A stretch of 64,000 nucleotides of DNA. Origin: Balneola sp. (GTDB lineage: Bacteria; Bacteroidota; Rhodothermia; Balneolales; Balneolaceae). Numbering within the stretch: position 1 is the first letter of the stretch; each line of letters starts with the position of its first letter. Position numbers and translations under genes: made by a program. This document shows, piece after piece, positions 1 through 64,000 of this stretch. The DNA is taken from assembly GCA_017640785.1 (NCBI GenBank), contig JAEPPZ010000011.1, forward strand, positions 1-64,000, given 5' to 3'. Under the pieces are notes generated by a model. That model saw only the letters and a list, made by a program, of their open reading frames with translations, was not told the origin of the DNA and did no database searches.

Positions 1-26
1 TCGTGGTAGAGTAGGTCGTCGCCTTC
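1..26 (+). rRNA. rrf: 5S rRNA, 3' end (partial)
   Basis: The first 26 bases match the conserved 3' end of Bacteroidota 5S rRNA (GAGAGTAGGTCG-CGCC type; here GTAGAGTAGGTCGTCGCC). A T-rich stretch and a terminator hairpin follow. The body of the gene, and presumably 16S and 23S, lie upstream of the window. This is recognition from memory of the 5S consensus, not an alignment. Confidence 0.72.
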
Positions 27-39
27 TTTTTTTTACCCT

Positions 40-73
40 AAAACCCGATTCATCCAATGAATCGGGTTTTTTT
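40..73 (+). terminator. Rho-independent terminator of the rRNA operon
   Basis: A perfect 13-bp inverted repeat (AAACCCGATTCAT / ATGAATCGGGTTT) with a 3-base loop is followed by a run of T. It lies just after the 5S 3' end and before the next gene. Confidence 0.85.
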
Positions 74-122
74 ATGTGTATCAATCTTAAAAGTTTTTCG
101 TTAATGTTTATATTGATTACTT

Positions 123-2444
123 ATGAGATATACATTTTTTGCAATTCTAGGTTTTTTATGGATAGGTTCAGTAGCTAATGCACAATCACTGACTGATTGG
201 ACTGCCTATACCTCATTTCGATCCGTTTCAGGAGCAGTAGAAGATTCAGAAGGAAGAATCTGGATGACTACGAATGGAGGAGTTCTAGTCGCAGATGGAA
301 ATGAAGTTATTAAAAAAATTACAGTAATTGATGGTCTTACCAGATTGGATGGATCTGCAATAGCTTATTCTGAATCAATGGAATTGATCTTTGTTGGATA
401 TTTAACAGGAGTAATTGATGTAATAGATGCAACGGATTTTGAGGTTACTCATCTGACAGATATTGAGAGAAATAATTCGTTTTCTCAGAAGGGTATTAAT
501 GATTTTTATATTTCGGATAACTTATTACTTGTGGCAACAGATTTTGGGATTGTTGAGTATGATCTCAATGGTATGTTTGTAAAGGATTCATATATAAAAT
601 TCGGCGATTTTAGCACAGCAATAGCTGTTAATGCTATATTCAAATATAATGAAACTCTGTATTTAGGAACTGAGGAAGGTATTGCATTTAAGGCATGGGA
701 AGATGATTTTTCAGCTAATAGCTGGAACAATTATAATGGTTCAGATGGCTACTCGTCTTCTTCAACCATTGCATTAGGAGCTTTTCAAAATGTAATATAT
801 GCTTCAACTACTTCAGATAACTTCACATTTGAAAATGGTTCTTGGTCTCAAAATTCAGAGTTCGGAAGTAATATAATTGTGGACTATTCTTCGAACGATG
901 GTTTTTTAATAGCTTTATCAACGGAAAGAATTTACTATAAAAATGAAAACGGTCTGCTCAGTAACACTTTTTTATCTGAGAATTACGGATCAACACTTAC
1001 TGAGATACCGTTTTCTGACGAAGTTATATTTGGTACTATTAATAGCGGGTTAGGGATTCTTGATATTTCGAATGGTAGTATAACTTACTCTGCAGTTGAT
1101 GGACCTTATGTGAATTTCTTTGAAGGAATGAAATTTGTCGATGGAGTGCTTATTTCAGGTTCAACAAGAAGCTCATCCCGAAGAGAGGAAATAGATAAAA
1201 GTAGAGGCTTTTATATTTATGAAAACGGGGTGTGGGAAAATTATAATGAAATCATAACTCCTGAATTCGATGGGGTTGTATTCCGTCAGCCTTTTAAAAC
1301 CACAGCATCAGGTAATTATTACTACTTTGGGAGTTGGGGGACAGGGCTTGTTAGGTTCGATAAAAATACCGATGAAATAAAACTATTTGATGAAACTAAC
1401 TCAACGCTCAGAGGTTGGCCACAGGATAGTGAACTTTACCCTGTGATATCCGGACTTGAAACCGATAGCAATAACGATGTTTGGCTAGTCAGCAGATATG
1501 GTGATACCCCTCTATACAGGCAGTCTCCGGGAGATGATGATTGGCAATCATTTGAAGAGAACAGTGCTGCTGCTTCATCAGATCTTTACGAAAATCTATT
1601 TATAGATTCTTTTGACCAAAAATGGATACCTCTTCAAAATGCACAATCCAGTGGAACGGGGCTATTAGTAATAGATACAAAAGATCCTGAAGACGAGACT
1701 GATGATGTAGGAATTAAATTACAAACCGGAGCGAATAGTGGCAATCTACCTGATAGCAAAGTCAATGTTTTGATAGAGGATAATAATGGAGAGGTATGGA
1801 TAGGTACAGCTCGTGGTATTGCTAAATTTATTTTTCCTGAAATTCTTATTGAAGGATCAGTTCAGGAACGAACGGCACAATGGTTGATAAATGAGGATAC
1901 ATCAGCAGTTTCCAGATTTTTACTAAGAGATATAAATGCTACAGCTATGGCTGTTAATGCAGCAAACGAAAAATGGATAGGGAGTGCAAATCAGGGAGTT
2001 TATCTACTAAATGCTGAGGGAAGTAAAATTTTAAAAAGATTCACCACTGAGAACAGTCCTTTGTTTTCAAACAGTATTAAATCGATTGCCATAAATGATA
2101 TTACCGGCGAAGTATTTATAGCAACTGATGTGGGTTTGATCAGTTATCAGGATATTCCCAAAAGACCTGTAAATAAAATGGACGAGCTAAAGGTTTTTCC
2201 AAATCCTTTTAATTACGATAAAAATGAAGAAATATTTATCGAAGATTTAAGCGGTGAGACATCTGTGAAAATTTTAGGGGTAGATGGTACCGTGGTAAAT
2301 TCGTTTCAAACAACAGGAGGACGGGTTTCATGGAATGGAAAAGATTCGAATGGTAATCGCTTAGGTTCAGGGGTTTATTTCATTGTAGCAGTAGACAGCG
2401 AAGGCAACTCAAAAGGTGTTGGGAAAGTTGTGATAGTTAAGTAA
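123..2444 (+). CDS. porZ: PorZ-like T9SS-associated beta-propeller protein with C-terminal sorting domain
   Basis: The 773-residue protein opens with a signal peptide (about residues 1-20, ending VANAQ). Two-component-regulator-type propeller repeats follow (WTAY..., GRIWMTTNGGVLV, GEVWIGTARGIAKF, EKWIGSANQGVYLL, GEVFIATDVGLISY). The last ~85 residues are a T9SS type A sorting domain (VFPNPFNY... GVYFIV...KVVIVK). Length, architecture and CTD match PorZ, the surface component that supplies anionic lipopolysaccharide to the PorU sortase in Porphyromonas. The first gene after the rRNA terminator, it is followed 32 bp later by a glycosyltransferase. An alternative is a generic T9SS propeller protein; I favour PorZ because the N-terminal WTAYTSFRSVSGAVED pattern fits that family. 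Confidence 0.75.
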   Translation: MRYTFFAILGFLWIGSVANAQSLTDWTAYTSFRSVSGAVEDSEGRIWMTTNGGVLVADGNEVIKKITVIDGLTRLDGSAIAYSESMELIFVGYLTGVIDVIDATDFEVTHLTDIERNNSFSQKGINDFYISDNLLLVATDFGIVEYDLNGMFVKDSYIKFGDFSTAIAVNAIFKYNETLYLGTEEGIAFKAWEDDFSANSWNNYNGSDGYSSSSTIALGAFQNVIYASTTSDNFTFENGSWSQNSEFGSNIIVDYSSNDGFLIALSTERIYYKNENGLLSNTFLSENYGSTLTEIPFSDEVIFGTINSGLGILDISNGSITYSAVDGPYVNFFEGMKFVDGVLISGSTRSSSRREEIDKSRGFYIYENGVWENYNEIITPEFDGVVFRQPFKTTASGNYYYFGSWGTGLVRFDKNTDEIKLFDETNSTLRGWPQDSELYPVISGLETDSNNDVWLVSRYGDTPLYRQSPGDDDWQSFEENSAAASSDLYENLFIDSFDQKWIPLQNAQSSGTGLLVIDTKDPEDETDDVGIKLQTGANSGNLPDSKVNVLIEDNNGEVWIGTARGIAKFIFPEILIEGSVQERTAQWLINEDTSAVSRFLLRDINATAMAVNAANEKWIGSANQGVYLLNAEGSKILKRFTTENSPLFSNSIKSIAINDITGEVFIATDVGLISYQDIPKRPVNKMDELKVFPNPFNYDKNEEIFIEDLSGETSVKILGVDGTVVNSFQTTGGRVSWNGKDSNGNRLGSGVYFIVAVDSEGNSKGVGKVVIVK

Positions 2445-2476
2445 CCTATCTTGGAAATATGAATATTATCTAAGAA

Positions 2477-3688
2477 GTGATTTCAGAACTAAATAAAGAA
2501 GAATCTATTGATAACCGGGATATATCTATTGTTGTAGTCAACTATAGAGTAAAAGAGTATATATTACTTTTACTAGATTCCATTCAAAAAGCTACTAAGC
2601 ACCTTTCAGTAGAGATATTTGTAGTTGATAACAATTCTGATGATGGCTCTCCTGAATATCTGATCTCGGCTTTTAAAGGTATCAAAATTATAAAAAACGA
2701 TGAAAATATAGGATTTTCCAGAGCTAATAATCAAGCTATTGAAAAGGCTTCAGGGACTTATACTTTGATAATTAATCCTGATACTGTAATTCAGGAAGAT
2801 AGTCTTTTAAAATTGAAAGATTATATGGATGAATCCAATAAGACCGCGGCTTTAGGATTTAAAATGTTCAATCCGGATGGAACCTTTGCCAGAGAAAGTA
2901 AACGATCAGTCCCTGACCTTAAAACCGGAATATTCAGAGCTTCAGGACTGGATAAATTTCTTCCGAATAGCAGACTATTTGGCCGGAGGTATTTGGGATG
3001 GATAGATGAAAATGAAGTAGCTGAGGTGCCCGTAATTAGCGGAGCCGGAATGTTTTGGAGAACTTCAGTTTTAAAAGAGTTGCAAGGTTTTGACGAAGCC
3101 TTTTTCATGTATGGAGAAGATGACGATCTTTGCTATCGGGTTCAGAATACTGATTTTAGTATCAGGTATTTTCCTCCTGCCAAAATGCTTCACTTTAAAG
3201 GGGAAAGTGAACGAGAGATGAGTCTGAAAAGCTTAAAGAAAATGAATAAAGGCTTAGCACAATTCTTTACTAAACATTATAAAAACAGCTATAATATTAT
3301 TTCGAGAGCTCTAATTTCGTTCGCTTTCAATTCAAGAACGGTAATCCAGTATTTGACTCTGAAATCCAAAAATAACACTGATGCTCAACAAGAGAAAATA
3401 AACTCAGTAGTTATACTTCATAATCTGGAAAAAGAATTTCCCGATGGTTTGGATAATGACATAAAGAACGCTCTTAAGCTTACATCCGAAAACTTAGATT
3501 TTAGAAGGGTCTCCGATCAAAACGATTTTATTAATATCTCCAAAAACATAGTTTTTGATACCTCATCGGTTACGTATACCGAAGCTTTTAGCTTGATGGA
3601 AAAACTGAATGAAAAAGAATTTAGTTTCTATTTTCTATTGCCCAAACAGAAATTAATCGTAGGGAAATCAAGGATTTTTGAGCTGTAA
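2477..3688 (+). CDS. Family 2 glycosyltransferase (rhamnosyltransferase-like)
   Basis: GT-A fold glycosyltransferase of 403 residues. The N-terminal half carries the usual motifs: SIVVVNYRVKEY at ~17, FVVDNNSDDGSPEYL at ~49, GFSRANNQAI at ~80 and INPDTVI at ~98. An EDDDLCYRV acceptor/divalent-ion region lies near residue 214. These are typical of WbbL/rhamnosyltransferase-type enzymes that add a sugar to a lipid-linked glycan on the cytoplasmic side. Residues ~300-403 form an extra domain I do not recognise. The start is GTG at 2477, 6 bases after an AAGAAG. Donor and acceptor cannot be deduced. It ends 1 base before the convergent tgt stop. Confidence 0.85.
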   Translation: MISELNKEESIDNRDISIVVVNYRVKEYILLLLDSIQKATKHLSVEIFVVDNNSDDGSPEYLISAFKGIKIIKNDENIGFSRANNQAIEKASGTYTLIINPDTVIQEDSLLKLKDYMDESNKTAALGFKMFNPDGTFARESKRSVPDLKTGIFRASGLDKFLPNSRLFGRRYLGWIDENEVAEVPVISGAGMFWRTSVLKELQGFDEAFFMYGEDDDLCYRVQNTDFSIRYFPPAKMLHFKGESEREMSLKSLKKMNKGLAQFFTKHYKNSYNIISRALISFAFNSRTVIQYLTLKSKNNTDAQQEKINSVVILHNLEKEFPDGLDNDIKNALKLTSENLDFRRVSDQNDFINISKNIVFDTSSVTYTEAFSLMEKLNEKEFSFYFLLPKQKLIVGKSRIFEL

Positions 3689-3689
3689 T

Positions 3690-4817
3690 TTAAATCTTTT
3701 GTTCCACTTGCTTCACCATTTCAGGATACCAATCTGCAAACGTATCGTCAGCTATATGCTCTCTGATCCTTTCCATCAGCCATAAATAAAAGGTCAAATT
3801 GTGGACAGAAGCTAGTACAAGTCCAAAGATCTCATTATGCTTTATAAGATGATGGATATAAGCCATGGTGTAAGTGTTACAAAGCTCTGAAGGGAAGTCT
3901 TCATCTAATGGTTTATGATGATCTTTCCATTGAGCGTTTCTGATATTCACCTTTCCATTTCGGGTAAAGATCGTACCGTTACGTGCATTTCTGGTCGGCA
4001 TCACACAATCGAACATATCAATACCTCTGGCAACGCATTCCAGAAGATTACCCGGAGTTCCAACTCCCATCAGGTATCGAACTTTCTCTTTAGGTATGTA
4101 ATCTGTATTAAGATCTGCCATTTCGTACATGAGTGGGATGGGCTCACCAACACTTAAACCTCCGATTGCGATGCCTTCAAAATCCAGATCGGTAATAAAT
4201 TTTGTGGACTCAATTCTAAGATCTTTATAAGTGCCACCTTGAATTATACCAAATTGATTTTGATCATGACCGTAAAGGGCATTTGTCTTAAGAAAATGTT
4301 TTCTGCCTCTTTTTGCCCAACGATGAGTAAGCTCCATTGAGTTCTTAGCATATTCATATGTGCTTGGATAAGGTGGACATTCATCCAAGAGCATCATTAT
4401 ATCTGAACCTAAAATGCGTTGAGTATCTACAACATTCTCAGGAGTGAATAAATGTTTGGAACCATCAATATGGCTTTTAAAGTGAGCGCCTTCTTCATCA
4501 AGCTTTCTATTATCAGATAGTGAAAAAATTTGATATCCACCTGAATCAGTTAGAATCGGCTTATTCCAATTCATAAATTTGTGAAGTCCGCCTGCATTAT
4601 GCATGATCTCATTACCGGGGCGTAAATACAGATGATAGGTATTCCCCAAAATTATTTGAGCACGAATCTGATCGATTAATGCTTTCTGTGAAACTCCTTT
4701 TACAGTTCCTAAGGTACCAACAGGCATAAAAATGGGAGTTTCAATAACTCCATGATCTGTTTTAAACTCACCCAAACGGGCTTTTGTGGATGCGGCTTCT
4801 TTTTTTAAAGTATACAA
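3690..4817 (-). CDS. tgt: Queuine tRNA-ribosyltransferase (tRNA-guanine transglycosylase)
   Basis: Exchanges guanine-34 of GUN-anticodon tRNAs for the queuosine precursor. It has 375 residues, the normal length. Catalytic residues are present: Asp91 in the TDSGGYQ motif (general acid/base) and Asp270 in DMFDCVMPTRNARNG (nucleophile). GIIQGG and AIGGLSVGEP are also intact. Odd point: the structural zinc site normally built from CxCxxC plus His is reduced to FPSELC (308-313), losing two of three cysteines. From memory, several Bacteroidota Tgt proteins have lost the same cysteines, so this is probably a lineage trait and not decay. The gene is convergent with the preceding glycosyltransferase and divergent from the sugar transferase at 4903. 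Confidence 0.96.
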   Translation of the reverse strand: MYTLKKEAASTKARLGEFKTDHGVIETPIFMPVGTLGTVKGVSQKALIDQIRAQIILGNTYHLYLRPGNEIMHNAGGLHKFMNWNKPILTDSGGYQIFSLSDNRKLDEEGAHFKSHIDGSKHLFTPENVVDTQRILGSDIMMLLDECPPYPSTYEYAKNSMELTHRWAKRGRKHFLKTNALYGHDQNQFGIIQGGTYKDLRIESTKFITDLDFEGIAIGGLSVGEPIPLMYEMADLNTDYIPKEKVRYLMGVGTPGNLLECVARGIDMFDCVMPTRNARNGTIFTRNGKVNIRNAQWKDHHKPLDEDFPSELCNTYTMAYIHHLIKHNEIFGLVLASVHNLTFYLWLMERIREHIADDTFADWYPEMVKQVEQKI

Positions 4818-4902
4818 ACTATAATTTGGTCTAATATTTATGAACGAGACACTTAAATGTGTATTTTAAGCGATTCAAAAACTAAGAAAGCTTAATTTTC
4901 TA

Positions 4903-6312
4903 TTGGGCAATTTAAAAAGATATAACGAAGTTATTTTCACAAGTTTGCTGGATTTTTTAATTCTTCTGGCAAGTTGGTTTGTATTCCATTGGTATCATAG
5001 TGAAGACCTGAATTTAATTCTGAAAGAAGTAGGATTGAATTTTGTGAATACCGGTGTGCTGGTCAGTATATACTGGATGTTCGTATTTGTATTGACGGGT
5101 CTTTATAAAAAGCTCTACTTGATTTCTCGCTTAGATGAATTCATCACCGTTTTAAAGGCAACGTCTATAGGGGTATTATTTTTATTTTTCATTGGGTTGG
5201 TAGGGGATGCGGTTTCTGTTGATGAACAAAAATCCCTAACTATATTTTACTGGGGTACTACATTATTATTAGTAGCATTCAACCGTTTTCTGGTAAGAAC
5301 CATACAGAGATATTATGCTCGAAGGGGAAAGGGACTTCATAAAACGGTAATAATTGGAACAGGTAATGCAGCTAAAACTGCTTATGACGACCTGATAAGA
5401 AATAAGACCTTAGGAATGCAGGTGCTTGGTTTTATACAAGTGAATGGAAAAATGCCTGATGAAAGTATAGGTATTTCATCCGAAGAAGTAATCGGGCATT
5501 TGGATGAAATACGATCAATTATAGATCAACATCAGATTCAGGATGTGCTGGTAGCTTTAGAACCCGAAAGAAGACAGGATTTAGTAAGTGTGATTTCTAA
5601 AGTTGACTTTCCTGACGTAACCCTAAAACTACTACCTGATTTTTATCAATTAGTGAGCGGCTTAAATAAGACCAATCAAATTTTTGGCATGCCACTTGTG
5701 GAAGTTTCTCCGGAACCCATGCCTTTATGGGAAAAAACGGCAAAGCGTTTACTTGATATTGTTGTATCAATAGTTGCTTTGTTAATATCTATCCCATTTG
5801 TAATTATTATTTCAATTTTAGTGAGAATGAACTCTGAAGGTCCTGCTATTTTCAGACAAACCAGGGTCGGAATGAATGGTAGAACTTTTACTATTTTGAA
5901 ATTCAGAACCATGTATATGAATGCAGAAGATGAAACCGGACCAACCTGGGCCAAAGAAAATGATCCAAGAGTTACAAAAGTAGGATACTGGCTAAGAAAA
6001 TTGAGACTGGATGAAATACCACAATTCTTAAACGTACTAATTGGTGATATGAGTTTAGTTGGGCCACGCCCTGAACGACCTCATTTCGTAAAACAATTCT
6101 CTCAACAAATACCTCTTTACACACGCAGATTAAGAGTAAGACCGGGAATTACGGGTTGGGCCCAAGTAAAGTGGAAATACGGAGGCTCCTTGGATACCGT
6201 TCGTGAAAAAACTAAGTACGACCTTTTCTATATTGAAAATATCTCGCTTAAAATGGATGCCAAAATTCTTATTAATACTGTACTCACCATCATAAAAGGG
6301 AAAGGGCAATGA
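4903..6312 (+). CDS. Undecaprenyl-phosphate sugar phosphotransferase (WcaJ/WbaP-type polyisoprenyl-phosphate hexose-1-phosphate transferase)
   Basis: Initiates exopolysaccharide or O-antigen repeat-unit synthesis by moving a hexose-1-phosphate onto undecaprenyl phosphate. The 469 residues show four N-terminal membrane segments (~10-135), a CoA-binding-like Rossmann region (HKTVIIGTGNAAK, ~146) and a C-terminal bacterial sugar transferase domain. That domain begins at AKRLLDIVVSIVALL (~282). It continues with RTRVG-type, LKFRTM, LRLDEIPQFLNVL, GDMSLVGPRPERP and RPGITGWAQV motifs. The start is TTG at 4903 with an AAGAAAG about 12 bases upstream. Its stop overlaps the ATGATG start of the next glycosyltransferase, so the two are co-translated. 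Confidence 0.9.
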   Translation: MGNLKRYNEVIFTSLLDFLILLASWFVFHWYHSEDLNLILKEVGLNFVNTGVLVSIYWMFVFVLTGLYKKLYLISRLDEFITVLKATSIGVLFLFFIGLVGDAVSVDEQKSLTIFYWGTTLLLVAFNRFLVRTIQRYYARRGKGLHKTVIIGTGNAAKTAYDDLIRNKTLGMQVLGFIQVNGKMPDESIGISSEEVIGHLDEIRSIIDQHQIQDVLVALEPERRQDLVSVISKVDFPDVTLKLLPDFYQLVSGLNKTNQIFGMPLVEVSPEPMPLWEKTAKRLLDIVVSIVALLISIPFVIIISILVRMNSEGPAIFRQTRVGMNGRTFTILKFRTMYMNAEDETGPTWAKENDPRVTKVGYWLRKLRLDEIPQFLNVLIGDMSLVGPRPERPHFVKQFSQQIPLYTRRLRVRPGITGWAQVKWKYGGSLDTVREKTKYDLFYIENISLKMDAKILINTVLTIIKGKGQ

Positions 6313-7040
6313 TGGAAAAGAAAGCACTGATAATAATTCCAACTTATAATGAAGCAACTAACATTGTCAGGATGATAGACCGGTTGATGGTATTAGACTT
6401 CCCTGTTGATGTACTAGTGGTGGATGATGGCTCACCTGACGGAACTGCTCAAAATGTGGCGGTTAAACAAAGGGAATACCCTGAAAGAGTACATTTAATT
6501 GAACGAGCTTCAAAACAAGGACTTGGTACTGCTTATGTAAGGGGATTTGAGTTCGCACTTCAGCATAGTTATGAATACATCCTTGAGATGGACGCGGATT
6601 TTTCACACCGTCCCGAGGATGCCCTTAAATTAATACGAGCTGTTGATACAGGAGAGTGCGATGTAGCGGTTGGGTCTCGCTATTGTAAAGGGATCAGTAT
6701 TATTAACTGGCCGTTAAGCAGATTAATTCTGTCTTATGCAGCTAATATTTACGCCAGAACTATTACAGGCCTACCGATTTTTGATACAACTGCAGGATTT
6801 AAATGTTTAAGAAGAAGTGTAATTGAGGCGATTCCATTGAAAAGAATAGAATCCAATGGTTATGCTTTTCAGATAGAGCTTCATTTCCGAGCATGGAAAG
6901 CCGGTTTCAAACTCAAAGAAGTTTCAATTGTATTTAAAGAACGACAAGAAGGCGTTTCTAAAATGTCTAAGGCAATAGTAAGAGAAGCGATTTGGCGTGT
7001 TTGGGCTTTAAAATTCAGAAGTATTTTTGGTGCACTTTAA
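6309..7040 (+). CDS. Polyprenol monophosphomannose synthase (dolichyl-phosphate mannosyltransferase-like GT2)
   Basis: 243-residue family 2 glycosyltransferase with ALIIIPTYNEATNI, VLVVDDGSPDGTA, GLGTAYVRGF and EMDADFSHRPED. The last supplies the metal-binding Asp pair. GSRYCKG and the C-terminal SNGYAFQIELHFRAWK and FKERQEGVSKMS motifs are diagnostic of the DPM1/Ppm1 group. That group makes polyprenyl-phosphate-mannose or a related lipid-linked sugar. There is no C-terminal membrane domain, as in short bacterial Ppm1-like forms. It overlaps the stop of the preceding sugar transferase by 4 bases (ATGA), which points to joint cell-surface glycan work. Confidence 0.88.
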   Translation: MMEKKALIIIPTYNEATNIVRMIDRLMVLDFPVDVLVVDDGSPDGTAQNVAVKQREYPERVHLIERASKQGLGTAYVRGFEFALQHSYEYILEMDADFSHRPEDALKLIRAVDTGECDVAVGSRYCKGISIINWPLSRLILSYAANIYARTITGLPIFDTTAGFKCLRRSVIEAIPLKRIESNGYAFQIELHFRAWKAGFKLKEVSIVFKERQEGVSKMSKAIVREAIWRVWALKFRSIFGAL

Positions 7041-7075
7041 ATCGCATTAAGGCTGACCTTGTTAGTTTGATTGTT

Positions 7076-7083
7076 TATATTTG
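7076..7083 (+). promoter_or_regulatory. Candidate -7 element (TAnnTTTG) upstream of accA
   Basis: TATATTTG matches the Bacteroidota -7 consensus TAnnTTTG and lies 25 bases before the accA start. No convincing -33 element at ideal spacing was found (a TTG lies at 7059-7061). Confidence 0.4.
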
Positions 7084-7107
7084 AACAAATTCTAAAAAAG
7101 AGAACTC

Positions 7108-8064
7108 ATGCAATATCTTGATTTTGAAAAACCAATAGCTGATCTGGAAAAAAAGATCGAAGAACTTGAAAATCTTTCTACTGTTGGAGACGGGATTCTT
7201 AAAAAAGAGATCGCAAGCCTGAATAAAAAGGTTGAAGAACTTAGGAAATCAATTTTTGCTGATCTTACAAGATGGCAAAGAGTTCAGTTAGCACGCCACC
7301 CAGACCGACCATATACCACGGATTATATTGATAATTTTGTAGACGACTTTGTTGAATTACATGGCGACAGATATCATGCAGACGACAAAGCGATCGTTGC
7401 GGGTTTGGGGAAGATCGATGGGGAATCTGTAATGATAATTGGTCATCAAAAAGGAAGAGATACCGCTAGTCGTACATACAGAAATTTTGGTATGGCGAAT
7501 CCTGAGGGTTACAGAAAGGCTTACCGTTTGATGAAACTGGCAGAAAAATTTAAAATTCCTATCATTACACTTCTGGATACACCGGGCGCTTTCCCCGGTC
7601 TGGAAGCTGAGGAAAGAGGACAAGCTGAAGCTATAGCTAAAAATCTGAAAATGATGGCCATGCTTAAAGTTCCATTGATCACTATTGTGATTGGTGAAGG
7701 AGCCAGTGGTGGTGCAATCGGAATCGGAATGGGGAACGAAGTTTATATGATGGAGAATACCTGGTATTCTGTAATCTCTCCTGAATCTTGTTCTTCTATC
7801 CTTTGGAAAACGTGGGATTATAAGGAGCAAGCTGCCGCAAATCTGAAACTTACAGCGAAAGACCTGGAAGAACTCAAGGTTATTGATGGAGTAATTCCAG
7901 AACCATTAGGTGGTGCTCATCGCAACCATGATGAAGCAGCTGCGCTGGTAAAGTCTCAAATAGTTAAAAGCCTGAAAAAATTGAAGAAACTAAGCTCAAA
8001 TAAGTTAATTGAGCAGAGAATTGAAAAATATTCTTCAATTGGTGCTTTTGAGATCGCAAAATAG
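7108..8064 (+). CDS. accA: Acetyl-CoA carboxylase carboxyltransferase subunit alpha
   Basis: Alpha subunit of the carboxyltransferase that moves CO2 from carboxybiotin to acetyl-CoA, the first step of fatty acid synthesis. At 318 residues it is full length. It has the [16 protein letters not shown]-terminus, the [19 protein letters not shown] motif (~82) and [36 protein letters not shown]-type oxyanion/CoA residues, [11 protein letters not shown] (~164) and [12 protein letters not shown] (~199) are also intact. The stop codon shares a base with the GTG of the downstream thioesterase. Confidence 0.98.
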
Positions 8065-8501
8065 TGGCCATTTCTTTTCCTGATAGAGAGCCGCTCATCG
8101 AATACACTCACAAGTTGAGAAGCCGCTACGGCGAAACAGATAAGATGGGGTATGTTTACTACGGACGATATCTGGAATATTTTGAGGTAGCCCGTACAGA
8201 AATGATCCGTAGTTTCGGACTTTCGTATCGCGAATTGGAAGAAAATGGAGTTATGCTCCCGGTCATACATTCTGAACTGGAATATAAAATCCCTGTTCAC
8301 TACGATGTAGAAATGGAGATCAAAGTGATGGTATTTGATATTCCTCAAGTCCGGTTGCAAACATTTTATGAAGTGCTTACTCAAGATCAGAAAACACCAC
8401 ATGTGTTGGGTGAAGTTTCATTATGTTTTATGGACTCTGAATCCCGCAGACCGTGTAGAGCTCCGGATGAATTTCTGAATAAGATCACCAAGCACATTTG
8501 A
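8064..8501 (+). CDS. Acyl-CoA thioesterase, YbgC/4-hydroxybenzoyl-CoA type hot-dog fold
   Basis: 145-residue hot-dog protein. The diagnostic segment RYGETDKMGYVYYGRYLEYFEVARTE (~20-45, shown here in part) carries the catalytic Asp that attacks the thioester in the 4HBT/YbgC family. It probably hydrolyses short- or medium-chain acyl-CoA; the substrate is not deducible. The start is GTG at 8064, overlapping the accA stop (TAG|GTG). This start is needed to include the conserved first strand. It is translationally coupled to accA, consistent with lipid metabolism. Confidence 0.88.
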   Translation: MAISFPDREPLIEYTHKLRSRYGETDKMGYVYYGRYLEYFEVARTEMIRSFGLSYRELEENGVMLPVIHSELEYKIPVHYDVEMEIKVMVFDIPQVRLQTFYEVLTQDQKTPHVLGEVSLCFMDSESRRPCRAPDEFLNKITKHI

Positions 8502-8502
8502 A

Positions 8503-8979
8503 ATGAATTTAGGACTCGAATTCCAAAATCGAGCACTTTATGCAATAGTTTTCGTTGGAAGCTTTTTTCTTGTAATTATAGCTCTCGGTCCGGGATTGTT
8601 CGGAAATCCTTCGTTGCCTTATGTAAGTTTTCAATTTGAAGCATTTCATTTTTTATGTCATCAGGACCCGTTACGCTCATTTGCTTTAAATAATAGCCAG
8701 ATGGCAGTCTGTGCACGTTGTATAGGAATTTATAGTGCGTTCTTTACAGGTGTAATTTTAATGCCTTTTTTGGTACTAATTAAAAAAGTAAAGTTCAGAT
8801 ATTATTTCAGATTCTTGATTGGTACTATTATTTTAAATTTTATTGATGTTTTGGGAAACCAATTTGAATTCTGGACGAATACAAACGAGTCGAGATTCCT
8901 GCTCGGATCTTTATTTGGGTTAAGCTCGGCAATTTTACTTTCTAACGAATTTTTTAAAAAACTAAATACAGAGGATTAA
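8503..8979 (+). CDS. DUF2085 family membrane protein
   Basis: 158 residues with about four predicted membrane segments (15-37, 72-97, 99-117, 126-147). It has the DUF2085 signature FHFLCHQDPLRSF (~49) and MAVCARCIGIYSAFF (~67), a conserved His plus CxxC arrangement suggestive of metal or redox binding. No function is established. It starts one base after the thioesterase stop and ends one base before the next gene, so it belongs to this run of small genes. Confidence 0.82.
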   Translation: MNLGLEFQNRALYAIVFVGSFFLVIIALGPGLFGNPSLPYVSFQFEAFHFLCHQDPLRSFALNNSQMAVCARCIGIYSAFFTGVILMPFLVLIKKVKFRYYFRFLIGTIILNFIDVLGNQFEFWTNTNESRFLLGSLFGLSSAILLSNEFFKKLNTED

Positions 8980-8980
8980 T

Positions 8981-9544
8981 ATGGAAAATGAAGAAATGAA
9001 GCCAAATTATTGGCCATCCGTAATTCAAGCTGCAATTATTGTAGCGGTTGTAACAACAGTAGTTGGATTAGGCTTGGTATATTATGTTGCTGGTTCTGAG
9101 CCGTCAATGGGCGTTATGATGATATCCGGGCTTACTATCCCAATAACCTGTCTAATTGGGCTTATCGGTGGTATTTTGGCAACTAGAAGCTACGCGAAGG
9201 CTTTTGATATTACTTTCCCAATAGGAACAGGTGCTCAAATTGGTCTTTTTACAGGAATCATTGCAGCAGTGGTTGGCGGTATTATTGGTCAGATTTGGAA
9301 CTTGGTAGACCCGACTTTAATGGAGAGGTTTGCCGACACGATGATTGGAGCGTTTGAAATGAATGATCAGATTCCTGAGTCACAAAAAGATGAGATCATA
9401 ACTAGCATGGAAGAAAGCTTTGAAGATCAGTCCAGTATGGGAGGAGTTCTAAAGGGCATTGCAATAAACGCAGGTGTTCTTGGCTTCGTTAACCTTCTTT
9501 CCGGTATGATCGGAGCAAAAATATTTGCTTCTGAAGAAGAGTAA
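8981..9544 (+). CDS. DUF4199 domain membrane protein
   Basis: 187-residue protein with four apparent membrane segments (14-35, 43-65, 78-102, 157-180) and a soluble stretch (~108-150) between the third and fourth. The layout and the GLTIPITCLIGLIGGILATRSY segment fit DUF4199, common in Bacteroidota. Function unknown. It closes the accA-linked run; a hairpin follows at 9571. Confidence 0.75.
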   Translation: MENEEMKPNYWPSVIQAAIIVAVVTTVVGLGLVYYVAGSEPSMGVMMISGLTIPITCLIGLIGGILATRSYAKAFDITFPIGTGAQIGLFTGIIAAVVGGIIGQIWNLVDPTLMERFADTMIGAFEMNDQIPESQKDEIITSMEESFEDQSSMGGVLKGIAINAGVLGFVNLLSGMIGAKIFASEEE

Positions 9545-9570
9545 ATCCAATCTTATTACTACATCTATAT

Positions 9571-9610
9571 AACTCTGCCGGGATTATGATCCTGACAGAG
9601 TTATTATTTT
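9571..9610 (+). terminator. Probable terminator after the accA run
   Basis: The hairpin AACTCTGcCGGGAT / ATCCtGaCAGAGTT has a 4-base loop and is followed by TTATTATTTT. It lies between the DUF4199 gene and the next start. The T-run is interrupted, hence moderate confidence. Confidence 0.55.
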
Positions 9611-9626
9611 AAACTGATCTTAATAA

Positions 9627-10586
9627 ATGACTTCTGATAAAACTTCATCTGCAGATAATTATTCTTTTTACGAGCAAAACATCGAACCATGGGTAGAACG
9701 TAATGGCTTTGCTCACTGGGCAATGGCGCTTATATGGGTTTTTGTAGCAGCAGTTGCTTTTCAGGTTTTCGGAGGTATTCTTCAGCTCATTTTGGTCCTT
9801 AGTACTGCAGAAAATCTTACCGACCCTACCGCTATTATTGATTCTCTAACGGAAAGGCCAGATCTGTTGATGCTTGCAAATACAGTGGCTCAATTCACTA
9901 TGATTGCAGGCGGATCGTTAATCGGACTTAAACTTCATAGAAAAGTAAAAGCCAATAAAGGTTTTTTAAGACTTCAAACGGGAGAAAATTTCATACAACA
10001 AATGGGGTTAACTGCAGTGCTGTTTATCGTAGCCTTCCCAGTTGTACTTTTTTTAGGATGGATAAATTCCTTTGTTCCAGTTAGTGATTTTATGAAGCAA
10101 ATAGCTGATCAATCAGCAGAAGTTATCGGTAATTTATTAAGCTCCGAAAATGGAATTATTTTAGGGTTTTTATTTATAGGTATCACTCCTGCAATTTGTG
10201 AAGAATTATTGTTTCGTGGATACATGTTCAGAGCCTTCGAAAAATCCACAAAATTGATCACTACTATTTTAGTTACCAGTTTAGTTTTTTCGATGTTTCA
10301 TCTGGATATAACAGGCTTGCTTCCCAGAATGTTCTTAGGAGCGTTGTTGGCTTACGTGACTTGGACATCAGATAGTTTATACCCTGCTATGCTCGGTCAT
10401 TTAATTAATAATGGTGGAATTGTACTTGCCGCCGGCTTAAATCCCGAAATATTAGAAAGCACTCCATCACCCGATTCTGAGATGCCTTGGTTATTAATAG
10501 GATTAAGTTTTATAGTTACTCCGGGTGTTTTATATTTATTAAAGAAATACCGATCAGAAATTAACCCGAAGGCAGAACATGTTTAG
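9627..10586 (+). CDS. CPBP family intramembrane metalloprotease
   Basis: 319 residues with seven or eight membrane segments. The glutamate-protease/CAAX-like core is visible as CEELLFRGYMFRAF (~191, the EExxxR motif), then SMFHLD (~223), and HLINN (~260), the last His motif. These residues form the metal site of the Rce1/CPBP superfamily. The substrate is unknown; bacterial members are linked to protein processing or immunity. Its 3' end overlaps the next gene by 8 bases, which suggests coupling with the DUF2007-like protein and cdsA. Confidence 0.88.
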   Translation: MTSDKTSSADNYSFYEQNIEPWVERNGFAHWAMALIWVFVAAVAFQVFGGILQLILVLSTAENLTDPTAIIDSLTERPDLLMLANTVAQFTMIAGGSLIGLKLHRKVKANKGFLRLQTGENFIQQMGLTAVLFIVAFPVVLFLGWINSFVPVSDFMKQIADQSAEVIGNLLSSENGIILGFLFIGITPAICEELLFRGYMFRAFEKSTKLITTILVTSLVFSMFHLDITGLLPRMFLGALLAYVTWTSDSLYPAMLGHLINNGGIVLAAGLNPEILESTPSPDSEMPWLLIGLSFIVTPGVLYLLKKYRSEINPKAEHV

Positions 10587-10848
10587 TGATCCGAAGCCGA
10601 ATGATATAGAAAACTGGGTTTGTGTATTAGAACGCAGTACCAAACTGGAAGTAGAGTTAGCGAAAAGTTATTTGTCTAGTTTAAAAATTCCGTCCAATAT
10701 TTTATCCAAACAAGATTCCTCATATAGTTTAAGTGTGGGAGATATGTCTTTCGCCTATCTCTACGTTCCTAACGAGTTTGAAAAAGTAGCCCGAGAAGCC
10801 TTAGAAGAACTTGACAAAGCTAATGAAGAGGAAGGAGAAGATTCTTGA
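10579..10848 (+). CDS. DUF2007-like putative signal-transducing protein
   Basis: 89-residue acidic protein. The pattern WVCVLERSTKLEVELAKSYLSSLKIP...YLYVPNEFEKVAREAL resembles the small DUF2007 domain, often called putative signal-transducing protein. No catalytic residues are visible. It overlaps both neighbours (8 bases with the CPBP gene, 4 with cdsA), so the three are very probably one transcript. Confidence 0.7.
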   Translation: MFSDPKPNDIENWVCVLERSTKLEVELAKSYLSSLKIPSNILSKQDSSYSLSVGDMSFAYLYVPNEFEKVAREALEELDKANEEEGEDS

Positions 10849-11666
10849 ATGAACTCCTGAAAAGAGTATTGTTTGCAGTACCCGCGGGTATTTTTTTCCT
10901 GTCTGTTATGTGGTATGAAAGCTGGACTTTTGATCTGACAATCATAGCTATCGGTCTTTTCACTCAGTTTGAAATGGTTAAGCTTCTGAAGAAAGCAGGC
11001 ACTCCTACGGATCTTATTTTCTCGTTGGTGATTGGTTTATACATAATGTTGTTCCCTTATTTGCCGTTTGCTTTTGAAACAGGGTTAGGGCTCTTTTTGA
11101 TCTTTGTTGCGGTTCAAACCTTTAATACAAAACCGGGTGCATTCAATAATTTAACATCAGGTTTTTTTGCAGGAATTTATGCGCCCTTAGGTTTTTTATG
11201 TTTGATGCTGATTCGCGGTTTCGGTACAAACGAACAAGGTTTTGCGCTGGCTCTTAGTTTGGTTCTTATGATCTGGGGCGGAGATGTTTTCGCATATTTT
11301 GGTGGAAAGAATTTTGGAAAGACACCATTAGCTCCCGAAATCAGCCCAAAGAAAACAGTGGAAGGATTCCTGTTCGGTTTTGTTGGATGTACTGTTGGAT
11401 TAGCTGTTTCGATCTATGCACTTCCTTTTGTGTCTCCGATAACTATGTTGAACGGACTTCCACTCATCTTTCTGATAGGAATATTTGGACCGATTGGTGA
11501 CCTGATAGAAAGTAAGATAAAGCGAAAAGCTGAGGTTAAGGATTCTTCAAATTTGCTACCCGGACATGGTGGCTTTTTTGATCGTTTTGATGCTTTGATC
11601 CCGGCGTCTTGTGCAATGTATATTTATTTAATTTTTATGCAGGAATTTGGTTATGTCACACTTTAG
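10845..11666 (+). CDS. cdsA: Phosphatidate cytidylyltransferase (CDP-diglyceride synthase)
   Basis: Makes CDP-diacylglycerol from CTP and phosphatidic acid for phospholipid synthesis in the inner membrane. It has 273 residues and about eight membrane segments. The C-terminal CDP-DAG synthase signature is intact: FGGKNFGKTPLAPEISPKKT (~152), then FGPIGDLIESKIKRKAEVKD (~209) and LLPGHGGFFDRFDAL (~233). The start is TTG at 10845, preceded by a strong GAGGAAGGAGAAG. The nearby ATG is out of frame. The 3' end overlaps the start region of the epimerase gene. Confidence 0.95.
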   Translation: MNELLKRVLFAVPAGIFFLSVMWYESWTFDLTIIAIGLFTQFEMVKLLKKAGTPTDLIFSLVIGLYIMLFPYLPFAFETGLGLFLIFVAVQTFNTKPGAFNNLTSGFFAGIYAPLGFLCLMLIRGFGTNEQGFALALSLVLMIWGGDVFAYFGGKNFGKTPLAPEISPKKTVEGFLFGFVGCTVGLAVSIYALPFVSPITMLNGLPLIFLIGIFGPIGDLIESKIKRKAEVKDSSNLLPGHGGFFDRFDALIPASCAMYIYLIFMQEFGYVTL

Positions 11667-12720
11667 TGTAAACTGGGAAACTAAAGAATTAAAACTTAAA
11701 GATGTCTTTACTATAGCACGCGGATCTAAAGTATCTGCGCAAAATGTCTTTTTGACGTTAGAAAGAGATGGCATAAAAGGAGTTGGAGAAGCGGGCCCGA
11801 ATACTCGTTATGATGAAACTTCTGAGACTGTGAACCAATTTTTTGAAAAATTTCCTTTTGAGGAACTTCATCAGGTAAGCTCGCCTGAAGAACTGGAAAT
11901 ATTTATAGACAAGACTTCCACGAAGCTCAAATCAATCTATTCTATTAAGATTCCACAGTCGGCTAAAGCAGCTATAGAAATGGCCTGGCTCGACTGGTGG
12001 GCAAAATCTCAAAACCAACCACTATGGAAGTTATGGGGAGCGGAGTCAAATATTGGTCCTGTTTCTTCCTATACGATCGGGCTGGATGAGATTCCTGTCA
12101 TCCAGAAAAAAATAAAAGCAGCAGATCAATATCCACTGTATAAAATCAAATTAGGCACGGAAAAGGATAGAGAGATCATCGAAGGTATCAGGCAGGTTAC
12201 CGACAAACCACTAAGAGTTGATGCCAATGAAGGATGGGAAACGGTAGAGCAGGCGCTGAAAGAAATTGAGTTCTTAAGATCTCAAAACGTCGAACTTGTA
12301 GAACAACCTATGCATGCTTCTATGAAATCAGAGCTTAAGGAATTGAAGAGGCTTTCAGAACTCCCTCTTTGTGCAGACGAAAGTTTTACCGGCTCTGAAA
12401 ATCTGAATGAGATAGCCGAATCGTTTGATATCATTAATATAAAATTGATGAAAATAGGCAGTCTGGTTAAAGCAAAAAGAACGATAGATAAGGCCCACAA
12501 ACTTGGACTAAAGGTAATGATCGGTTGTATGATCGAAAGTTCGGTAGCAATAACAGCCGGTGGAATTCTTTCTTTATTTAGTGAGTATGCAGATCTTGAT
12601 GGCAACCTCTTGATATCCAATGATCCCTATTCAGGGTTAAAGTTGAATACAAAAGCCAAAGTCATAATTCCTGAAATTGAGGGCATTGGTGTAAGAACTT
12701 TAGAAACCGAAGGAACTTAA
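11653..12720 (+). CDS. Dipeptide epimerase (L-Ala-D/L-Glu epimerase type, enolase superfamily)
   Basis: 355 residues from ATG 11653 (AGGAA 8 bases upstream); an in-frame TTG at 11647 is less likely. Enolase-superfamily muconate-lactonizing subgroup fold. Barrel residues are visible: YKIKLGT (KxK general base), LRVDANEGW (metal Asp), VEQPM (metal Glu), CADESF (metal Asp) and NIKLMKIGSL (second Lys). These fit Ala-Glu epimerases that recycle murein peptides, but substrate specificity varies in the family. It overlaps the 3' end of cdsA by 14 bases. Confidence 0.87.
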   Translation: MSHFSVNWETKELKLKDVFTIARGSKVSAQNVFLTLERDGIKGVGEAGPNTRYDETSETVNQFFEKFPFEELHQVSSPEELEIFIDKTSTKLKSIYSIKIPQSAKAAIEMAWLDWWAKSQNQPLWKLWGAESNIGPVSSYTIGLDEIPVIQKKIKAADQYPLYKIKLGTEKDREIIEGIRQVTDKPLRVDANEGWETVEQALKEIEFLRSQNVELVEQPMHASMKSELKELKRLSELPLCADESFTGSENLNEIAESFDIINIKLMKIGSLVKAKRTIDKAHKLGLKVMIGCMIESSVAITAGGILSLFSEYADLDGNLLISNDPYSGLKLNTKAKVIIPEIEGIGVRTLETEGT

Positions 12721-12781
12721 CCAAAACTAGTTATTGTTATTAGTATATTGTCCGTAATTGTAAACAGCGATTAATTAGTTG

Positions 12782-13417
12782 ATGTCTCAAAAGTTCGTTT
12801 CAAATAAAGATAAGTCAGAGAAAATGTTTGAGAATCGTTTTCTAAACGTTTTGACTAAAGCCCACTTTACGTTTCCACTTATTCTCTATATACCGGCGAT
12901 TTTTTACTTGACCTTTCTCTTTTTTAGAAATGAACATGGTTCAGTTTGGTATTTCATAGCTTTATTTGCAACAGGATTCGTACTCTGGTCAATCTTTGAA
13001 TATCTGGTACACCGTTTTGTGTTTCATTATCAACCAAAAACGGAATTTGGAGAAAAAATCATATTCACCTTCCATGGTGTTCATCATGATTATCCTAATG
13101 ATTCATTGCGACTGGTAATGCCTCCGGTAGTAAGTATTCCACTTTATGTGATAATGTATCTTCTTTTTGAACTCATCTTTGGTTATGGAAATCATTTCTC
13201 AATCTTTTCGGGATTTGTACTCGGCTATCTTTTTTATGATGTAGGACATTATGCACTTCATCATTTCACCTTTAAAAATAAGTACTTTCAAAGCATCAAA
13301 AAGCACCACCTTCTTCATCATTATAAAGATGAACACCACGGTTTTGGAGTAAGTATGCCTTTCTGGGATAAGATATTCAAAACCGATTTTGATAAAGAGA
13401 GAGAAAACCAATCATAA
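12782..13417 (+). CDS. Sterol desaturase/fatty acid hydroxylase family protein
   Basis: 211 residues from ATG 12782; a TTG precedes it in frame. Di-iron membrane hydroxylase with several hydrophobic segments. The eight-histidine pattern of the family is complete: HRFVFH (~80), HGVHHDYPND (~102), HYALHHF (~159) and HHLLHHYKDEHHGFG (~174). It resembles FA2H-type fatty acid 2-hydroxylases that hydroxylate the acyl chain of sphingolipids or other lipids. The exact substrate cannot be told. It is followed by a 309-bp intergenic stretch with repeats. Confidence 0.87.
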   Translation: MSQKFVSNKDKSEKMFENRFLNVLTKAHFTFPLILYIPAIFYLTFLFFRNEHGSVWYFIALFATGFVLWSIFEYLVHRFVFHYQPKTEFGEKIIFTFHGVHHDYPNDSLRLVMPPVVSIPLYVIMYLLFELIFGYGNHFSIFSGFVLGYLFYDVGHYALHHFTFKNKYFQSIKKHHLLHHYKDEHHGFGVSMPFWDKIFKTDFDKERENQS

Positions 13418-13479
13418 CTTTCATATAAAGTAGTGTTGTAAGAAACAATACTTCTGATCGTCTCTTAGGCTTTCCTTCT

Positions 13480-13505
13480 GGTTCCGCACGCTCGGCGTCG
13501 GAACC
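13480..13505. repeat. GC-rich hairpin
   Basis: Two nested arms, GGTTCCG/CGGAACC and ACGC/GCGT, surround a 3-base loop in otherwise AT-rich sequence. It is far stronger than its surroundings. It could terminate the upstream hydroxylase transcript, though no T-run follows, or be a mobile repeat. Confidence 0.6.
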
Positions 13506-13585
13506 AATCACTCAGACACAGAGCATTGGAGCGAGGTAGTTGTTGAGTAGCTATTTTTAGAGAGTTGCTTATCTAAGAAAAAGTT

Positions 13586-13689
13586 TGTCATTTCGACCAG
13601 AGGGAGAAATCTAAAAATCTCAACGAAGTTTCTAACCTGTTAGATTTCTCGGTCATTCAGACTTTGTCTTCATTCAACTCGAAATGACA
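13586..13689. repeat. Palindromic interspersed repeat (TGTCATTTCGA family)
   Basis: The ends are perfect 11-bp inverted repeats (TGTCATTTCGA / TCGAAATGACA), with a second inner pair GAGAAATCT / AGATTTCTC. The element folds into one long imperfect hairpin of about 104 bp. From memory, similar TGTCATTTCGA...AGAAATCT elements recur in intergenic spacers of Bacteroidota genomes, so this is likely a non-coding interspersed repeat. Confidence 0.7.
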
Positions 13690-13726
13690 GCAATGACTCA
13701 TTCTTAATTGATAATTGAGTCATTGA

Positions 13727-16135
13727 TCATTGCAGTTTAACAACAGTACATCCTGCACCACCAAAATCCTCGCCGGCAAGTTTGAAGCTCTTGATATCAT
13801 TACGTTCATTTAAGTAGGAATGGATTTGATCTTTCAGAATGCCATCACCTTTTCCGTGAACGATCTCAACCTGATTCATTCCTCTGAAAACAGCTCTGTC
13901 TATATAATGCATCACTTCATCAATGGCTTTGTCGGTACGGAAACCTCTAAGATCAATGGATGGCTTTACAGCTTCTTTGAGTTTGGAATCGCCCTGAATA
14001 ATTCCCGAGCTTCTGGCTTTTTGTTTATTCTTTTTCTTTTGAACTACAACCTTGATCAGATTTTTGTACTTGGTTTTGAGTCGCAATCCATCCGCTTGTA
14101 CCACGGCCAGATTTCCTTTTATCTCTACCAATTCTCCTGTTGTATTTCCATCCAGAAAACGGACATGATCTCCTACGGATGGCGGTTTCTCTGATTTTCT
14201 GAATCGGGCTTCTCTTTTCTCTTTGATCTCATTTAAAGATTGTTCGATATCCGCTTTTTCCTGATCGATTCCCGAACGAATATTTTTCAGAGCTCTTTTT
14301 CCTGTCTTCTTTTCTTCAACGATCCGTTCTACCGCCTGCTCCACTTTACGGTTTGCCTGATCCATGATGGATTTAGCTTCCGTAAGTGCTTTTTGCCGAA
14401 TCTTCTCTTTCTCCTTATTTACACCATCCAGTTTATTGAGGTATCGATTCCGATCTGATTCCGCTTTAGATTTTAAGTTCTGAAATTTAGCTTTTAGTTC
14501 TTCTGCCTGTTGAGTTTTGGTTTCCAGTTCTGTGATCAAAGATTCCATCTTATCTTTGGCCTCACCCAATAACGTTCTGGATCGTTGCAAAACTTCAGGT
14601 TTTATTTTCATCCGCTGCGCGATCTCAAAAGCATAGCTACTGCCCGGAATTCCTTTTTTAAACTTGTAAGTAGGAGATAGCGAAGCTTGATCGAATTCCA
14701 TCGAGCCGTTCACCGCTTTTTCATGCTCATGAGCAAAAACTTTAAGTGAGCCGTGATGAGTAGTTACGATCACCTTACATTGATTTCTGAGCAAATGTTC
14801 AATAAAGGATTGGAACAAAGCTCCACCTTCTTCAGGATCAGTTCCCGCTGCTGCCTCATCGATCATCACCAGACTTTTAGGAGAGAAATTATCCAAAGTT
14901 TCCTGCATCCATTTTAATCGGGATGAAAAAGTACTCAAATCATTTTCTATGGATTGATCATCTCCCAGATCCACAAAAAAGCCGTTAAAAATGGGGAGTT
15001 CGGAAGTCGGATCAGCAGGAATTGCAAAACCTGACTGAACCATCAGAGCTGAAATACCAAGCGTCTTCATAGCCACAGATTTTCCGCCGGCATTTGGTCC
15101 TGTGATCATAAGGCATAACTCATCAGAATTAAGATCAAGATGAAGAGGGATGATTTTTTCCCTGTCTTCTTTTTTAAGACTCAGATTCTTAAGCAACAAA
15201 TTTGTGTTGAACGCCTGCTTAAGCTTAATGTTGAAATGCGGCGAAATGATTGGTACTTCAGCTTCCAGTTTAATTGAGATCTTGGCCTTAGCTGCAATTA
15301 CATCAATTTGAGCCAAAGTTCTGGCATTTTGTTTGATGTAGTTTGAGTTAGAACGTACATGATTGGTAAGCTCTTTTAGAATTCGCTCGATTTCCTGCTG
15401 TTCTTCAACTTCAAACTGACGTATTTCATTATTCAGATGAAGTGCTTCTACCGGTTCTAAATAGACGGTTTGTCCTGTCGCAGAAACATCATGTATAAAT
15501 CCCTGAATCTTTCTTTTGAACTCTGCCTGAATCGGAATTACCATCCTACCATTTCTGATGGTCGCTCCTTCATCAGAAGCCATTCCGTCTTTGTTAGCTT
15601 GGCGCATCAAGCGATTGATGGTAGAACGAAGATCATTTTTCTTCGAGTTCAGTTTTTTTCGGATGCTCTTTAACTGCGGACTGGCGTCATCTCTGAGTTC
15701 ACCATTTTCAGTTACCTTTCCTTTAATAGAATCTTCCAACTCCTTCATCGGAATCAAATGATCACAAATTAAAGCTAAGGTTGGTTTCTCTTCTTTTCTA
15801 TGATTGACAAATTTCTTAACAAGTCTGGTTGTCTGACAGAGTTTTAGAATATCTACAAAAGCAGTTAAAGGAATGATACTTCCTTGTGCTCTGGATTGAG
15901 AGAGATGATCTCTGATTTCCGGGACCTCACCCAAAGGAAAGGGATCGGGATCGAGCAAGATCGTCATCATTTCATTTGTCTGTGCAAGGAGGTCTTTTAC
16001 CGTTTGCTCATGATTTGATGGATGGAGCTTTTCCAGTAGTTCAACACTCTGGTTGGACTGTGCAACATCAATGGCTGCGGCACGAAGTTGTTCGTAGCCG
16101 AGCTTTTCTAATAATGAAGAAGGGTAAAGCTTCAT
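13727..16135 (-). CDS. mutS2: Endonuclease MutS2
   Basis: 802 residues, normal for MutS2. N-terminal MutS core region, then a P-loop ATPase with LMITGPNAGGKSVAMKTLG (Walker A, ~348), DLGDDQSIENDLSTFSSRL and SLVMIDEAAAGTDPEEGGAL (Walker B). A long coiled coil follows (~520-660). The C-terminal Smr domain (~722-802) has the SIDLRGFR and VEIVHGKGDGILK motifs. Known MutS2 proteins suppress recombination or act on collided ribosomes; which applies here is not visible. It is divergent from phzF. Confidence 0.95.
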   Translation of the reverse strand: MKLYPSSLLEKLGYEQLRAAAIDVAQSNQSVELLEKLHPSNHEQTVKDLLAQTNEMMTILLDPDPFPLGEVPEIRDHLSQSRAQGSIIPLTAFVDILKLCQTTRLVKKFVNHRKEEKPTLALICDHLIPMKELEDSIKGKVTENGELRDDASPQLKSIRKKLNSKKNDLRSTINRLMRQANKDGMASDEGATIRNGRMVIPIQAEFKRKIQGFIHDVSATGQTVYLEPVEALHLNNEIRQFEVEEQQEIERILKELTNHVRSNSNYIKQNARTLAQIDVIAAKAKISIKLEAEVPIISPHFNIKLKQAFNTNLLLKNLSLKKEDREKIIPLHLDLNSDELCLMITGPNAGGKSVAMKTLGISALMVQSGFAIPADPTSELPIFNGFFVDLGDDQSIENDLSTFSSRLKWMQETLDNFSPKSLVMIDEAAAGTDPEEGGALFQSFIEHLLRNQCKVIVTTHHGSLKVFAHEHEKAVNGSMEFDQASLSPTYKFKKGIPGSSYAFEIAQRMKIKPEVLQRSRTLLGEAKDKMESLITELETKTQQAEELKAKFQNLKSKAESDRNRYLNKLDGVNKEKEKIRQKALTEAKSIMDQANRKVEQAVERIVEEKKTGKRALKNIRSGIDQEKADIEQSLNEIKEKREARFRKSEKPPSVGDHVRFLDGNTTGELVEIKGNLAVVQADGLRLKTKYKNLIKVVVQKKKNKQKARSSGIIQGDSKLKEAVKPSIDLRGFRTDKAIDEVMHYIDRAVFRGMNQVEIVHGKGDGILKDQIHSYLNERNDIKSFKLAGEDFGGAGCTVVKLQ

Positions 16136-16198
16136 CGGAATTTTTGAGAAATTAACCTTAGGTTCTGGTAACCAAAGATAACTCTAAATAAGTACGGT

Positions 16199-16978
16199 AT
16201 GAAAGTCCCAATTTTTCAGGTTGATGCATTTACTGATCGTATTTTTGGTGGAAATCCCGCAGCTGTTTGTCCACTTGAAGAATGGCTTGATGAAAAAACA
16301 ATGCAGCGTCTTGCTCAGGAAAACAACCTTTCGGAAACTGCTTTTTTTGTTAAAAATGGAGATGAGTATGACCTAAGGTGGTTTACACCGGAAGTTGAAG
16401 TTGATCTTTGTGGCCATGCCACTCTCGCAACCGCACACGTTCTATTCGAGCATCTTGGTTATGCAGAAGATGAAATTCGTTTCCAAACCAAAAGCGGATT
16501 ATTAATAGTTAAAAGAGAAGGTGATCGCTTGATGATGGATTTTCCTACCGATGATATGCCACAAGTTGATCCGCCGGCGGTTTTGTTTCAAGCTCTTGGG
16601 GTCAGGTCTGATCATGTTTTTTTTACTGATGACTATATGATCGTATTAGATTCTGAAGAAGAAGTGCGGAATCTTGATCCCGACTTCCGACTTTTATCAG
16701 AAGTTAATGCGCGTGGGGTTATTGTAACTGCATCGGGAAAAGAAGTAGATTTTGTCTCCAGATTTTTTGCTCCCGGAGCAGGAATTGATGAAGATCCTGT
16801 AACGGGTTCTGCACATACAAAACTAACTCCTTATTGGTCAAGAAAATTAGGGAAAGATATTTTGGAAGCTCGGCAGATCTCTAAAAGAGTCGGAGAATTA
16901 ACCTGTAGAAATAAAGGTGAAAGAACTGAAATATTAGGTAGTGCAATTACATATATGATCGGAGAAATAAATATCTGA
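16199..16978 (+). CDS. PhzF family isomerase/epimerase-like protein
   Basis: 259 residues with the duplicated diaminopimelate-epimerase-like fold. Family motifs are FQVDAFTDRIFGGNPAAVCPL at the N-terminus, NNLSETAFFV (catalytic Glu, ~45), LCGHATLATAHVL (~71) and EDPVTGSAHTKLTPYW (~201). PhzF isomerises a phenazine precursor, but most homologues sit, as here, in genomes without phenazine genes and have unknown substrates. Stop and next start overlap (TGATG), so it is coupled to the transporter downstream. Confidence 0.9.
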   Translation: MKVPIFQVDAFTDRIFGGNPAAVCPLEEWLDEKTMQRLAQENNLSETAFFVKNGDEYDLRWFTPEVEVDLCGHATLATAHVLFEHLGYAEDEIRFQTKSGLLIVKREGDRLMMDFPTDDMPQVDPPAVLFQALGVRSDHVFFTDDYMIVLDSEEEVRNLDPDFRLLSEVNARGVIVTASGKEVDFVSRFFAPGAGIDEDPVTGSAHTKLTPYWSRKLGKDILEARQISKRVGELTCRNKGERTEILGSAITYMIGEINI

Positions 16979-17787
16979 TGGGATTCGAACTGCTGATTTT
17001 TATCGGATTGGTTGCAGGACTGGTTGCCGGATTAATGGGAGTTGGTGGAGGTATAATTTTTACACCGGTGCTTTATTTTCTGTTTGAAGAAGCTGGGGTT
17101 GATCAGCCGGTTTTATGGACCATTGGGTCAGGTCTTTTTTGCACCTTTATAGCTGCACTGGGTGGAACAGTCAGGCAATACATTCAGAAAAACTTTTTTC
17201 TCAAGGAGGGAATTCTCTTAGGGGTTCTTGGTATGACTGGTGTTTATTTAGGAAAGCTTGTGATAACCTCACCTTATTACGACAGAGAACAATTCGCCAT
17301 ATTTTTTAGCTTGATGTTGCTTTATGCAGCATATATGCTTTTCAAAAGAGGTTCTGACAAAGGAGATGAATTTAAAAGAGAATATTCTAAGATAGGATTT
17401 AAAGCAGCTTTAACTACCGGGGGCGCAGGGGGCTTTGTAGCTGCATTGGCCGGAGTTGGCGGAGGAGGAATTATGGTTCCGATAATGAACCTCGTATTCA
17501 AACAGCCCTTTAAAAAAACAGTGAGTGTGTCTCAACTTGGAATGGTGATCATGGTGTTTTCCGGGTGGTTTCAACTGGCTTTACTCACTCCTGAAGGAAT
17601 TGGTATCACAGAAAGCACGATGGGTTTTGTAGATTTTGGTGCTTCCTTACCATTATCGATTGGAGGTTTGATCGGAGGCTTTGGAGGAGCTCTGCTTAAT
17701 CAGAAAATCCCGAGGAAATTTTTGCAATGGGGATTTGCTGTTTTAGCGGTAATTATGGCGGGAAGATTGATCTATAGCATCATATAA
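16978..17787 (+). CDS. Sulfite exporter TauE/SafE family membrane protein
   Basis: 269 residues and about eight membrane segments in two homologous halves. Each half starts with the TauE/SafE glycine-rich repeat: GLVAGLVAGLMGVGGGIIF (~11) and GGAGGFVAALAGVGGGGIM (~149, shown in part). The family moves sulfite, sulfoacetate or other organosulfur anions; the substrate here is unknown. It overlaps the phzF stop codon and is followed after 9 bases by a glycosyltransferase. Confidence 0.9.
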   Translation: MGFELLIFIGLVAGLVAGLMGVGGGIIFTPVLYFLFEEAGVDQPVLWTIGSGLFCTFIAALGGTVRQYIQKNFFLKEGILLGVLGMTGVYLGKLVITSPYYDREQFAIFFSLMLLYAAYMLFKRGSDKGDEFKREYSKIGFKAALTTGGAGGFVAALAGVGGGGIMVPIMNLVFKQPFKKTVSVSQLGMVIMVFSGWFQLALLTPEGIGITESTMGFVDFGASLPLSIGGLIGGFGGALLNQKIPRKFLQWGFAVLAVIMAGRLIYSII

Positions 17788-17796
17788 TTCAGACTG

Positions 17797-18936
17797 ATGA
17801 AAATCGGATATATTACTAAAGAAGATCCCCAGAATGTTCGGGCTTATTCCGGAACACATTTTGCGATGTATCAGGCGCTTAAAGGAGAGTTTGGAGAGGT
17901 AATCCCGCTGGGGCCGATCGATCACTGGTATAAAAATGTCACCAAGCTGAAAGGGAAATTCCTTACGTTTGGCAACGAAAAGCTGTTCAAATTTCAATAT
18001 GATATAGAGCTTGCTCAAATACATGCAAAGCAACTGGATGAAAAGATCGAGCAACTAAAACCGGATGTATTGTTGGGTTCGCTGGTAAGTCCTGAAGTTG
18101 CTTTTCTTAAAACAGACGTTCCGCTTTATTTAACTACTGATGCAACCTTCCCGCTGTTGCAGGATCTTTATCAAAGCCATTCTAATCTTCATTTTTTATC
18201 GATAAAAAATGCACTCATACTTGAGCGGATGGCATTTGAGAAAGCACGAAAGCTGTTGGTGCCATTGAAATGGATTTCAAAATCCGCACAGAATAATTAC
18301 CGAATTCCTGAATCAAAAATTGGAGTAATATCATACGGTTCTAATCTGGTCTCACCAATTGAAAATGAGGTTCAGAATCTCATTAAGGAAAGAGTAAGAT
18401 CAGAAGAATTGACGTTTCTTTTTGTTGGAGTAAGATGGGAGGAAAAAGGCGGTCCGGAAGCAGTTGGGATTATAAAAGAACTAAATAGCAAAGGCATAAA
18501 AGCCAAATTGATTGTTGTTGGCTCCACTCCGAAAATTGATGAAGATTATGTGGAAGTAATTGGGTTTCTGAATAAGCAAGACACGGATCAATTATTAAAA
18601 TTAATAGAGCTTTATCAAAAGTCGACTTTTTTCATTCTGCCAACAAAAGCGGAGTGTGTAGGAATGTCGTTTATTGAAGCGGCTTCTTATGGTTTGCCGG
18701 CTATTGGTTCAAATGTAGGAGGAGTTCCCGAAGCTGTGATCCATAAAGAAACAGGATTGGTTATTGATCCGGAGGAAAGCCCGTCCAAGATTGCTGATGA
18801 AATAGCTGAACTATGGAATAACAAATCCATGTACGAAGAACTGTGTGCACAGGCCCGAAAAAGATATTCTGAGCAAATGAACTGGAAAAACTGGGCAAAA
18901 AAAGTAAAAGAAATACTATCTAAAGAAGTTATTTAG
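17797..18936 (+). CDS. Family 4 glycosyltransferase (GT-B fold)
   Basis: 379 residues. The C-terminal GT-B nucleotide-sugar domain is clear: TFLFVGVRWEEKGGPEAV (~205), AKLIVVGSTP, FFILPTKAECVGMSFIEAASYGLPAIGSNVGGVPE (~280-315, the E-x7-E region) and TGLVIDPEES. The N-terminal acceptor domain begins MKIGYITKEDPQNVRAYSGT. The acceptor sugar is unknown. Its 3' end overlaps the convergent rlmN by 8 bases. Confidence 0.9.
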   Translation: MKIGYITKEDPQNVRAYSGTHFAMYQALKGEFGEVIPLGPIDHWYKNVTKLKGKFLTFGNEKLFKFQYDIELAQIHAKQLDEKIEQLKPDVLLGSLVSPEVAFLKTDVPLYLTTDATFPLLQDLYQSHSNLHFLSIKNALILERMAFEKARKLLVPLKWISKSAQNNYRIPESKIGVISYGSNLVSPIENEVQNLIKERVRSEELTFLFVGVRWEEKGGPEAVGIIKELNSKGIKAKLIVVGSTPKIDEDYVEVIGFLNKQDTDQLLKLIELYQKSTFFILPTKAECVGMSFIEAASYGLPAIGSNVGGVPEAVIHKETGLVIDPEESPSKIADEIAELWNNKSMYEELCAQARKRYSEQMNWKNWAKKVKEILSKEVI

Positions 18937-20038
18937 CAATTGTCTTACCGCGCGGAGTACCTTCGCGTATTGCCAACTGTCCACATCCCGCATCAATATC
19001 ATCGCCACGACTTCTCCTAACTGTAGCACGTACTTCATTTCTGGAGAGTTCCTTCATGAACTTATTTAACCGCTCTTCACGAGCACGATGTAAGGCTACT
19101 CCGGCAACATTATTGTACATGATGATATTTACCTTACTCGGTGCCCACTTCACAATTCGGGCAAGATTTCGGGCGTCTTCTTTGGAATCGTTGAATTCAT
19201 CAAATAATAAATATTCGTAAGTAATCGGGCGCTCTGTTTTTCTGTAATAATGACGAACGGCTTCTTCCAGACTTTCCAGATTCATAGAACTGTTGATAGG
19301 CATGATCTTGTCACGCTTTTCATCACTGGGTGCGTGAAGAGATATAGCAAGATTAAAAGGCTCTTCATCATCCGCTAGTTTTTTGATCTGTTTAGTCAGC
19401 CCAACAGTAGACACGGTAATTCGCTTTGGGGAAAGCTCAATGCCAAGCGGATCGGAAATAATAGAAGCAGAATTCACTACTGTTTTATAATTATGTAATG
19501 GTTCTCCCATTCCCATATAAACAATGTTTGTGATCTTTTTATCGTATTCCTTCAAAGAAACTTCATTGATATATTGGACCTGATCCACAACTTCGCCATG
19601 ACTAAGGTTTCGGAAGAATCCCATCTTTCCGGTTGCACAGAAAGCACATCCAAAAACACATCCAACCTGAGAAGACACGCAAACGGTTAATCTGTTGGCA
19701 ACACCATCGTCGTAAAAATCCGGAATCAAAACAGCTTCAACTTTATAGTCTTTATCTTCATCAGCCAGCTTGAAAAGAAATTTTATAGTACCGTCTTTAG
19801 ATTTTTGCTGATCAGAAAGTTGAATGCGATTTATGTAAGCAACTTCATTCAGTTTTGTCCTTAGGTCTTTTGACAAGTTGGTCATTTCTTCGAAAGAAGA
19901 AGCGCCTTTCTGGTACAGCCACTGAAAGATCTGATCGGTTCTGAAGCGGGGCAAACCCAATTCAGAACAAAAGTCTGACAGTTCTGCTTTAGTGAGTGAT
20001 TTAAGATCGGTTTTTGGGGAAGTATCTACTGATGTCAT
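18929..20038 (-). CDS. rlmN: Dual-specificity rRNA/tRNA adenine C2-methyltransferase RlmN
   Basis: Radical SAM enzyme that methylates C2 of A2503 in 23S rRNA and A37 in some tRNAs. 369 residues. The cluster motif CVFGCAFC has Cys127, 131 and 134. YMGMGEPLHNY, RRSRGDDIDAGCGQL with the second catalytic cysteine (Cys352), and the ITVSTVG motif are present. The conserved Cys120 belongs to the N-terminal TVCVSSQVGC stretch. It is full length with no oddities, and convergent with the GT4 gene. Confidence 0.97.
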   Translation of the reverse strand: MTSVDTSPKTDLKSLTKAELSDFCSELGLPRFRTDQIFQWLYQKGASSFEEMTNLSKDLRTKLNEVAYINRIQLSDQQKSKDGTIKFLFKLADEDKDYKVEAVLIPDFYDDGVANRLTVCVSSQVGCVFGCAFCATGKMGFFRNLSHGEVVDQVQYINEVSLKEYDKKITNIVYMGMGEPLHNYKTVVNSASIISDPLGIELSPKRITVSTVGLTKQIKKLADDEEPFNLAISLHAPSDEKRDKIMPINSSMNLESLEEAVRHYYRKTERPITYEYLLFDEFNDSKEDARNLARIVKWAPSKVNIIMYNNVAGVALHRAREERLNKFMKELSRNEVRATVRRSRGDDIDAGCGQLAIREGTPRGKTIAK

Positions 20039-20081
20039 AGTGCATTAAAGATAAGCAGAAAGCGTGCCAAGGACTAGAAAC

Positions 20082-20110
20082 AAAAAAGGCGAGCCAAACC
20101 GGTCCGCCTT
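20082..20110 (-). terminator. Terminator of the peroxiredoxin gene
   Basis: Read on the minus strand, an AAGGCGG...CGCCTT hairpin with loop GTTT is followed by TTTTTTG. It lies 22 bases past the peroxiredoxin stop. Confidence 0.75.
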
Positions 20111-20131
20111 AAGATAAAAGCTGCATGGAAT

Positions 20132-20767
20132 TTAGTTGAAAGCCTTTGCCGCCGCCAGAAGAATACCGCCGTCAATTCGTTCTTTATAGTTCGGATTTAC
20201 ATAAGAAAACTTGATAATTCCTTCCTGATCAACAAGAAATACAGCCGGCGCAGGAAGTAAATGATGATCGTATCCGGAATCCTTTTCAATATCGATATCA
20301 TAAGATTTATATCTCTCTACAGTTTTATCATCCATTTTGAAAGCAATTCCAAAGGCTTTGGCAGCCGTCATTGGAGCATCAGATAAAAGTGTGTAGGTCA
20401 ACTCGTTTTTATCCATTGTTTTTTTCAGTAGCTCAGGTCGGTCAGCACTGATCGCAAATACCTTATAGCCTTCCTTGGCCAGATCATCTTCGATTTTTTT
20501 CAGATCGGCAAGGTGACTGTTGCAATAAGGGCACCATCCACCTCTGTAAAAGACAAATATAGTAGGTTGATCTTTTACGATATCTCTCAGATTCAGGTTT
20601 TCACCGTCAGTATTTTTCACAGATACATCAGGGATGGTTGAACTTATAAGTACCGGATTTACTTCTTCGGCCGACATCGCGTAATCCTGAGCTGTTGAGA
20701 AAGTCGAAATAAGCAAAACGAAGGTTAAAACAGAGAAAAAGTAGATACTATATTTGCGTAAAGTCAT
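20132..20767 (-). CDS. Exported AhpC/TSA-type peroxiredoxin-like protein
   Basis: 211 residues. The N-terminal signal peptide (~1-27, ending FSTAQ) places it in the periplasm or at a membrane. Thioredoxin-fold domain with FVFYRGGWCPYCNSHL (~73), where CPYC replaces the classical peroxiredoxin PxxxTxxC. It is an AhpC/TSA-family thiol oxidoreductase that could reduce peroxides or disulphides. The partner reductase is unknown. It is transcribed away from mscS, with a shared 94-base spacer. Confidence 0.85.
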   Translation of the reverse strand: MTLRKYSIYFFSVLTFVLLISTFSTAQDYAMSAEEVNPVLISSTIPDVSVKNTDGENLNLRDIVKDQPTIFVFYRGGWCPYCNSHLADLKKIEDDLAKEGYKVFAISADRPELLKKTMDKNELTYTLLSDAPMTAAKAFGIAFKMDDKTVERYKSYDIDIEKDSGYDHHLLPAPAVFLVDQEGIIKFSYVNPNYKERIDGGILLAAAKAFN

Positions 20768-20836
20768 TGTTAGTCAGCTATTTATGATTGTTTGGAACAT
20801 TTTGTATTAGAAAATCATTGTAATAATTATAAAGAC

Positions 20837-20844
20837 TAACTTTG
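20837..20844 (+). promoter_or_regulatory. Candidate -7 element (TAACTTTG) for the mechanosensitive channel gene
   Basis: TAACTTTG matches TAnnTTTG exactly and lies 17 bases before the ATG. A TTG at 20818-20820 is the nearest -33-like element, with spacing shorter than ideal. Confidence 0.45.
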
Positions 20845-20861
20845 TAACAAGAATATAAAAT

Positions 20862-21767
20862 ATGAATTTGGAAGAAGGGTACAGCCTAATAACTGAGAAA
20901 TTACAAGAATGGTTGAATTCAGCCATTGAGATGTTGCCAAATCTGGCGGTAGCAATACTGGTATTAATAATTTTCTACTTTATTGCCAGTCTGATAAAAA
21001 GGTATGCAGGTAAACTTCTGCATAAAGTAACTACCAATAAAACAATTGTGGGATTAGCCCAAACTGTTTTAGGAGTAGCTGTAATTGGTGCCGGTGTATT
21101 TATCGCATTAGGAGTTCTGAACCTAGACGGAACAGTAACCAGTCTGCTTGCAGGTGCAGGTATAATTGGATTGGCTTTAGGTTTCGCATTTCAGGATATA
21201 GCGGCGAATTTCATTTCAGGTATTTTACTATCTGTTCGACATCCGTTTGGTATTGGAGATATCATTGACAGTAATGGTTATCTGGGAACTGTTCAGAAAT
21301 TGAACTTGAGAAACACTATCATTAAAACCCCTCAAGGGCAAATTGTATACATTCCGAATAAGGAAGTGTACGAGAACCCGTTTATGAACTATACCAAAAA
21401 TGGAGAACGAAGAATAGATCTTCAATGTGGTGTTTCTTATGGGGATGATCTGGAGAAAGCCAGAAAAATCACACTGGAAGCAATTAACAATCTTGAAGGA
21501 ATTGATAAGAACAGAGATGTTGAATTTTTCTATGAAGAATTTGGCGGAAGCTCTATCAATTATGTTGTTCGTTTTTGGGTAGATTTCAGAACCTTACCGG
21601 ATTTTTGGTCACCAAGAAGTGAAGCAATTATGGCGATCAAAAAAGCATATGACGAAAACGATATTATGATCCCATTCCCAATCAGAACATTAGATTTCGG
21701 AATAAGAGGTGGAGAAAAACTAAATTCTGTGCTTAAAAGCGGATCAGATCTATCTTCTGAATCTTAA
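20862..21767 (+). CDS. Small-conductance mechanosensitive channel (MscS family)
   Basis: 301 residues. Three N-terminal membrane helices (~27-45, 64-84, 88-110) precede the Gly/Ala-rich pore helix GLALGFAFQDIAANFISGILL. The MscS beta domain signature follows (FGIGDIIDSNGYLGTVQKLNLRNT, split ~130-150; IVYIPNKEVYENP ~165), then the alpha/beta C-terminal domain. It opens on membrane tension to release solutes under hypo-osmotic shock. Length and layout are those of canonical MscS. Confidence 0.94.
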   Translation: MNLEEGYSLITEKLQEWLNSAIEMLPNLAVAILVLIIFYFIASLIKRYAGKLLHKVTTNKTIVGLAQTVLGVAVIGAGVFIALGVLNLDGTVTSLLAGAGIIGLALGFAFQDIAANFISGILLSVRHPFGIGDIIDSNGYLGTVQKLNLRNTIIKTPQGQIVYIPNKEVYENPFMNYTKNGERRIDLQCGVSYGDDLEKARKITLEAINNLEGIDKNRDVEFFYEEFGGSSINYVVRFWVDFRTLPDFWSPRSEAIMAIKKAYDENDIMIPFPIRTLDFGIRGGEKLNSVLKSGSDLSSES

Positions 21768-21770
21768 AAC

Positions 21771-23033
21771 TTAAAGCCGACTGTTTACTACGTTGTTGTA
21801 AACAGATCCAAAATTGATCTCGAAACCAAAAGAGGCACCAAAATTATATGAGGTCGCCTGGTTTCGAAGATTCAATAAAACTTCGGCGTCAGAAGCATCT
21901 CCGGCAGGGATTGATAGCTGATCATTGATTATGGAATATCTACCGGAAGCTGAAAAACTAAGCAGACGTGAGACTCGCATATTTATTCTGAGATTGAAGT
22001 CGAGCCTGTTTTTCGAGAAATCATGCATATAATTTCCGGCGGTTATTCGCCCATCAATACCTCCCCACGCTTGGGTGAATTGAGTATTAATAGAAATTTC
22101 TTGCCTAAGAAGGAATTCTTCAGTTTTGTTGAAAATAGTTGTATCGGAATAAAAATTTTGTTCAGCGAGCATTCCGTATCGGAAAGTAACTTCCCTTCTG
22201 GCAAATTCAGAATAGGGGAATAAACTGTATTCTATGGATGGTGTTGCTCCTATTCTTAAATCTAAATTATTTTGGGTTGAAGACCTTCCTCTTGCGTAAC
22301 CCCCAATAGTCCAGTGCTCAGATAAGCTTTTGGCTACTAAACCATATACATTTTGGTCTTCGGTTATAAATGTGTCTGTTTCTTTGTTTCCTAAAGAATC
22401 TTCATTTACAAACTGTCTGTTTCTGTAGTTTTGCCAGTATTCAAAGCGTACTTTCCAGTTTTCTGTGGTTCGTTGAGCTTCAAAATTTCCGTTAATCCGG
22501 TAATCTTTTTTTGATTCCTCGCCACTAAAATTAGTACTTGCTCCGAGTTCAAAATTCCATCCATTCCATGGATCTACAATTTCTTCAGTTGTTGTTGTTC
22601 TGTTATCCTGTGTACCAACATAACTTACTTCCAGATCTGTAATGATATCTTTTTCAGATAAGTAATTTATAAGACCTAGTTTCACATACTTAACTAACCT
22701 ATTTCTCATAAGTTCATTAGTATCAGATTGAGGCGAAATAAACAGTATGGTATTATCTTCACCTTCAAACTCTCCTAAACCAATGTAATCAAGAGTGAAC
22801 TGATAGCCTCCTCCTCCTGTTCTTTGCAAAGTAACAAGCAATTGAACTTCAGCCACACTTTGGTCTCTAACAAAGTTTACATAGTTGATCTCACTGCGTA
22901 CAAAATCATCGTCACAACCTCTGCAGTCAATATATACAGTTAATGTTGAGTTATTAATTTGTGCAATAAGAGAAGTTGGTACAGCAAAAAATAGTAATAG
23001 AAAAAGCGCAAGAAGCCTCTGTTTAAAGGGCAT
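21771..23033 (-). CDS. Conserved exported protein of unknown function, probable outer-membrane beta-barrel
   Basis: 420 residues. Signal peptide ~1-24 (ending SLIAQ). Residues 30-150 form a domain opening with YIDCRGCDDDFVRSEINYVN, then VRDQSVAEVQLLVTLQRTGGGG and YTLDYIGLGEFEG-like text. I have seen this CxxCD...RxEI..V.FVRD pattern in uncharacterised proteins of several phyla. Residues ~155-420 alternate hydrophobic/polar beta strands rich in aromatic residues (WNFELGASTNFSGEE, NWKVRFEYWQNYRNR, TSYNFGASFGFEINFG), as in an outer-membrane barrel. It is a lone gene, convergent with mscS. I do not assign a function. Confidence 0.72.
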   Translation of the reverse strand: MPFKQRLLALFLLLFFAVPTSLIAQINNSTLTVYIDCRGCDDDFVRSEINYVNFVRDQSVAEVQLLVTLQRTGGGGYQFTLDYIGLGEFEGEDNTILFISPQSDTNELMRNRLVKYVKLGLINYLSEKDIITDLEVSYVGTQDNRTTTTEEIVDPWNGWNFELGASTNFSGEESKKDYRINGNFEAQRTTENWKVRFEYWQNYRNRQFVNEDSLGNKETDTFITEDQNVYGLVAKSLSEHWTIGGYARGRSSTQNNLDLRIGATPSIEYSLFPYSEFARREVTFRYGMLAEQNFYSDTTIFNKTEEFLLRQEISINTQFTQAWGGIDGRITAGNYMHDFSKNRLDFNLRINMRVSRLLSFSASGRYSIINDQLSIPAGDASDAEVLLNLRNQATSYNFGASFGFEINFGSVYNNVVNSRL

Positions 23034-23135
23034 TTGTTAGTTTTTGGAGGAAAAATTTACAAACTTAAATTTAAGGAGTTGTCCGATTTATTGGTACAAA
23101 AAGTTTATAAAGGGATGTAAAAAATAGGAAAGCGA

Positions 23136-23885
23136 TTAATGCCCCAGAAGTACTTGAAACGCACTCATTCCAAGTATTGCTAAGGTAACCCAGAGCCCGA
23201 TAGTATGAGGTTTGCATTTTTCCAGCGCTTCAGGAACAAGATCAGCGAAAACCATCCAGATCATTGCTCCGGCAGCAAAACCTAATCCAAAAGGAAGATA
23301 CTCTCTGAAAGTTTCAACAAAAAGAAAAGCGGGTATAGCCATTAGAGGTTGAGGTAAACTCGAAAAGATGCTCCACCAGATAGCTTTCATGGGCGAAGTC
23401 CCGTTCGGAACCATAACAAGGCTAATAGCCAAACCTTCCGGAATATTATGAATGGCAATTGCGATAGCTATAAAAGCTCCAAATTCCATCGTGCTGGCAA
23501 ATGAAACTCCCACACTTACACCTTCTGCAAAAGAATGTACAGTCATGATCCCCAAAAAGATCAGCATCTGTTTTCTTTTTCCACCAACAACATCTTCCAA
23601 GCCGGGCGTGGAGCGTCCTTCCAACCACTTGTTGGCTAGAACGACCAGAATTACTCCGGCAAGCATTCCTGCTATTGTCATCCATTCGCTTTCATTATAG
23701 CCTTCAAAGATGAGGCTGTAGCTGGCAGCAAGCATCAACCCGGCGGCAACAGCATTTGATTTGCCCAGAAAGGAATCAGAAATTTTATCTATAAAAAAGA
23801 AAGGCAGTGCACCCAGTCCCGTTGCGAGGGCAGTGATCAATGCATAAATAAATACTTGAACAACGGGTAAGTCGATCCATTCCAT
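23136..23885 (-). CDS. ZIP family divalent metal transporter
   Basis: 249 residues with about eight membrane segments. The ZIP metal-binding motifs are intact: HSFAEGVSVGVSF in helix 4 and HNIPEGLAISLVM in helix 5. It moves Zn2+ or another divalent cation into the cytoplasm; the metal is unknown. The single gene has 250 bp around it without other genes. No Zur-like site was recognised upstream. Confidence 0.92.
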   Translation of the reverse strand: MEWIDLPVVQVFIYALITALATGLGALPFFFIDKISDSFLGKSNAVAAGLMLAASYSLIFEGYNESEWMTIAGMLAGVILVVLANKWLEGRSTPGLEDVVGGKRKQMLIFLGIMTVHSFAEGVSVGVSFASTMEFGAFIAIAIAIHNIPEGLAISLVMVPNGTSPMKAIWWSIFSSLPQPLMAIPAFLFVETFREYLPFGLGFAAGAMIWMVFADLVPEALEKCKPHTIGLWVTLAILGMSAFQVLLGH

Positions 23886-24021
23886 CTCTGAATATATATA
23901 GCTTATGAATTGAAAGCAGGCGATTTTGAAATTTAGAATCGCATTAAATAGAGCTTCATTAAGTCAAAAAAATAAGAGATGAATTTGGTATACTTTGAGT
24001 AATTAATAAATCGGCAGGTGC

Positions 24022-24675
24022 ATGGTAAATCAAAGTCGTCGTTTTGTTCGGCCGCGACAAAAACTGGTTGAATTACTTAAAGAAAAAGGAATCAAAGATC
24101 CGAATGTGCTTATGGCCATCGGTAAGATTCCACGCCATAAACTGGTAGATACAGCTCTTCATCACAGAGCTTATACCGATAGTGCATTACCAATTGGTTT
24201 GGGGCAAACCATCTCTCAGCCTTATACCGTTGCTGCTCAAACAGAGTTGCTGGAATTATCAAAAGGAGATAAGATCCTCGAGATCGGAACAGGATCAGGA
24301 TATCAGTGTATGATACTTTGTGAACTGGGAGCTGAAGTCTACAGTGTAGAGCGACACAATGAATTATATCACCGGGCAAAAGAAGCGATGAAGGAAGAGG
24401 GATATTCGCCACTTCTAAAATCAGGCGACGGAACTCTTGGTTGGGCAACCTATGCTCCTTACGATGGAATTATTGTAACAGCCGGAGCACCGGTAGTGCC
24501 TGATGATCTGATTAAACAGTTGAAAGTCGGAGGAATATTAGTGATTCCGGTTGGAGACGATAAAACGCAGAAAATGCTGAAAATTACAAGAGTATCTGAG
24601 ACTGAATACAAGCAGGATGAGTACGACAATTTTAAATTTGTTCCTTTGATCGGTGAAAAGGGATGGGGAGAATAA
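24022..24675 (+). CDS. pcm: Protein-L-isoaspartate O-methyltransferase
   Basis: Uses SAM to repair isoaspartyl residues in aged proteins. 217 residues, the standard length. Motifs are GLGQTISQPYTVAAQTELL (~56), KILEIGTGSGYQCMIL (SAM-binding, ~83), YSVERHNELYHRAKEA, YDGIIVTAGAPVVPDDLIKQ-like (~150) and GGILVIPVGD. The stop overlaps the start of the DUF368 gene (TAATGA), so the two are co-translated. Confidence 0.96.
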   Translation: MVNQSRRFVRPRQKLVELLKEKGIKDPNVLMAIGKIPRHKLVDTALHHRAYTDSALPIGLGQTISQPYTVAAQTELLELSKGDKILEIGTGSGYQCMILCELGAEVYSVERHNELYHRAKEAMKEEGYSPLLKSGDGTLGWATYAPYDGIIVTAGAPVVPDDLIKQLKVGGILVIPVGDDKTQKMLKITRVSETEYKQDEYDNFKFVPLIGEKGWGE

Positions 24676-25793
24676 TGAGAGATAGCCAAAAGGATAAAAC
24701 CACATTTAAGGAAGCTCCGTTTTTAGTTATTAAAGGTTTTTTGATGGGATCCGCAGATATAGTTCCGGGAGTGAGTGGCGGGACCATGGCTTTGATACTT
24801 GGGATCTATGAAAGATTGTTGAATGCGATCAAAAGTGTAAATGGACCTTTTTTGAAAGCTTTTTTCTCATTTAAATGGAAAGCTGCTTTCAAGGAATTGC
24901 ATATCAAGTTTTTGATCTTCTTGTTTGGAGGGATTTTTGTAGCTCTTGCCTTTTTTACCAAAGTGGTTCCGCTTCAGATTTATATGTTCACACACCCCGA
25001 AATTGTGTATGGACTATTTTTTGGTTTGATATTGGGCTCCATCTACATCTTATACAAAACGCTGAATGAGATCAGTTGGCAGGAAATTCTAATGAGTGTT
25101 GTTGGAATAGGGATCGGGCTTTGGGTCGTTTCGTTGGTTCCGGCAGATACTCCTGAAAATCCGGCTTTTGTGTTTTTAAGTGGTATGATATCTATCTGTG
25201 CAATGATACTTCCGGGAATTTCAGGTTCGTATTTACTTCTTATCATGCGGAAATACGATTATCTGCTTTCAAATATTGGGATGATAGGCGGTTCGGAAAC
25301 CATGGATGGAATTATTGGATTATTGCCATTCTTACTGGGGGCCGTAGTTGGACTCGCAGCTTTCTCGAGGTTTTTATCATGGTTGCTCGGGAAATATCAT
25401 TCGCAAACTATTTCAGTGTTAATTGGATTTTTGATCGGTTCACTTTTTGTGATCTGGCCATATCAGAACAGAGAGTTTGTTGAGCAAGTGAGAGATACTG
25501 AAGAGATCGAATATACCAGTGAACGAGCGCAAGAATTGATGAGCTCGGAGGTCAACGAAAATCTACCTGAATATCAAAGGATTGGAAAGGTAATTAATCC
25601 TGATGCTCAATTTGACGAGTTTAAAAAGGTAGAAGTTGAGACGGTTAAAAAGAAGATGATCAAGTCGAACCCGTTTTTTCCCGGGATAAGTGAAAACTCC
25701 GATCCGGAGACCAATGTTTGGGGAGGAGTGATTGGAATTTTGATCGGAATGATGATGGTTGGTGGATTAGATTATTTACGAGAGAAAAGCTAA
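24675..25793 (+). CDS. DUF368 family polyprenyl-phosphate transporter (PopT-like)
   Basis: 372 residues from ATG 24675, which has GGGGAG five bases upstream; an ATG at 24663 is in frame but lies inside pcm. About nine membrane segments. The family signature GFLMGSADIVPGVSGGTMALI opens the protein (~18) and is echoed by MISICAMILPGISGSYLLLIM (~170). Members of DUF368 (PopT) were recently shown to recycle undecaprenyl phosphate across the membrane. A charged insert (~275-335) precedes the last helix. Four-base overlap region with pcm. Confidence 0.88.
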   Translation: MRDSQKDKTTFKEAPFLVIKGFLMGSADIVPGVSGGTMALILGIYERLLNAIKSVNGPFLKAFFSFKWKAAFKELHIKFLIFLFGGIFVALAFFTKVVPLQIYMFTHPEIVYGLFFGLILGSIYILYKTLNEISWQEILMSVVGIGIGLWVVSLVPADTPENPAFVFLSGMISICAMILPGISGSYLLLIMRKYDYLLSNIGMIGGSETMDGIIGLLPFLLGAVVGLAAFSRFLSWLLGKYHSQTISVLIGFLIGSLFVIWPYQNREFVEQVRDTEEIEYTSERAQELMSSEVNENLPEYQRIGKVINPDAQFDEFKKVEVETVKKKMIKSNPFFPGISENSDPETNVWGGVIGILIGMMMVGGLDYLREKS

Positions 25794-25873
25794 GCGCATC
25801 TAAGCATATTAGAACTAGAAACTTTATAAGCTGTATCGGATACTATTAGTAAATAGAATCAAATATTGCGTAT

Positions 25874-26872
25874 ATGAAGATCTCGAAAGTACTTATTCCA
25901 ACCGATTTTTCAGAAAATTCAAAAAAAGCGCTCAAGGCTTTAAGGATTTTTATAGACCTCTTTGAATGTAAAGCAGATCTTATTCATGTAGTACCGTTGT
26001 CAGCTTATTTAAATGACAGCATAAGTAAACTAGGACTTCCTTTGGATATGGGAGATGATATCTATCCTAAGATCGCAGAAGATGCAAAAAAGAGGCTACA
26101 GGCTTTTTCTGAAGAATATCTGGATAAAAATTCGTCGGGTGACTTAATCGTCGAAATAGATAGAAAAGCCTCCAATTCAATTTTACATCATGCCGAAAAT
26201 GGTAATTACGACATGATAATTATGAGTGCCAGAGGTGGAGATGCAACAGATTTTCTTCACGGAAGCACTACAGAAAAAGTAGTACGAAACTCAAAAATTC
26301 CGGTTTTGGCACTGAGTAATGAATTCCATTACGATAAAATTAAAACAATTTTGGTTCCTACGGATATATCAGACTTTTCTTTTGAAGTAGTTCCCGTAGC
26401 TTTTGAGATGGCCAATAAATTTAATGCCAGTCTCAATTTTCTGAATATTGTGGAACTATATAACTCCGGAATGTTTATGGAGTCGATGCATTCTCAGGAA
26501 TATTCAGGGAAAATAAATTCATTCAATAAAGAGAATTTGTATTCCGGCTTGATGGAGAGGTTAGAGAAGTTCTTTAAAGAAAATGCTCTGGACCAGTTTT
26601 CAATAAAAAGAAATGAGGAGCCTTTTTATGATGAGATCGTTAAGACTAACGGGACAGAGAGTATCTCAATACCGGTTAGAACAGTAATTAAGAAAGGAAT
26701 GGTAGCTCATGATGATATCATCGACTATGCAAATGATTATGCCGATATGGTAATAATGAGTACACATGGAAGAACAGGCCTTTCAAGATTTTTCCTTGGA
26801 TCTACAGCCGAGAAGATCACAAGAAACCTTGAATCACCATTATTAACACTGAAGCCGGAACCAAAGCATTAG
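25874..26872 (+). CDS. Tandem-domain universal stress protein
   Basis: 332 residues with two UspA domains (1-150 and ~155-332). Each starts with a VLIPTDFSENS / ILVPTDISDFS strand. The C-terminal domain carries the nucleotide-binding pattern MSTHGRTGLSRFFLGSTAEKI (~293), and the first a related MSARGGDATDFLHGSTTEKV (~110). Cytoplasmic stress or ATP-binding role; targets unknown. The neighbouring gene at 27072 is a clear paralogue (PTDFSE..K.ALK, LIHVVP, KLGLPLDMGDDIYPK / KMGLPFDMDKDLYPK), so this is a local duplication. Confidence 0.92.
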   Translation: MKISKVLIPTDFSENSKKALKALRIFIDLFECKADLIHVVPLSAYLNDSISKLGLPLDMGDDIYPKIAEDAKKRLQAFSEEYLDKNSSGDLIVEIDRKASNSILHHAENGNYDMIIMSARGGDATDFLHGSTTEKVVRNSKIPVLALSNEFHYDKIKTILVPTDISDFSFEVVPVAFEMANKFNASLNFLNIVELYNSGMFMESMHSQEYSGKINSFNKENLYSGLMERLEKFFKENALDQFSIKRNEEPFYDEIVKTNGTESISIPVRTVIKKGMVAHDDIIDYANDYADMVIMSTHGRTGLSRFFLGSTAEKITRNLESPLLTLKPEPKH

Positions 26873-27071
26873 GATTATCAGTTAAAGTCAATTTCCTGTG
26901 TTCGCATCAACATCATGGAGAGGCTTCCCCGTAATTCTGATCGGGTAGTTATAGTAAGCGGTTTAGATATGTTGAGGAGGAAAAGCCAGGCAAAGCTAAA
27001 AGAGGTCTTCATCAATTCTTCATTTTCTTTTATTACCATTATGTACATCCATTACATAAAAGGAGGTAATT

Positions 27072-28055
27072 ATGAAAGTCAACAGAATTCTCATCCCAAC
27101 CGACTTTTCCGAACAATCAAAATCTGCGTTAAAGCTAGCAGGTTTCTTCACCAAAATTTATGGATCTACCATCGACCTTATCCATATTGTGCCATTCAGT
27201 TTGTATATGAGTGAAAGCATGGATAAAATGGGGCTTCCCTTCGATATGGACAAAGATCTATATCCCAAAGTAGTTGAAAAGGCTAAATCGGAGTTAGATG
27301 AATTAGCATCCGACTTTATAATGGAGAAATATCTGGGTAAAACTCATGTTCAGGTAGATAGAAAACCTTCTTCTGCTATCGCTGAATTTGCGAATAAAGA
27401 AGGGTATGACCTGATCCTTATGAGTGCAAAAGGAGCTCATGAGACAAACTTCTTTAAAGGAAGTATCACCGATAAAGTGATTAGGAAGGCACATGCGCCG
27501 GTATTTACTGTGAGTAGAAAATATACAAGTAGCGGGTTTGAAAGAATTGTAACAGCGATAGATCTATCAGAGCATTCTTTAGCATCGCTTGCCCTGTCAG
27601 TAGAGCTTACGTACCAATTCGATACTACATTAAAACTGCTCTATGTTAACCAATTATATTCTTCCGAGGGATATGGATTTGTAGCACCTACAGTAGGTAT
27701 ATCAAATGAGGACAGCAATCTATTATTTCAGAAAAGGCTTGATGATTACTTTAATGCAAATAAGGAACTTGGTTTGTCACTCCAAAAGACAAAACAAGAG
27801 TTTGAGTATAGAATCATAAAAAATGATGGAGCTTCAAGCATCTCTGTGCCGGTTCATTTGGAAGTAGTGCCCGGAATATCCGTACCCTACGAGATTACAG
27901 AATATGCCAACAAACATGCAGACTTGTTAATTATGACAACTCATGGTAGAACCGGAATAAAGAGAGTTTTAATGGGATCGACAGCAGCCCAAGTTGTTCA
28001 ACAAGTAGATGTATCTATGTTAACAATACGTCCCGATAATTTTAAGTTGGGCTGA
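27072..28055 (+). CDS. Tandem-domain universal stress protein (paralogue of the preceding gene)
   Basis: 327 residues and two UspA domains, with RILIPTDFSEQSKSALK at the start, LMSAKGAHETNFFKGSITDKV (~114) and MTTHGRTGIKRVLMGSTAAQVV (~293). The start is fixed by a very strong AAAGGAGGTAATT directly before the ATG. A 199-bp spacer separates it from its paralogue, so it may have its own promoter. A 9-bp-stem terminator follows at 28086. Confidence 0.92.
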   Translation: MKVNRILIPTDFSEQSKSALKLAGFFTKIYGSTIDLIHIVPFSLYMSESMDKMGLPFDMDKDLYPKVVEKAKSELDELASDFIMEKYLGKTHVQVDRKPSSAIAEFANKEGYDLILMSAKGAHETNFFKGSITDKVIRKAHAPVFTVSRKYTSSGFERIVTAIDLSEHSLASLALSVELTYQFDTTLKLLYVNQLYSSEGYGFVAPTVGISNEDSNLLFQKRLDDYFNANKELGLSLQKTKQEFEYRIIKNDGASSISVPVHLEVVPGISVPYEITEYANKHADLLIMTTHGRTGIKRVLMGSTAAQVVQQVDVSMLTIRPDNFKLG

Positions 28056-28085
28056 TATTTTTTAAAATCTAACTAATGGAAAGTG

Positions 28086-28122
28086 CTAACAGCTTTAAAT
28101 TTTGAGCTGTTAGTTCCTTTTC
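28086..28122 (+). terminator. Terminator after the universal stress protein genes
   Basis: Perfect CTAACAGCT / AGCTGTTAG stem with a 10-base loop, followed by TTCCTTTTC. It overlaps the stop of the convergent gene and may serve both directions. Confidence 0.65.
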
Positions 28123-28862
28123 AGCCCTCGTTCAGTGAATCGCCAATCTGGAATAGACTGGTTGATAACACGGTTACTCCAGATGAGTTCTGTTTTTCGG
28201 TCGGCTCTCAGATCGAACATGGTCATTTTATTGGCACGCCAGATGTTCGCATCCACATTTGTGAAATCTTCGGCTTCCAGTCTTTTGATCATTTCGTCAT
28301 CTTCATCGAAATACTCAGCTTTCTCTAAAGAATAGCGTTCAGTATTGATGTAAAATTTGATGTAGGCATACTGAGAATTCTCTTTTTTTACAGCTCTGAG
28401 AACAGCGGTTTTGTTTTTTTCTTCGATCAACTCAAAATCATAGTCGTCCGGGTTTTGGTCGCCAAGATCTTCGTAAGTAAAATCACTTCCCATGAATCGG
28501 TCGGCTTTTTGGGATGCCGTGATCGTTTGAATCCGACCTAATGCTGGTAGATATAATTTCTGGACTTCATTGTTTCCGTCGCTTAATGTAAGAAAACCGG
28601 TTCCCCGAACATTGGCGGGTTCCTCAAATACAAGCAGGCTTTTTTCCTGTTCAGCTTCATTAAACGAATAAGAACTGATAGATCTGTTTCTGGTATTTCC
28701 ATTGCTGTTGTAGATGATCATTCGCATATCCGTTTTTTCGAAGGTGATCTTACTACGACGCGCATCTACTTCTTCAAAGATCTCTGTTGCACGGTCATTC
28801 TTTTGTGCTGAAACAGCACTGATCAGGATCAACGAAAAAAGGAGTATAAAAAAAGTTCTCAT
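28110..28862 (-). CDS. Outer membrane lipoprotein-sorting protein (LolA-like, PF17131-type)
   Basis: 250 residues. Signal peptide ~1-19 (ISAVSAQ). Single LolA/LppX-like domain recognised by LVFEEPANVRGTGFLTLS (~75), KLYLPALGRIQTITASQKADRFMGSDFTYEDL (split, ~105-135) and YIKFYINTERYSLEKAEYFDEDD. Such periplasmic proteins are usually next to RND-type (MMPL) exporters and bind lipids. No exporter is adjacent here. It stands alone. Confidence 0.85.
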   Translation of the reverse strand: MRTFFILLFSLILISAVSAQKNDRATEIFEEVDARRSKITFEKTDMRMIIYNSNGNTRNRSISSYSFNEAEQEKSLLVFEEPANVRGTGFLTLSDGNNEVQKLYLPALGRIQTITASQKADRFMGSDFTYEDLGDQNPDDYDFELIEEKNKTAVLRAVKKENSQYAYIKFYINTERYSLEKAEYFDEDDEMIKRLEAEDFTNVDANIWRANKMTMFDLRADRKTELIWSNRVINQSIPDWRFTERGLKRN

Positions 28863-29045
28863 CTTATAATTATTTAAAGTTCACTAACTAAACAATTACA
28901 TGAGCCAGAAACATTCATTCTTGTGAGAAGAAAAATCATATTAATTTTAAGAGAACTCAGGAAGTTTTAAAAGTCTATATCCCCTTGAGTATTAAGGTTT
29001 AGTATATTAAAGCTAAAAGCTCATTTTAAAATTAACTGATAAACT

Positions 29046-29282
29046 ATGTCTAGCTCAATAGGGAGAAATGACGCCTGCCATTGTGGGAGCGGAAAAAAAT
29101 ATAAAAATTGCTGTTTGAAGAAGGATAAATCTTCTATGAAATCTAACATAGGTGTGGGTTTACTGATCGTTGTTGTACTGTTGGGGCTTTGGTTGTTAGG
29201 TACTGCAATTTCAAAGGATGATGGAGCTATAGATTGCCCCGTAGGTAAAACCTGGTCTCAGGCACATCAGCATTGCCATTAA
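29046..29282 (+). CDS. Small SEC-C motif membrane protein
   Basis: 78 residues in three parts. An N-terminal zinc-binding SEC-C motif (GRNDACHCGSGKKYKNCC, ~5-22) is followed by one membrane helix (IGVGLLIVVVLLGLWLLGTA, ~35-54) and a short Cys/His-rich tail (CPVGKTWSQAHQHCH). SEC-C motifs bind zinc and, at the end of SecA, contact SecB and ribosomes. A stand-alone membrane-anchored form is less usual. Function unknown. Confidence 0.72.
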   Translation: MSSSIGRNDACHCGSGKKYKNCCLKKDKSSMKSNIGVGLLIVVVLLGLWLLGTAISKDDGAIDCPVGKTWSQAHQHCH

Positions 29283-29377
29283 AATATATCAGTCACTGTT
29301 AACTGATTAGTCGAAACCAAAAGAATGATTTAATCAACGATCTAAAAAAAGAGCTTTCAAATAGGTTCTAAACCTTG

Positions 29378-29385
29378 TAACTTTG
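29378..29385 (+). promoter_or_regulatory. Candidate -7 element (TAACTTTG) of the tRNA gene
   Basis: TAACTTTG is an exact TAnnTTTG match and lies 13 bases before the tRNA 5' end, where a promoter for a single tRNA is expected. The same octamer is found upstream of the gene at 20862. Confidence 0.5.
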
Positions 29386-29398
29386 ACGCCCTTATTCG

Positions 29399-29472
29399 GG
29401 GCCCGTAGCTCAGTTGGTTAGAGCAGTCGACTCATAATCGATTGGTCGGGGGTTCAAGTCCCTCCGGGCCCA
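29399..29472 (+). tRNA. tRNA with CAT anticodon, probably tRNA-Ile2 (lysidine-modified), else elongator Met
   Basis: The 74-base cloverleaf has acceptor GGGCCCG/CGGGCCC, D arm GCTCAGTTGGTTAGAGC, anticodon loop CTCATAA and T loop GGGTTCAAGTCCC. CCA is not encoded. The anticodon is CAT. The anticodon arm, variable loop and TTCAAGTC stretch resemble E. coli tRNA-Ile2. The pairs C4-G69 and C5-G68, which TilS uses to tell Ile2 from Met in E. coli, are both present. Identity between Ile2 and Met is inference. Confidence 0.9.
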
Positions 29473-29504
29473 CAGTTTGTTTTAAATAACAAGCATCAAA
29501 CTAC

Positions 29505-29543
29505 AAAAGCCACATTGATCTTAGATTGATGTGGCTTTTTTTT
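29505..29543 (+). terminator. tRNA terminator
   Basis: Stem AAAGCCACAT / ATGTGGCTTT is extended by GATC-rich pairing and followed by eight T. It ends the single tRNA transcript. Confidence 0.85.
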
Positions 29544-29585
29544 GGAGCGGAGGTGAGTAGGTATGACAGCTTTCCCCCAGTTCTC

Positions 29586-29647
29586 TTAAGTCTGTGACTT
29601 AAAGAGCAGTAGCTAAGCAAGTTTGCAACTTGCATTACAAGCAATGC
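29586..29647 (+). repeat. RAYT-associated REP hairpins, 5' side
   Basis: Three consecutive small palindromes: TTAAGTC-TGT-GACTTAA (29586-29602), GCAAGTT-TGC-AACTTGC (29617-29633) and GCATT-ACAAGC-AATGC (29632-29647). They lie directly before the transposase start. The second and third recur at 31849-31879. Confidence 0.75.
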
Positions 29648-29662
29648 TTATTAAATTATGGG

Positions 29663-30211
29663 ATGCCTTTCAAAATTCATAATCACCAACAAGTTCACTT
29701 TATTACTTTTGCAGTAGTAGATTGGATTGATGTATTTACAAGGTCATTATACAAACAAATGGTTGTTGAAAGTTTGGACTATTGCAGAACCAATAAAGGG
29801 CTACAAATACATGGTTGGTGTTTAATGACGAATCATATCCATCTGGTAATAAGTGCAAAAAAGGGGTTTAGTCTGTTAGATATTTTAAGGGATTTCAAAA
29901 AATATACTGCCAAAGCTATTATTAAGGATATAGAAATTAATAAGAAAGAAAGCCGACGAAGCTGGATGCTTTGGATGTTTAAAAAAGCAGGCAGAGAAAA
30001 TTCAAATAATCAGACCTATCAATTTTGGAGGCAAGATAATCGACCGATTGAAATTACCTCCAATAAATTTTACAATCAGAAGATGGAATACATTCACTAT
30101 AATCCGGTGAAGGAAGGATTTTGTTTTAAACCGGAAGACTATCCATACAGTAGCGCTTTATGGTACAAAGAAAAGAAAGGTTTGCTAATAATGGATGAAA
30201 TTTTGATATGA
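29663..30211 (+). CDS. REP-associated tyrosine transposase (RAYT, Y1/HUH family)
   Basis: 182 residues from ATG 29663 (MPFKIHNHQQVHFITFAVV); an upstream in-frame ATG at 29630 would lie inside the REP hairpins. Single Y1 transposase domain: HFITF strand, the HUH motif in TNHIHLVIS (~66), WRQDNRPIEI, and EYIHYNPVKEGF (~146) close to the catalytic tyrosine. RAYTs nick single-stranded palindromes and are thought to spread REP elements. Its own flanking palindromes are present on both sides. It lies 190 bp after the tRNA and appears intact. Confidence 0.9.
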   Translation: MPFKIHNHQQVHFITFAVVDWIDVFTRSLYKQMVVESLDYCRTNKGLQIHGWCLMTNHIHLVISAKKGFSLLDILRDFKKYTAKAIIKDIEINKKESRRSWMLWMFKKAGRENSNNQTYQFWRQDNRPIEITSNKFYNQKMEYIHYNPVKEGFCFKPEDYPYSSALWYKEKKGLLIMDEILI

Positions 30212-30228
30212 AAGAATATGCTAAGGAT

Positions 30229-30277
30229 GGAAGTCACAGACTTCCGTTGTTGGTTTTTTCAAGTTACAAACTTGAAA
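30229..30277 (+). repeat. RAYT-associated REP hairpins, 3' side
   Basis: Two palindromes, GGAAGTC-ACA-GACTTCC (30229-30245) and TTTCAAGTT-ACA-AACTTGAAA (30257-30277), follow the transposase stop. The first shares its AAGTC/GACTT core with the 5' hairpin. The second shares AAGTT/AACTT with the other 5' hairpin. Confidence 0.72.
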
Positions 30278-30298
30278 GAGCTATGGGTCAATGCCACA

Positions 30299-30359
30299 AG
30301 GAGGTAAAAGTATGAAGTATTTAAAACACCTATGTTTATTTTTTTTTTCTGATACTTAA
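30299..30359 (+). other. Original translation start of the following gene, broken by a T10 tract
   Basis: A perfect AAGGAGG (30299-30305) lies 6 bases before ATG 30312. This start reads MKYLKHLCLFFFSDT and stops at 30357-30359. Ten T (30339-30348) sit in the hydrophobic stretch. With nine T the frame would run LCLFFFLILKMEDGYSQ straight into the downstream open frame at 30361, giving a signal-peptide-like N-terminus. The good ribosome site belongs to this start and not to 30361. Confidence 0.6.
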
Positions 30360-30360
30360 G

Positions 30361-31341
30361 ATGGAAGATGGATATTCCCAAATCACAATATACAATCCTA
30401 TTGAAACTCAAGTTTCCCCATCAGGGGAATATCTATTAGCAATTACAAGTTTAGATACCGTTGGTTTTGATGATTCAGTTAAACCGGTTGACATTGTTGT
30501 GTATAGTTTGGAGACAAGAAATCAGATATTAAAACTTGAAAATAAGATTGTAGATATTGCAGGTAAACATCTTATCAAGTGGATTACAGATGAAATATTT
30601 TATATAAATGAACCTTTCTTGTATGATATAGAAACAAAGTCATATTTAAATAAAAGTATTCCTACACCATATGGAATATTCGGATTTTCAAAAAATTTAG
30701 AAGATTTGCTGTATTTAGGGTATGATTTTAATACTTATACTACTTTTTTAATTGAAAGGAATTATGGGAGCACTAATGTTGATACAGAAATTAAACAATT
30801 TGACTATATTTTTGATGAAACTGATAGGGTTCCTCCTTTTGATGTTGAATTTATATCAAAAGAAAATCAGATTGGTTTAGTGGGATTTTTAGATGCAGAA
30901 TATTTTCTTTATACATTTAATTTTGACGATCATACGTTACTCAAAAATGGGAGATATAAACCAGATAGGAAATGGTATCCTGTAAAATTTATCCTGATTG
31001 ATACTACAGGATATGTACACAACAAAAGAAGCAACGAACTTATTTTACTATCAGATTCTCTTCATGTAATTGCCAAAGATGTTGACGATGTGGTGTTAGC
31101 AAATAATAAATTAATATTTAAAAGAGGAGATGAGCTGTTTTGTTTTAAGAATGAAGCTTATGAAGAACAAAGAATTGTTCAAGATGCTCATCTAATTGGA
31201 AAGGAATTGATATTCAGTGATGGTACACGTTTTGTATTTAAAGAAACTGAGGGGAAAAATTTCCTAGATCCTATTAATTATGGAACCGATTATATAATGA
31301 AAGTATATAGGTATCATCTAAATGAACTCGGTGATAAGTAA
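30361..31341 (+). CDS. Hypothetical protein, beta-propeller-like, probably 5'-frameshifted
   Basis: 326 residues as an open frame from ATG 30361, which lacks a ribosome-binding site. I do not recognise the family. Repeating patterns such as TQVSPSGEYLLAITSLD (~14), IFGFSKNLEDLLYLGYD (~101) and GYVHNKRSNELILLSD (~219) resemble WD40/TolB-like blades. The true start is probably ATG 30312, which is in another frame because of one extra base in a T10 run (see that entry). Codons are AT-rich with many single-use strands, and no T9SS tail is present. It lies between a RAYT and a deleted RAYT copy. Confidence 0.6.
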   Translation: MEDGYSQITIYNPIETQVSPSGEYLLAITSLDTVGFDDSVKPVDIVVYSLETRNQILKLENKIVDIAGKHLIKWITDEIFYINEPFLYDIETKSYLNKSIPTPYGIFGFSKNLEDLLYLGYDFNTYTTFLIERNYGSTNVDTEIKQFDYIFDETDRVPPFDVEFISKENQIGLVGFLDAEYFLYTFNFDDHTLLKNGRYKPDRKWYPVKFILIDTTGYVHNKRSNELILLSDSLHVIAKDVDDVVLANNKLIFKRGDELFCFKNEAYEEQRIVQDAHLIGKELIFSDGTRFVFKETEGKNFLDPINYGTDYIMKVYRYHLNELGDK

Positions 31342-31461
31342 CCTCTTGCCCATCTACTATAAGCTTGTATGGTAAAAAACTAAAGTCAAAACTAATTCAA
31401 GCTTCTCGTTGAGACTTTTTTGTTTACCCAGGTTTGATGTACAAAAAATAAATTTAACATT

Positions 31462-31821
31462 ATGAGAAAAAACATCATCTTTTTACTTAGTATTCTTTTT
31501 ATAGATTGTAGCTCAACCAGCCTAACTTTAGATAAAGTTTATAAGGGAACATATAAAGGCTATTACGTGGGTTTGGACATAAAATCTGATAGTACTTTTA
31601 CGCTAACCAAATCTTATGTTGAATATCCTCAGAAATGTTCTGGAAGGTGGTCAGAGATTGATGAAAATAAATACTTGTTAAAATGTGATTTTGAGGCCCC
31701 GAACACTACACCTACGCCAAGATTAAATTATTTAGAACCCAGAGAACATATAATTACAGTTTTAAATAAAAGAAAGGTGAGATTGGAAGGGGAAGATATG
31801 ATCTTAAAAAAGGTTAAATAG
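31462..31821 (+). CDS. Small putative lipoprotein
   Basis: 119 residues. The N-terminus MRKNIIFLLSILFIDCSSTS resembles a lipoprotein signal with Cys16 following a poor lipobox (FID-C). The rest (YKGTYKGYYVGLDIKSDSTFTLTKSYVEYPQKCSGRWSEID) has the look of a small lipocalin-like beta fold seen in many Bacteroidota lipoproteins with copy-type "SDSTF...GxW" patterns. No function is assigned. It lies just upstream of the deleted RAYT element. Confidence 0.6.
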   Translation: MRKNIIFLLSILFIDCSSTSLTLDKVYKGTYKGYYVGLDIKSDSTFTLTKSYVEYPQKCSGRWSEIDENKYLLKCDFEAPNTTPTPRLNYLEPREHIITVLNKRKVRLEGEDMILKKVK

Positions 31822-31841
31822 TCGGATGGGGAGTAAATCCC

Positions 31842-31905
31842 TAGCTAAGCAAGTTTGCAACTTGCATTACAGGCAATGCTTTAAATTATGTGGTTCCTTT
31901 CAAAA
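31842..31905 (+). repeat. Second copy of the RAYT 5' flank (deleted RAYT element)
   Basis: This stretch repeats 29612-29675 almost base for base. It has TAGCTAAGCAAGTTTGCAAC, both following hairpins, and the first codons of the transposase as CCTTTCAAAA. The start codon itself is changed (GTT instead of ATG). It is a direct repeat with the intact copy, 2.2 kb away, and the transposase body is absent. Confidence 0.75.
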
Positions 31906-32019
31906 CCGACGCTGAAAAGAATCTTGAGTAAGGTGCGAAAAGAGGCGGGGTATCCGATTGGCGTTCCGCAGCGGAGCTACTGAACCAGACAAAGAAGTTT
32001 AAGCCTCATCATTCATAGG

Positions 32020-32046
32020 TTCTATCAGTTATAAACTTGAAAGATC
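32020..32046 (+). repeat. Second copy of the RAYT 3' hairpin
   Basis: AGTTATAAACTTGAAAGATCT resembles AGTTACAAACTTGAAAGAGCT at 30262-30282 of the intact element. The arm is slightly decayed (TCAGTT against AACTTGA). Together with 31842-31905 it marks the two ends of a ~205-bp internally replaced element. Confidence 0.55.
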
Positions 32047-32055
32047 TAAAGTTTC

Positions 32056-32619
32056 TTAATCCAGCTCGTTTAAAAAGGAATTCCAATCACGGGTATTTAA
32101 GTAACCTGTCAGTTTTTTACCCGGACAGAGTGTTTCCGCATAATCTTTATGAGTTTGTATCTTTTCGGCGGGAACAGATTCTTGCTTTGCTAAATATGCA
32201 GTCACGGTTTTAAGAGATTCAATTTGTTCGGCTTTCACTTCCTGCTCTTCAAAATTCCCAAGTAACACAACAAGTGCATGTCCGGTTGGATCGTATGTAG
32301 TATTGGTATCACCGCGATAATTCAGTGGTCTGCCTTCATATATTTTACCGTCTCGTGCAATTACGTAATGGTAGGGAATGTCATTCCATTTACGGTCGGA
32401 GCGGCTCCATTTTTGTAAGTTCTGCAAATAAGTAACTGTGTTTTTATCGTCCGGAAACATCTCGCCACCATGGTGAATAGTGATATAAGATATTTCATGT
32501 TCCAGACTTGAATCAACAGAATCAGTGCCACCCCAGTCTTCCTGAGTTATCAACCAGCTTTGAGCTTGCTGATTTTGGCTGAATAGAAATAAAAGTAGCA
32601 GACTTAGAAAAAATTTCAT
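32056..32619 (-). CDS. N-acetylmuramoyl-L-alanine amidase / PGRP-like (Amidase_2)
   Basis: 187 residues from ATG 32619; an in-frame TTG at 32631 is less likely. Signal peptide ~1-20 (FSQNQQAQS). Amidase_2 domain with zinc ligands in SYITIHHGGEMF (~43) and THKDYAETLCPGKKL (His/Cys, ~155), plus PYHYVIARDGKIYEGRP (~85) and GHALVVLLGNFEEQ. It cleaves the MurNAc-L-Ala bond of peptidoglycan in the periplasm, or binds it. A lone gene, divergent from the Spy-like gene. Confidence 0.88.
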   Translation of the reverse strand: MKFFLSLLLLFLFSQNQQAQSWLITQEDWGGTDSVDSSLEHEISYITIHHGGEMFPDDKNTVTYLQNLQKWSRSDRKWNDIPYHYVIARDGKIYEGRPLNYRGDTNTTYDPTGHALVVLLGNFEEQEVKAEQIESLKTVTAYLAKQESVPAEKIQTHKDYAETLCPGKKLTGYLNTRDWNSFLNELD

Positions 32620-32705
32620 GAATGACCACAAGTTTTGTTAGGGGTTTTCTTCTAATGAAGTGTACAAGGTACAAAAATAAATAATCATCAAAACAGGAGA
32701 CAGTC

Positions 32706-33200
32706 ATGAGAAGAATTATAACAACCGCATTTCTTTTGTTGCTAATTGGAACACTATCCGTTCAGGCGCAGAAAAGTGATCAGCAAGAGAGACGCAAAGT
32801 AATAAAAGAGCGCATCGAAAAAAGAGACGGACAACAAGGACAAATGCGTAGAGGCCCGCAAACTATGTTGGCAAAGTTGGATCTGAACGACGACCAAAAA
32901 GATCAAATAAAAGGCATTATGCTGGAGGGAAAGCAAGAAAGTCGTCCCTTAGAAAATCAATTGAGAGAGAAAAGAGCAAGATTACGAACTCTTTCATCCG
33001 GTGACACTTACGATGTTGCTGCACTCAATAAAGTAGCTGATGAAATGGGTGATCTTCAGGCGAGTATCCATAAAATTCATATTGCAAAGAAAGGAGAGAT
33101 CAGAGCATTGTTGAATGACGAGCAAAAAATTAAGTTCGATACGATGCCTGACAGAGCACAGAAAATGAAGCGACAGGCTTTGGTAAGAAAGCGCCGTTAA
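32706..33200 (+). CDS. Spy/CpxP-like periplasmic protein
   Basis: 164 residues. Signal peptide ~1-21 (LSVQAQ) followed by a very basic, helical protein with LAKLDLNDDQKDQIKGIMLEGKQESRPL (split, ~57-84). This is the LTxxQ-like pattern of the Spy/CpxP/heavy-metal-sensor group. Members bind unfolded proteins or metals in the periplasm. The C-terminus ends in a KMKRQALVRKRR stretch. A good AGGAGA precedes the start, and a terminator follows. Confidence 0.72.
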   Translation: MRRIITTAFLLLLIGTLSVQAQKSDQQERRKVIKERIEKRDGQQGQMRRGPQTMLAKLDLNDDQKDQIKGIMLEGKQESRPLENQLREKRARLRTLSSGDTYDVAALNKVADEMGDLQASIHKIHIAKKGEIRALLNDEQKIKFDTMPDRAQKMKRQALVRKRR

Positions 33201-33234
33201 TTTGACAGTATTAATGGCAGCTGGTAAGAGAGAG

Positions 33235-33269
33235 AAACCATTCTTCGAAAGAGGAATGGTTTTTTTTAT
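33235..33269 (+). terminator. Terminator of the Spy-like gene
   Basis: Stem AAACCATTC / GAATGGTTT with a 10-base loop and a following run of T. Confidence 0.85.
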
Positions 33270-33303
33270 GCAGTTAAATTGAGATGTTAAGTTAACCGAA
33301 CAT

Positions 33304-34431
33304 CTACTTTTCCAGAAGATTATACTTCCGAAGTATCTCCAAAACTTTTTCGACCGGTAAAGCTTCCTGAGTTCCATGATCTCCTTTCATCGTTTCAGCA
33401 TGGAATAATGAGTTTAAAATTGCTTCTTCTGTAGCTTCAACCGCGGCTAAAAAAAGAGGAGAGGTAGCATTATTATCAAGTTCAGAAATTGATTTTACAG
33501 GCGTAGGATGGTCCAATTTGTTGCGGACTTCAGGATGTGTCGAGAATGCTATCACGTAATCACCGCTTCCATTACTTGCAAACCCACCAATTCTTGATAT
33601 TCCGAGAAAAGCTCTTTTTGCTAATCGTTCAAGGTTGCGGGAAGTAATTGGGGCGTCAGTTGCTACAATAATCATTACGGAACCATCTACATCGTAAGGG
33701 ACAATGTTGGATAAATAGTGATTTTTTAATTCCTCGCCCACCGGAGCTCCATCAATAGTAAGTACTCCGCCAAAATTTGATTGAACTAAAACCCCAACAG
33801 TGTAACCACCAAATCGTTCGGGTAATTTTCTGGAAGAAGTTCCTATTCCACCTTTATAGCCCAAAGCTCTTGTTCCTGTACCGGCGCCAACATTGCCCTG
33901 TTCCACTTCTCCTGATCTTGCATTTCGAATAGCTTGATGAACATGCTCAAAATTTACAGCACGAGATCGAATATCATTCAGGTAAGCGTCATTCGTTTCA
34001 CCAACAACGGGATTTACTGAGTATACATTTTGATTTTGCTGAAGCACATAGTCAGTAATAGCATTGGCAACAGTATGAATACTTAATGTATTTGTTAATC
34101 CAATTGGTGTTTCTATTTCTCCAAGTTCCTCTATCTGAGTAAAACCAACCGCTTTACCAAATCCGTTTCCAACAAATACAGCGGCCGGAACGCGGTCCGT
34201 GAATAAGTTGCCGGAATGAGGTAAAATCATTGTCACTCCTGTCCTTGTTGCTTCGCCCTCAATCAGAGTAGTATGTCCCACCAGCACACCTTCTACATCT
34301 GTTATAGCATTATTTAAACCGGGAGTAAGAATCCCGATCTTAATTCCATATTCACGTGCATTCTTCTTTTCCTGTGATAGAAGGTTGGCAGATAGCAAAA
34401 GCAGGAAGCTGAGCAGATATATTTTTTTCAT
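33304..34431 (-). CDS. P1 family (DmpA/BapA-like) N-terminal-nucleophile aminopeptidase
   Basis: 375 residues with a signal peptide (~1-20, SANLLSQ). DmpA fold: TDVEGVLVGHTTL (~44), GNGFGKAVGFTQIEELG, TPIGLTNTLSI, and EQGNVGAGTGTRALGYKGGIG (split, ~178). Autoprocessing would expose Ser251 after Gly250 in DVDGSVMIIVATDAP, matching the Gly249-Ser250 site of DmpA. Such enzymes remove N-terminal residues, including D-amino acids or beta-amino acids, from peptides. This one is exported. It lies downstream of hom, 62 bp away, and may be read with it. Confidence 0.9.
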   Translation of the reverse strand: MKKIYLLSFLLLLSANLLSQEKKNAREYGIKIGILTPGLNNAITDVEGVLVGHTTLIEGEATRTGVTMILPHSGNLFTDRVPAAVFVGNGFGKAVGFTQIEELGEIETPIGLTNTLSIHTVANAITDYVLQQNQNVYSVNPVVGETNDAYLNDIRSRAVNFEHVHQAIRNARSGEVEQGNVGAGTGTRALGYKGGIGTSSRKLPERFGGYTVGVLVQSNFGGVLTIDGAPVGEELKNHYLSNIVPYDVDGSVMIIVATDAPITSRNLERLAKRAFLGISRIGGFASNGSGDYVIAFSTHPEVRNKLDHPTPVKSISELDNNATSPLFLAAVEATEEAILNSLFHAETMKGDHGTQEALPVEKVLEILRKYNLLEK

Positions 34432-34493
34432 TCGGGGAGTTTATTTTCGTTGCCATCAAAATAATAGATTTCAGGCATATTGAAAGTACTAGC

Positions 34494-35585
34494 TTATCCG
34501 GTTTTGGCAATTTCAATAATATCACTCAAAACTCCTGCAGCGGTGACTTCTTTTCCCGCTCCGGGCCCCTGAATTACAATGGGAGATTCGGCATAACGTT
34601 CTGAATAGATCTGGATCAGGTTATCCGTTTTTTGTAGTCCTCCCAATGGTGAAACTGTGGGAACCTCTTTAATTCCTATCTCAATTCCATCAGGAGTGAA
34701 TTCCCCGGTGTATCTAAGACGTTTGTTGTTTAACAATGCCTGTGAGTTTCTGTTTTTCCAATGATCATCATAAAAAGAGAGATGATCTAAAAAGCCGTTA
34801 ACCTGGTAATCTATGAGTTCTTTTGGAACCAGTGACTCTACTTTGATCTGATCTCTCTCAAATTTATATCCACAGGTTCTTGCCATTATTAAAAACTTGC
34901 GGGCTACATCTTCTCCGGATAGATCGTCTCTTGGATCGGGCTCGGAATAACCTTCCTTTTTTGCTGCTTTTATTATTTCACTGAAAGCAATTCCTTGTTG
35001 GAGCTGATTAAAGATGTAGGTCATAGTACCTGAGACCACACCGGATATTTTTGTTATGGAATCGCCTGATTCGATCAAATTAGTAATGGTGCTGATGACC
35101 GGAAGTCCGGCGCCAACAGCAGTTTCATATCTGTATTGTGCCTTTCCCGGTTGTTGAAAAGCTTTAAGTTCCTCAAAATAACTCTGTTCAAATGTGTTTG
35201 CTCTTTTGCTGGGTGTTGTAATATGAATTCCCTTAGAAAGAAGTTTTAGATATTGACGGGCTACAATTTCGCTTCCGGTTGCATCTATGAAAATGAGCCC
35301 TTCAGGATAACGAGCGAGTTTATTTGTAATATTTTCCCAATTGGTTTCTTCGTCAGAATATCTAAGTTTTTCATGAATCAAGTCAGGATCGGGATTCCAG
35401 ATCACTTTTTTGCTGTTACAAACGCCAGCAATTTTAACTTGGAACAGAGCATTATTAAGATGATTGATTTGTCGGATGAGAGTTCCACCAATGGCTCCGT
35501 TTCCAGCAATAAACACGGGAATAGTTTTTTTGCTCTTATATATGGATATGTTTTTTCCGCTAATTGAATTAAGTGTGATGCTCAT
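34494..35585 (-). CDS. hom: Homoserine dehydrogenase
   Basis: Reduces aspartate semialdehyde to homoserine, the branch point to Met and Thr. 363 residues, closer to the dehydrogenase half of ThrA/MetL than to long ACT-containing forms. There is no aspartokinase and no ACT domain. Motifs are VFIAGNGAIGGTLIRQI (nucleotide binding, ~24), THITTPSKRA-like segment (~120), SGVVSGTMTYIFNQL (~182) and EGYSEPDPRDDLSGEDVARK (~205, the substrate-binding stretch). It is the third gene of the metY-metX-hom operon and its start overlaps the metX stop by 17 bases. Lack of ACT fits control at the RNA level here. Confidence 0.92.
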   Translation of the reverse strand: MSITLNSISGKNISIYKSKKTIPVFIAGNGAIGGTLIRQINHLNNALFQVKIAGVCNSKKVIWNPDPDLIHEKLRYSDEETNWENITNKLARYPEGLIFIDATGSEIVARQYLKLLSKGIHITTPSKRANTFEQSYFEELKAFQQPGKAQYRYETAVGAGLPVISTITNLIESGDSITKISGVVSGTMTYIFNQLQQGIAFSEIIKAAKKEGYSEPDPRDDLSGEDVARKFLIMARTCGYKFERDQIKVESLVPKELIDYQVNGFLDHLSFYDDHWKNRNSQALLNNKRLRYTGEFTPDGIEIGIKEVPTVSPLGGLQKTDNLIQIYSERYAESPIVIQGPGAGKEVTAAGVLSDIIEIAKTG

Positions 35586-36624
35586 AGAGTGATTTAGTAG
35601 AGTGATAAAATGATATCAGATGTTTATTGATTTGTTCGAATTCGATCAAAAAGGCATCATGACCGTAATCGGAATGGATTTGATTGAACTCTGAATCAGG
35701 AATTAATTCGGAAAGTTCTTGTTGCTGAGCTATCGGATAAAGAAGGTCAGAATCAATGCCAAGAATCAAACATGGTATTGATAAAGAACCTAAAGCTTCT
35801 CTAAAAGAACCACGATTTCTTGATACATCATGGGAATCCATGGCTTTTGTTAAAGTGATATATGTGTTGGCATCGAATCTGGAAGAGAGTTTTTCTCCCT
35901 GATGATCTAAATATGATTCTACCTCATACTGATCTTTATTCCTGTTGAAGTCTCTTCGGAATTTGTGCTCATAATTTTGAGGAGAACGGTAAGTGATCAT
36001 TGCAAGAGCTCTGGCTGCAGATAAACCTTTCTGTGGAGGGACTTTTGGATCATAAAATCCATCCTGCCAATGTTCATCCGCATAAATAGCTTTTCTTTGT
36101 GCATGACTGATTCCTATAGCCCATGGAGTATGAGATTTCCCCATAGCAAATAAAGCTAAAGATTGGATTCTTGGATCCATCAGTCCGAATTCCAATGCTA
36201 CCATGCCGCCCATCGATCCGCCTATTGCCAATTCAACACCTCTAATACCAAGATGATCAAGCAGTAATTGTTGATGTGTTACTATATCCCGAATGGTAAT
36301 TTCCGGAAAATCTGCCTGATAGGGTTTCCCTGTAACAGGCGATACAGAAGTGGGTCCGGTTGATCCGTAACAACTGCCCAAGTCGTTAATACACAAAACA
36401 AAGTGTCGGTCAAGATCAATAAATCCTGTAGGCTCAAAAAGACCGTAAAACCAATCTTTTGCATTAGAACTTCCGGTCAATGCATGACAGATCAGAATCA
36501 CGTTGTCCTTTTTTTCGTTAAGTGTCCCCCAACTATTCCAGGCAATATTCAAAGAAGGAAATTCAAACCCGGATTCGGTAGTCCGGGCTTGATTAATTGT
36601 TGTGATATTTGGTTTGTTGCTCAT
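35569..36624 (-). CDS. metX: Homoserine O-acetyltransferase
   Basis: Activates homoserine with acetyl-CoA for sulfhydrylation. 351 residues from ATG 36624, fixed by AAGGAG six bases upstream; a longer frame exists but overlaps metY. Alpha/beta hydrolase with VILICHALTGSSNAKDW (~43), CYGSTGPTS (~84), the nucleophile serine in ELAIGGSMGGMVALEFG (~129), and Asp and His in LILGIDSDLLYP (~290) and SDYGHDAFLIE (~320). Second gene of the SAM-regulated methionine operon. Confidence 0.95.
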   Translation of the reverse strand: MSNKPNITTINQARTTESGFEFPSLNIAWNSWGTLNEKKDNVILICHALTGSSNAKDWFYGLFEPTGFIDLDRHFVLCINDLGSCYGSTGPTSVSPVTGKPYQADFPEITIRDIVTHQQLLLDHLGIRGVELAIGGSMGGMVALEFGLMDPRIQSLALFAMGKSHTPWAIGISHAQRKAIYADEHWQDGFYDPKVPPQKGLSAARALAMITYRSPQNYEHKFRRDFNRNKDQYEVESYLDHQGEKLSSRFDANTYITLTKAMDSHDVSRNRGSFREALGSLSIPCLILGIDSDLLYPIAQQQELSELIPDSEFNQIHSDYGHDAFLIEFEQINKHLISFYHSTKSLYEHHT

Positions 36625-36646
36625 AAAAGCTCCTTGTCGAAATACA

Positions 36647-37981
<1,335 letters not shown>

Positions 37982-37992
37982 TTATAATTAAT

Positions 37993-38030
37993 AAAAAAGC
38001 CCCTTTCGGGGATGAGTCCGAAAGAGGCTT
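37993..38030 (-). terminator. Riboswitch-controlled terminator upstream of metY
   Basis: On the minus strand AAGCCtCTTTCGG pairs with CCGAAAGgGGCTT around the loop ACTCATCC, followed by TTTTTTA. The loop sequence ACTCATC (38011-38017) is the exact complement of GATGAGT, the 3' strand of riboswitch helix P1 (38054-38060). This gives an obvious antiterminator. Confidence 0.88.
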
Positions 38031-38053
38031 ACAAATACAGTAGAGCTCTTCGC

Positions 38054-38174
38054 ACTCATCTTTCTCAGTACAAATATTTGTACTAAGCAGGATGTAGCAC
38101 CTTTTCCTGTACAAATAGTACAGGACGGTTGCCAAGGCTTCGCAGGACCTGATCCCTCCACCTTTCTCGATGAG
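38054..38174 (-). ncRNA. SAM-I (S-box) riboswitch
   Basis: Read on the minus strand it has all S-box landmarks in order: P1 CTCATC / GATGAG; GGTGGAGGGATCAGGTCC, GAAGCC and TTGGCAACC (P2 with the pseudoknot loop); P3 CCTGTAC / GTACAGG; the invariant AAAAGGTGCTACATCCTGC junction; P4 AGTACAAATATTTGTACT; and GAAAGATGAG closing P1. SAM binding would stabilise P1 and free the terminator at 37993-38030, shutting off metY-metX-hom. Only recognition by eye was possible, but the match is very strong. Confidence 0.95.
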
Positions 38175-38213
38175 AATGCATGATGTTAAAGAACGAATGA
38201 AACTAACAGCCAA

Positions 38214-38251
38214 TAAAAAAGTCCTTCAGATCATACACTCTAAAGGACTTT
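38214..38251 (-). terminator. First (upstream) attenuator terminator of the met operon
   Basis: On the minus strand a perfect 9-bp stem AAAGTCCTT / AAGGACTTT with a 16-base loop ends in TTTTTTA. It stands 30 bases after a Met/Cys-rich leader reading frame and 40 bases before the SAM-I aptamer. No long gene ends here, so it makes sense only as an attenuator. Confidence 0.78.
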
Positions 38252-38282
38252 GAAAATTTCTTTTCTAAAATATAAAAGCCCT
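38244..38282 (-). promoter_or_regulatory. Antiterminator pairing of the leader attenuator
   Basis: AGGGCTTT (38275-38282), which begins inside the leader stop codon TAG, can pair with AAAGTCCT (38244-38251), the 5' arm of the terminator. The helix has 8 bp with one G-U. A ribosome at the stop codon would mask the first strand and let the terminator form. A ribosome stalled earlier leaves it free. Confidence 0.6.
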
Positions 38283-38319
38283 AGTGAAGTGTTCGCATAT
38301 AGCAACACATACACATCAT
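38281..38319 (-). CDS. Met/Cys-rich leader peptide of the metY operon
   Basis: A 12-codon frame reads MMCMCCYMRTLH and then TAG. Four of 12 residues are Met and three are Cys, the two end products of the pathway downstream. A weak GGGAA precedes it. It is followed by an antiterminator/terminator pair arranged as in classical amino-acid leader attenuators. Low ribosome speed at Met or Cys codons (scarce charged tRNA) would favour read-through to metY. The function is inferred entirely from composition and RNA structure. Confidence 0.62.
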   Translation of the reverse strand: MMCMCCYMRTLH

Positions 38320-38413
38320 TTCCCGGGCGATATATTGGTTTGTTAATTTCATTGGTTTAAGATTACGAGTTAGATTTTTAGAATGCAACAGAAATTTTAC
38401 CGGCTAAAAATTA

Positions 38414-41400
38414 CTAATCATTTTTCAGTTTGTTTAGAATTTCCTGAATTGCTTTTTCCAATTGAGGGTCATTTCCATTCACCCGATCTTTGAACGTATT
38501 ATGAACTTCAATATCCGGTGCAACACCTGTTTGTTCAATATTTTCACCATCCAAAGTGTATAATCCCCAGGAAGGTAATCTGTAAAAAGAACCATCCACT
38601 AATCCTTTTCCGGAAGTAAATATGATCCATCGATACGTTTCGGTTCCCATCACAGTTCCAAGTCCTAATTGCTTGAATCCTTCTGCAGTAACTTCAGCAT
38701 CTGAGAGTGATTGTTCATTGATCAGGAGAATAATGGGCTTGTCAGCCGGAGCAAAATTTGACTGTGGGGCCAACTCTCCACCACGATACGCCCAGTTTGC
38801 GTACTGCCTCTGAGATAAGAAACGAAGCACGTCATCGTGTACATTTCCTCCGGTATTATAACGCAGGTCAAATATCAGGGCGTCTCGGTTGTAGGCTTCG
38901 GATGTCATTTCGATGAGAAAGTTATTCAATTCGCCGCCACCCATATTCTTCATGTGAACATATGCGACTTTCTTGTCCGTTTTTTCATCTACCATTTTCT
39001 GGTTTCCGGAAACCCATTCATCATACAGATCGTTACGGTCAGAGAAGTAGGATGTAGGGTGAATCTTGATGTCAATATTAGAGCTACCCTGTTTGAAAGT
39101 TAGTGTAACTTCTTCAGGCATGGATGGTACGCTGAAATACATTTCACGATTCATTTTAGCATCAACTGGTTTTCCGTTTACAGCTATGAGTTCATCTCCG
39201 GTATTAATTTTATTTCCTGAAATGTGAACGGGTCCCGTTTCGATTATCTCGGATACCTGATAAGGATTATCTTTATCCCAAATTATTCCTGTTGCCATCG
39301 AAACGGTTGAGTAAAACTGGTTTTCTTCGTCCCCAAATGTGTTGAATCCCATATGAGAAGAATTGAGTTCTCCAAGCATATCATTGTTCATTCGACGCAG
39401 ATCGGCACGGGAATCAACATAAGGTAGATATTTTTTATATCGGTCTTTGATTTTCTTCCAGTCTATTCCGTGGAAAGTTTCATTGTAGAAATTCTCTTCA
39501 ATATTCGCCCATAACTCATCAAACATTTGATAGAATTCATCCTGAAGATTTCGCTCAAAAGAATGGGATACATCAATTTTATTTGCTTTAGCTGATGAAG
39601 GATCCAGTTTATTGATAGCTCCCCTGATAAGACCGTAAAGTTGACCGTCTACTTCTATGATCCCTGAAACAAACCCGGTTCCTTCAAAACTTTGTGTTTT
39701 TGGTCGTTCAAAAGGCTCGAAGGTGGTAACAGAAAGTGTGAAATCACCTTCATTGTGATTGCTGCCATACAGAACCATAGATTTATCATCTTTCTGAGTG
39801 ACAAATGGTGAGAATTGATTTCCAAAACCTTCTCCGACGCGTTCAACACGTTGCATCAGATTGGTGGTGTTTATTTCGATAGTGAGTTTTTCTTCTTCTT
39901 CCTTGTCGTCTTTTGAATCTTCACTTTTTTCTTTTTCAGCAAAAAGTTCATCAAATAAATCAGATTTATAGGGATCGTCGTAATAGTCTAGTGGAATTCT
40001 GAAAAGGTCAGTTTCTCCGGCGCCTCTTGGATACGAAGGAACACTTCTGCTCCCTGTGTAATAAATATATTTGCCATCAGGCGACCAAAATGCTCCGTTT
40101 TCATCTACACCGGTGTTGGTGAGATTCATGGTTCTTTCTGAATCCAGATGGTGGACATAGATGTCCAATTCGAAATCGTGTTTCGCGCTGAAAAGTACAT
40201 ATTCGCCATTAGGAGAAAACATTGGAGCTACATTTTGAAATCCCCAAAACTCGTTTTCTACTAATGTTTTGCTTTTGAAATTATCAAGATCAATATGTCG
40301 AAGCAGATCTCTCCCGCTCAGATAAACACCGGCAGTACGATCGTGATTCAGTGCAAGGTCTCTATTATTTCTTTTGTCGGATGTATGTTGTTTTTCAGTA
40401 CCGTTTCCATCCGCAGTAATGGTAAACCAGTTTTGGTATCCATCCACAGTTTGATTGAAGATCAGGGTTTTGTTATCTGCCAGCCATTTCACTTCTAATA
40501 CTCTTCCCATGCTGTTGGTCTCGATCTGACGAACAAATTTCCCTTCTGCATCAGAAACGAACAATTCTCCTCTGGAAATAAAAGCCATTTTCTTTTTGTC
40601 AGGGGAAACATCAAAAGCGGAGATATTATCCTTTACATCAAAGCTTTGAGATTTAGTGAGTGTATTATTTTTGGTGATGGTTACATCGATCTTCGATGCT
40701 CTGTTTGAAGCGGCATCATATTTGTATAGTTCATAGTCTCTTTCAAAAACAACGACGCTACCGTTGGGACTTACAGACGGATTATAAATGGACGTATTGA
40801 ATCTGGTGAGTTGTTTTTTCTGCCCGTTTTCCAGTGTGTAAAGATTGTACTCGTAATTAGCTTCATCAGATACAAAATACACGTTTCCATTCTGATCAAT
40901 AGTAGGGGAGAAGTCTTTTCCTTCCCAGCTGGTATGTTCAGTATAAGTGTCAGTCTCGGGATTGTATGATTTTATATCCGGATTAAAAGAACCGACATAT
41001 CTTTTTCTCTGTGGAAATATGAAGCTTTCCCAGGATTCATTGAAGTAGAAATCGCCGGATGAAGGATGTTCTGCCAGATTGTGAACAGTATTATGATAGT
41101 GCTCAAATAATCGGGATGGGGTTCCACCTTCAGCGCTTATTTCAAAAGCAGTTATTCTGTTGTAGCGATTAGAACTGAAATAGATCTTTTTGGAATCCCA
41201 CGACCATGATTCCACCTGATCGTTAGCTTGATGAAAGGTCAGTTGATTAATCTCACCGCCGGTTGCAGGCATGATATAGACATCGTTATTCCCATACTGA
41301 TTTGAAGTAAACGCGATCCAGTTACCATCCGGAGAAATACTCGGGTTGGTTTCTTCGCCGTCCATAGCAGTAAGACGAGTAGCTTCTCCACCATTTTTTG

Positions 41401-41545
41401 ATGTTATCCAAATATCCGTATCAAAAGTAAAAGCAATTTTATCATTTGCAATGGATGGGTCTCCAAGGAAAAGAGCGTTTTGTGCAGCTAAGCCTGAAGA
41501 CAATAAAGCTATAAAAAGGAACGAAGAAGTAATTCGTTTGATCAT
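38414..41545 (-). CDS. Tricorn-like S41 family protease with N-terminal TolB/WD40 propeller
   Basis: 1043 residues from ATG 41545 (CAGGA upstream); a longer frame adds 26 residues without a signal. Signal peptide ~1-22 (SGLAAQ). Beta-propeller repeats of the WD40/TolB type (EETNPSISPDGNWIAFTSNQ, YNPSVSPNGSVVVFERD, GAFWSPDGKYIYYTGS) fill about 30-640. A tricorn C1-like linker with a long acidic run (SEDSKDDKEEEEK) follows. A PDZ domain (~780-860) and an S41 protease domain (MKNMGGGELNNF, DLRYNTGGNVHDDVL, INEQSLSDAEVTAEGF with the nucleophile Ser) complete it. Likely a periplasmic self-compartmentalising peptidase acting on oligopeptides. Confidence 0.92.
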   Translation of the reverse strand: MIKRITSSFLFIALLSSGLAAQNALFLGDPSIANDKIAFTFDTDIWITSKNGGEATRLTAMDGEETNPSISPDGNWIAFTSNQYGNNDVYIMPATGGEINQLTFHQANDQVESWSWDSKKIYFSSNRYNRITAFEISAEGGTPSRLFEHYHNTVHNLAEHPSSGDFYFNESWESFIFPQRKRYVGSFNPDIKSYNPETDTYTEHTSWEGKDFSPTIDQNGNVYFVSDEANYEYNLYTLENGQKKQLTRFNTSIYNPSVSPNGSVVVFERDYELYKYDAASNRASKIDVTITKNNTLTKSQSFDVKDNISAFDVSPDKKKMAFISRGELFVSDAEGKFVRQIETNSMGRVLEVKWLADNKTLIFNQTVDGYQNWFTITADGNGTEKQHTSDKRNNRDLALNHDRTAGVYLSGRDLLRHIDLDNFKSKTLVENEFWGFQNVAPMFSPNGEYVLFSAKHDFELDIYVHHLDSERTMNLTNTGVDENGAFWSPDGKYIYYTGSRSVPSYPRGAGETDLFRIPLDYYDDPYKSDLFDELFAEKEKSEDSKDDKEEEEKLTIEINTTNLMQRVERVGEGFGNQFSPFVTQKDDKSMVLYGSNHNEGDFTLSVTTFEPFERPKTQSFEGTGFVSGIIEVDGQLYGLIRGAINKLDPSSAKANKIDVSHSFERNLQDEFYQMFDELWANIEENFYNETFHGIDWKKIKDRYKKYLPYVDSRADLRRMNNDMLGELNSSHMGFNTFGDEENQFYSTVSMATGIIWDKDNPYQVSEIIETGPVHISGNKINTGDELIAVNGKPVDAKMNREMYFSVPSMPEEVTLTFKQGSSNIDIKIHPTSYFSDRNDLYDEWVSGNQKMVDEKTDKKVAYVHMKNMGGGELNNFLIEMTSEAYNRDALIFDLRYNTGGNVHDDVLRFLSQRQYANWAYRGGELAPQSNFAPADKPIILLINEQSLSDAEVTAEGFKQLGLGTVMGTETYRWIIFTSGKGLVDGSFYRLPSWGLYTLDGENIEQTGVAPDIEVHNTFKDRVNGNDPQLEKAIQEILNKLKND

Positions 41546-41687
41546 GATATCCTGATTATTAAAAGTTGAATCAGAGTTTACTTCTATCAGTTGTAAAAAT
41601 CCGTTATAGGAGACCCAATTCAATTTTTGAAAAATGGAGTCTCAGGGCTTTACTCGGGACATTTTTGTTTTTTTATGTATGTCGCAC

Positions 41688-41705
41688 AAGTGTTTACAGA
41701 CACTT
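41688..41705. promoter_or_regulatory. Candidate operator palindrome upstream of the LuxR-type regulator
   Basis: AAGTGT-TTACAG-ACACTT is an 18-bp interrupted palindrome in the 212-bp divergent spacer between the tricorn-like protease and the LuxR gene. A further ACACTT lies at 41714-41719. The size fits LuxR-family dimer sites, but there is no direct evidence. Confidence 0.3.
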
Positions 41706-41757
41706 CCGGCTTGACACTTACGCTTTTTATCCTATTTTGTAAGCGGATTTATGGGTT

Positions 41758-42477
41758 GTGAAAAGAACGAATATGGGGTACAGAACAGAGACTGAAATTC
41801 TGAAGACGCAGGTTCAAAGCTTGTATATTTTAGACAAGCTTTTCCGGAAAAACTTTGATTCGCTACAGGAGTTGGTGGATCTGATGCCGGGTATATTCCA
41901 TGTAAATGATAAAAGTGATCTCACTATCGGTCATTTAAATAAAGCGGGAGAAGAGTGGGGGCTGCTTTCAAAAGAAGAGATCAATAACATGGGCTTCGAG
42001 TATTTTGAAAAGAATATCCATCCCGACAGCCTGAAGTATGTAGCGCCTCGATTCCTTGAATTTTATGAAAAAGCGGATGATGATCAGCTACATGCAGAAT
42101 TCCAGAAAATTCGCAATCCCAGAACCGGGGAATTCGACACTTTCTTTACCGTTTGTAAACCTTTCAAAGAGCATAATTTATTACTCACTTCCTCAAATCC
42201 GATTTCAGGAATTGATTCGGTAACACGCAGAATAGAGCGTATAGCCGGTGAGGAGATCTACGTGAGAAAACATTTCGACGAATTCCAATCGCTTACAAGA
42301 AGGGAAAGGCAGGTTTTAACCAGGATAGCGCAGGGATTTAGCAATAAAGATATTTCGGGACAGCTGTATATAACTTTGGAGACTGTGAAAAGTCATCGAA
42401 AAAACATTAAGAAAAAAACGGGGATACCAACAACGGCAGGATTGGTTCAATTTGCAATAGCGTTCGAATTGATCTGA
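41758..42477 (+). CDS. LuxR family transcriptional regulator with PAS-like sensor
   Basis: 239 residues from GTG 41758; ATG 41773 is an alternative start. The N-terminal ~30-165 looks PAS-like (LVDLMPGIFHVNDKSDLTIGHLNKAG, FFTVCKPFKEHNLLLTS). The C-terminus is a standard LuxR/NarL HTH: LTRRERQVLTRIAQGFSNKDI and YITLETVKSHRKNIKKKTG (~177-215). No receiver domain is present, so it would respond to a ligand or partner and not to phosphorylation. It is immediately upstream of, and in the same direction as, two exported proteins, its most likely targets. Confidence 0.85.
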   Translation: MKRTNMGYRTETEILKTQVQSLYILDKLFRKNFDSLQELVDLMPGIFHVNDKSDLTIGHLNKAGEEWGLLSKEEINNMGFEYFEKNIHPDSLKYVAPRFLEFYEKADDDQLHAEFQKIRNPRTGEFDTFFTVCKPFKEHNLLLTSSNPISGIDSVTRRIERIAGEEIYVRKHFDEFQSLTRRERQVLTRIAQGFSNKDISGQLYITLETVKSHRKNIKKKTGIPTTAGLVQFAIAFELI

Positions 42478-42545
42478 AAAAATCACCAGAAGTGGGGATT
42501 TACAGCAACCTTGGAATCGAATATTTTAACAAACAAAAAGACATC

Positions 42546-43601
42546 ATGAAAAAAATTCTCTTTTTACTCATCGCTGTATTAGCAACTCAAACTACAACTG
42601 CACAGAATATACTGATAGTTGATAATACAGATAAAAACCCTTCGGGCTCAAATTATTACTCAGATTTGCAGGAGGCCATAGATGCGGCTCTGTCCGGGGA
42701 TATTATTTATGTAATGCCAAGCCCCAATAGTTATGGTAATGTGGATATTGAAGATAAGGAAGGACTTACCTTAATTGGGTTGGGCTACAATACTTCCGCT
42801 ATAAATAAGAACTTTAATTATGGTTCAGAGCTGGGAACAATTGATGTCGATAATTCTTCACATCTAGTTTTTAAAGGTCTTCAGATAAATCAAATTTTTT
42901 TAGATAATGCGAATACCACAGATCCTTCGTCTACAATTGTCGTTCATGGGTCTGTGTTAGGCAATATTGTTGCTAGTTTTGTTCAAGGGCTTACAGTTTC
43001 TCACTCGTATATCGATAAACTTACTCTTAGCAATGACGATAATACAGCTGTTATTTTTCGTCGTTGTATTATCAATCCGGCGGGTTCTTCGATTTCTGAC
43101 TACAAAGATATTAGAAATGGAAATTTCCATAACAGTATATTTTTTGACTTTACAGTAAGATCAATTAGCAACAGCACCTTCAAAAACAATATTTTCCTAA
43201 AAACACAACGCTATCAATACGCGGATGCTCAAATCCAGGAAATAGCAGACAACAACAATACTTTTCTGAATAACTTCTTCGATATAACTCTACCTCTGAA
43301 TGATGGTTCAAATTTCGGAGAGAATAATGTAGTTAATGAAGCTCTCAATCCTACTGATATTTTTGCAGATACTGCCGTTTCAAATAGTACAAATGTATTC
43401 GATATGAACTGGGATGTTACTCCAAAGCTTAGCAGCTTGCTTAATGCAGGTACAGACGGAACTCATATTGGTCCATCGGGTGGAGTTGGTACTTATTCTA
43501 ATTCCATATTCTCTTTACCATTTGTATATGACATTATAATTCCTACTGAAATTAAAGCCGGTGAGGACATTGAAGTGACCATCAAAGCCAAAGGGAATTA
43601 A
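42546..43601 (+). CDS. Exported right-handed beta-helix-like protein
   Basis: 351 residues from ATG 42546 (MKKILFLLIAVLATQTTTAQ signal peptide). The frame extends upstream but without a signal. SDLQEAIDAALSGDIIYVMP (~40) is the typical start of pectate-lyase-like/DUF1565 beta-helix proteins. Short Asn-rich turns follow (SISNSTFKNNIFLK, NNTFLNNFFD). It ends FVYDIIIPTEIKAGEDIEVTIKAKGN with no T9SS tail of its own. Three bases separate it from the next gene, which does carry a T9SS domain. Function unknown. Confidence 0.68.
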   Translation: MKKILFLLIAVLATQTTTAQNILIVDNTDKNPSGSNYYSDLQEAIDAALSGDIIYVMPSPNSYGNVDIEDKEGLTLIGLGYNTSAINKNFNYGSELGTIDVDNSSHLVFKGLQINQIFLDNANTTDPSSTIVVHGSVLGNIVASFVQGLTVSHSYIDKLTLSNDDNTAVIFRRCIINPAGSSISDYKDIRNGNFHNSIFFDFTVRSISNSTFKNNIFLKTQRYQYADAQIQEIADNNNTFLNNFFDITLPLNDGSNFGENNVVNEALNPTDIFADTAVSNSTNVFDMNWDVTPKLSSLLNAGTDGTHIGPSGGVGTYSNSIFSLPFVYDIIIPTEIKAGEDIEVTIKAKGN

Positions 43602-43604
43602 GTC

Positions 43605-45020
43605 GTGAAGTTCCTTGCAAACGTATTGTTGGTGATGCTTTTAGCTTCGCCGTTAATGGGCCAGGCGGTAACTCAACTGGAATACTTTTTCGATGCTGAT
43701 CCGGGTTTTGGAAATGGTACTTCTATTTCCGTAACCGAAGTAGATGGTGAAGTGAATTACGAAGGTTCCATTATGACTTCGTCACTTTCCAGAGGATTAC
43801 ACACACTTTTTATCCGTGCAAAAAACAGTGACGACGAATGGGGATTAACCATTAAAAAACTCATTTTGGTGGATCAGGGAGAAGCAAGAGAAATAGAAGC
43901 CTTGGAATATTTCTTTGATGAAGATCCGGGTCATGGAAGTGGAACGGCTATTCCAATTACTGCATCTGCACAAATCGATAAAGAAGCAATGCTTAGTACT
44001 GAGGGATTATCGGTAGGTTTGCATACAGTTTTCATCAGGGCAAAGTTTACAGATGGAAGCTGGGGCATGCCTATCAAAAAACTGATCCTGATCGACCAAA
44101 GCGATCCTGTTTTAGTTAGCAATATTATATCCGCAGAATATTTCTTTAATACCGATCCCGGTTTTGCCGCCGCTACTCCCATTTCTGTTGATGCAGCAGC
44201 CGATATTGAAACCACGTTTACAATTCCTTCAACAAACCTGCCTATTGGAGATCAGATCTTGTTTGTGAGAGTTATGAATGCAGACAGTGTATGGGGAATG
44301 TACTCTTCTGAAGTTTTTAGTTTATCAGAAGTGGCCAGCTTAACTTTTGAATCATCGGATACATTAGAATACTTTCAGGACAGTCCTGAATTACTAATAG
44401 CCGGTGATATTGGTATTTCTTCAAGCACTGATATTTCAGCTGACAGTGCTATTATAAAAATATCAAATGGTTTTCTGGAAGAAGATTCATTATTCATAGA
44501 CGATCCGGGTTCTCTTGACATTGATTCTGTAGAAAGTGGAATAAAAATATCAGGAAATGCTTCTTTGGAAACTTATCAGGATGCAATAAGGACTGCGTAT
44601 TATATCAATAATAATCAAGTTTCAGAGAAAGCTGACACCTTAAAAGAGTTCTCTATTACCGTGTATTCGGGAGCTTTTGCATCAGAGTCAGTTGTAAAAT
44701 ATGTAGAGGTGTTAGATCATGTTATGACATCTAACGAGGGCGAATTGGGTTTGCCTAAAGAATTCAGTCTAAGGCAAAATTATCCAAATCCATTTAACCC
44801 AAGCACGAATATTGAATTTGCACTTCCCGAACAAGCGGTGGTAAGTCTGAAAGTGTATAATTTGCTTGGGCGTGAAATTTCAACACTGGTAAGCGGAAAA
44901 TTGAATGCCGGAATTCATAAAATTGAGTTCAATGCATCAGGTCTTTCAACAGGACTTTATTTTTACAGAATTCAGGCAGGGAGCTTTATGCAAACCAAGA
45001 AGATGATGCTGATCAAATAA
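43605..45020 (+). CDS. T9SS-secreted protein with three tandem repeats
   Basis: 471 residues from GTG 43605. Signal peptide ~1-20 (LASPLMGQ). Three repeats of ~75 residues follow: LEYFFDADPGFGNGT, LEYFFDEDPGHGSGT and AEYFFNTDPGFAAAT. Each ends with a LHTLFIRAKNSDDEWG / LHTVFIRAKFTDGSWG / DQILFVRVMNADSVWG strand. An unassigned beta-rich stretch (~245-390) follows. The C-terminal type A sorting domain starts at LRQNYPNPFNPSTNIEFALP (~388) and ends FYRIQAGSFMQTKKMMLIK. Exported to the surface by T9SS. It is probably in an operon with the preceding gene; role unknown. Confidence 0.82.
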   Translation: MKFLANVLLVMLLASPLMGQAVTQLEYFFDADPGFGNGTSISVTEVDGEVNYEGSIMTSSLSRGLHTLFIRAKNSDDEWGLTIKKLILVDQGEAREIEALEYFFDEDPGHGSGTAIPITASAQIDKEAMLSTEGLSVGLHTVFIRAKFTDGSWGMPIKKLILIDQSDPVLVSNIISAEYFFNTDPGFAAATPISVDAAADIETTFTIPSTNLPIGDQILFVRVMNADSVWGMYSSEVFSLSEVASLTFESSDTLEYFQDSPELLIAGDIGISSSTDISADSAIIKISNGFLEEDSLFIDDPGSLDIDSVESGIKISGNASLETYQDAIRTAYYINNNQVSEKADTLKEFSITVYSGAFASESVVKYVEVLDHVMTSNEGELGLPKEFSLRQNYPNPFNPSTNIEFALPEQAVVSLKVYNLLGREISTLVSGKLNAGIHKIEFNASGLSTGLYFYRIQAGSFMQTKKMMLIK

Positions 45021-45379
45021 AGGTGAAAATAGATTGTTTGTGGATAGGATTTATAAATTCTAAAAATTGACTTGGTTTAAAATTCTAAATATTTCAGAAA
45101 AGCTTCCAACTACGCCGAACTTAGAATTATTGGCGAAACAAGAATGCAATGAAATCGACGGCTCCACAGGAGCAATCATTACACTCAGGCTGGTTTGTGA
45201 ATATGTATCATACGCAGGAAGACCTTTTGTAATGATTAGTCGATGTAATGGAGTTCGCGCCAATAATTCTTGTCGGGAGTTTTTGGTACTGGAGCCTGTG
45301 CTGAGGAAGCTCAGTAGCGGCACAAAAGTACATGACCAAGTAAATGTATTCACAATCCATAAGTAAAGACCTCCTCTGT

Positions 45380-45458
45380 CTCCTCCTGCAACAGGAGGAG
45401 GACTCGTTGATAAAAATTAGAATCAACTCTGGAATTCCCCTCCTTATCCAAGGAGGGG
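45380..45458. repeat. C-rich double hairpin repeat, copy 1
   Basis: CTCCTCCTG-CAA-CAGGAGGAG (45380-45400) and CCCCTCCTT-ATCC-AAGGAGGGG (45437-45458) are separated by ACTCGTTGATAAAAATT. A related arrangement (palindrome, ACTCGTTGATTAAATTTT, second palindrome) occurs at 46848-46968 on the other side of era. It is probably one dispersed repeat family. Confidence 0.65.
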
Positions 45459-45580
45459 CGAACTACTCAGAGCCAAAGAATCTGTTTCGTAACCGGGGAG
45501 GTCCGTTTCCAACGCATAGCAACGAGGCCAGATAAAAAGACTTAGCTTAACACAAGAGTATCTACTTTTGTCTTGATATC

Positions 45581-45594
45581 CCGTTCGAACGGGA
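45581..45594. repeat. Perfect palindrome CCCGTTCGAACGGG inside CTTTTGTC/GACAAAAG arms
   Basis: A 14-bp perfect palindrome (approximate placement within 45579-45594) is enclosed by CTTTTGTC (45565-45572) and GACAAAAG (45593-45600), and by CTTGAT/ATCAAG. It resembles dispersed Bacteroidota repeats with CTTGAT...ATCAAG ends. Confidence 0.5.
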
Positions 45595-45613
45595 CAAAAG
45601 ATCAAGCCGAAGT

Positions 45614-45756
45614 ATTTAAGACGGGTTCACTGATCCTGCGCTGAATAATCCTAAAGGTCTACGTTCTTTTGGATATAATTTCTACTCTCTTCACCTGAAA
45701 GGATTATTCCTGCTTCGCAGACGCGTCCGGATCAAGTTCTCTTTTCCGTCTTAAAT
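45614..45756. repeat. 143-bp nested inverted repeat
   Basis: Four perfectly nested arm pairs: ATTTAAGACGG/CCGTCTTAAAT (45614-45624 with 45746-45756), TGATCC/GGATCA (45631-45636 with 45729-45734), CTGCG/CGCAG (45636-45640 with 45716-45720) and GAATAATCCT/AGGATTATTC (45643-45652 with 45700-45709). The transcript would fold into a long, bulged hairpin. No open frame of note. Confidence 0.75.
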
Positions 45757-45939
45757 CCTAAGGGCGAATTTTTCATAATCATCACTACTAAACTGTCTAC
45801 GAATTACCTAACATCTACAGATATGACAGCCGTAGTTTTGTCAACGAATTATCTAACAACTGCAATTCCGAAGCGAAGGTCGGTGTCTGGATTTAAATTT
45901 TAGACAAGGAATTTTTGCAAACTCTTTAGTTTTTCTAAA

Positions 45940-46827
45940 TTAATACCCGAAATTCCGGACCATATTCTCATTCTCTCTCCATTTATCGCGGACTTTTACG
46001 TGGAGATCAAGGAATACTTTTCTTCCTACAAACTCTTCGATGGATTCCCGTGCAGCGGTACCGAGTTGTTTAATTGCACGTCCGCCTTTTCCGATGATCA
46101 TTCCTTTTTGAGAGTTTCTGTTTACGATCACTTCGGCATTGATGTAATCCAGATCTTCTCTCTCTTCATAAATAATTACATCTACAGTAGCGGAATAAGG
46201 AAGTTCTTCATGATACTGAAGAAAAACCTGTTCGCGGATCAATTCGGCAGCAAAAAACCGAACAGGATGTTCACTTAATTCGTCTTTTGGATAGAATGGA
46301 GGTCCGGGCAAAAGAAGTTTGGAAATACTTTCCATCAAGCCGGGAACACCTTCTCCATTTAGCGCAGAGATATAAACAGTGGCATTAAAATCGAAATAAT
46401 CATTCAGGTCTTTAGCCAGTTTTTCTACCTGCTCTTGGTTAGACTCGTCGATCTTATTAATTACCAGAACCACCGGTTTTTTCATCTGTTTCAATGAATC
46501 GAAAGCATAAGAAGGCATGTTATTTTCCTTTGCTTCAACAATGAAAAGGATCACGTCGGCTTCTTTCTCAGCCTTTTCTACAAACCTCATCATCGCTTTT
46601 TGAAGCTCGTACTTGGGATGAATGATTCCCGGTGTATCCAGAAAGATGATCTGTGAATTTTCTTCAGAATGAATCCCGATAATTTGATGTCGCGTGGTTT
46701 GAGCCTTATGAGTAGTTATAGAAAGTTTGGTTCCCAAAATCTGGTTCATTAACGTCGACTTCCCTGCATTGGGCTTTCCAACTATCGCTACATATCCTGA
46801 CTTGTGTGGGGTATTCGTATCACTCAT
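45940..46827 (-). CDS. era: GTPase Era
   Basis: Essential GTPase in 16S rRNA maturation and 30S assembly. 295 residues. GTPase motifs are VGKPNAGKSTLMNQ (G1, ~16), HKAQTTRH (G2), FLDTPGI (G3, ~59) and VINKID (G4). The C-terminal KH domain (~205-295) carries ELIREQVFLQYHEELPYS and IIGKGGRAIKQLGTAARESIE-like residues that bind the 3' end of 16S rRNA. It is flanked on both sides by copies of a C-rich repeat. Confidence 0.97.
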   Translation of the reverse strand: MSDTNTPHKSGYVAIVGKPNAGKSTLMNQILGTKLSITTHKAQTTRHQIIGIHSEENSQIIFLDTPGIIHPKYELQKAMMRFVEKAEKEADVILFIVEAKENNMPSYAFDSLKQMKKPVVLVINKIDESNQEQVEKLAKDLNDYFDFNATVYISALNGEGVPGLMESISKLLLPGPPFYPKDELSEHPVRFFAAELIREQVFLQYHEELPYSATVDVIIYEEREDLDYINAEVIVNRNSQKGMIIGKGGRAIKQLGTAARESIEEFVGRKVFLDLHVKVRDKWRENENMVRNFGY

Positions 46828-46847
46828 AGTGATCCTTTTCTTTGTTT

Positions 46848-46968
46848 CCTCTCCCGCGGAGAGGAATACTCGTTGATTAAATTTTGTTTTGGCTCAGAGA
46901 GTTTTTCCCCAGCTGTACTCTGATTTGCTTCGGAACGAACATCCTGAGCTTCCCCTCCGGCGGAGGGG
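46848..46968. repeat. C-rich double hairpin repeat, copy 2
   Basis: CCTCTCC-CGC-GGAGAGG (46848-46864) and CCCCTCC-GGC-GGAGGGG (46952-46968) surround ACTCGTTGATTAAATTTTG and GGCTCAGAGAGTTTTTCC. It is similar to the element at 45380-45458, so era is bracketed by the pair. It could form a terminator for pdxJ on the minus strand, but no clean T-run was seen. Confidence 0.6.
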
Positions 46969-46998
46969 ATTGAGGGGAGGGTATGTAACCGAGATCAA

Positions 46999-47718
46999 TC
47001 ACCTTTCAATAATCCTCAAATAATTCTTAACCGTAGTTTCTAATCCATCAAAAACTGCATCGCTAATTAAAGCGTGTCCGATACTCACCTCATTCAGGTG
47101 TGGTACAGTGGCGATGAATTTTGGAAGGTTTTTTTGATTTAAACCATGTCCTGCATTTACTTTTATACCGAGTTCATGCGCTTGTTCAGCTGCTTTCTTT
47201 AATCTCTCCAGTTCGTGTTCAGCCTCTCCGGAGGAAGGAGCATTTGCATAATTTCCGGTGTGTAATTCGATGGCATCAGTTCCTAATTCAAAAGCCAAAT
47301 TGATGTCCTCAGGGTTAGGGTCCAGAAATAGACTGATTTCAATATCAGTTTCCCGAATAGAAGGAAAAACTCGTTCTTTAAAATCATCAAAAACAACATT
47401 CATATTAAGTCCGCCTTCGGTAGTAAGCTCTTCTCGTCCTTCCGGAACTAAGGTGCATAGATGAGGATCTATTTCTTTAAGAATAGAAAGCATTTCATCA
47501 GAAGCGGCCATTTCAAAGTCCAGTTTACCAGAAACGGACTCCTTTAAAGCAACTACATCTTCATCTCTTATATGCCTTCTGTCGCCACGCAAATGAAAAA
47601 CGATTCCTGAGGCGCCGGCTTTCTCACATATCTGAGCTGCTACAACAGGACTTGGATAACCCTCTCCTCTTGCATTTCTTAAAGTTGCAACATGATCTAT
47701 ATTAACCAGTAAATACAT
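46999..47718 (-). CDS. pdxJ: Pyridoxine 5'-phosphate synthase
   Basis: Condenses 1-deoxyxylulose 5-phosphate with 3-amino-2-oxopropyl phosphate to pyridoxine 5'-phosphate. 239 residues, full length. It opens LVNIDHVATLRNARGEGYPSP with the usual active-site residues. FHLRGDRRHIRDEDV (~42), LCTLVPEGREELTTEGGLN (~86), ELHTGNYANA (~150) and KVNAGHGLNQKNL (~187) are present. The PLP made is used by MetY upstream, but there is no operon link. Confidence 0.97.
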   Translation of the reverse strand: MYLLVNIDHVATLRNARGEGYPSPVVAAQICEKAGASGIVFHLRGDRRHIRDEDVVALKESVSGKLDFEMAASDEMLSILKEIDPHLCTLVPEGREELTTEGGLNMNVVFDDFKERVFPSIRETDIEISLFLDPNPEDINLAFELGTDAIELHTGNYANAPSSGEAEHELERLKKAAEQAHELGIKVNAGHGLNQKNLPKFIATVPHLNEVSIGHALISDAVFDGLETTVKNYLRIIER

Positions 47719-47809
47719 TAAATTGCTTTAATTTAGGGTAAATTTTTAGTTCATTTATACTAACTTAAGATAATGATTTAAATTCAGCTTTTTCATCTAA
47801 AGACGTCGA

Positions 47810-48364
47810 ATGTCAGTTAAGCATCTTTTACTATTGTGGGTACTCTTTACTGCATGCGGCATGGTTAAACGAGGTGCGATTCCGTGGGAAGAACGTGCTA
47901 AAAAAGTAGAGGCTGAAAAGATTGAAGAGTCAGTAAGACCCGAAGCCACTATTTCTGTTGCCACAATGGAATCAACAGCGTTGTCGAAAGATGAGAAAAA
48001 GGTCAGAAGTAAGTTAGATGAAGCTTTCAAAGACTGGAAAGGTGTGCCGTACCTGTTGGGTGGAAATGGATACGATGGAGTGGATTGTTCGGCCTTCCTT
48101 CAAATTGTGTTTGCTGATTATTTTGATGTTAAGCTGCCACGTGTAACTGTCGATCAGATGAAAGTGGGGAAGTCGGTTAAGAAAAATAATATCAAGATCG
48201 GAGATCTAGTGTTTTTTAAAACGGGTAGAAAAACAATGCATGCAGGGGTTATGATCAATGATCAACAATTTATGCATGCATCAACAAGTTCAGGTGTGAT
48301 GATATCAGCACTTCAGGAGAGATACTGGAATGACACCTATTTAACAACACGAAGAGTGTTATAA
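47810..48364 (+). CDS. NlpC/P60 family lipoprotein (cell-wall endopeptidase)
   Basis: 184 residues. Lipoprotein signal MSVKHLLLLWVLFTAC with Cys16 followed by GMVKRG. Catalytic domain from ~66: VPYLLGGNGYDGVDCSAFLQIVF contains the nucleophile Cys (DCSAF), GDLVFFKTGRKTMHAGVMI the His, and QFMHASTSSGVMIS the third polar residue. It cleaves peptide stems of peptidoglycan from the periplasmic side. 22 bases separate it from the histidine kinase, so the two may be co-transcribed. Confidence 0.87.
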   Translation: MSVKHLLLLWVLFTACGMVKRGAIPWEERAKKVEAEKIEESVRPEATISVATMESTALSKDEKKVRSKLDEAFKDWKGVPYLLGGNGYDGVDCSAFLQIVFADYFDVKLPRVTVDQMKVGKSVKKNNIKIGDLVFFKTGRKTMHAGVMINDQQFMHASTSSGVMISALQERYWNDTYLTTRRVL

Positions 48365-48386
48365 ATAAAATTTGGAGAAAGGATAA

Positions 48387-51300
48387 TTGAGACTTTTTGA
48401 AAGTGTATTCGAAAATTCAGGTATAGCTATTGCTTTGGTTGAGCCAACGGGGAAGTTGTTTAGTGTAAACACTTTTTTTTGTAAGTATTTGGGATATACA
48501 AAAGAAGAAATGCTTTCTATGACTTTTGCTGAGTTTACCCACCCTGATGACGTTGATGCTGATGAAGACCTTTACAGTGAGCTTATTAGTGGGAAACGTG
48601 AATACTATCGAATGGAAAAACGATATATCACAAAAAGTGGAGAGATAGTTTGGGCAGACCTGTCAGTATCACTCATCAGAGATGATAAAGACAATCCTGA
48701 ATATGGAGTGGGAATGGTAAAAGATATCACTGAGAAAAAAGTGTTATCTCAAGAAAAAGAAGATACACTAAAAATATTCAGGAGTGTATTTGACTCTACG
48801 TTTAGCTTCATGGGCTTACTTGAAAAAGATGGAACCATCATTGAGATTAATAAAACAGCTTTAGATTTTGCAGGCTATTCAAGTGATGAGATAAAAGGAC
48901 TAAAACTAGAAGAAGCCAAATGGTGGCCAACTAAAAGAGAAAAAGAACTTGCAAAAAAAGGGGTCGAAGAGGCTTCAACTGGACAGGAAGTTCGTTTAGA
49001 TCTGAATGTGATTGGCAATGAAGGCAACATCTTAAGAATCGATTTCTCAATTGTGCCTATAAAGGATAGTAATGGGGATGTTCTTTTCTTAGTACCGGAA
49101 GGGCGCGATATAACTGAAAGAGAGTTAATGAATAAAGAATTAATCGAAACTAAAGAACGATTAGAGAAAGCTCAGGAAATTGCGAAAATCGGAAATTGGA
49201 ATTGGGACTTGGTTGAAGATAAAATCATATGGTCAGATCAGAATTACCGAGTGTTTGGACAAACTAAAGACTTTAATCCTAGCATCGATTCTTTAAACAA
49301 GATTATACATGAAGAAGATAGAGGTCTTTTTCAAGAGGGCGTAAGTCAAGCTATTTCCAAGAATCAAAAATTTGATTTTATTCACAGAATTATAGTTGAA
49401 GATGAAGAGGTTAGATACATTCATCAAAGAGGTAAAACAAGATATAATGACGAGGGGGAACCAATAAATATGGCAGGTACGTCGCAAGATGTAACTGACT
49501 CGATATTAAGAGAACTCGCATTTGAGACTCAGAATAAAGAGATTCAAAAGGCATTAGATTTACTTTCAGAAACGCAAAGAGCTGCTAAAATCGGTTCTTG
49601 GGAAGTAGACTTGGGAACAATGACAGCATTCTGGTCAGATGAAGTGTATAGAATACATGAAGTGGAAAAGGGAACTCCAATAAAAGTGGAAGAAGGAATA
49701 AATTTTTATAGGGAAGATTTCAGACCGGTAATTCAAAATGCAATCAATAATGCTATTGAGAACAAAAGTTCCTGGGATGTAGAATGTGTATTGTTAACTA
49801 AAAGTGGAAATGAGATTTGGGTCAGGGCTACAGGACACCCATTTTTTGAAGATGGAGAGTTAACAGGTCTGCGCGGTCTGTTTATGGACATCGACGAGAA
49901 TAAAAGAAAGACTATTGAACTAGATGAAACCAATGAGAAACTTCAACTGTCAGTAGAAGCAGGCCAGATCGCTATTTGGATATGGAATTTAAAAACCAAT
50001 GAATTGGAATGGAACGATAAGGCTTATGAGATATTTGGTGTAGAAGAAAGCGTTACACCAAACTTTGAAATGTTTTCACAGATGGTCCATCCCTCAGACT
50101 TGGAAATGGTAATAGAAGCGACATCAAAAACTCTTGAAACTGGTGAAAGGTTTGATGTTGTATTCCGATTTAATAAACCAGATGGAACAGAAATTATATT
50201 GAGTGGAAGAGGTGATTTAATACTTGATTCGAAAGGAGCTCCTGCTCAAATGATAGGTATTAATCTCGATATTACAGAGAGAATGAGGTTATTGGAAAAT
50301 ATCCAGCTGAAAGAGTCTCAGCTTCGTAGCTTTGTTGAACAAGCTCCGGCCGCAGTGGCCATGCTAGACAAGGAAATGAAGTATATAACAGCAAGTAACG
50401 AATGGTTCAAGCAATATAATATTGATAAAAAAGATCTGGTCGGTATATCACATTATGATATTTTTCCGGAGATCAACGAAATGCCTGAATGGTTAGAACA
50501 ACATCAAAGAGTTTTAAATGGGGAGGAACTATCAAATCCTAAAGATAAAATAGTTAGAAAAGATGGTACTGTTCAATGGATCAGTTGGAAACTTATTCCA
50601 TGGTATAATGAGCCAGGGGAGATAGGAGGGATGATCATGTATACAGCAGATATTACTTCTGAGGTTTATTACACAGAGAAACTAGAAAAAGAGGTTGCCA
50701 AAAGAACAAAGGAACTAGCTTCTGTGAATGAGGAGTTGGAATCTTTCAGTTATTCAATTTCACATGACCTCAGAGCTCCGCTCAGATCAATAAATGGTTT
50801 TTCTGATATTCTCATGGAAGATTATGCAGATCAACTGGATAGCGAAGGAAAAAGATTGATGGGCGTGGTTAAAGAAAGTGCCGTAACTATGGGGCAGTTG
50901 ATTGATGACATACTTGAGTTTTCCAGATTAGGGAAGAAGAAAATTCAGAAGTCAGAGATTGATATGTATAAACTTTTTGAGAGCGTTTGTGAAGTAGAAA
51001 CAGGTGCATATTCAGACAAGCAAATAGATCTGAAAATTGATAGCCTGCCTAACGCTCTGGGTGATGTAGCTTTAATAAAACAAGTAGTAGTAAACCTTGT
51101 ATCAAACGCATTTAAGTATTCATCAAAAGAGGATAAAATAGTTATAAATATCGGATTCGATCAAAGCGAAGAAAAAGGGATTACTTATTTTGTAAAAGAC
51201 AATGGAACGGGCTTTAAGATGGAATATCATGACAAGTTATTTGGAGTGTTTAATAGGCTCCATTCAAAAAATGAATTTGATGGAACCGGAGTTGGGTTGG

Positions 51301-51401
51301 CAATTGTAAAACGTATTATCAATAAGCATGGAGGAGAAATTTGGGCAGAAAGTGAAGAAGGAATAGGCTCCACATTTTTCTTTTCAATGCAAAACAGTTA
51401 A
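48387..51401 (+). CDS. Cytoplasmic multi-PAS sensor histidine kinase
   Basis: 1004 residues from TTG 48387, supported by GGAGAAAGGA four bases upstream. No signal peptide or membrane helix. Six PAS/PAC repeats fill ~1-770, recognised by FENSGIAIALVEPTGKL, FDSTFSFMGLLEKDGTI, IAKIGNWNWDLVEDKI, AAKIGSWEVDLGT, AGQIAIWIWNLKTNEL and QAPAAVAMLDKEMKYI. Then comes a HisKA domain with His793 in FSYSISHDLRAPLRSI and a HATPase domain (NLVSNAFKYSS, VKDNGTGFKMEYHDKLFGVFNR-like, GTGVGLAIVKRI). It resembles phytochrome-like light/redox kinases, but no chromophore or haem domain is visible. The signal is unknown. The REC protein downstream is the likely partner. Confidence 0.9.
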   Translation: MRLFESVFENSGIAIALVEPTGKLFSVNTFFCKYLGYTKEEMLSMTFAEFTHPDDVDADEDLYSELISGKREYYRMEKRYITKSGEIVWADLSVSLIRDDKDNPEYGVGMVKDITEKKVLSQEKEDTLKIFRSVFDSTFSFMGLLEKDGTIIEINKTALDFAGYSSDEIKGLKLEEAKWWPTKREKELAKKGVEEASTGQEVRLDLNVIGNEGNILRIDFSIVPIKDSNGDVLFLVPEGRDITERELMNKELIETKERLEKAQEIAKIGNWNWDLVEDKIIWSDQNYRVFGQTKDFNPSIDSLNKIIHEEDRGLFQEGVSQAISKNQKFDFIHRIIVEDEEVRYIHQRGKTRYNDEGEPINMAGTSQDVTDSILRELAFETQNKEIQKALDLLSETQRAAKIGSWEVDLGTMTAFWSDEVYRIHEVEKGTPIKVEEGINFYREDFRPVIQNAINNAIENKSSWDVECVLLTKSGNEIWVRATGHPFFEDGELTGLRGLFMDIDENKRKTIELDETNEKLQLSVEAGQIAIWIWNLKTNELEWNDKAYEIFGVEESVTPNFEMFSQMVHPSDLEMVIEATSKTLETGERFDVVFRFNKPDGTEIILSGRGDLILDSKGAPAQMIGINLDITERMRLLENIQLKESQLRSFVEQAPAAVAMLDKEMKYITASNEWFKQYNIDKKDLVGISHYDIFPEINEMPEWLEQHQRVLNGEELSNPKDKIVRKDGTVQWISWKLIPWYNEPGEIGGMIMYTADITSEVYYTEKLEKEVAKRTKELASVNEELESFSYSISHDLRAPLRSINGFSDILMEDYADQLDSEGKRLMGVVKESAVTMGQLIDDILEFSRLGKKKIQKSEIDMYKLFESVCEVETGAYSDKQIDLKIDSLPNALGDVALIKQVVVNLVSNAFKYSSKEDKIVINIGFDQSEEKGITYFVKDNGTGFKMEYHDKLFGVFNRLHSKNEFDGTGVGLAIVKRIINKHGGEIWAESEEGIGSTFFFSMQNS

Positions 51402-51425
51402 CATATATCAAACAGATAGACAAGA

Positions 51426-51866
51426 ATGGATGTAAATAAGACAGTTGAAATTTTATTGGTTGAGGATAATGATCATGACGCAGAAATGGCGCTTCGTGCT
51501 CTCAAGAAAAATAAGATAAGCAACAAAGTAACACGTTTAAAAGACGGGGAAGAAGCTCTTGAATTCCTATTCGGGACCGGGGAATTTGAAGGAAGAAATA
51601 TTCACAACCACCCAAGAGTAATTCTGCTTGATCTGAAAATGCCTAAAGTAGACGGCCTGGAAGTTTTGAAAGCGGTCAGGTCAAATAAAGATACAGAGAA
51701 TATACCTATCGTAATGCTAACCTCATCAAAAGAAGAGCGGGATGTTGTAGATGGTTACAAACTTGGTGTAAACAGCTTTATAGTTAAACCGGTTGAGTTC
51801 AATTCATTTATGGAAGCTGTAAAAGAAATCGGTTTTTATTGGGTAATACTAAATGAGTTGCCATAG
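51426..51866 (+). CDS. Single-domain response regulator (Rcp1-like CheY fold)
   Basis: 146 residues, a receiver domain alone. Acidic pair in LLVEDNDHDAEMA (~11), phospho-acceptor Asp69 in RVILLDLKMPKVDGLEVL, MLTSSKEERD and the Lys of NSFIVKPVEFNSF (~121). The longer loop FLFGTGEFEGRNIHNHPR is typical of Rcp1-type regulators paired with phytochrome-like kinases. No output domain, so it passes the phosphate on or acts by binding. 24 bases after the kinase and 23 before the next gene: a clear operon. Confidence 0.93.
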   Translation: MDVNKTVEILLVEDNDHDAEMALRALKKNKISNKVTRLKDGEEALEFLFGTGEFEGRNIHNHPRVILLDLKMPKVDGLEVLKAVRSNKDTENIPIVMLTSSKEERDVVDGYKLGVNSFIVKPVEFNSFMEAVKEIGFYWVILNELP

Positions 51867-51889
51867 ATTTGCTCACTAATATTTAAAAT

Positions 51890-53461
51890 ATGTCAATTAA
51901 GTTACTAATAGTAGAAGATTCACCATTAGATCATGAGTTAATGCTCAGAGAGCTTAAACTAATGGATGAGAATTTTGAAACTAAATTAGTGACTTCACAA
52001 CCTGAATTTGAAAAAGTATTAGCTGACTGGAATCCGGATATTATTATCTCAGATTTTGATCTCAAAAGCTTTTCAGGTAAAGATATTTTGAGCTACGCCA
52101 AGAAAGTAATCCCCGGGATACCGGTTATCATTTTATCCGGAGATGTTACCAGAGAGCAGGAAATAACTTTATTGGAAAATCGCGCAAATGATGTGCTTAC
52201 CAAAGACAACTATAAGCGATTACCTTTTTCTATAAAGAGAATTCTGAACGAACAAAAGGATAAAGAGAGCCTTACTAATAATTTAAAATTCCAAGAGGCA
52301 CTAGCTGAAATTTCTGTCAGCCTGAATTCCCTTGATTCATTTAACAACAAAATGAATAAGGTAATTCGGCATTTAGGAGAAACTGTTGATGTATCCAGGG
52401 TATATATTTTTGAGGATTTTAGTGGCGGAGAAAAAACAAGAAATACATATGAATGGTGTGCGCCCGGGGTAGCACCTCAAATCGAAGAACTTCAGGATCT
52501 TGACTACAAAGAAGAAATGCCTTCTTTAAAGCCCATATTATTGAATGATGGAATTATGGTTGCAGAGGATATTCATGACCTACCACCTGATATGATTGCA
52601 GTTTTAGAACCTCAGAATATTAAATCATTAATAGTATACCCAATTAGTATAGGTGAAAAATTTTACGGATTTATTGGCTTTGATGAGGTCAGAAGGAGAA
52701 GAGCCTGGACTGAGTCTGAGGATAAATTGATAAAATCTATTTCAGGATTGATCAGCAATGCATTTAGTGAGTTTAAATCAGAACAAAAACTTAAGAAGTC
52801 TAATAAGAAACTAAATAAGCTATTAGAGGAAAAAGAATTACTTGTTGGAGAGGTACACCACAGGGTAAAGAACAATCTTGCGTTAGTTTCCAGTTTCCTT
52901 CAACTAGATCAAATGGGGTTGGGAATTAAAGATCAGGATGAAATTATATCTGCAAATATTCTAAGAATAAAATCGATAGCTATTATTCATGAAATTGTAT
53001 ACGAACTTGGTACATTTAAAAATATCGCTGTAAATAAAACGGTTGATAAGGTTTTAAGTGAAAGTTTTATGCAGGAGAGAATTCAGGATGTTCAGGTAAA
53101 TGTTTCAACCTATGATAAAAAGATCAAGTTCAATATTAACCAAGCAGTGCCTCTCTCTTTATTATTAAGTGAGATGATTTTCGAAGTATTTAGATTTGAG
53201 GGTGAGGATAAATTCACCCCTTCAGAAGAGTTGAATGTGGGTATTTTTCAGGACGAAGCAAATATTTGCATTTATTTATTTGATAAAGAATTAGCTCGAG
53301 TTGTTGGGCGACTTCTGGAAGAAAATGAGTATAATTTCTCTGAAATATTTAAAGTGCTGGCAAAACAACTCGGTGCATCCATTGAAATAGAGGAAGACAA
53401 AGAATCCATTAAAATCGAATTCGAATACAGAGATGTTAAAGGAGCCAGCAGCAGGCTTTGA
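51890..53461 (+). CDS. REC-GAF-HisKA_2 hybrid protein with degenerate ATPase domain
   Basis: 523 residues. Receiver domain 1-120 with Asp55 (IIISDFDLKSFSGKDIL). GAF-like domain ~140-295 (DVSRVYIFEDFSGG, SLIVYPISIGEKFYGFIGFD). A coiled linker leads to a HisKA_2/HWE-like dimerisation helix with His324 (LLVGEVHHRVKNNLALVSSFLQL, split). The C-terminal ~390-515 should be a HATPase domain, but the Asn of the N box and the DxGxG glycine box are absent (LLLSEMIFEVFRFEGED, then VGIFQDEANICIYLFDKE). It is probably a phosphotransfer or sensing protein, not an active kinase. It is the third gene of the signalling cluster. Confidence 0.82.
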   Translation: MSIKLLIVEDSPLDHELMLRELKLMDENFETKLVTSQPEFEKVLADWNPDIIISDFDLKSFSGKDILSYAKKVIPGIPVIILSGDVTREQEITLLENRANDVLTKDNYKRLPFSIKRILNEQKDKESLTNNLKFQEALAEISVSLNSLDSFNNKMNKVIRHLGETVDVSRVYIFEDFSGGEKTRNTYEWCAPGVAPQIEELQDLDYKEEMPSLKPILLNDGIMVAEDIHDLPPDMIAVLEPQNIKSLIVYPISIGEKFYGFIGFDEVRRRRAWTESEDKLIKSISGLISNAFSEFKSEQKLKKSNKKLNKLLEEKELLVGEVHHRVKNNLALVSSFLQLDQMGLGIKDQDEIISANILRIKSIAIIHEIVYELGTFKNIAVNKTVDKVLSESFMQERIQDVQVNVSTYDKKIKFNINQAVPLSLLLSEMIFEVFRFEGEDKFTPSEELNVGIFQDEANICIYLFDKELARVVGRLLEENEYNFSEIFKVLAKQLGASIEIEEDKESIKIEFEYRDVKGASSRL

Positions 53462-53468
53462 TCAGATA

Positions 53469-54656
53469 TCAGTTTTCTCTAATCTCAAAAAGATATTCAA
53501 CCATTTTAGCATATTCAGGAGTAACTACTTTGTCTCTTCTGGCCATCATGGCTTCCATAGCTTCTAATGCTTTGTCGAATCTGAATCTTGGATTTCTTTG
53601 ACCATCTATCCATGTGAATGATTGAATATATCTCGGAGGAAATCCTGACTGGAAAATATTAGCAGAAACTCCACAAGTTGTCCCCGTATTCAGCATTGTG
53701 TTAATTGAGGTCTTTGAATGATCTCCCATCACTGTGCCAAAGAATTGAATTCCTGTATCGTATGAGCGTTTTGTCTCCCAATCTTTAATGGTTACCATAC
53801 CATAATTATTTTTCAGATTAGAAGTGTTCGTATCTGCTCCCAAGTTGCACCACTGTCCAAAAATAGATTTTCCAACATATCCATCGTGGGCTTTATTAGA
53901 AAAAGAATGAAAAATTGAATTAGTAACCTCTCCCCCAACTTTACAGTCTGGACCAATAGTTGTTCCGTCATAAATCCTGCCACATAATTTAACAGTTGCA
54001 TTCTTACACACAGCAACCGGTCCCTTTAAAACTGCTCCGGCTTCAATTAAAGCACCCTCACCTATATAAATAGGTCCATTTTCTGCTATCAAAATAACGC
54101 CGGGTTCAATTTTAGCAGAACTATGGATGTAGATATTTTCAGGATGTTTTATAATAACAGTTGAGTCGGCTTCTTCATGGATTGGTTTATCTTTCAGAAG
54201 TTCTATATCTACTTCGATTTGAGCGGCATTTAGACTTAGAAGATCCCATACATATTCAATACGAGAAGGTTGTTTATCTAGCTGGATTTTTTTTGAAGGC
54301 TTTAAGCTATCAAGGAAGTTAATATCTAGTCCGTCTTCAGAACAGAATGCAATCAATTCATTTTCATAGAATAAGGCATCACCTGGATTTAGCTTAGTAA
54401 TATCTTGTATCAGTTCTTTAGATGGAAGAATTCTGGAATTTATGTACCAACAGGGCTTTAATGGAATTAAATCTGGCGTTTTAAAGACATCTTTTAAGTG
54501 TTCTTCGGTATCCCATGATATCAGCTCAGGGTCAAGCAATCGCTCCCATTTCTGATAAATAGTTAGAATGCCGATTCTTAAGTCCCAAGTGGGTCTTGTA
54601 AGGGTAAGAGGCTTGAAGTTCTTACATTTGGTATCTTCAAAAAAACAGATTTGCAT
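53469..54656 (-). CDS. GlmU-like sugar-1-phosphate nucleotidyltransferase/acetyltransferase, Bacteroidota type
   Basis: 395 residues from ATG 54656; a TTG precedes it. N-terminal ~1-170 is a divergent nucleotidyltransferase-like half (ICFFEDTKCKNFKPLTLTRPTWDLRIGI). From ~170 the left-handed beta-helix has hexapeptide repeats (ENIYIHSSAKIEPGVILIAENGPIYIGEGALIEAGAVLKG, in part; GKSIFGQWCNLGADTNTSNL). This matches the alternative GlmU of Bacteroidota, thought to make UDP-GlcNAc from GlcN-1-P. It is divergent from glmS, which supplies glucosamine-6-phosphate; the 90-bp spacer between them probably holds both promoters. Confidence 0.87.
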   Translation of the reverse strand: MQICFFEDTKCKNFKPLTLTRPTWDLRIGILTIYQKWERLLDPELISWDTEEHLKDVFKTPDLIPLKPCWYINSRILPSKELIQDITKLNPGDALFYENELIAFCSEDGLDINFLDSLKPSKKIQLDKQPSRIEYVWDLLSLNAAQIEVDIELLKDKPIHEEADSTVIIKHPENIYIHSSAKIEPGVILIAENGPIYIGEGALIEAGAVLKGPVAVCKNATVKLCGRIYDGTTIGPDCKVGGEVTNSIFHSFSNKAHDGYVGKSIFGQWCNLGADTNTSNLKNNYGMVTIKDWETKRSYDTGIQFFGTVMGDHSKTSINTMLNTGTTCGVSANIFQSGFPPRYIQSFTWIDGQRNPRFRFDKALEAMEAMMARRDKVVTPEYAKMVEYLFEIREN

Positions 54657-54746
54657 CAAAAAAAATTAGAGACTTATATGAAATAATGTACAAGTTAATA
54701 TCTATATTTAAAGTATAGCGTTAAAGAACTAATAAATAAAATTACT

Positions 54747-56579
54747 ATGTGTGGAATTGTCGGGTATATCGGAGATAAAAAAGCTCATGAAGTTATTATA
54801 AATGGTCTTAAAAGATTGGAATATAGAGGGTATGATTCTGCAGGTATAGCTCTTTTCAATGGCTCTCTTGAAATAAAAAAAGGGAAAGGAAAAGTTGCGA
54901 AACTTGAATCTCTGATTGATAGCAGTGACGAAGCCAAAATTGGCATCGGTCATACCAGATGGGCAACACATGGAGAGCCAAATGATATAAATTCGCATCC
55001 ACATACAAGTAGTTCTGAGAAATTAGCGCTTGTCCATAATGGAATAATTGAAAATTATAATTCGCTTAAGAAAGTTTTAGAGTCAAAAGGACATACGTTC
55101 TACTCTCAAACAGATACTGAAGTTTTAGCCAAGCTGATTGAAGATGTCTATTCTAAAAACCAGGGCAACTTCAAAAAAGCGGTACAAATCGCACTTGCTC
55201 AGGTTGAGGGAACGTATGGCGTTGCAATTATACATGCTGATTTTCCCGATCAGTTAATAGTTGCCAGAAAAGGTTCTCCATTATTATTAGGAGTGGGAGA
55301 TGGCGAGATGTTAATCGCTTCTGATGCATCCGCTGTAGCAGAATATACAGATCAGGTTGTTTACCTCGATGATGGTGAAATTGCGGTGATCAAGAAAGAT
55401 GAATATCAGGTTCATAACTTAAATGACGACTCTTTAACTAAAGAAGTTCATGAATTAGCACTTAGTTTAGAAGAAATTGAAAAAGGTGGATATGAATTTT
55501 TTATGCATAAAGAAATCTTTGAACAACCAAAAGCTATTTCAGATTGTTTGAGAGGCCGGCTGGATGTTGAAAGCGGAACTATTACACTTGGCGGTATTAA
55601 AGATGTTCTGGGCAAAATTGCCGATGCTAAACGATTGGTAATTGCTGCTTGTGGAACAAGTTGGCATTCAGGAATTGTGGGTGAATACCTATTTGAATCT
55701 TTGGCTAAAGTATCTGTAGAAGTTGAATATGCTTCTGAGCTTCGGTATAAAGAGTCACTGATTGGTGAAGGAGACGTGATGATTGTAATATCCCAAAGTG
55801 GAGAGACTGCAGATACATTAGCAGCACTGAGACAGGCAAAGGAAAATGGAGCTCTCGTAATTGGAGTAGTTAACGTTGTGGGTTCTTCCATAGCCAGAGA
55901 GACTGATGCGGGAGTATACATCCATGCCGGTCCGGAAATTGGGGTAGCGTCTACAAAAGCTTTTACGGGGCAGGTTACTGTGCTTACATTGATGGCAATA
56001 AAACTTGCTCAGGAGAAGGGGACCATCTCCAAAGAAAAGGCAAATAAGTTAATTAAAGAGTTAAGCGAAATACCAAACAAGGTTCAAAAGATTTTAGATA
56101 AAAGTAGTGAACTGGATGAAGTTTCTAACTTGTTTTCATATGCTCCTAATTTCTTATACCTAGGAAGATCTTTTGGTTTTCCGGTAGCTCTTGAGGGTGC
56201 ACTCAAGCTTAAAGAAATATCTTATATCCATGCCGAAGGTTATCCCGCAGCAGAAATGAAACACGGACCAATTGCTTTAATAGATGAAATGATGCCGGTT
56301 GTTGTAATAGCGGGTACTAATCATACCAATGATAAAATGGTGAGCAATATTGAGGAAGTAAGAGCCAGAAAAGGAAGAATTATATCAATTGTTACAGAAG
56401 GCAATGAAGAAGTGGAAAACTTGTCAGAGTTTAGTTTTTCGGTACCGGAAACAGAAGATGAATTATCACCTTTGTTAACTGTAATCCCATTACAGATTTT
56501 ATCATATAATATAGCTGTAAATAGAGGTTGTGATGTCGATCAGCCAAGAAATCTGGCAAAAAGTGTAACCGTGGAGTAA
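54747..56579 (+). CDS. glmS: Glutamine--fructose-6-phosphate aminotransferase (isomerizing)
   Basis: First step of hexosamine synthesis, making glucosamine-6-phosphate. 610 residues, full length. N-terminal nucleophile Cys (MCGIVGYIGDKKA), glutaminase motifs RLEYRGYDSAGIAL, GHTRWATHGEPNDINSHPH and HNGIIENY. Two SIS domains follow (AACGTSWHSGIVGEYLFE ~297; VISQSGETADTLAALRQAKE ~344; EGYPAAEMKHGPIALID ~500). It ends in the DQPRNLAKSVTVE motif. No glmS ribozyme-like leader is visible in the 87 bases upstream. Divergent from the GlmU-like gene. Confidence 0.98.
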   Translation: MCGIVGYIGDKKAHEVIINGLKRLEYRGYDSAGIALFNGSLEIKKGKGKVAKLESLIDSSDEAKIGIGHTRWATHGEPNDINSHPHTSSSEKLALVHNGIIENYNSLKKVLESKGHTFYSQTDTEVLAKLIEDVYSKNQGNFKKAVQIALAQVEGTYGVAIIHADFPDQLIVARKGSPLLLGVGDGEMLIASDASAVAEYTDQVVYLDDGEIAVIKKDEYQVHNLNDDSLTKEVHELALSLEEIEKGGYEFFMHKEIFEQPKAISDCLRGRLDVESGTITLGGIKDVLGKIADAKRLVIAACGTSWHSGIVGEYLFESLAKVSVEVEYASELRYKESLIGEGDVMIVISQSGETADTLAALRQAKENGALVIGVVNVVGSSIARETDAGVYIHAGPEIGVASTKAFTGQVTVLTLMAIKLAQEKGTISKEKANKLIKELSEIPNKVQKILDKSSELDEVSNLFSYAPNFLYLGRSFGFPVALEGALKLKEISYIHAEGYPAAEMKHGPIALIDEMMPVVVIAGTNHTNDKMVSNIEEVRARKGRIISIVTEGNEEVENLSEFSFSVPETEDELSPLLTVIPLQILSYNIAVNRGCDVDQPRNLAKSVTVE

Positions 56580-56690
56580 TTATTCAATTGTTATATTTTT
56601 GTTGAAAGAAAGAATGTGGATAACTTGTTTTTAATTCAAGAATTTGTTTTTTTCAACCCTCGGAATGTTCATGGTTAGTAAACAAAGAAA

Positions 56691-56765
56691 ATGAAAAACT
56701 GGAAAGCTCTGATTTTCAAAATTACAGTTTTAGTATTAGTTGGAATTGTAATTTTTACGGCTTAA
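56691..56765 (+). CDS. 24-residue predicted membrane peptide
   Basis: The frame MKNWKALIFKITVLVLVGIV plus IFTA begins with basic residues and then forms one hydrophobic helix of ~17 residues. It stands alone in the 243-bp gap between glmS and the Hpt gene. No clear ribosome-binding site (AAACAAAGAAA upstream), which is common in this group. It may be a real small membrane protein or a chance frame; conservation in relatives would decide. Confidence 0.35.
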   Translation: MKNWKALIFKITVLVLVGIVIFTA

Positions 56766-56825
56766 TTGAGAAGTTTGAAAATTGAAAAGACTTATTAAAC
56801 CCTACTTAAATCTGAATTCATTGTG

Positions 56826-57179
56826 ATGAATAGCGAACTGGATTTGTCATATTTAGAAGAGGTTACAGGAGGGAATTCAGAGATGATTGTAGAAATGCTT
56901 CGGCTTTTCGTAAACGATACCCCCGATCAATTATCCAATATAGAAAGGAATGTTAAAGACGGTGACTGGGATGCCGTAAGAGCAGAAGCCCACAAACTAA
57001 AGCCTACTTTCCAATATGTAGGTATGGATGGCACTCACTTACTGGTTGCAGAGGTAGAAACAAAAGCCAGAAACAGAGAAAAAATTGAACGTATACCTGA
57101 ACTCGTTGATTCAATAATACAAAATTTTAACGATGTATTAGGTAGTCTTGAAAGTAAGATAAAAGAACTTAGTTCTTAA
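56826..57179 (+). CDS. Stand-alone Hpt (histidine phosphotransfer) domain protein
   Basis: 117 residues from ATG 56826 (a GTG precedes it). A four-helix Hpt domain with the phospho-acceptor His56 in VRAEAHKLKPTFQYVG. LEEVTGGNSEMIVEMLRLFV opens the domain. In phosphorelays such proteins carry phosphate between receivers. The nearest receivers are the two at 51.4-53.5 kb, one without output domain. Its 3' end overlaps the convergent elaA-like gene by 11 bases. Confidence 0.87.
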   Translation: MNSELDLSYLEEVTGGNSEMIVEMLRLFVNDTPDQLSNIERNVKDGDWDAVRAEAHKLKPTFQYVGMDGTHLLVAEVETKARNREKIERIPELVDSIIQNFNDVLGSLESKIKELSS

Positions 57180-57621
57180 CTTTGTAGATCATTTGCAGAT
57201 GGTCGATCCCGTCAACTAAATAAACATCACTATCTCCAATAAATCCAAGATCAGAGTAATAGTTTTTGAGCTTTGCCTGAGCTTCTATTCTGATATCACT
57301 CTTTGGATAATTTGTTATACAGTAATTGATACTTTTTTCGATTAGTGTTTTTCCTAAACTTTCACCTCTCTTATTTTGCGACACTATAATTCTTCCAATA
57401 GATGTTTCCTCATTGTACTTGGCATCAGGAGCAAAAATTCTTGAATAAGCGACAAGTTCATCATGCTCATAAATAAGAAGGTGAGAAGCGTTTTTATCAT
57501 ATCCATCAATATCAGGATAGATGCAATTTTGCTCTATTATAAATACATCCTGACGTAATTTAAGCAGGTCATATAATTGAACATTAGTTAGTTCGTCAAA
57601 GCTGGAAATAAATTTTTTCAT
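57169..57621 (-). CDS. elaA: GNAT N-acetyltransferase, ElaA family
   Basis: 150 residues. ElaA pattern: ELTNVQLYDLLKLRQDVFIIEQNCIYPDIDGYDKNASHLL (split, ~7-48) and the acetyl-CoA loop IGRIIVSQNKRGESLGKTLIEKSI (~84-106). IRIEAQAKLKNYYSDLGF (~125) completes the fold. Family members acetylate an unknown substrate. A lone minus-strand gene, convergent with the Hpt gene. Confidence 0.87.
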   Translation of the reverse strand: MKKFISSFDELTNVQLYDLLKLRQDVFIIEQNCIYPDIDGYDKNASHLLIYEHDELVAYSRIFAPDAKYNEETSIGRIIVSQNKRGESLGKTLIEKSINYCITNYPKSDIRIEAQAKLKNYYSDLGFIGDSDVYLVDGIDHLQMIYKVKN

Positions 57622-57686
57622 TAATATCTAAACAAAATAAGTAAGCTCGCGTAAGCAAAATTGAATTTTAACCAAACTATACTGTT

Positions 57687-58013
57687 ATGATTTGGGCCTG
57701 GCTTTTAAATAGTGTTGCAGTATTTGCAACCGCAAAAATACTACCCGGAGTTGAAATAAAAAACTTTTGGAGTGCAATTGTTGTAGCTGCTTTGCTGGCT
57801 ATTGTAAATACATTTCTTACACCAATATTACAATTTATCGCATTACCGGTGTCTATTTTGACTCTTGGTTTATTCGCTTTAGTCATTAATACATTAATGA
57901 TAATGTTAGTTGATGCATTAGTTGAAGGGTTTAAGATCAAGAATTTTTGGTGGGCACTTTTATTCGGGATTGTGATGTCCCTCGTAAGTGGAATTCTTTT
58001 CAGAGTATTTTAA
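57687..58013 (+). CDS. Phage holin family-like (YvlD-type) four-helix membrane protein
   Basis: 108 residues with four hydrophobic helices (2-20, 27-48, 54-80, 86-106). Two halves echo one another: FATAKILPGVEIKNFWSAIVVA and LVEGFKIKNFWWALLFGIVM. This is the PF04020 (4-TMS holin superfamily IV/YvlD) pattern. No phage genes are near and most members are chromosomal, so a holin role is doubtful. A bidirectional terminator follows. Confidence 0.85.
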   Translation: MIWAWLLNSVAVFATAKILPGVEIKNFWSAIVVAALLAIVNTFLTPILQFIALPVSILTLGLFALVINTLMIMLVDALVEGFKIKNFWWALLFGIVMSLVSGILFRVF

Positions 58014-58015
58014 AT

Positions 58016-58046
58016 AAAAAAAGGCAGAATAACTTCTGCCTTTTTC
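58016..58046. terminator. Bidirectional terminator
   Basis: AAAAAAGGCAGAA-TAAC-TTCTGCCTTTTT has a stem of 8 bp plus A/T runs on both sides. It serves the holin-like gene (plus) and the isocitrate dehydrogenase-type gene (minus). Confidence 0.88.
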
Positions 58047-58067
58047 TATACTAGATCTATTTAAAAA

Positions 58068-59069
58068 TCAAAGGTTACTGCAAACGGCTTCAGTAAATGA
58101 ATCAGTAGTTCCTTTACCTCCAATATCCATAGTACATTTAACTTTTTTCTCTACTAAAGTTTTGTAAATGGCTTTTCGGATATTTTCAGCAATTGGCTTC
58201 TCATCAAGATGTTCCAGCATCATTAGCGATGAGAAAAGTAAAGCAATAGGATTAGCTTTATTTTGACCTGCAATGTCAGGAGCAGATCCGTGAACAGCTT
58301 CAAACATGGCTGCGTCGTCTCCGATATTGGCAGAACCGGTTACTCCAAGTCCTCCAACTAATCCTGAAGCTAAATCGGATAGAATGTCCCCGAATAGGTT
58401 TGTGGTTACAACAACATCAAACTGTTCAGGTCTCATAACCATTTGCATGGCCATATTGTCTACGATCAAATCCTGAAATTCGATATCAGGAAAATCCTTT
58501 GCTACTGAACGTCCTACTTCTAAAAATAAACCGGTAGTCAGTTTCAAAATATTCGCTTTGTGGACAAGAGTAACCTTTTCCATTTCTTTAGTACGAGCGT
58601 ATTCAAAAGCGGCAGTAATAATTTTTCTACTGGCTTCTTCTGTTACTACAGCGATACTTTCGGCATGTTTGTTTTCATCGATCCAATGCTCTTTACCGAT
58701 ATACAAACCCTGAGTGTTTTCCCTGAATATCACCATATCCACTGACTTGAACTGAGTATCAACATTTGGGAGAGTGATCGCAGGACGAATATTACTGAAG
58801 AGGTTGAACTTTTGTCTTAATGCTACATTAATAGATCTGAACCCGGTACCAACAGGAGTTGTAAGAGGTCCTTTTAGAGCTATTCTGTGTTCTTCGATAG
58901 CAGCAACGGTTTCATCAGGTAAAGGATTACCTAGTTTGCGATATGCTCCTAATCCGGCCTCACATTCGATCCAATTAATAGGAGCGCCTGCAGTTTCTAA
59001 AATTGTTTTTACGGCAGCTGTGATTTCAATGCCAATTCCGTCACCCGGAATAAGTACAACGTTCTTCAT
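58068..59069 (-). CDS. NAD-type isocitrate/isopropylmalate dehydrogenase family protein (probable isocitrate dehydrogenase)
   Basis: 333 residues. Oxidative decarboxylase of the beta-hydroxyacid family: VLIPGDGIGIEITAAV (~5), KGPLTTPVGTGFRSINVALRQKFNLFSNIRP (split, ~66-95), FRENTQGLYIGKEH (~112), LVHKANILKLTTGLF (~164) and VTTNLFGDILSDLASGLVGG (~218). EAVHGSAPDIAGQNKANPIALLFSSLMML (~260) closes the substrate site. The short length and RENTxGLYIG motif fit NAD-dependent isocitrate dehydrogenase; a 3-isopropylmalate or homoisocitrate role is less likely. A lone gene with no leu neighbours. Confidence 0.85.
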   Translation of the reverse strand: MKNVVLIPGDGIGIEITAAVKTILETAGAPINWIECEAGLGAYRKLGNPLPDETVAAIEEHRIALKGPLTTPVGTGFRSINVALRQKFNLFSNIRPAITLPNVDTQFKSVDMVIFRENTQGLYIGKEHWIDENKHAESIAVVTEEASRKIITAAFEYARTKEMEKVTLVHKANILKLTTGLFLEVGRSVAKDFPDIEFQDLIVDNMAMQMVMRPEQFDVVVTTNLFGDILSDLASGLVGGLGVTGSANIGDDAAMFEAVHGSAPDIAGQNKANPIALLFSSLMMLEHLDEKPIAENIRKAIYKTLVEKKVKCTMDIGGKGTTDSFTEAVCSNL

Positions 59070-59157
59070 GAAGAGATTTTAGATATTCAATGTTCTTTTG
59101 TTAAGCAACAAAGATAAGGACTAAAAACGTTCTTTGTGATATATTCTCAAAAAGAAT

Positions 59158-60306
59158 CTAAATGGAATAGGTGACTCTGTATATTTTGCCGGAATCATCA
59201 TCAGAGATGAGTAAAGAACCATCGTCTAACTGAAGGATGGAAACAGGACGACCTTTTATGTCTTCCTCTCCGGCCAACCAGCCTGTAATGAATGGTTTAT
59301 ACTCTGTAGGATTGCCTTCATCATCAAAAATAACCTGAGAAATTTGATATCCGACTTTTGAACTGCGATTCCAACTACCATGTTCTGCAATAAGTGCTCT
59401 GTTTTTATAGCTGGTTGGAAACATATTTCCTGTATAAAAGATCACACCAAGTGGAGCAACATGTGCACCTAGTTCTTGAACAGGTGTTTTAAAACGGTCA
59501 GCCATAGGTTTTCCATCTTCTCCAAATTTCGGGTCCCATACATCATTGCCGTGTAAGTAGGGATAGCCAAAATGCTGATCTTCCCCTGTAATTTCATTTA
59601 GCTCACAAGGAGGGATATCATCACCAAGCCAGTCTCTGCCGTTATCCGTAAACCAGATATTTCCTGTTTCAGGATGCCATGTAAAGCCTACCGTATTTCT
59701 AATTCCCTTAGCCACAATTTCATGTTCAGAACCATCTGCATTCATTTTGGTAAGAGTTGCAAATAGCGGATTATCTTCTTCATGATTACAAATATTACAG
59801 GGCGCTCCAATTGGCACATAAAGCTTATCATCAGGGCCAAAAGCGATGTATTTCCATCCATGATGCCCTTCAGTTGGCAATTCATCGGTTACTAAAACCG
59901 GTTCAGGTGAATCAGCATAATTTTGGTCAATATTGTCGAAACGCCAGATTTTACTTACTTCAGCAACAAAAAGAGCTCCATCTTTATATGCCACTCCATT
60001 TGGTAATCGCAATCCCTCAATGATCGTGTAGACAGAATCGGCCAGAAAGTCATTGTTGTTATCCACAACAGCGTATACTTTTCCCTCACGACGTGAACCC
60101 ACATAAAGTACACCCGAATCACTCATTGCCATTTGTCGGGCATTAGTAACACCTTCAGCAAATATGGAGATCTCAAATCCTGCGGGAGCTTCCAGATATC
60201 CCAAAGAAATAGAAGATGGACCGCTTTTTTCAGGTATCAGGTCTTTAGATTCTTTCGAAGAGCAGCTGATTAATAGTGAAGCAAGAACAAAAAGTAGAAC
60301 GCGCAT
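59158..60306 (-). CDS. Exported sorbosone dehydrogenase-like (PQQ-type beta-propeller) lipoprotein
   Basis: 382 residues with a lipoprotein signal (MRVLLFVLASLLISCSS, Cys15). The rest is a six-bladed propeller of the L-sorbosone/glucose dehydrogenase group: PAGFEISIFAEGVTNARQMAMS (split), LRLPNGVAYKDGALFVAE, EGHHGWKYIAFGPDDKLYVPIGAP (split) and GIRNTVGFTWHPETGNIWFTDNGRDWLGDD (split, ~205-235). Residues typical of PQQ binding (His, Arg, Asp) are present, but activity and sugar substrate are unknown. 60 bp downstream of the SDR gene on the same strand. Confidence 0.85.
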   Translation of the reverse strand: MRVLLFVLASLLISCSSKESKDLIPEKSGPSSISLGYLEAPAGFEISIFAEGVTNARQMAMSDSGVLYVGSRREGKVYAVVDNNNDFLADSVYTIIEGLRLPNGVAYKDGALFVAEVSKIWRFDNIDQNYADSPEPVLVTDELPTEGHHGWKYIAFGPDDKLYVPIGAPCNICNHEEDNPLFATLTKMNADGSEHEIVAKGIRNTVGFTWHPETGNIWFTDNGRDWLGDDIPPCELNEITGEDQHFGYPYLHGNDVWDPKFGEDGKPMADRFKTPVQELGAHVAPLGVIFYTGNMFPTSYKNRALIAEHGSWNRSSKVGYQISQVIFDDEGNPTEYKPFITGWLAGEEDIKGRPVSILQLDDGSLLISDDDSGKIYRVTYSI

Positions 60307-60366
60307 AATGGAGTATTGTTAGTTTCTCAGAATCTAAACAAAAATTCCATTTTGATAAGTAAAACT

Positions 60367-61086
60367 TTAGATGCGATCCCAAATAAATTGTGGGATAAGC
60401 CGTGCCAGCCATGCAACCAGCATCCATCTTTTCGTGATGTAAACAATATTTCTCTTTTTATCGAGTCCTTTAACCATTTGCTTAACGGCTTTATCGGTTT
60501 CGGCTACCCAAAACATACGTGGTACATTTTCTGTCATTTCAGATTTTACAAATCCGGGCTTTATATCAGTTACAGTAATGTCAGCAGGTAAGCGTTTCGC
60601 TTTTTGACGAAACCCGGTCATATAATTAGATACAAAATGTTTTGAAGCCGTATAGACAGCAGCTTTGTATGAAGCAAGGTGTGAGGCGATTGATGACATT
60701 CCAACAATATGTCCGTGTCCTTGTCTTCGGAAGAAATCAAACGCAAAATGAAGTCCGTGTGAGAAAGCAAGTACATTAACTTCAATAGTAAGCTTGTCTG
60801 CTTTCCACGGGGACATAATTTTATCTACTCCCACTCCGGCATTCAGGATCATCATATCCATTCCACCCATTTCATCAATAAGATCCCGATAAACATTTTC
60901 AGCTTTTTCAAGATCGGTGACATCTAATGTCCTGATGAAAGCATTCTCACCAATCTCTTTTTGGATCGATTCAAGTTTCTCAGTTCTACGACCCATCAAA
61001 CCAACTTTGTTACCTGCTTCTGCGAGTTGAAGTGCGAGTTCACGACCAATTCCGGAAGTAGCACCTGTAATAAGTATATTTTTCAT
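60367..61086 (-). CDS. Short-chain dehydrogenase/reductase
   Basis: 239 residues, classical SDR. The NAD(P) motif ITGATSGIGRELALQLAEAG starts at 6. GLMGRRTEKL (Arg, suggesting NADP) and MILNAGVG (~79) follow. GMSSIASHLASYKAAVYTASKHF (split, ~132-155) holds the Ser-Tyr-Lys triad. A basic, hydrophobic C-terminus (VAWLARLIPQFIWDRI) may touch the membrane. Its start overlaps the TolC-like stop (ATGA), which ties it to that operon. Substrate unknown. Confidence 0.92.
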   Translation of the reverse strand: MKNILITGATSGIGRELALQLAEAGNKVGLMGRRTEKLESIQKEIGENAFIRTLDVTDLEKAENVYRDLIDEMGGMDMMILNAGVGVDKIMSPWKADKLTIEVNVLAFSHGLHFAFDFFRRQGHGHIVGMSSIASHLASYKAAVYTASKHFVSNYMTGFRQKAKRLPADITVTDIKPGFVKSEMTENVPRMFWVAETDKAVKQMVKGLDKKRNIVYITKRWMLVAWLARLIPQFIWDRI

Positions 61087-62315
61087 TCGAATGTTTCCAG
61101 ACTTTCGGAGAGATAATTTGTAAGCGGAAGTTGTGTAAGTACATTAAATGTGCTCAAAAACTCAATATATTGTTCAACCACACGTCTGTATGATTTAAGC
61201 TCTAATTCCTTCAATTTTAGTATTCCTTCTTCGAGTTCAAGAATAATAAGCGGATTATTATCCTTGATTTGACTAAGGTTTTTCTTTAGGGTGTTCAGAT
61301 CTAATGTGTTTATTCGATCGGTGAGAATTTCATGTTGACTTATCAAGCTTTTCAGGTATTCATATTCAGTAATTCTTTTTACTGAATCCTGAAATTGTTC
61401 AGCGGCAAGTTCACTGGTTAGTTCAATTTCGTCCAGCTTTCGCTCAGCTATCTGATTTTTGTTAGATTTGAAGATCGGAATACTTATACCAAACGCGATA
61501 CCGAAATCAGAGTCCCTGTTTTTTTCGGGATAGTATTCAGTTTGGAAATAGCCAACATTAAAATCGGCTTTCTCTAATTTTACTTCACTTTTTGCTACTT
61601 CAATTCGCTGAGAAATAAGATCCAGCTCTAAAGAGGAGAAAGAATTTAAAGCTACTTCGTCAGAAACATTTTCAATTGCAGATACAGAAATCAACACCTC
61701 ATTTTCCCACTCAAAATCCGGTTGTTGAAGTAAAGATGTAATCTCTTTTTTTATTTGTGAAAGTGAAACATTGAGGTCATCTTGATTTGTAATAGCATCC
61801 ACTTGATCCATTTTAGCCTCTACGAAATCCTTAGCGTCAAAAAGAGAACTTTCCATATTTGTACTAAGAATGTTTACCCTTTTTTGAACTAAAGAGTATT
61901 TCTGTTCTTCAATATCCTTTAACTGACTATCAAGCAGATATTCAGCGGCAAGTTCATATCTGATTTCCAGGTTTTCCTGATATTGGATCTGCTTACGGAT
62001 GGACAATTCCTTTTTTGCAGCATTAAAAAGAGCTTTATTGCGGCGTATTTTCCACGGGTTTCCGGGTCTGAACCTAAGAGCATACTGTTGATCCTCTAAA
62101 GTAAATTCGTCGTTGCTGTATCGAAATTCCAGATCTTCTACAACGGGCAGGCGGTAATTTCGTGGAGAAATAAAATCAATAGATGCGTCGTACCCTTGCG
62201 TATTAATATCTTCAAAGGCTGTTAGTAAAAAATCGGATACTGTAGTTTGGCCAAAAACCGTATTCCATCCTGAGAAAAGAAAAACTAAAATAAAAAATGT
62301 AATACGTTTTGCCAT
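61083..62315 (-). CDS. TolC-like outer membrane channel protein
   Basis: 410 residues. Signal peptide ~1-22 (WNTVFGQ). Long alpha-helical stretches with heptads (KALFNAAKKELSIRKQIQYQ, KRVNILSTNMESSLFDAKDFVEAK) are repeated in two halves. Beta segments with aromatic residues such as DFGIAFGISIPIFKSNKN (~270) match the second barrel repeat of TolC proteins. Sequence similarity to classical TolC is weak, so the call rests on the helical/barrel pattern and on the HlyD gene directly upstream (1-base overlap). Confidence 0.75.
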   Translation of the reverse strand: MAKRITFFILVFLFSGWNTVFGQTTVSDFLLTAFEDINTQGYDASIDFISPRNYRLPVVEDLEFRYSNDEFTLEDQQYALRFRPGNPWKIRRNKALFNAAKKELSIRKQIQYQENLEIRYELAAEYLLDSQLKDIEEQKYSLVQKRVNILSTNMESSLFDAKDFVEAKMDQVDAITNQDDLNVSLSQIKKEITSLLQQPDFEWENEVLISVSAIENVSDEVALNSFSSLELDLISQRIEVAKSEVKLEKADFNVGYFQTEYYPEKNRDSDFGIAFGISIPIFKSNKNQIAERKLDEIELTSELAAEQFQDSVKRITEYEYLKSLISQHEILTDRINTLDLNTLKKNLSQIKDNNPLIILELEEGILKLKELELKSYRRVVEQYIEFLSTFNVLTQLPLTNYLSESLETFE

Positions 62316-63295
62316 TACTTAACGATGATCTGCTCACCCACTACAAGTGGGTTATCCTCAGGAATTTCAATAAAGATCTCCAGCCCGAAAGTAGTAAGAG
62401 AATTATCCTTTTCCATAATTTGTGGAAGTTCCACAACCGCACCAAATCCGATGATCTTTCCCTGAATTTGCAGGTTGGGCTGTTCCAGAGATTTCACCGT
62501 AACAATTTCGCCCAGTTCTCTGTCTCGTTCTTTTTTACCAACTAAGTACCCAACAACTGATGTTGGATGTTTAGGGTTTATAGAAACCAGCGATGTAAAA
62601 GCTTCTACTTCTTCTCCTTCTTTAACGTATACATTTTCAATAACGCCGGAAAAAGTAGCGAATTTATTGAGTCGTCTTTCTTCACGAAGTTTCCACTCCA
62701 GTTCCTCATTTGCCAGTTCAATTTTAGACTGAATTTGAGACTGATCGAATTCGTCTTCCTGCTTAAGATCCAGAATTCGAATATCTAAACCCTGAAGTTC
62801 CAGATTTCCCTTTTCCCGTATAGACTTGATCTGAAGTTTAAGAGCGGTTAAAGAATCAGTGGGAATATCTTTAGAGATGGTTTGTGTAAGCTTGTTGTTA
62901 AGATCAATTTCATTTTGAATAAGTCTTATATCATTTTCAATTTCGCCTTTGAGGATAGATTTTTCAGACTCTAAAAGCTTTATTTTTGAATCAAGTAAGG
63001 CTTTTTTTTCTCTTTTTTCTGATTTGAAGAGCTCAATTTCTTTTCTGAGTTTCTGGATATCCAGATTTAATTGCGGGCTTTCTACTTCAATGAGTTTGTC
63101 ACCTTTTTGGACTTCCTGCCCGGGGACTACTAAAAGGTTATTTATGATGCCTGATTTCTCTGCATTGATCTTATATGCTTTGGCATAAGTTACTCCAAGA
63201 AAAGAGCTGCTTCCTTTGAAGTAAAAGGAATTGACAGTCATAAGCGTTACAAACGCCAGAAAAATGAAAACATAAAAGGAGTTTACTCTAGACAT
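62315..63295 (-). CDS. HlyD-family periplasmic adaptor
   Basis: 326 residues. One N-terminal membrane helix (~8-27). A split biotinyl-lipoyl domain with INAEKSGIINNLLVVPGQEVQKGDKLIEVE (split, ~42-71) and ATFSGVIENVYVKEGEEVEAFTSLVSI (split, ~213-240). Between them lies a long coiled-coil hairpin (~75-205). A beta-barrel domain (VVGYLVGKKERDRELGEIVTVKS) ends in LVVGEQIIVK. It bridges inner- and outer-membrane parts of an exporter. It overlaps the TolC-like gene by one base and begins 8 bases after the DUF4956 stop. No ABC, RND or MFS pump is encoded within the window next to it. Confidence 0.88.
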   Translation of the reverse strand: MSRVNSFYVFIFLAFVTLMTVNSFYFKGSSSFLGVTYAKAYKINAEKSGIINNLLVVPGQEVQKGDKLIEVESPQLNLDIQKLRKEIELFKSEKREKKALLDSKIKLLESEKSILKGEIENDIRLIQNEIDLNNKLTQTISKDIPTDSLTALKLQIKSIREKGNLELQGLDIRILDLKQEDEFDQSQIQSKIELANEELEWKLREERRLNKFATFSGVIENVYVKEGEEVEAFTSLVSINPKHPTSVVGYLVGKKERDRELGEIVTVKSLEQPNLQIQGKIIGFGAVVELPQIMEKDNSLTTFGLEIFIEIPEDNPLVVGEQIIVK

Positions 63296-63303
63296 AATTA
63301 CCT

Positions 63304-63987
63304 CTAATTAGTTTCCTGAATATTTTTGAAGGTAACACGAACTCTAGTAATAGATTCAATTTGCTGGAGCTCCGTCAAAAAAGCTGTATTGTCAGCATCC
63401 AGATTCATCTCGATTTCATATTCATAGTCAAAACGGCCGGAATTTCTGGAAGTAACTTCAACATCATGAAAATCTGCACAGTACTTTCCGATTACGCCGG
63501 TAACTTCCGCTAGTTTTGTAGGGTCAGAATCACTGAGCCTGAAAAGCAAACGCCCGCGCATCCCGGTTTTGGTGCTGAAAGGGGTAAAATGTAGAATTAA
63601 CGCCATCGTACAGTAGATAATGGTGCCGGCAAATGCGATCGTATATCCAAAAATACCAATTGCCAAACCCACACTTAAAGCTGCAAATATAAAAAGGATG
63701 TTTCTGGCATCCTGGATTCTGGTTCTGAAACGAATAATAGCCAGTGCACCAAATGCTCCAAGACCACGAGCTAAGCTATCCCCAATGGCCATCATAACCA
63801 TTGCAGAAACAATTGAGCCTAACGCCAACGCTTGAAAAAAGTTTTTAGGATACTGATGTCCTGTAAAAGTTACTTTGTGAGTAATAGCAATGATTGATGA
63901 AAGCACAAATGCCCAAATCAAAGAATATGTTACATTCAGTAATGTAGGATAGTCATAGACCGGTTGATCCGGAAACAATTCAAACAT
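63304..63987 (-). CDS. DUF4956 membrane protein
   Basis: 227 residues. Four or five membrane segments (~17-38, 50-70, 78-100, 102-132). The conserved GDSLARGLGAFGALAIIRFRTRIQDARNILFIFAAL (split, ~69-102) is the DUF4956 signature. A C-terminal ferredoxin-like/ACT-like soluble domain (~145-227) follows (MRGRLLFRLSDSD, IEMNLDADNTAFL). In other genomes it often accompanies VTC-type polyphosphate polymerase and CotH genes (from memory). It heads the operon within this window; genes upstream of 64000 may belong to it. Confidence 0.85.
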   Translation of the reverse strand: MFELFPDQPVYDYPTLLNVTYSLIWAFVLSSIIAITHKVTFTGHQYPKNFFQALALGSIVSAMVMMAIGDSLARGLGAFGALAIIRFRTRIQDARNILFIFAALSVGLAIGIFGYTIAFAGTIIYCTMALILHFTPFSTKTGMRGRLLFRLSDSDPTKLAEVTGVIGKYCADFHDVEVTSRNSGRFDYEYEIEMNLDADNTAFLTELQQIESITRVRVTFKNIQETN

Positions 63988-64000
63988 CTAAAAGAGGTTA

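Follow-up and report, generated by a model that had tools for sequence, protein, structure and literature searches.

Organisation of the metY locus

The window (the whole 64,000-nucleotide stretch of the Balneola sp. contig analysed here) carries metY, metX and hom on its minus strand. In the direction of transcription, these genes are preceded by a promoter, a short leader ORF, a terminator (T1), a boxA-like element, a SAM-I aptamer and a second terminator (T2):

38360..38388, minus strand: predicted promoter TTGCAT-17-TAATCT, by consensus match only
38281..38352, minus strand: leader ORF of 23 aa, MKLTNQYIAREMMCMCCYMRTLH, superseding 38281-38319
38325..38336, minus strand: segment 1 (AAUAUAUCGCCC), predicted to pair with segment 2 when the ribosome is absent
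38302..38319, minus strand: Met/Cys codon block MMCMCC, with a further single Met codon at 38298-38296
38269..38281, minus strand: segment 2, the putative antiterminator 5' arm, made up of GGGCUUU, which starts at the final base of the stop codon, and the bases next to it
38218..38251, minus strand: predicted intrinsic terminator T1 (segments 3 and 4), AAAGTCC...GGACTTT followed by a T-run
38184..38194, minus strand: boxA-like GTTCTTTAACA, assigned by resemblance, between T1 and the aptamer
38053..38176, minus strand: SAM-I (S-box) riboswitch aptamer, RF00162, 75.4 bits (gathering cut-off 44.4)
37997..38030, minus strand: predicted terminator T2, the SAM-I expression platform, from the terminator scan
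36647..37963, minus strand: metY, O-acetylhomoserine sulfhydrylase, TIGR01326, 685.3 bits (cut-off 495.1)
35569..36660, minus strand: metX, homoserine O-acetyltransferase, NF001209, 366.8 bits (cut-off 331), start as mechanically listed
34494..35585, minus strand: homoserine dehydrogenase-like gene, the best profiles scoring below their own cut-offs

Of 58 genomes, counting the window's own, 53 have a metY orthologue, with E values no higher than 1.5e-103. The metY of the nearest named record, Balneola sp. HCUG1436-7 (L115), is 99% identical to that of the window. The family name of TIGR01326 is O-acetylhomoserine aminocarboxypropyltransferase/cysteine synthase. As MetY belongs to the OAH/OAS sulfhydrylase family, which is named for making homocysteine or cysteine, either compound, and hence both amino acids, are plausible MetY products. 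We rejected the idea that MetY must be the only source of Cys, since the genome also encodes CysM (above its cut-off) and a CysE-like protein (below its cut-off), which may offer a route to Cys that bypasses MetY. We are unsure about reverse transsulfuration in this genome, because L197 falls below the cut-offs of both the cysteate synthase and the cystathionine beta-synthase profiles, and the only profile passed by L203 is one for cystathionine gamma-synthase.

The initial annotation had placed a Met/Cys leader peptide at 38281-38319. An ORF is indeed present there on the minus strand, translating as MMCMCCYMRTLH*, with seven of its twelve codons being Met or Cys (4 Met, 3 Cys) as had been proposed. 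The stop codon and frame of that ORF stand, and the evidence favours a start at ATG 38352 over 38319. The frame stays open upstream of 38319 as far as this ATG. In L007, from the same genus, the codon at the earlier start is TTG (a possible start itself) and the upstream ATG is kept, while the N-termini MKL or MKF recur among the leaders across genera. Together with promoter-like boxes located 5-8 nt before the upstream ATG, this makes 38352 most likely the true start. The pattern TGYTGYATGTGY occurs at 2 places elsewhere in the window's own genome.

In the window, 7 nt separate the promoter -10 box from the leader ATG. A TTG-N17/18-TA box pair ending 5-8 nt before the upstream ATG was found at 33 of 57 loci, compared with 0.70 expected from shuffles, in a count for which three starts were adjusted by hand. 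Given this spacing, the leader mRNA is predicted to be leaderless, starting at or beside the ATG. A generic scan did not list TTGCAT-17-TAATCT.

Recurrence and codon content of the leader ORF

We searched the 230 nt upstream of the SAM aptamer for short ORFs in which 12 residues contain five or more Met/Cys, two or more of them Cys. Such an ORF is present at 55 of the 67 loci of the order, compared with 0.43 expected from 40 dinucleotide shuffles per locus; these are related loci, and the counts are not independent. At least one match was found in 28 of the 36 genera of the order. By the same criterion, no leader was found upstream of the 11 metH-like SAM-I loci of the order or at the 34 SAM-I loci of class members outside it. 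Lowering the threshold to 4 Met/Cys gave 58 order, 0 metH-like and 1 outgroup loci. SAM-I itself is present in 211 of 244 genomes in the class-wide search, and precedes metY at 66 of the 67 order loci and at 25 of the 34 outgroup loci. The presence of the leader at metY loci of the order, together with its absence from the metH-like and outgroup sets, indicates that it accompanies metY in this order and not SAM-I riboswitches generally. L001 and L111 were dropped as repeats of L002 and L025.

A second SAM-I riboswitch lies before a metH-like gene in the relatives L089-L098 and L114. These genes were recognised by their N-terminus, of which a 45-residue piece scores 20.1 for homocysteine S-methyltransferase (cut-off 22).

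Twelve of the 67 order loci fall below the leader threshold. No leader is recognisable at L022, L034, L042, L101 and L104, weaker leaders occur at L030, L035, L036, L040, L043 and L049, and the leader of L109 is Met-rich, with 5 Met and a single Cys. In L022 and L042, an upstream gene resembling the end of Era reaches to approximately 90 nt before the aptamer, and the L104 SAM-I locus precedes a distant PLP-enzyme relative that is 30% identical to MetY.

The last 16 codons of 57 leaders contain 212 Cys and 168 Met among 912 codons in the reading frame. Of the other two frames of the same tails, one holds 4 Cys and 7 Met codons and the other 133 Cys and no Met. This frame count is biased, as the 57 ORFs had been picked for their Met/Cys content. 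An unbiased pick took any ATG located 5-8 nt after a TTG-17/18-TA promoter pair and within 300 nt of the aptamer. It yielded one ORF each at 41 of the 67 order loci and no ORF at the 11 metH-like or 34 outgroup loci, and the ORF was the leader in 39 of the 41 cases (exceptions L050 and L051). Not counting the start codon, these 41 ORFs comprise 887 codons, of which 119 are Met and 143 are Cys. All 39 leaders contain at least 2 Cys, and 37 of the 39 have at least one internal Met.

It might be argued that the ORF is a chance occurrence and that conservation reflects only the RNA, with its SAM-I riboswitch and hairpins. The SAM-I riboswitch is certainly predicted, and relatives lacking the leader ORF exist, with 25 of the 34 outgroup SAM-I loci preceding metY, none of them with a leader. 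Such a reading is nonetheless hard to reconcile with the 55 observed matches against less than one expected, or with the Met/Cys richness of the promoter-picked ORFs, as composition played no part in that pick, and we regard it as extremely improbable. A regulatory leader peptide, as originally suggested for this operon, is very probably correct, given the Cys and Met codons in the leader tails and the attenuator hairpins predicted downstream.

Residue order drifts between leaders (MMCMCCYM, MCMMCKM, MCCMYMCK, CMCMCMMC and MAMCCMPC, for example), while the Met/Cys content stays. Across the 57 leaders the Met and Cys codons are mostly located 4-12 codons before the stop. Distinct 16-residue tails contain Cys in 54 of 54 cases and Met in 53 of 54, with means of 2.9 Met and 3.7 Cys. 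The Met and Cys counts per leader are uncorrelated (-0.05), and thus give no sign of one residue compensating for the other.

Joint sensing of Met and Cys is the simplest reading of these counts, and likely. The same attenuator could instead respond to only Cys (or only Met) codons, the other residue being incidental. Leaders in other Bacteroidota are mainly Cys runs, and the leaders of L035 and L043 contain 3 Cys and no internal Met; the latter observation slightly raises our estimate for a single-residue sensor. Yet Met is nearly as rich as Cys in the order ORFs picked by promoter, at least one Met is retained in all but one of the distinct tails, and L109 keeps its Met codons beside the lone Cys. 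We therefore consider a single-residue sensor unlikely, while according it some weight. Within joint sensing, Cys may weigh more than Met, in view of the two leaders that have no internal Met.

The Cys/Met-rich composition could also suit a peptide that is itself the product: a thiol/thioether-rich micropeptide, or an arrest peptide sensing metal, thiol or SAM in the exit tunnel. This appears very unlikely, as residue order varies while the composition and the position relative to segment 2 are conserved, and as the hairpins described below suit codon-dependent stalling. Three leaders tested against NCBIfam gave no family match, which also speaks against a peptide product.

Predicted terminator, antiterminator and riboswitch

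A terminator scan of 37900-38500 identifies T1 and T2 only, whereas shuffles give 0.3. The initial annotation had overlooked these elements, namely the terminator/antiterminator and, between leader and metY, the SAM-I riboswitch with its own terminator. An intrinsic terminator thus lies between the leader and the structural gene. The predicted folds include a mutually exclusive antiterminator that uses the T1 5' arm, and the short ORF is over-represented in codons for the products of the pathway.

An alignment was made of 54 of the 57 loci (the window stands for L002; L043, L004 and L006 were left out). T1 covaries: we found 92.4% of cells to be paired, compared with at most 78.0% in slid versions. 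Six of the nine pairs have changes on both sides, and 30 cells are changed on both sides versus 6.8 in shuffles. The count of different pair types, one of five measures of covariation, was not above shuffles (12 versus 11.0, 113 of 500).

Pairing of the stop-codon region with the T1 5' arm was studied at 57 of the 67 order loci (excluding L022, L029, L030, L034, L035, L038, L039, L042, L101 and L104). The stop-codon region pairs with its own arm with a mean energy of -13.6 kcal/mol versus -7.4 when shuffled, while the controls give -3.6 for the ORF body and -3.4 kcal/mol for the DNA after T1. Because segment 2 was located by pairing energy, the absolute energies are biased, and this bias is addressed by the region controls and by a swap test of own arm versus the arms of other genomes. 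The swap test replaced a 2:3 covariation count, segment 2 being out of register between rows of the MAFFT alignment. Own arms have a mean rank of 0.215 across 56 loci, 41 of which are in the best quarter (L043 was excluded, its T1 being doubtful). With one locus per distinct arm, the mean rank is 0.179 (n = 39), and that of the control 0.513. The strongest partner of a stop-codon region thus tends to be the terminator arm of its own locus. Among the terminator picks, those of L002-L006 correspond to the 1:2 hairpin and not to T1, and those of L022, L030, L034, L035, L038, L039 and L104 are unconvincing.

The whole window leader is predicted to fold with both 1:2 and 3:4 formed, at an MFE of -38.1 kcal/mol (z -4.4). 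The 1:2 hairpin is clear in this fold; 1:2 pairings elsewhere are listed without controls. When folding begins at 38300, a boundary chosen to mimic a stalled ribosome, a 2:3 antiterminator with an outer helix is predicted at -16.3, with 3 of 200 shuffles as good. The ribosome footprint extends approximately 12-15 nt beyond the A site. A ribosome located at the last Cys codon would cover part of the outer helix and not AGGGCUUU:AAAGUCCU. The modelled folds match the three states of a textbook attenuator.

Not all loci share this output step, as T1 is missing from L035 and from genus g24 (L029, L030, L038 and L039). In g24 the Met/Cys ORF is kept and T1 is replaced by one long hairpin. In uncontrolled folds, this hairpin occupies the 130 nt before the SAM aptamer, embeds the ORF and ends in the U-rich boxA region. 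It may couple the same sensor to another kind of output platform.

Between T1 and the aptamer, the boxA-like element recurs widely. Of the 67 order loci, 63 carry TTCTTT in the 70 nt that precede the aptamer, where 6.31 would be expected. The motif also occurs at 1 of the 11 metH-like loci and at 5 of the 34 outgroup loci, of which four (L055-L057 and L086) have it at the same spacing; it is absent from the other 10 metH-like loci (among L089-L098 and L114). In the relatives, the GTTCTTT element is mostly located 14-24 nt before the SAM aptamer. As no 16S was found in the window's own assembly, three relatives were used for comparison: boxA-like motifs occur in the 16S leaders of two and a variant in the third, with other T-rich matches also present. 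The element may protect the untranslated leader from Rho.

The window aptamer is the only SAM-I match in the genome. Read from the sequence, GAUGAGU (38060-38054, the P1 3' strand) is complementary to ACUCAUC (38017-38011, in T2), and the P1 3' strand would thus compete with the terminator as in a SAM-I platform.

A candidate two-gate switch and its relatives

An attenuator with a Met/Cys leader is very likely. It is, in our view, highly probable that a classical ribosome-mediated attenuator of transcription, with the ORF as its sensor, lies in series with the SAM-I riboswitch, and the serial action would follow from the layout. From the observed parts, their order, conservation and covariation, and the mutually exclusive predicted folds, we infer translation, stalling, termination and ligand response, as well as the relative weight of Met and Cys.

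In the proposed mechanism, transcription would begin at or beside the leader ATG, and ribosomes would translate the leader behind RNA polymerase. When Met-tRNA and Cys-tRNA are both well charged, the ribosome would reach the stop codon and cover segment 2, allowing 3:4 to form T1. Shortage of either charged tRNA would stall the ribosome within MMCMCC-Y-M, 5-12 codons before the stop, leaving segment 2 free to pair with segment 3 and thereby blocking T1. If the leader is not translated, 1:2 would form and T1 would terminate. Once past T1, the polymerase would continue beyond the boxA-like element to the SAM-I aptamer, where high SAM would lead to a stop at T2 and low SAM to entry into metY-metX-hom. 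With two terminators in series, the operon would be transcribed only if both are passed, and would be fully on only when low SAM coincides with low Met-tRNA or low Cys-tRNA.

Attenuators of the trpL, hisL, thrL and ilvL type comprise a short leader with regulatory codons, segments pairing as 1:2, 2:3 and 3:4, and a U-tract terminator. The locus described here resembles them in its leader with putative regulatory codons, in the three predicted pairings and in the predicted intrinsic terminator with a U-tract. It differs in combining Met with Cys, in a segment 2 that begins in the stop codon, in its predicted leaderless start and in the SAM-I riboswitch that follows it. Several regulatory residues occur in the textbook leaders thrL (Thr/Ile) and ilvL (Ile/Val/Leu), which weakens the earlier contrast with known leaders, said mostly to repeat one residue. 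The locus has the aptamer and terminator platform of SAM-I (RF00162) ahead of metY, but a separate putative leader-peptide attenuator comes first, so that two terminators would guard the operon. The mgtA leader of enterobacteria is a Mg2+-sensing leader that contains the proline-rich mgtL ORF; it likewise unites metabolite or ion sensing with a leader peptide in one 5' leader, although the ligands differ.

Polycysteine leaderless short ORFs of mycobacteria were reportedly described by Canestrari in 2020. Our locus resembles these ORFs and the cys leaders of Actinobacteria in its Cys-rich short leader before sulfur genes, and promoter geometry predicts a leaderless start for it. The consulted portion of PMC1262725, which deals with the Actinobacteria cys leaders, states that Mycobacterium leaders have no conserved terminator hairpins; by contrast, T1 is a predicted intrinsic terminator that covaries. 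Relative to the leaders in that portion, the present ones also include Met and have a SAM riboswitch downstream. According to the available part of PMC8632094, the uORFC-8-2 motif ahead of cysS in Rhodobacterales has tandem Cys codons and an intrinsic terminator. It therefore shares a uORF with Cys codons plus an intrinsic terminator with the present system, but contains Cys only and precedes cysS, whereas metY follows here, and no SAM riboswitch is mentioned for it in that part of the article.

In the portions consulted of the literature searched (including PMC12452182, PMC2965389, PMC6230763, PMC13236596, PMC4239095 and PMC11540073), we found no description of a SAM riboswitch preceded by a Met/Cys leader, or of leader-peptide attenuation of Balneolota/Bacteroidota sulfur genes. 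Excerpts from PMC9723704 report hints that leader peptides attenuate amino acid operons in Flavobacterium psychrophilum from an upstream position, and an overlap between those leaders and the Met/Cys leaders is possible.

We extended the search to 74 distant metY loci, 58 from the FCB group and 16 cyanobacterial or other (L189 and the near relatives L115-L119 were left out). Of the 58 FCB-group loci, 21 have a short Met/Cys-rich ORF no more than 450 nt from metY (0.15 expected), as does 1 of the 16 others. SAM-I was searched in 50 of 62 far loci, and was matched to metY by coordinate and strand within 1.5 kb, irrespective of contig identity. It was found within approximately 1.5 kb upstream of metY in 35 of these 50 records (at about 1.5 kb in L121 and L122), and 17 of the 35 also have a leader. 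The leader comes first, followed by SAM-I, in 2 records (L120, Ignavibacteria, and L132, Bacteroidetes FK3.bin26). SAM-I comes first, with the leader nearer to metY, in 15 records, among them Pedobacter, Pontibacter and Hymenobacter. A leader alone occurs in three records (L126, Melioribacter; L146, Gemmatimonadetes; L187, Saprospiraceae), and neither element in 12. The order leader then SAM-I thus appears to characterise Balneolales and some Ignavibacteria-like records, and SAM-I then a Cys-rich leader many Bacteroidia.

A terminator-like hairpin is found between leader and metY in 8 of the 21 far cases (L120, L126, L132, L146, L149, L163, L179 and L187) and is absent in the other 13. Since 12 of the 15 SAM-I-first leaders have no such hairpin, a Rho-dependent or other output is possible for them.

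On balance, we favour with moderate confidence a serial two-gate RNA switch, responding to (low Met-tRNA OR low Cys-tRNA) AND low SAM, in which a leaderless dual-codon attenuator is combined with SAM-I, the modules being stacked in opposite orders between lineages and either occurring alone elsewhere. If this holds, levels of the charged tRNAs of both sulfur amino acids and the level of SAM would be integrated in one natural RNA circuit, and two separate terminators would guard one operon. It would also extend leader-peptide attenuation to the Met/Cys pair and to Balneolota/Bacteroidota sulfur genes. The comparative series of leader alone, riboswitch alone, and both in either order offers material for asking why RNA sensors stack.

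In metY operons of other Bacteroidota, the leaders on the metY side of SAM-I in L144, L145, L149, L150, L159, L160, L163-L167, L179, L183, L185 and L191 are Cys-rich. Within some genera, a small CoA-binding-domain gene is located between the SAM riboswitch and metY (L019:955-1452 and L099:932-1522), and that of L019 matches PF13380 with 113.1 bits.
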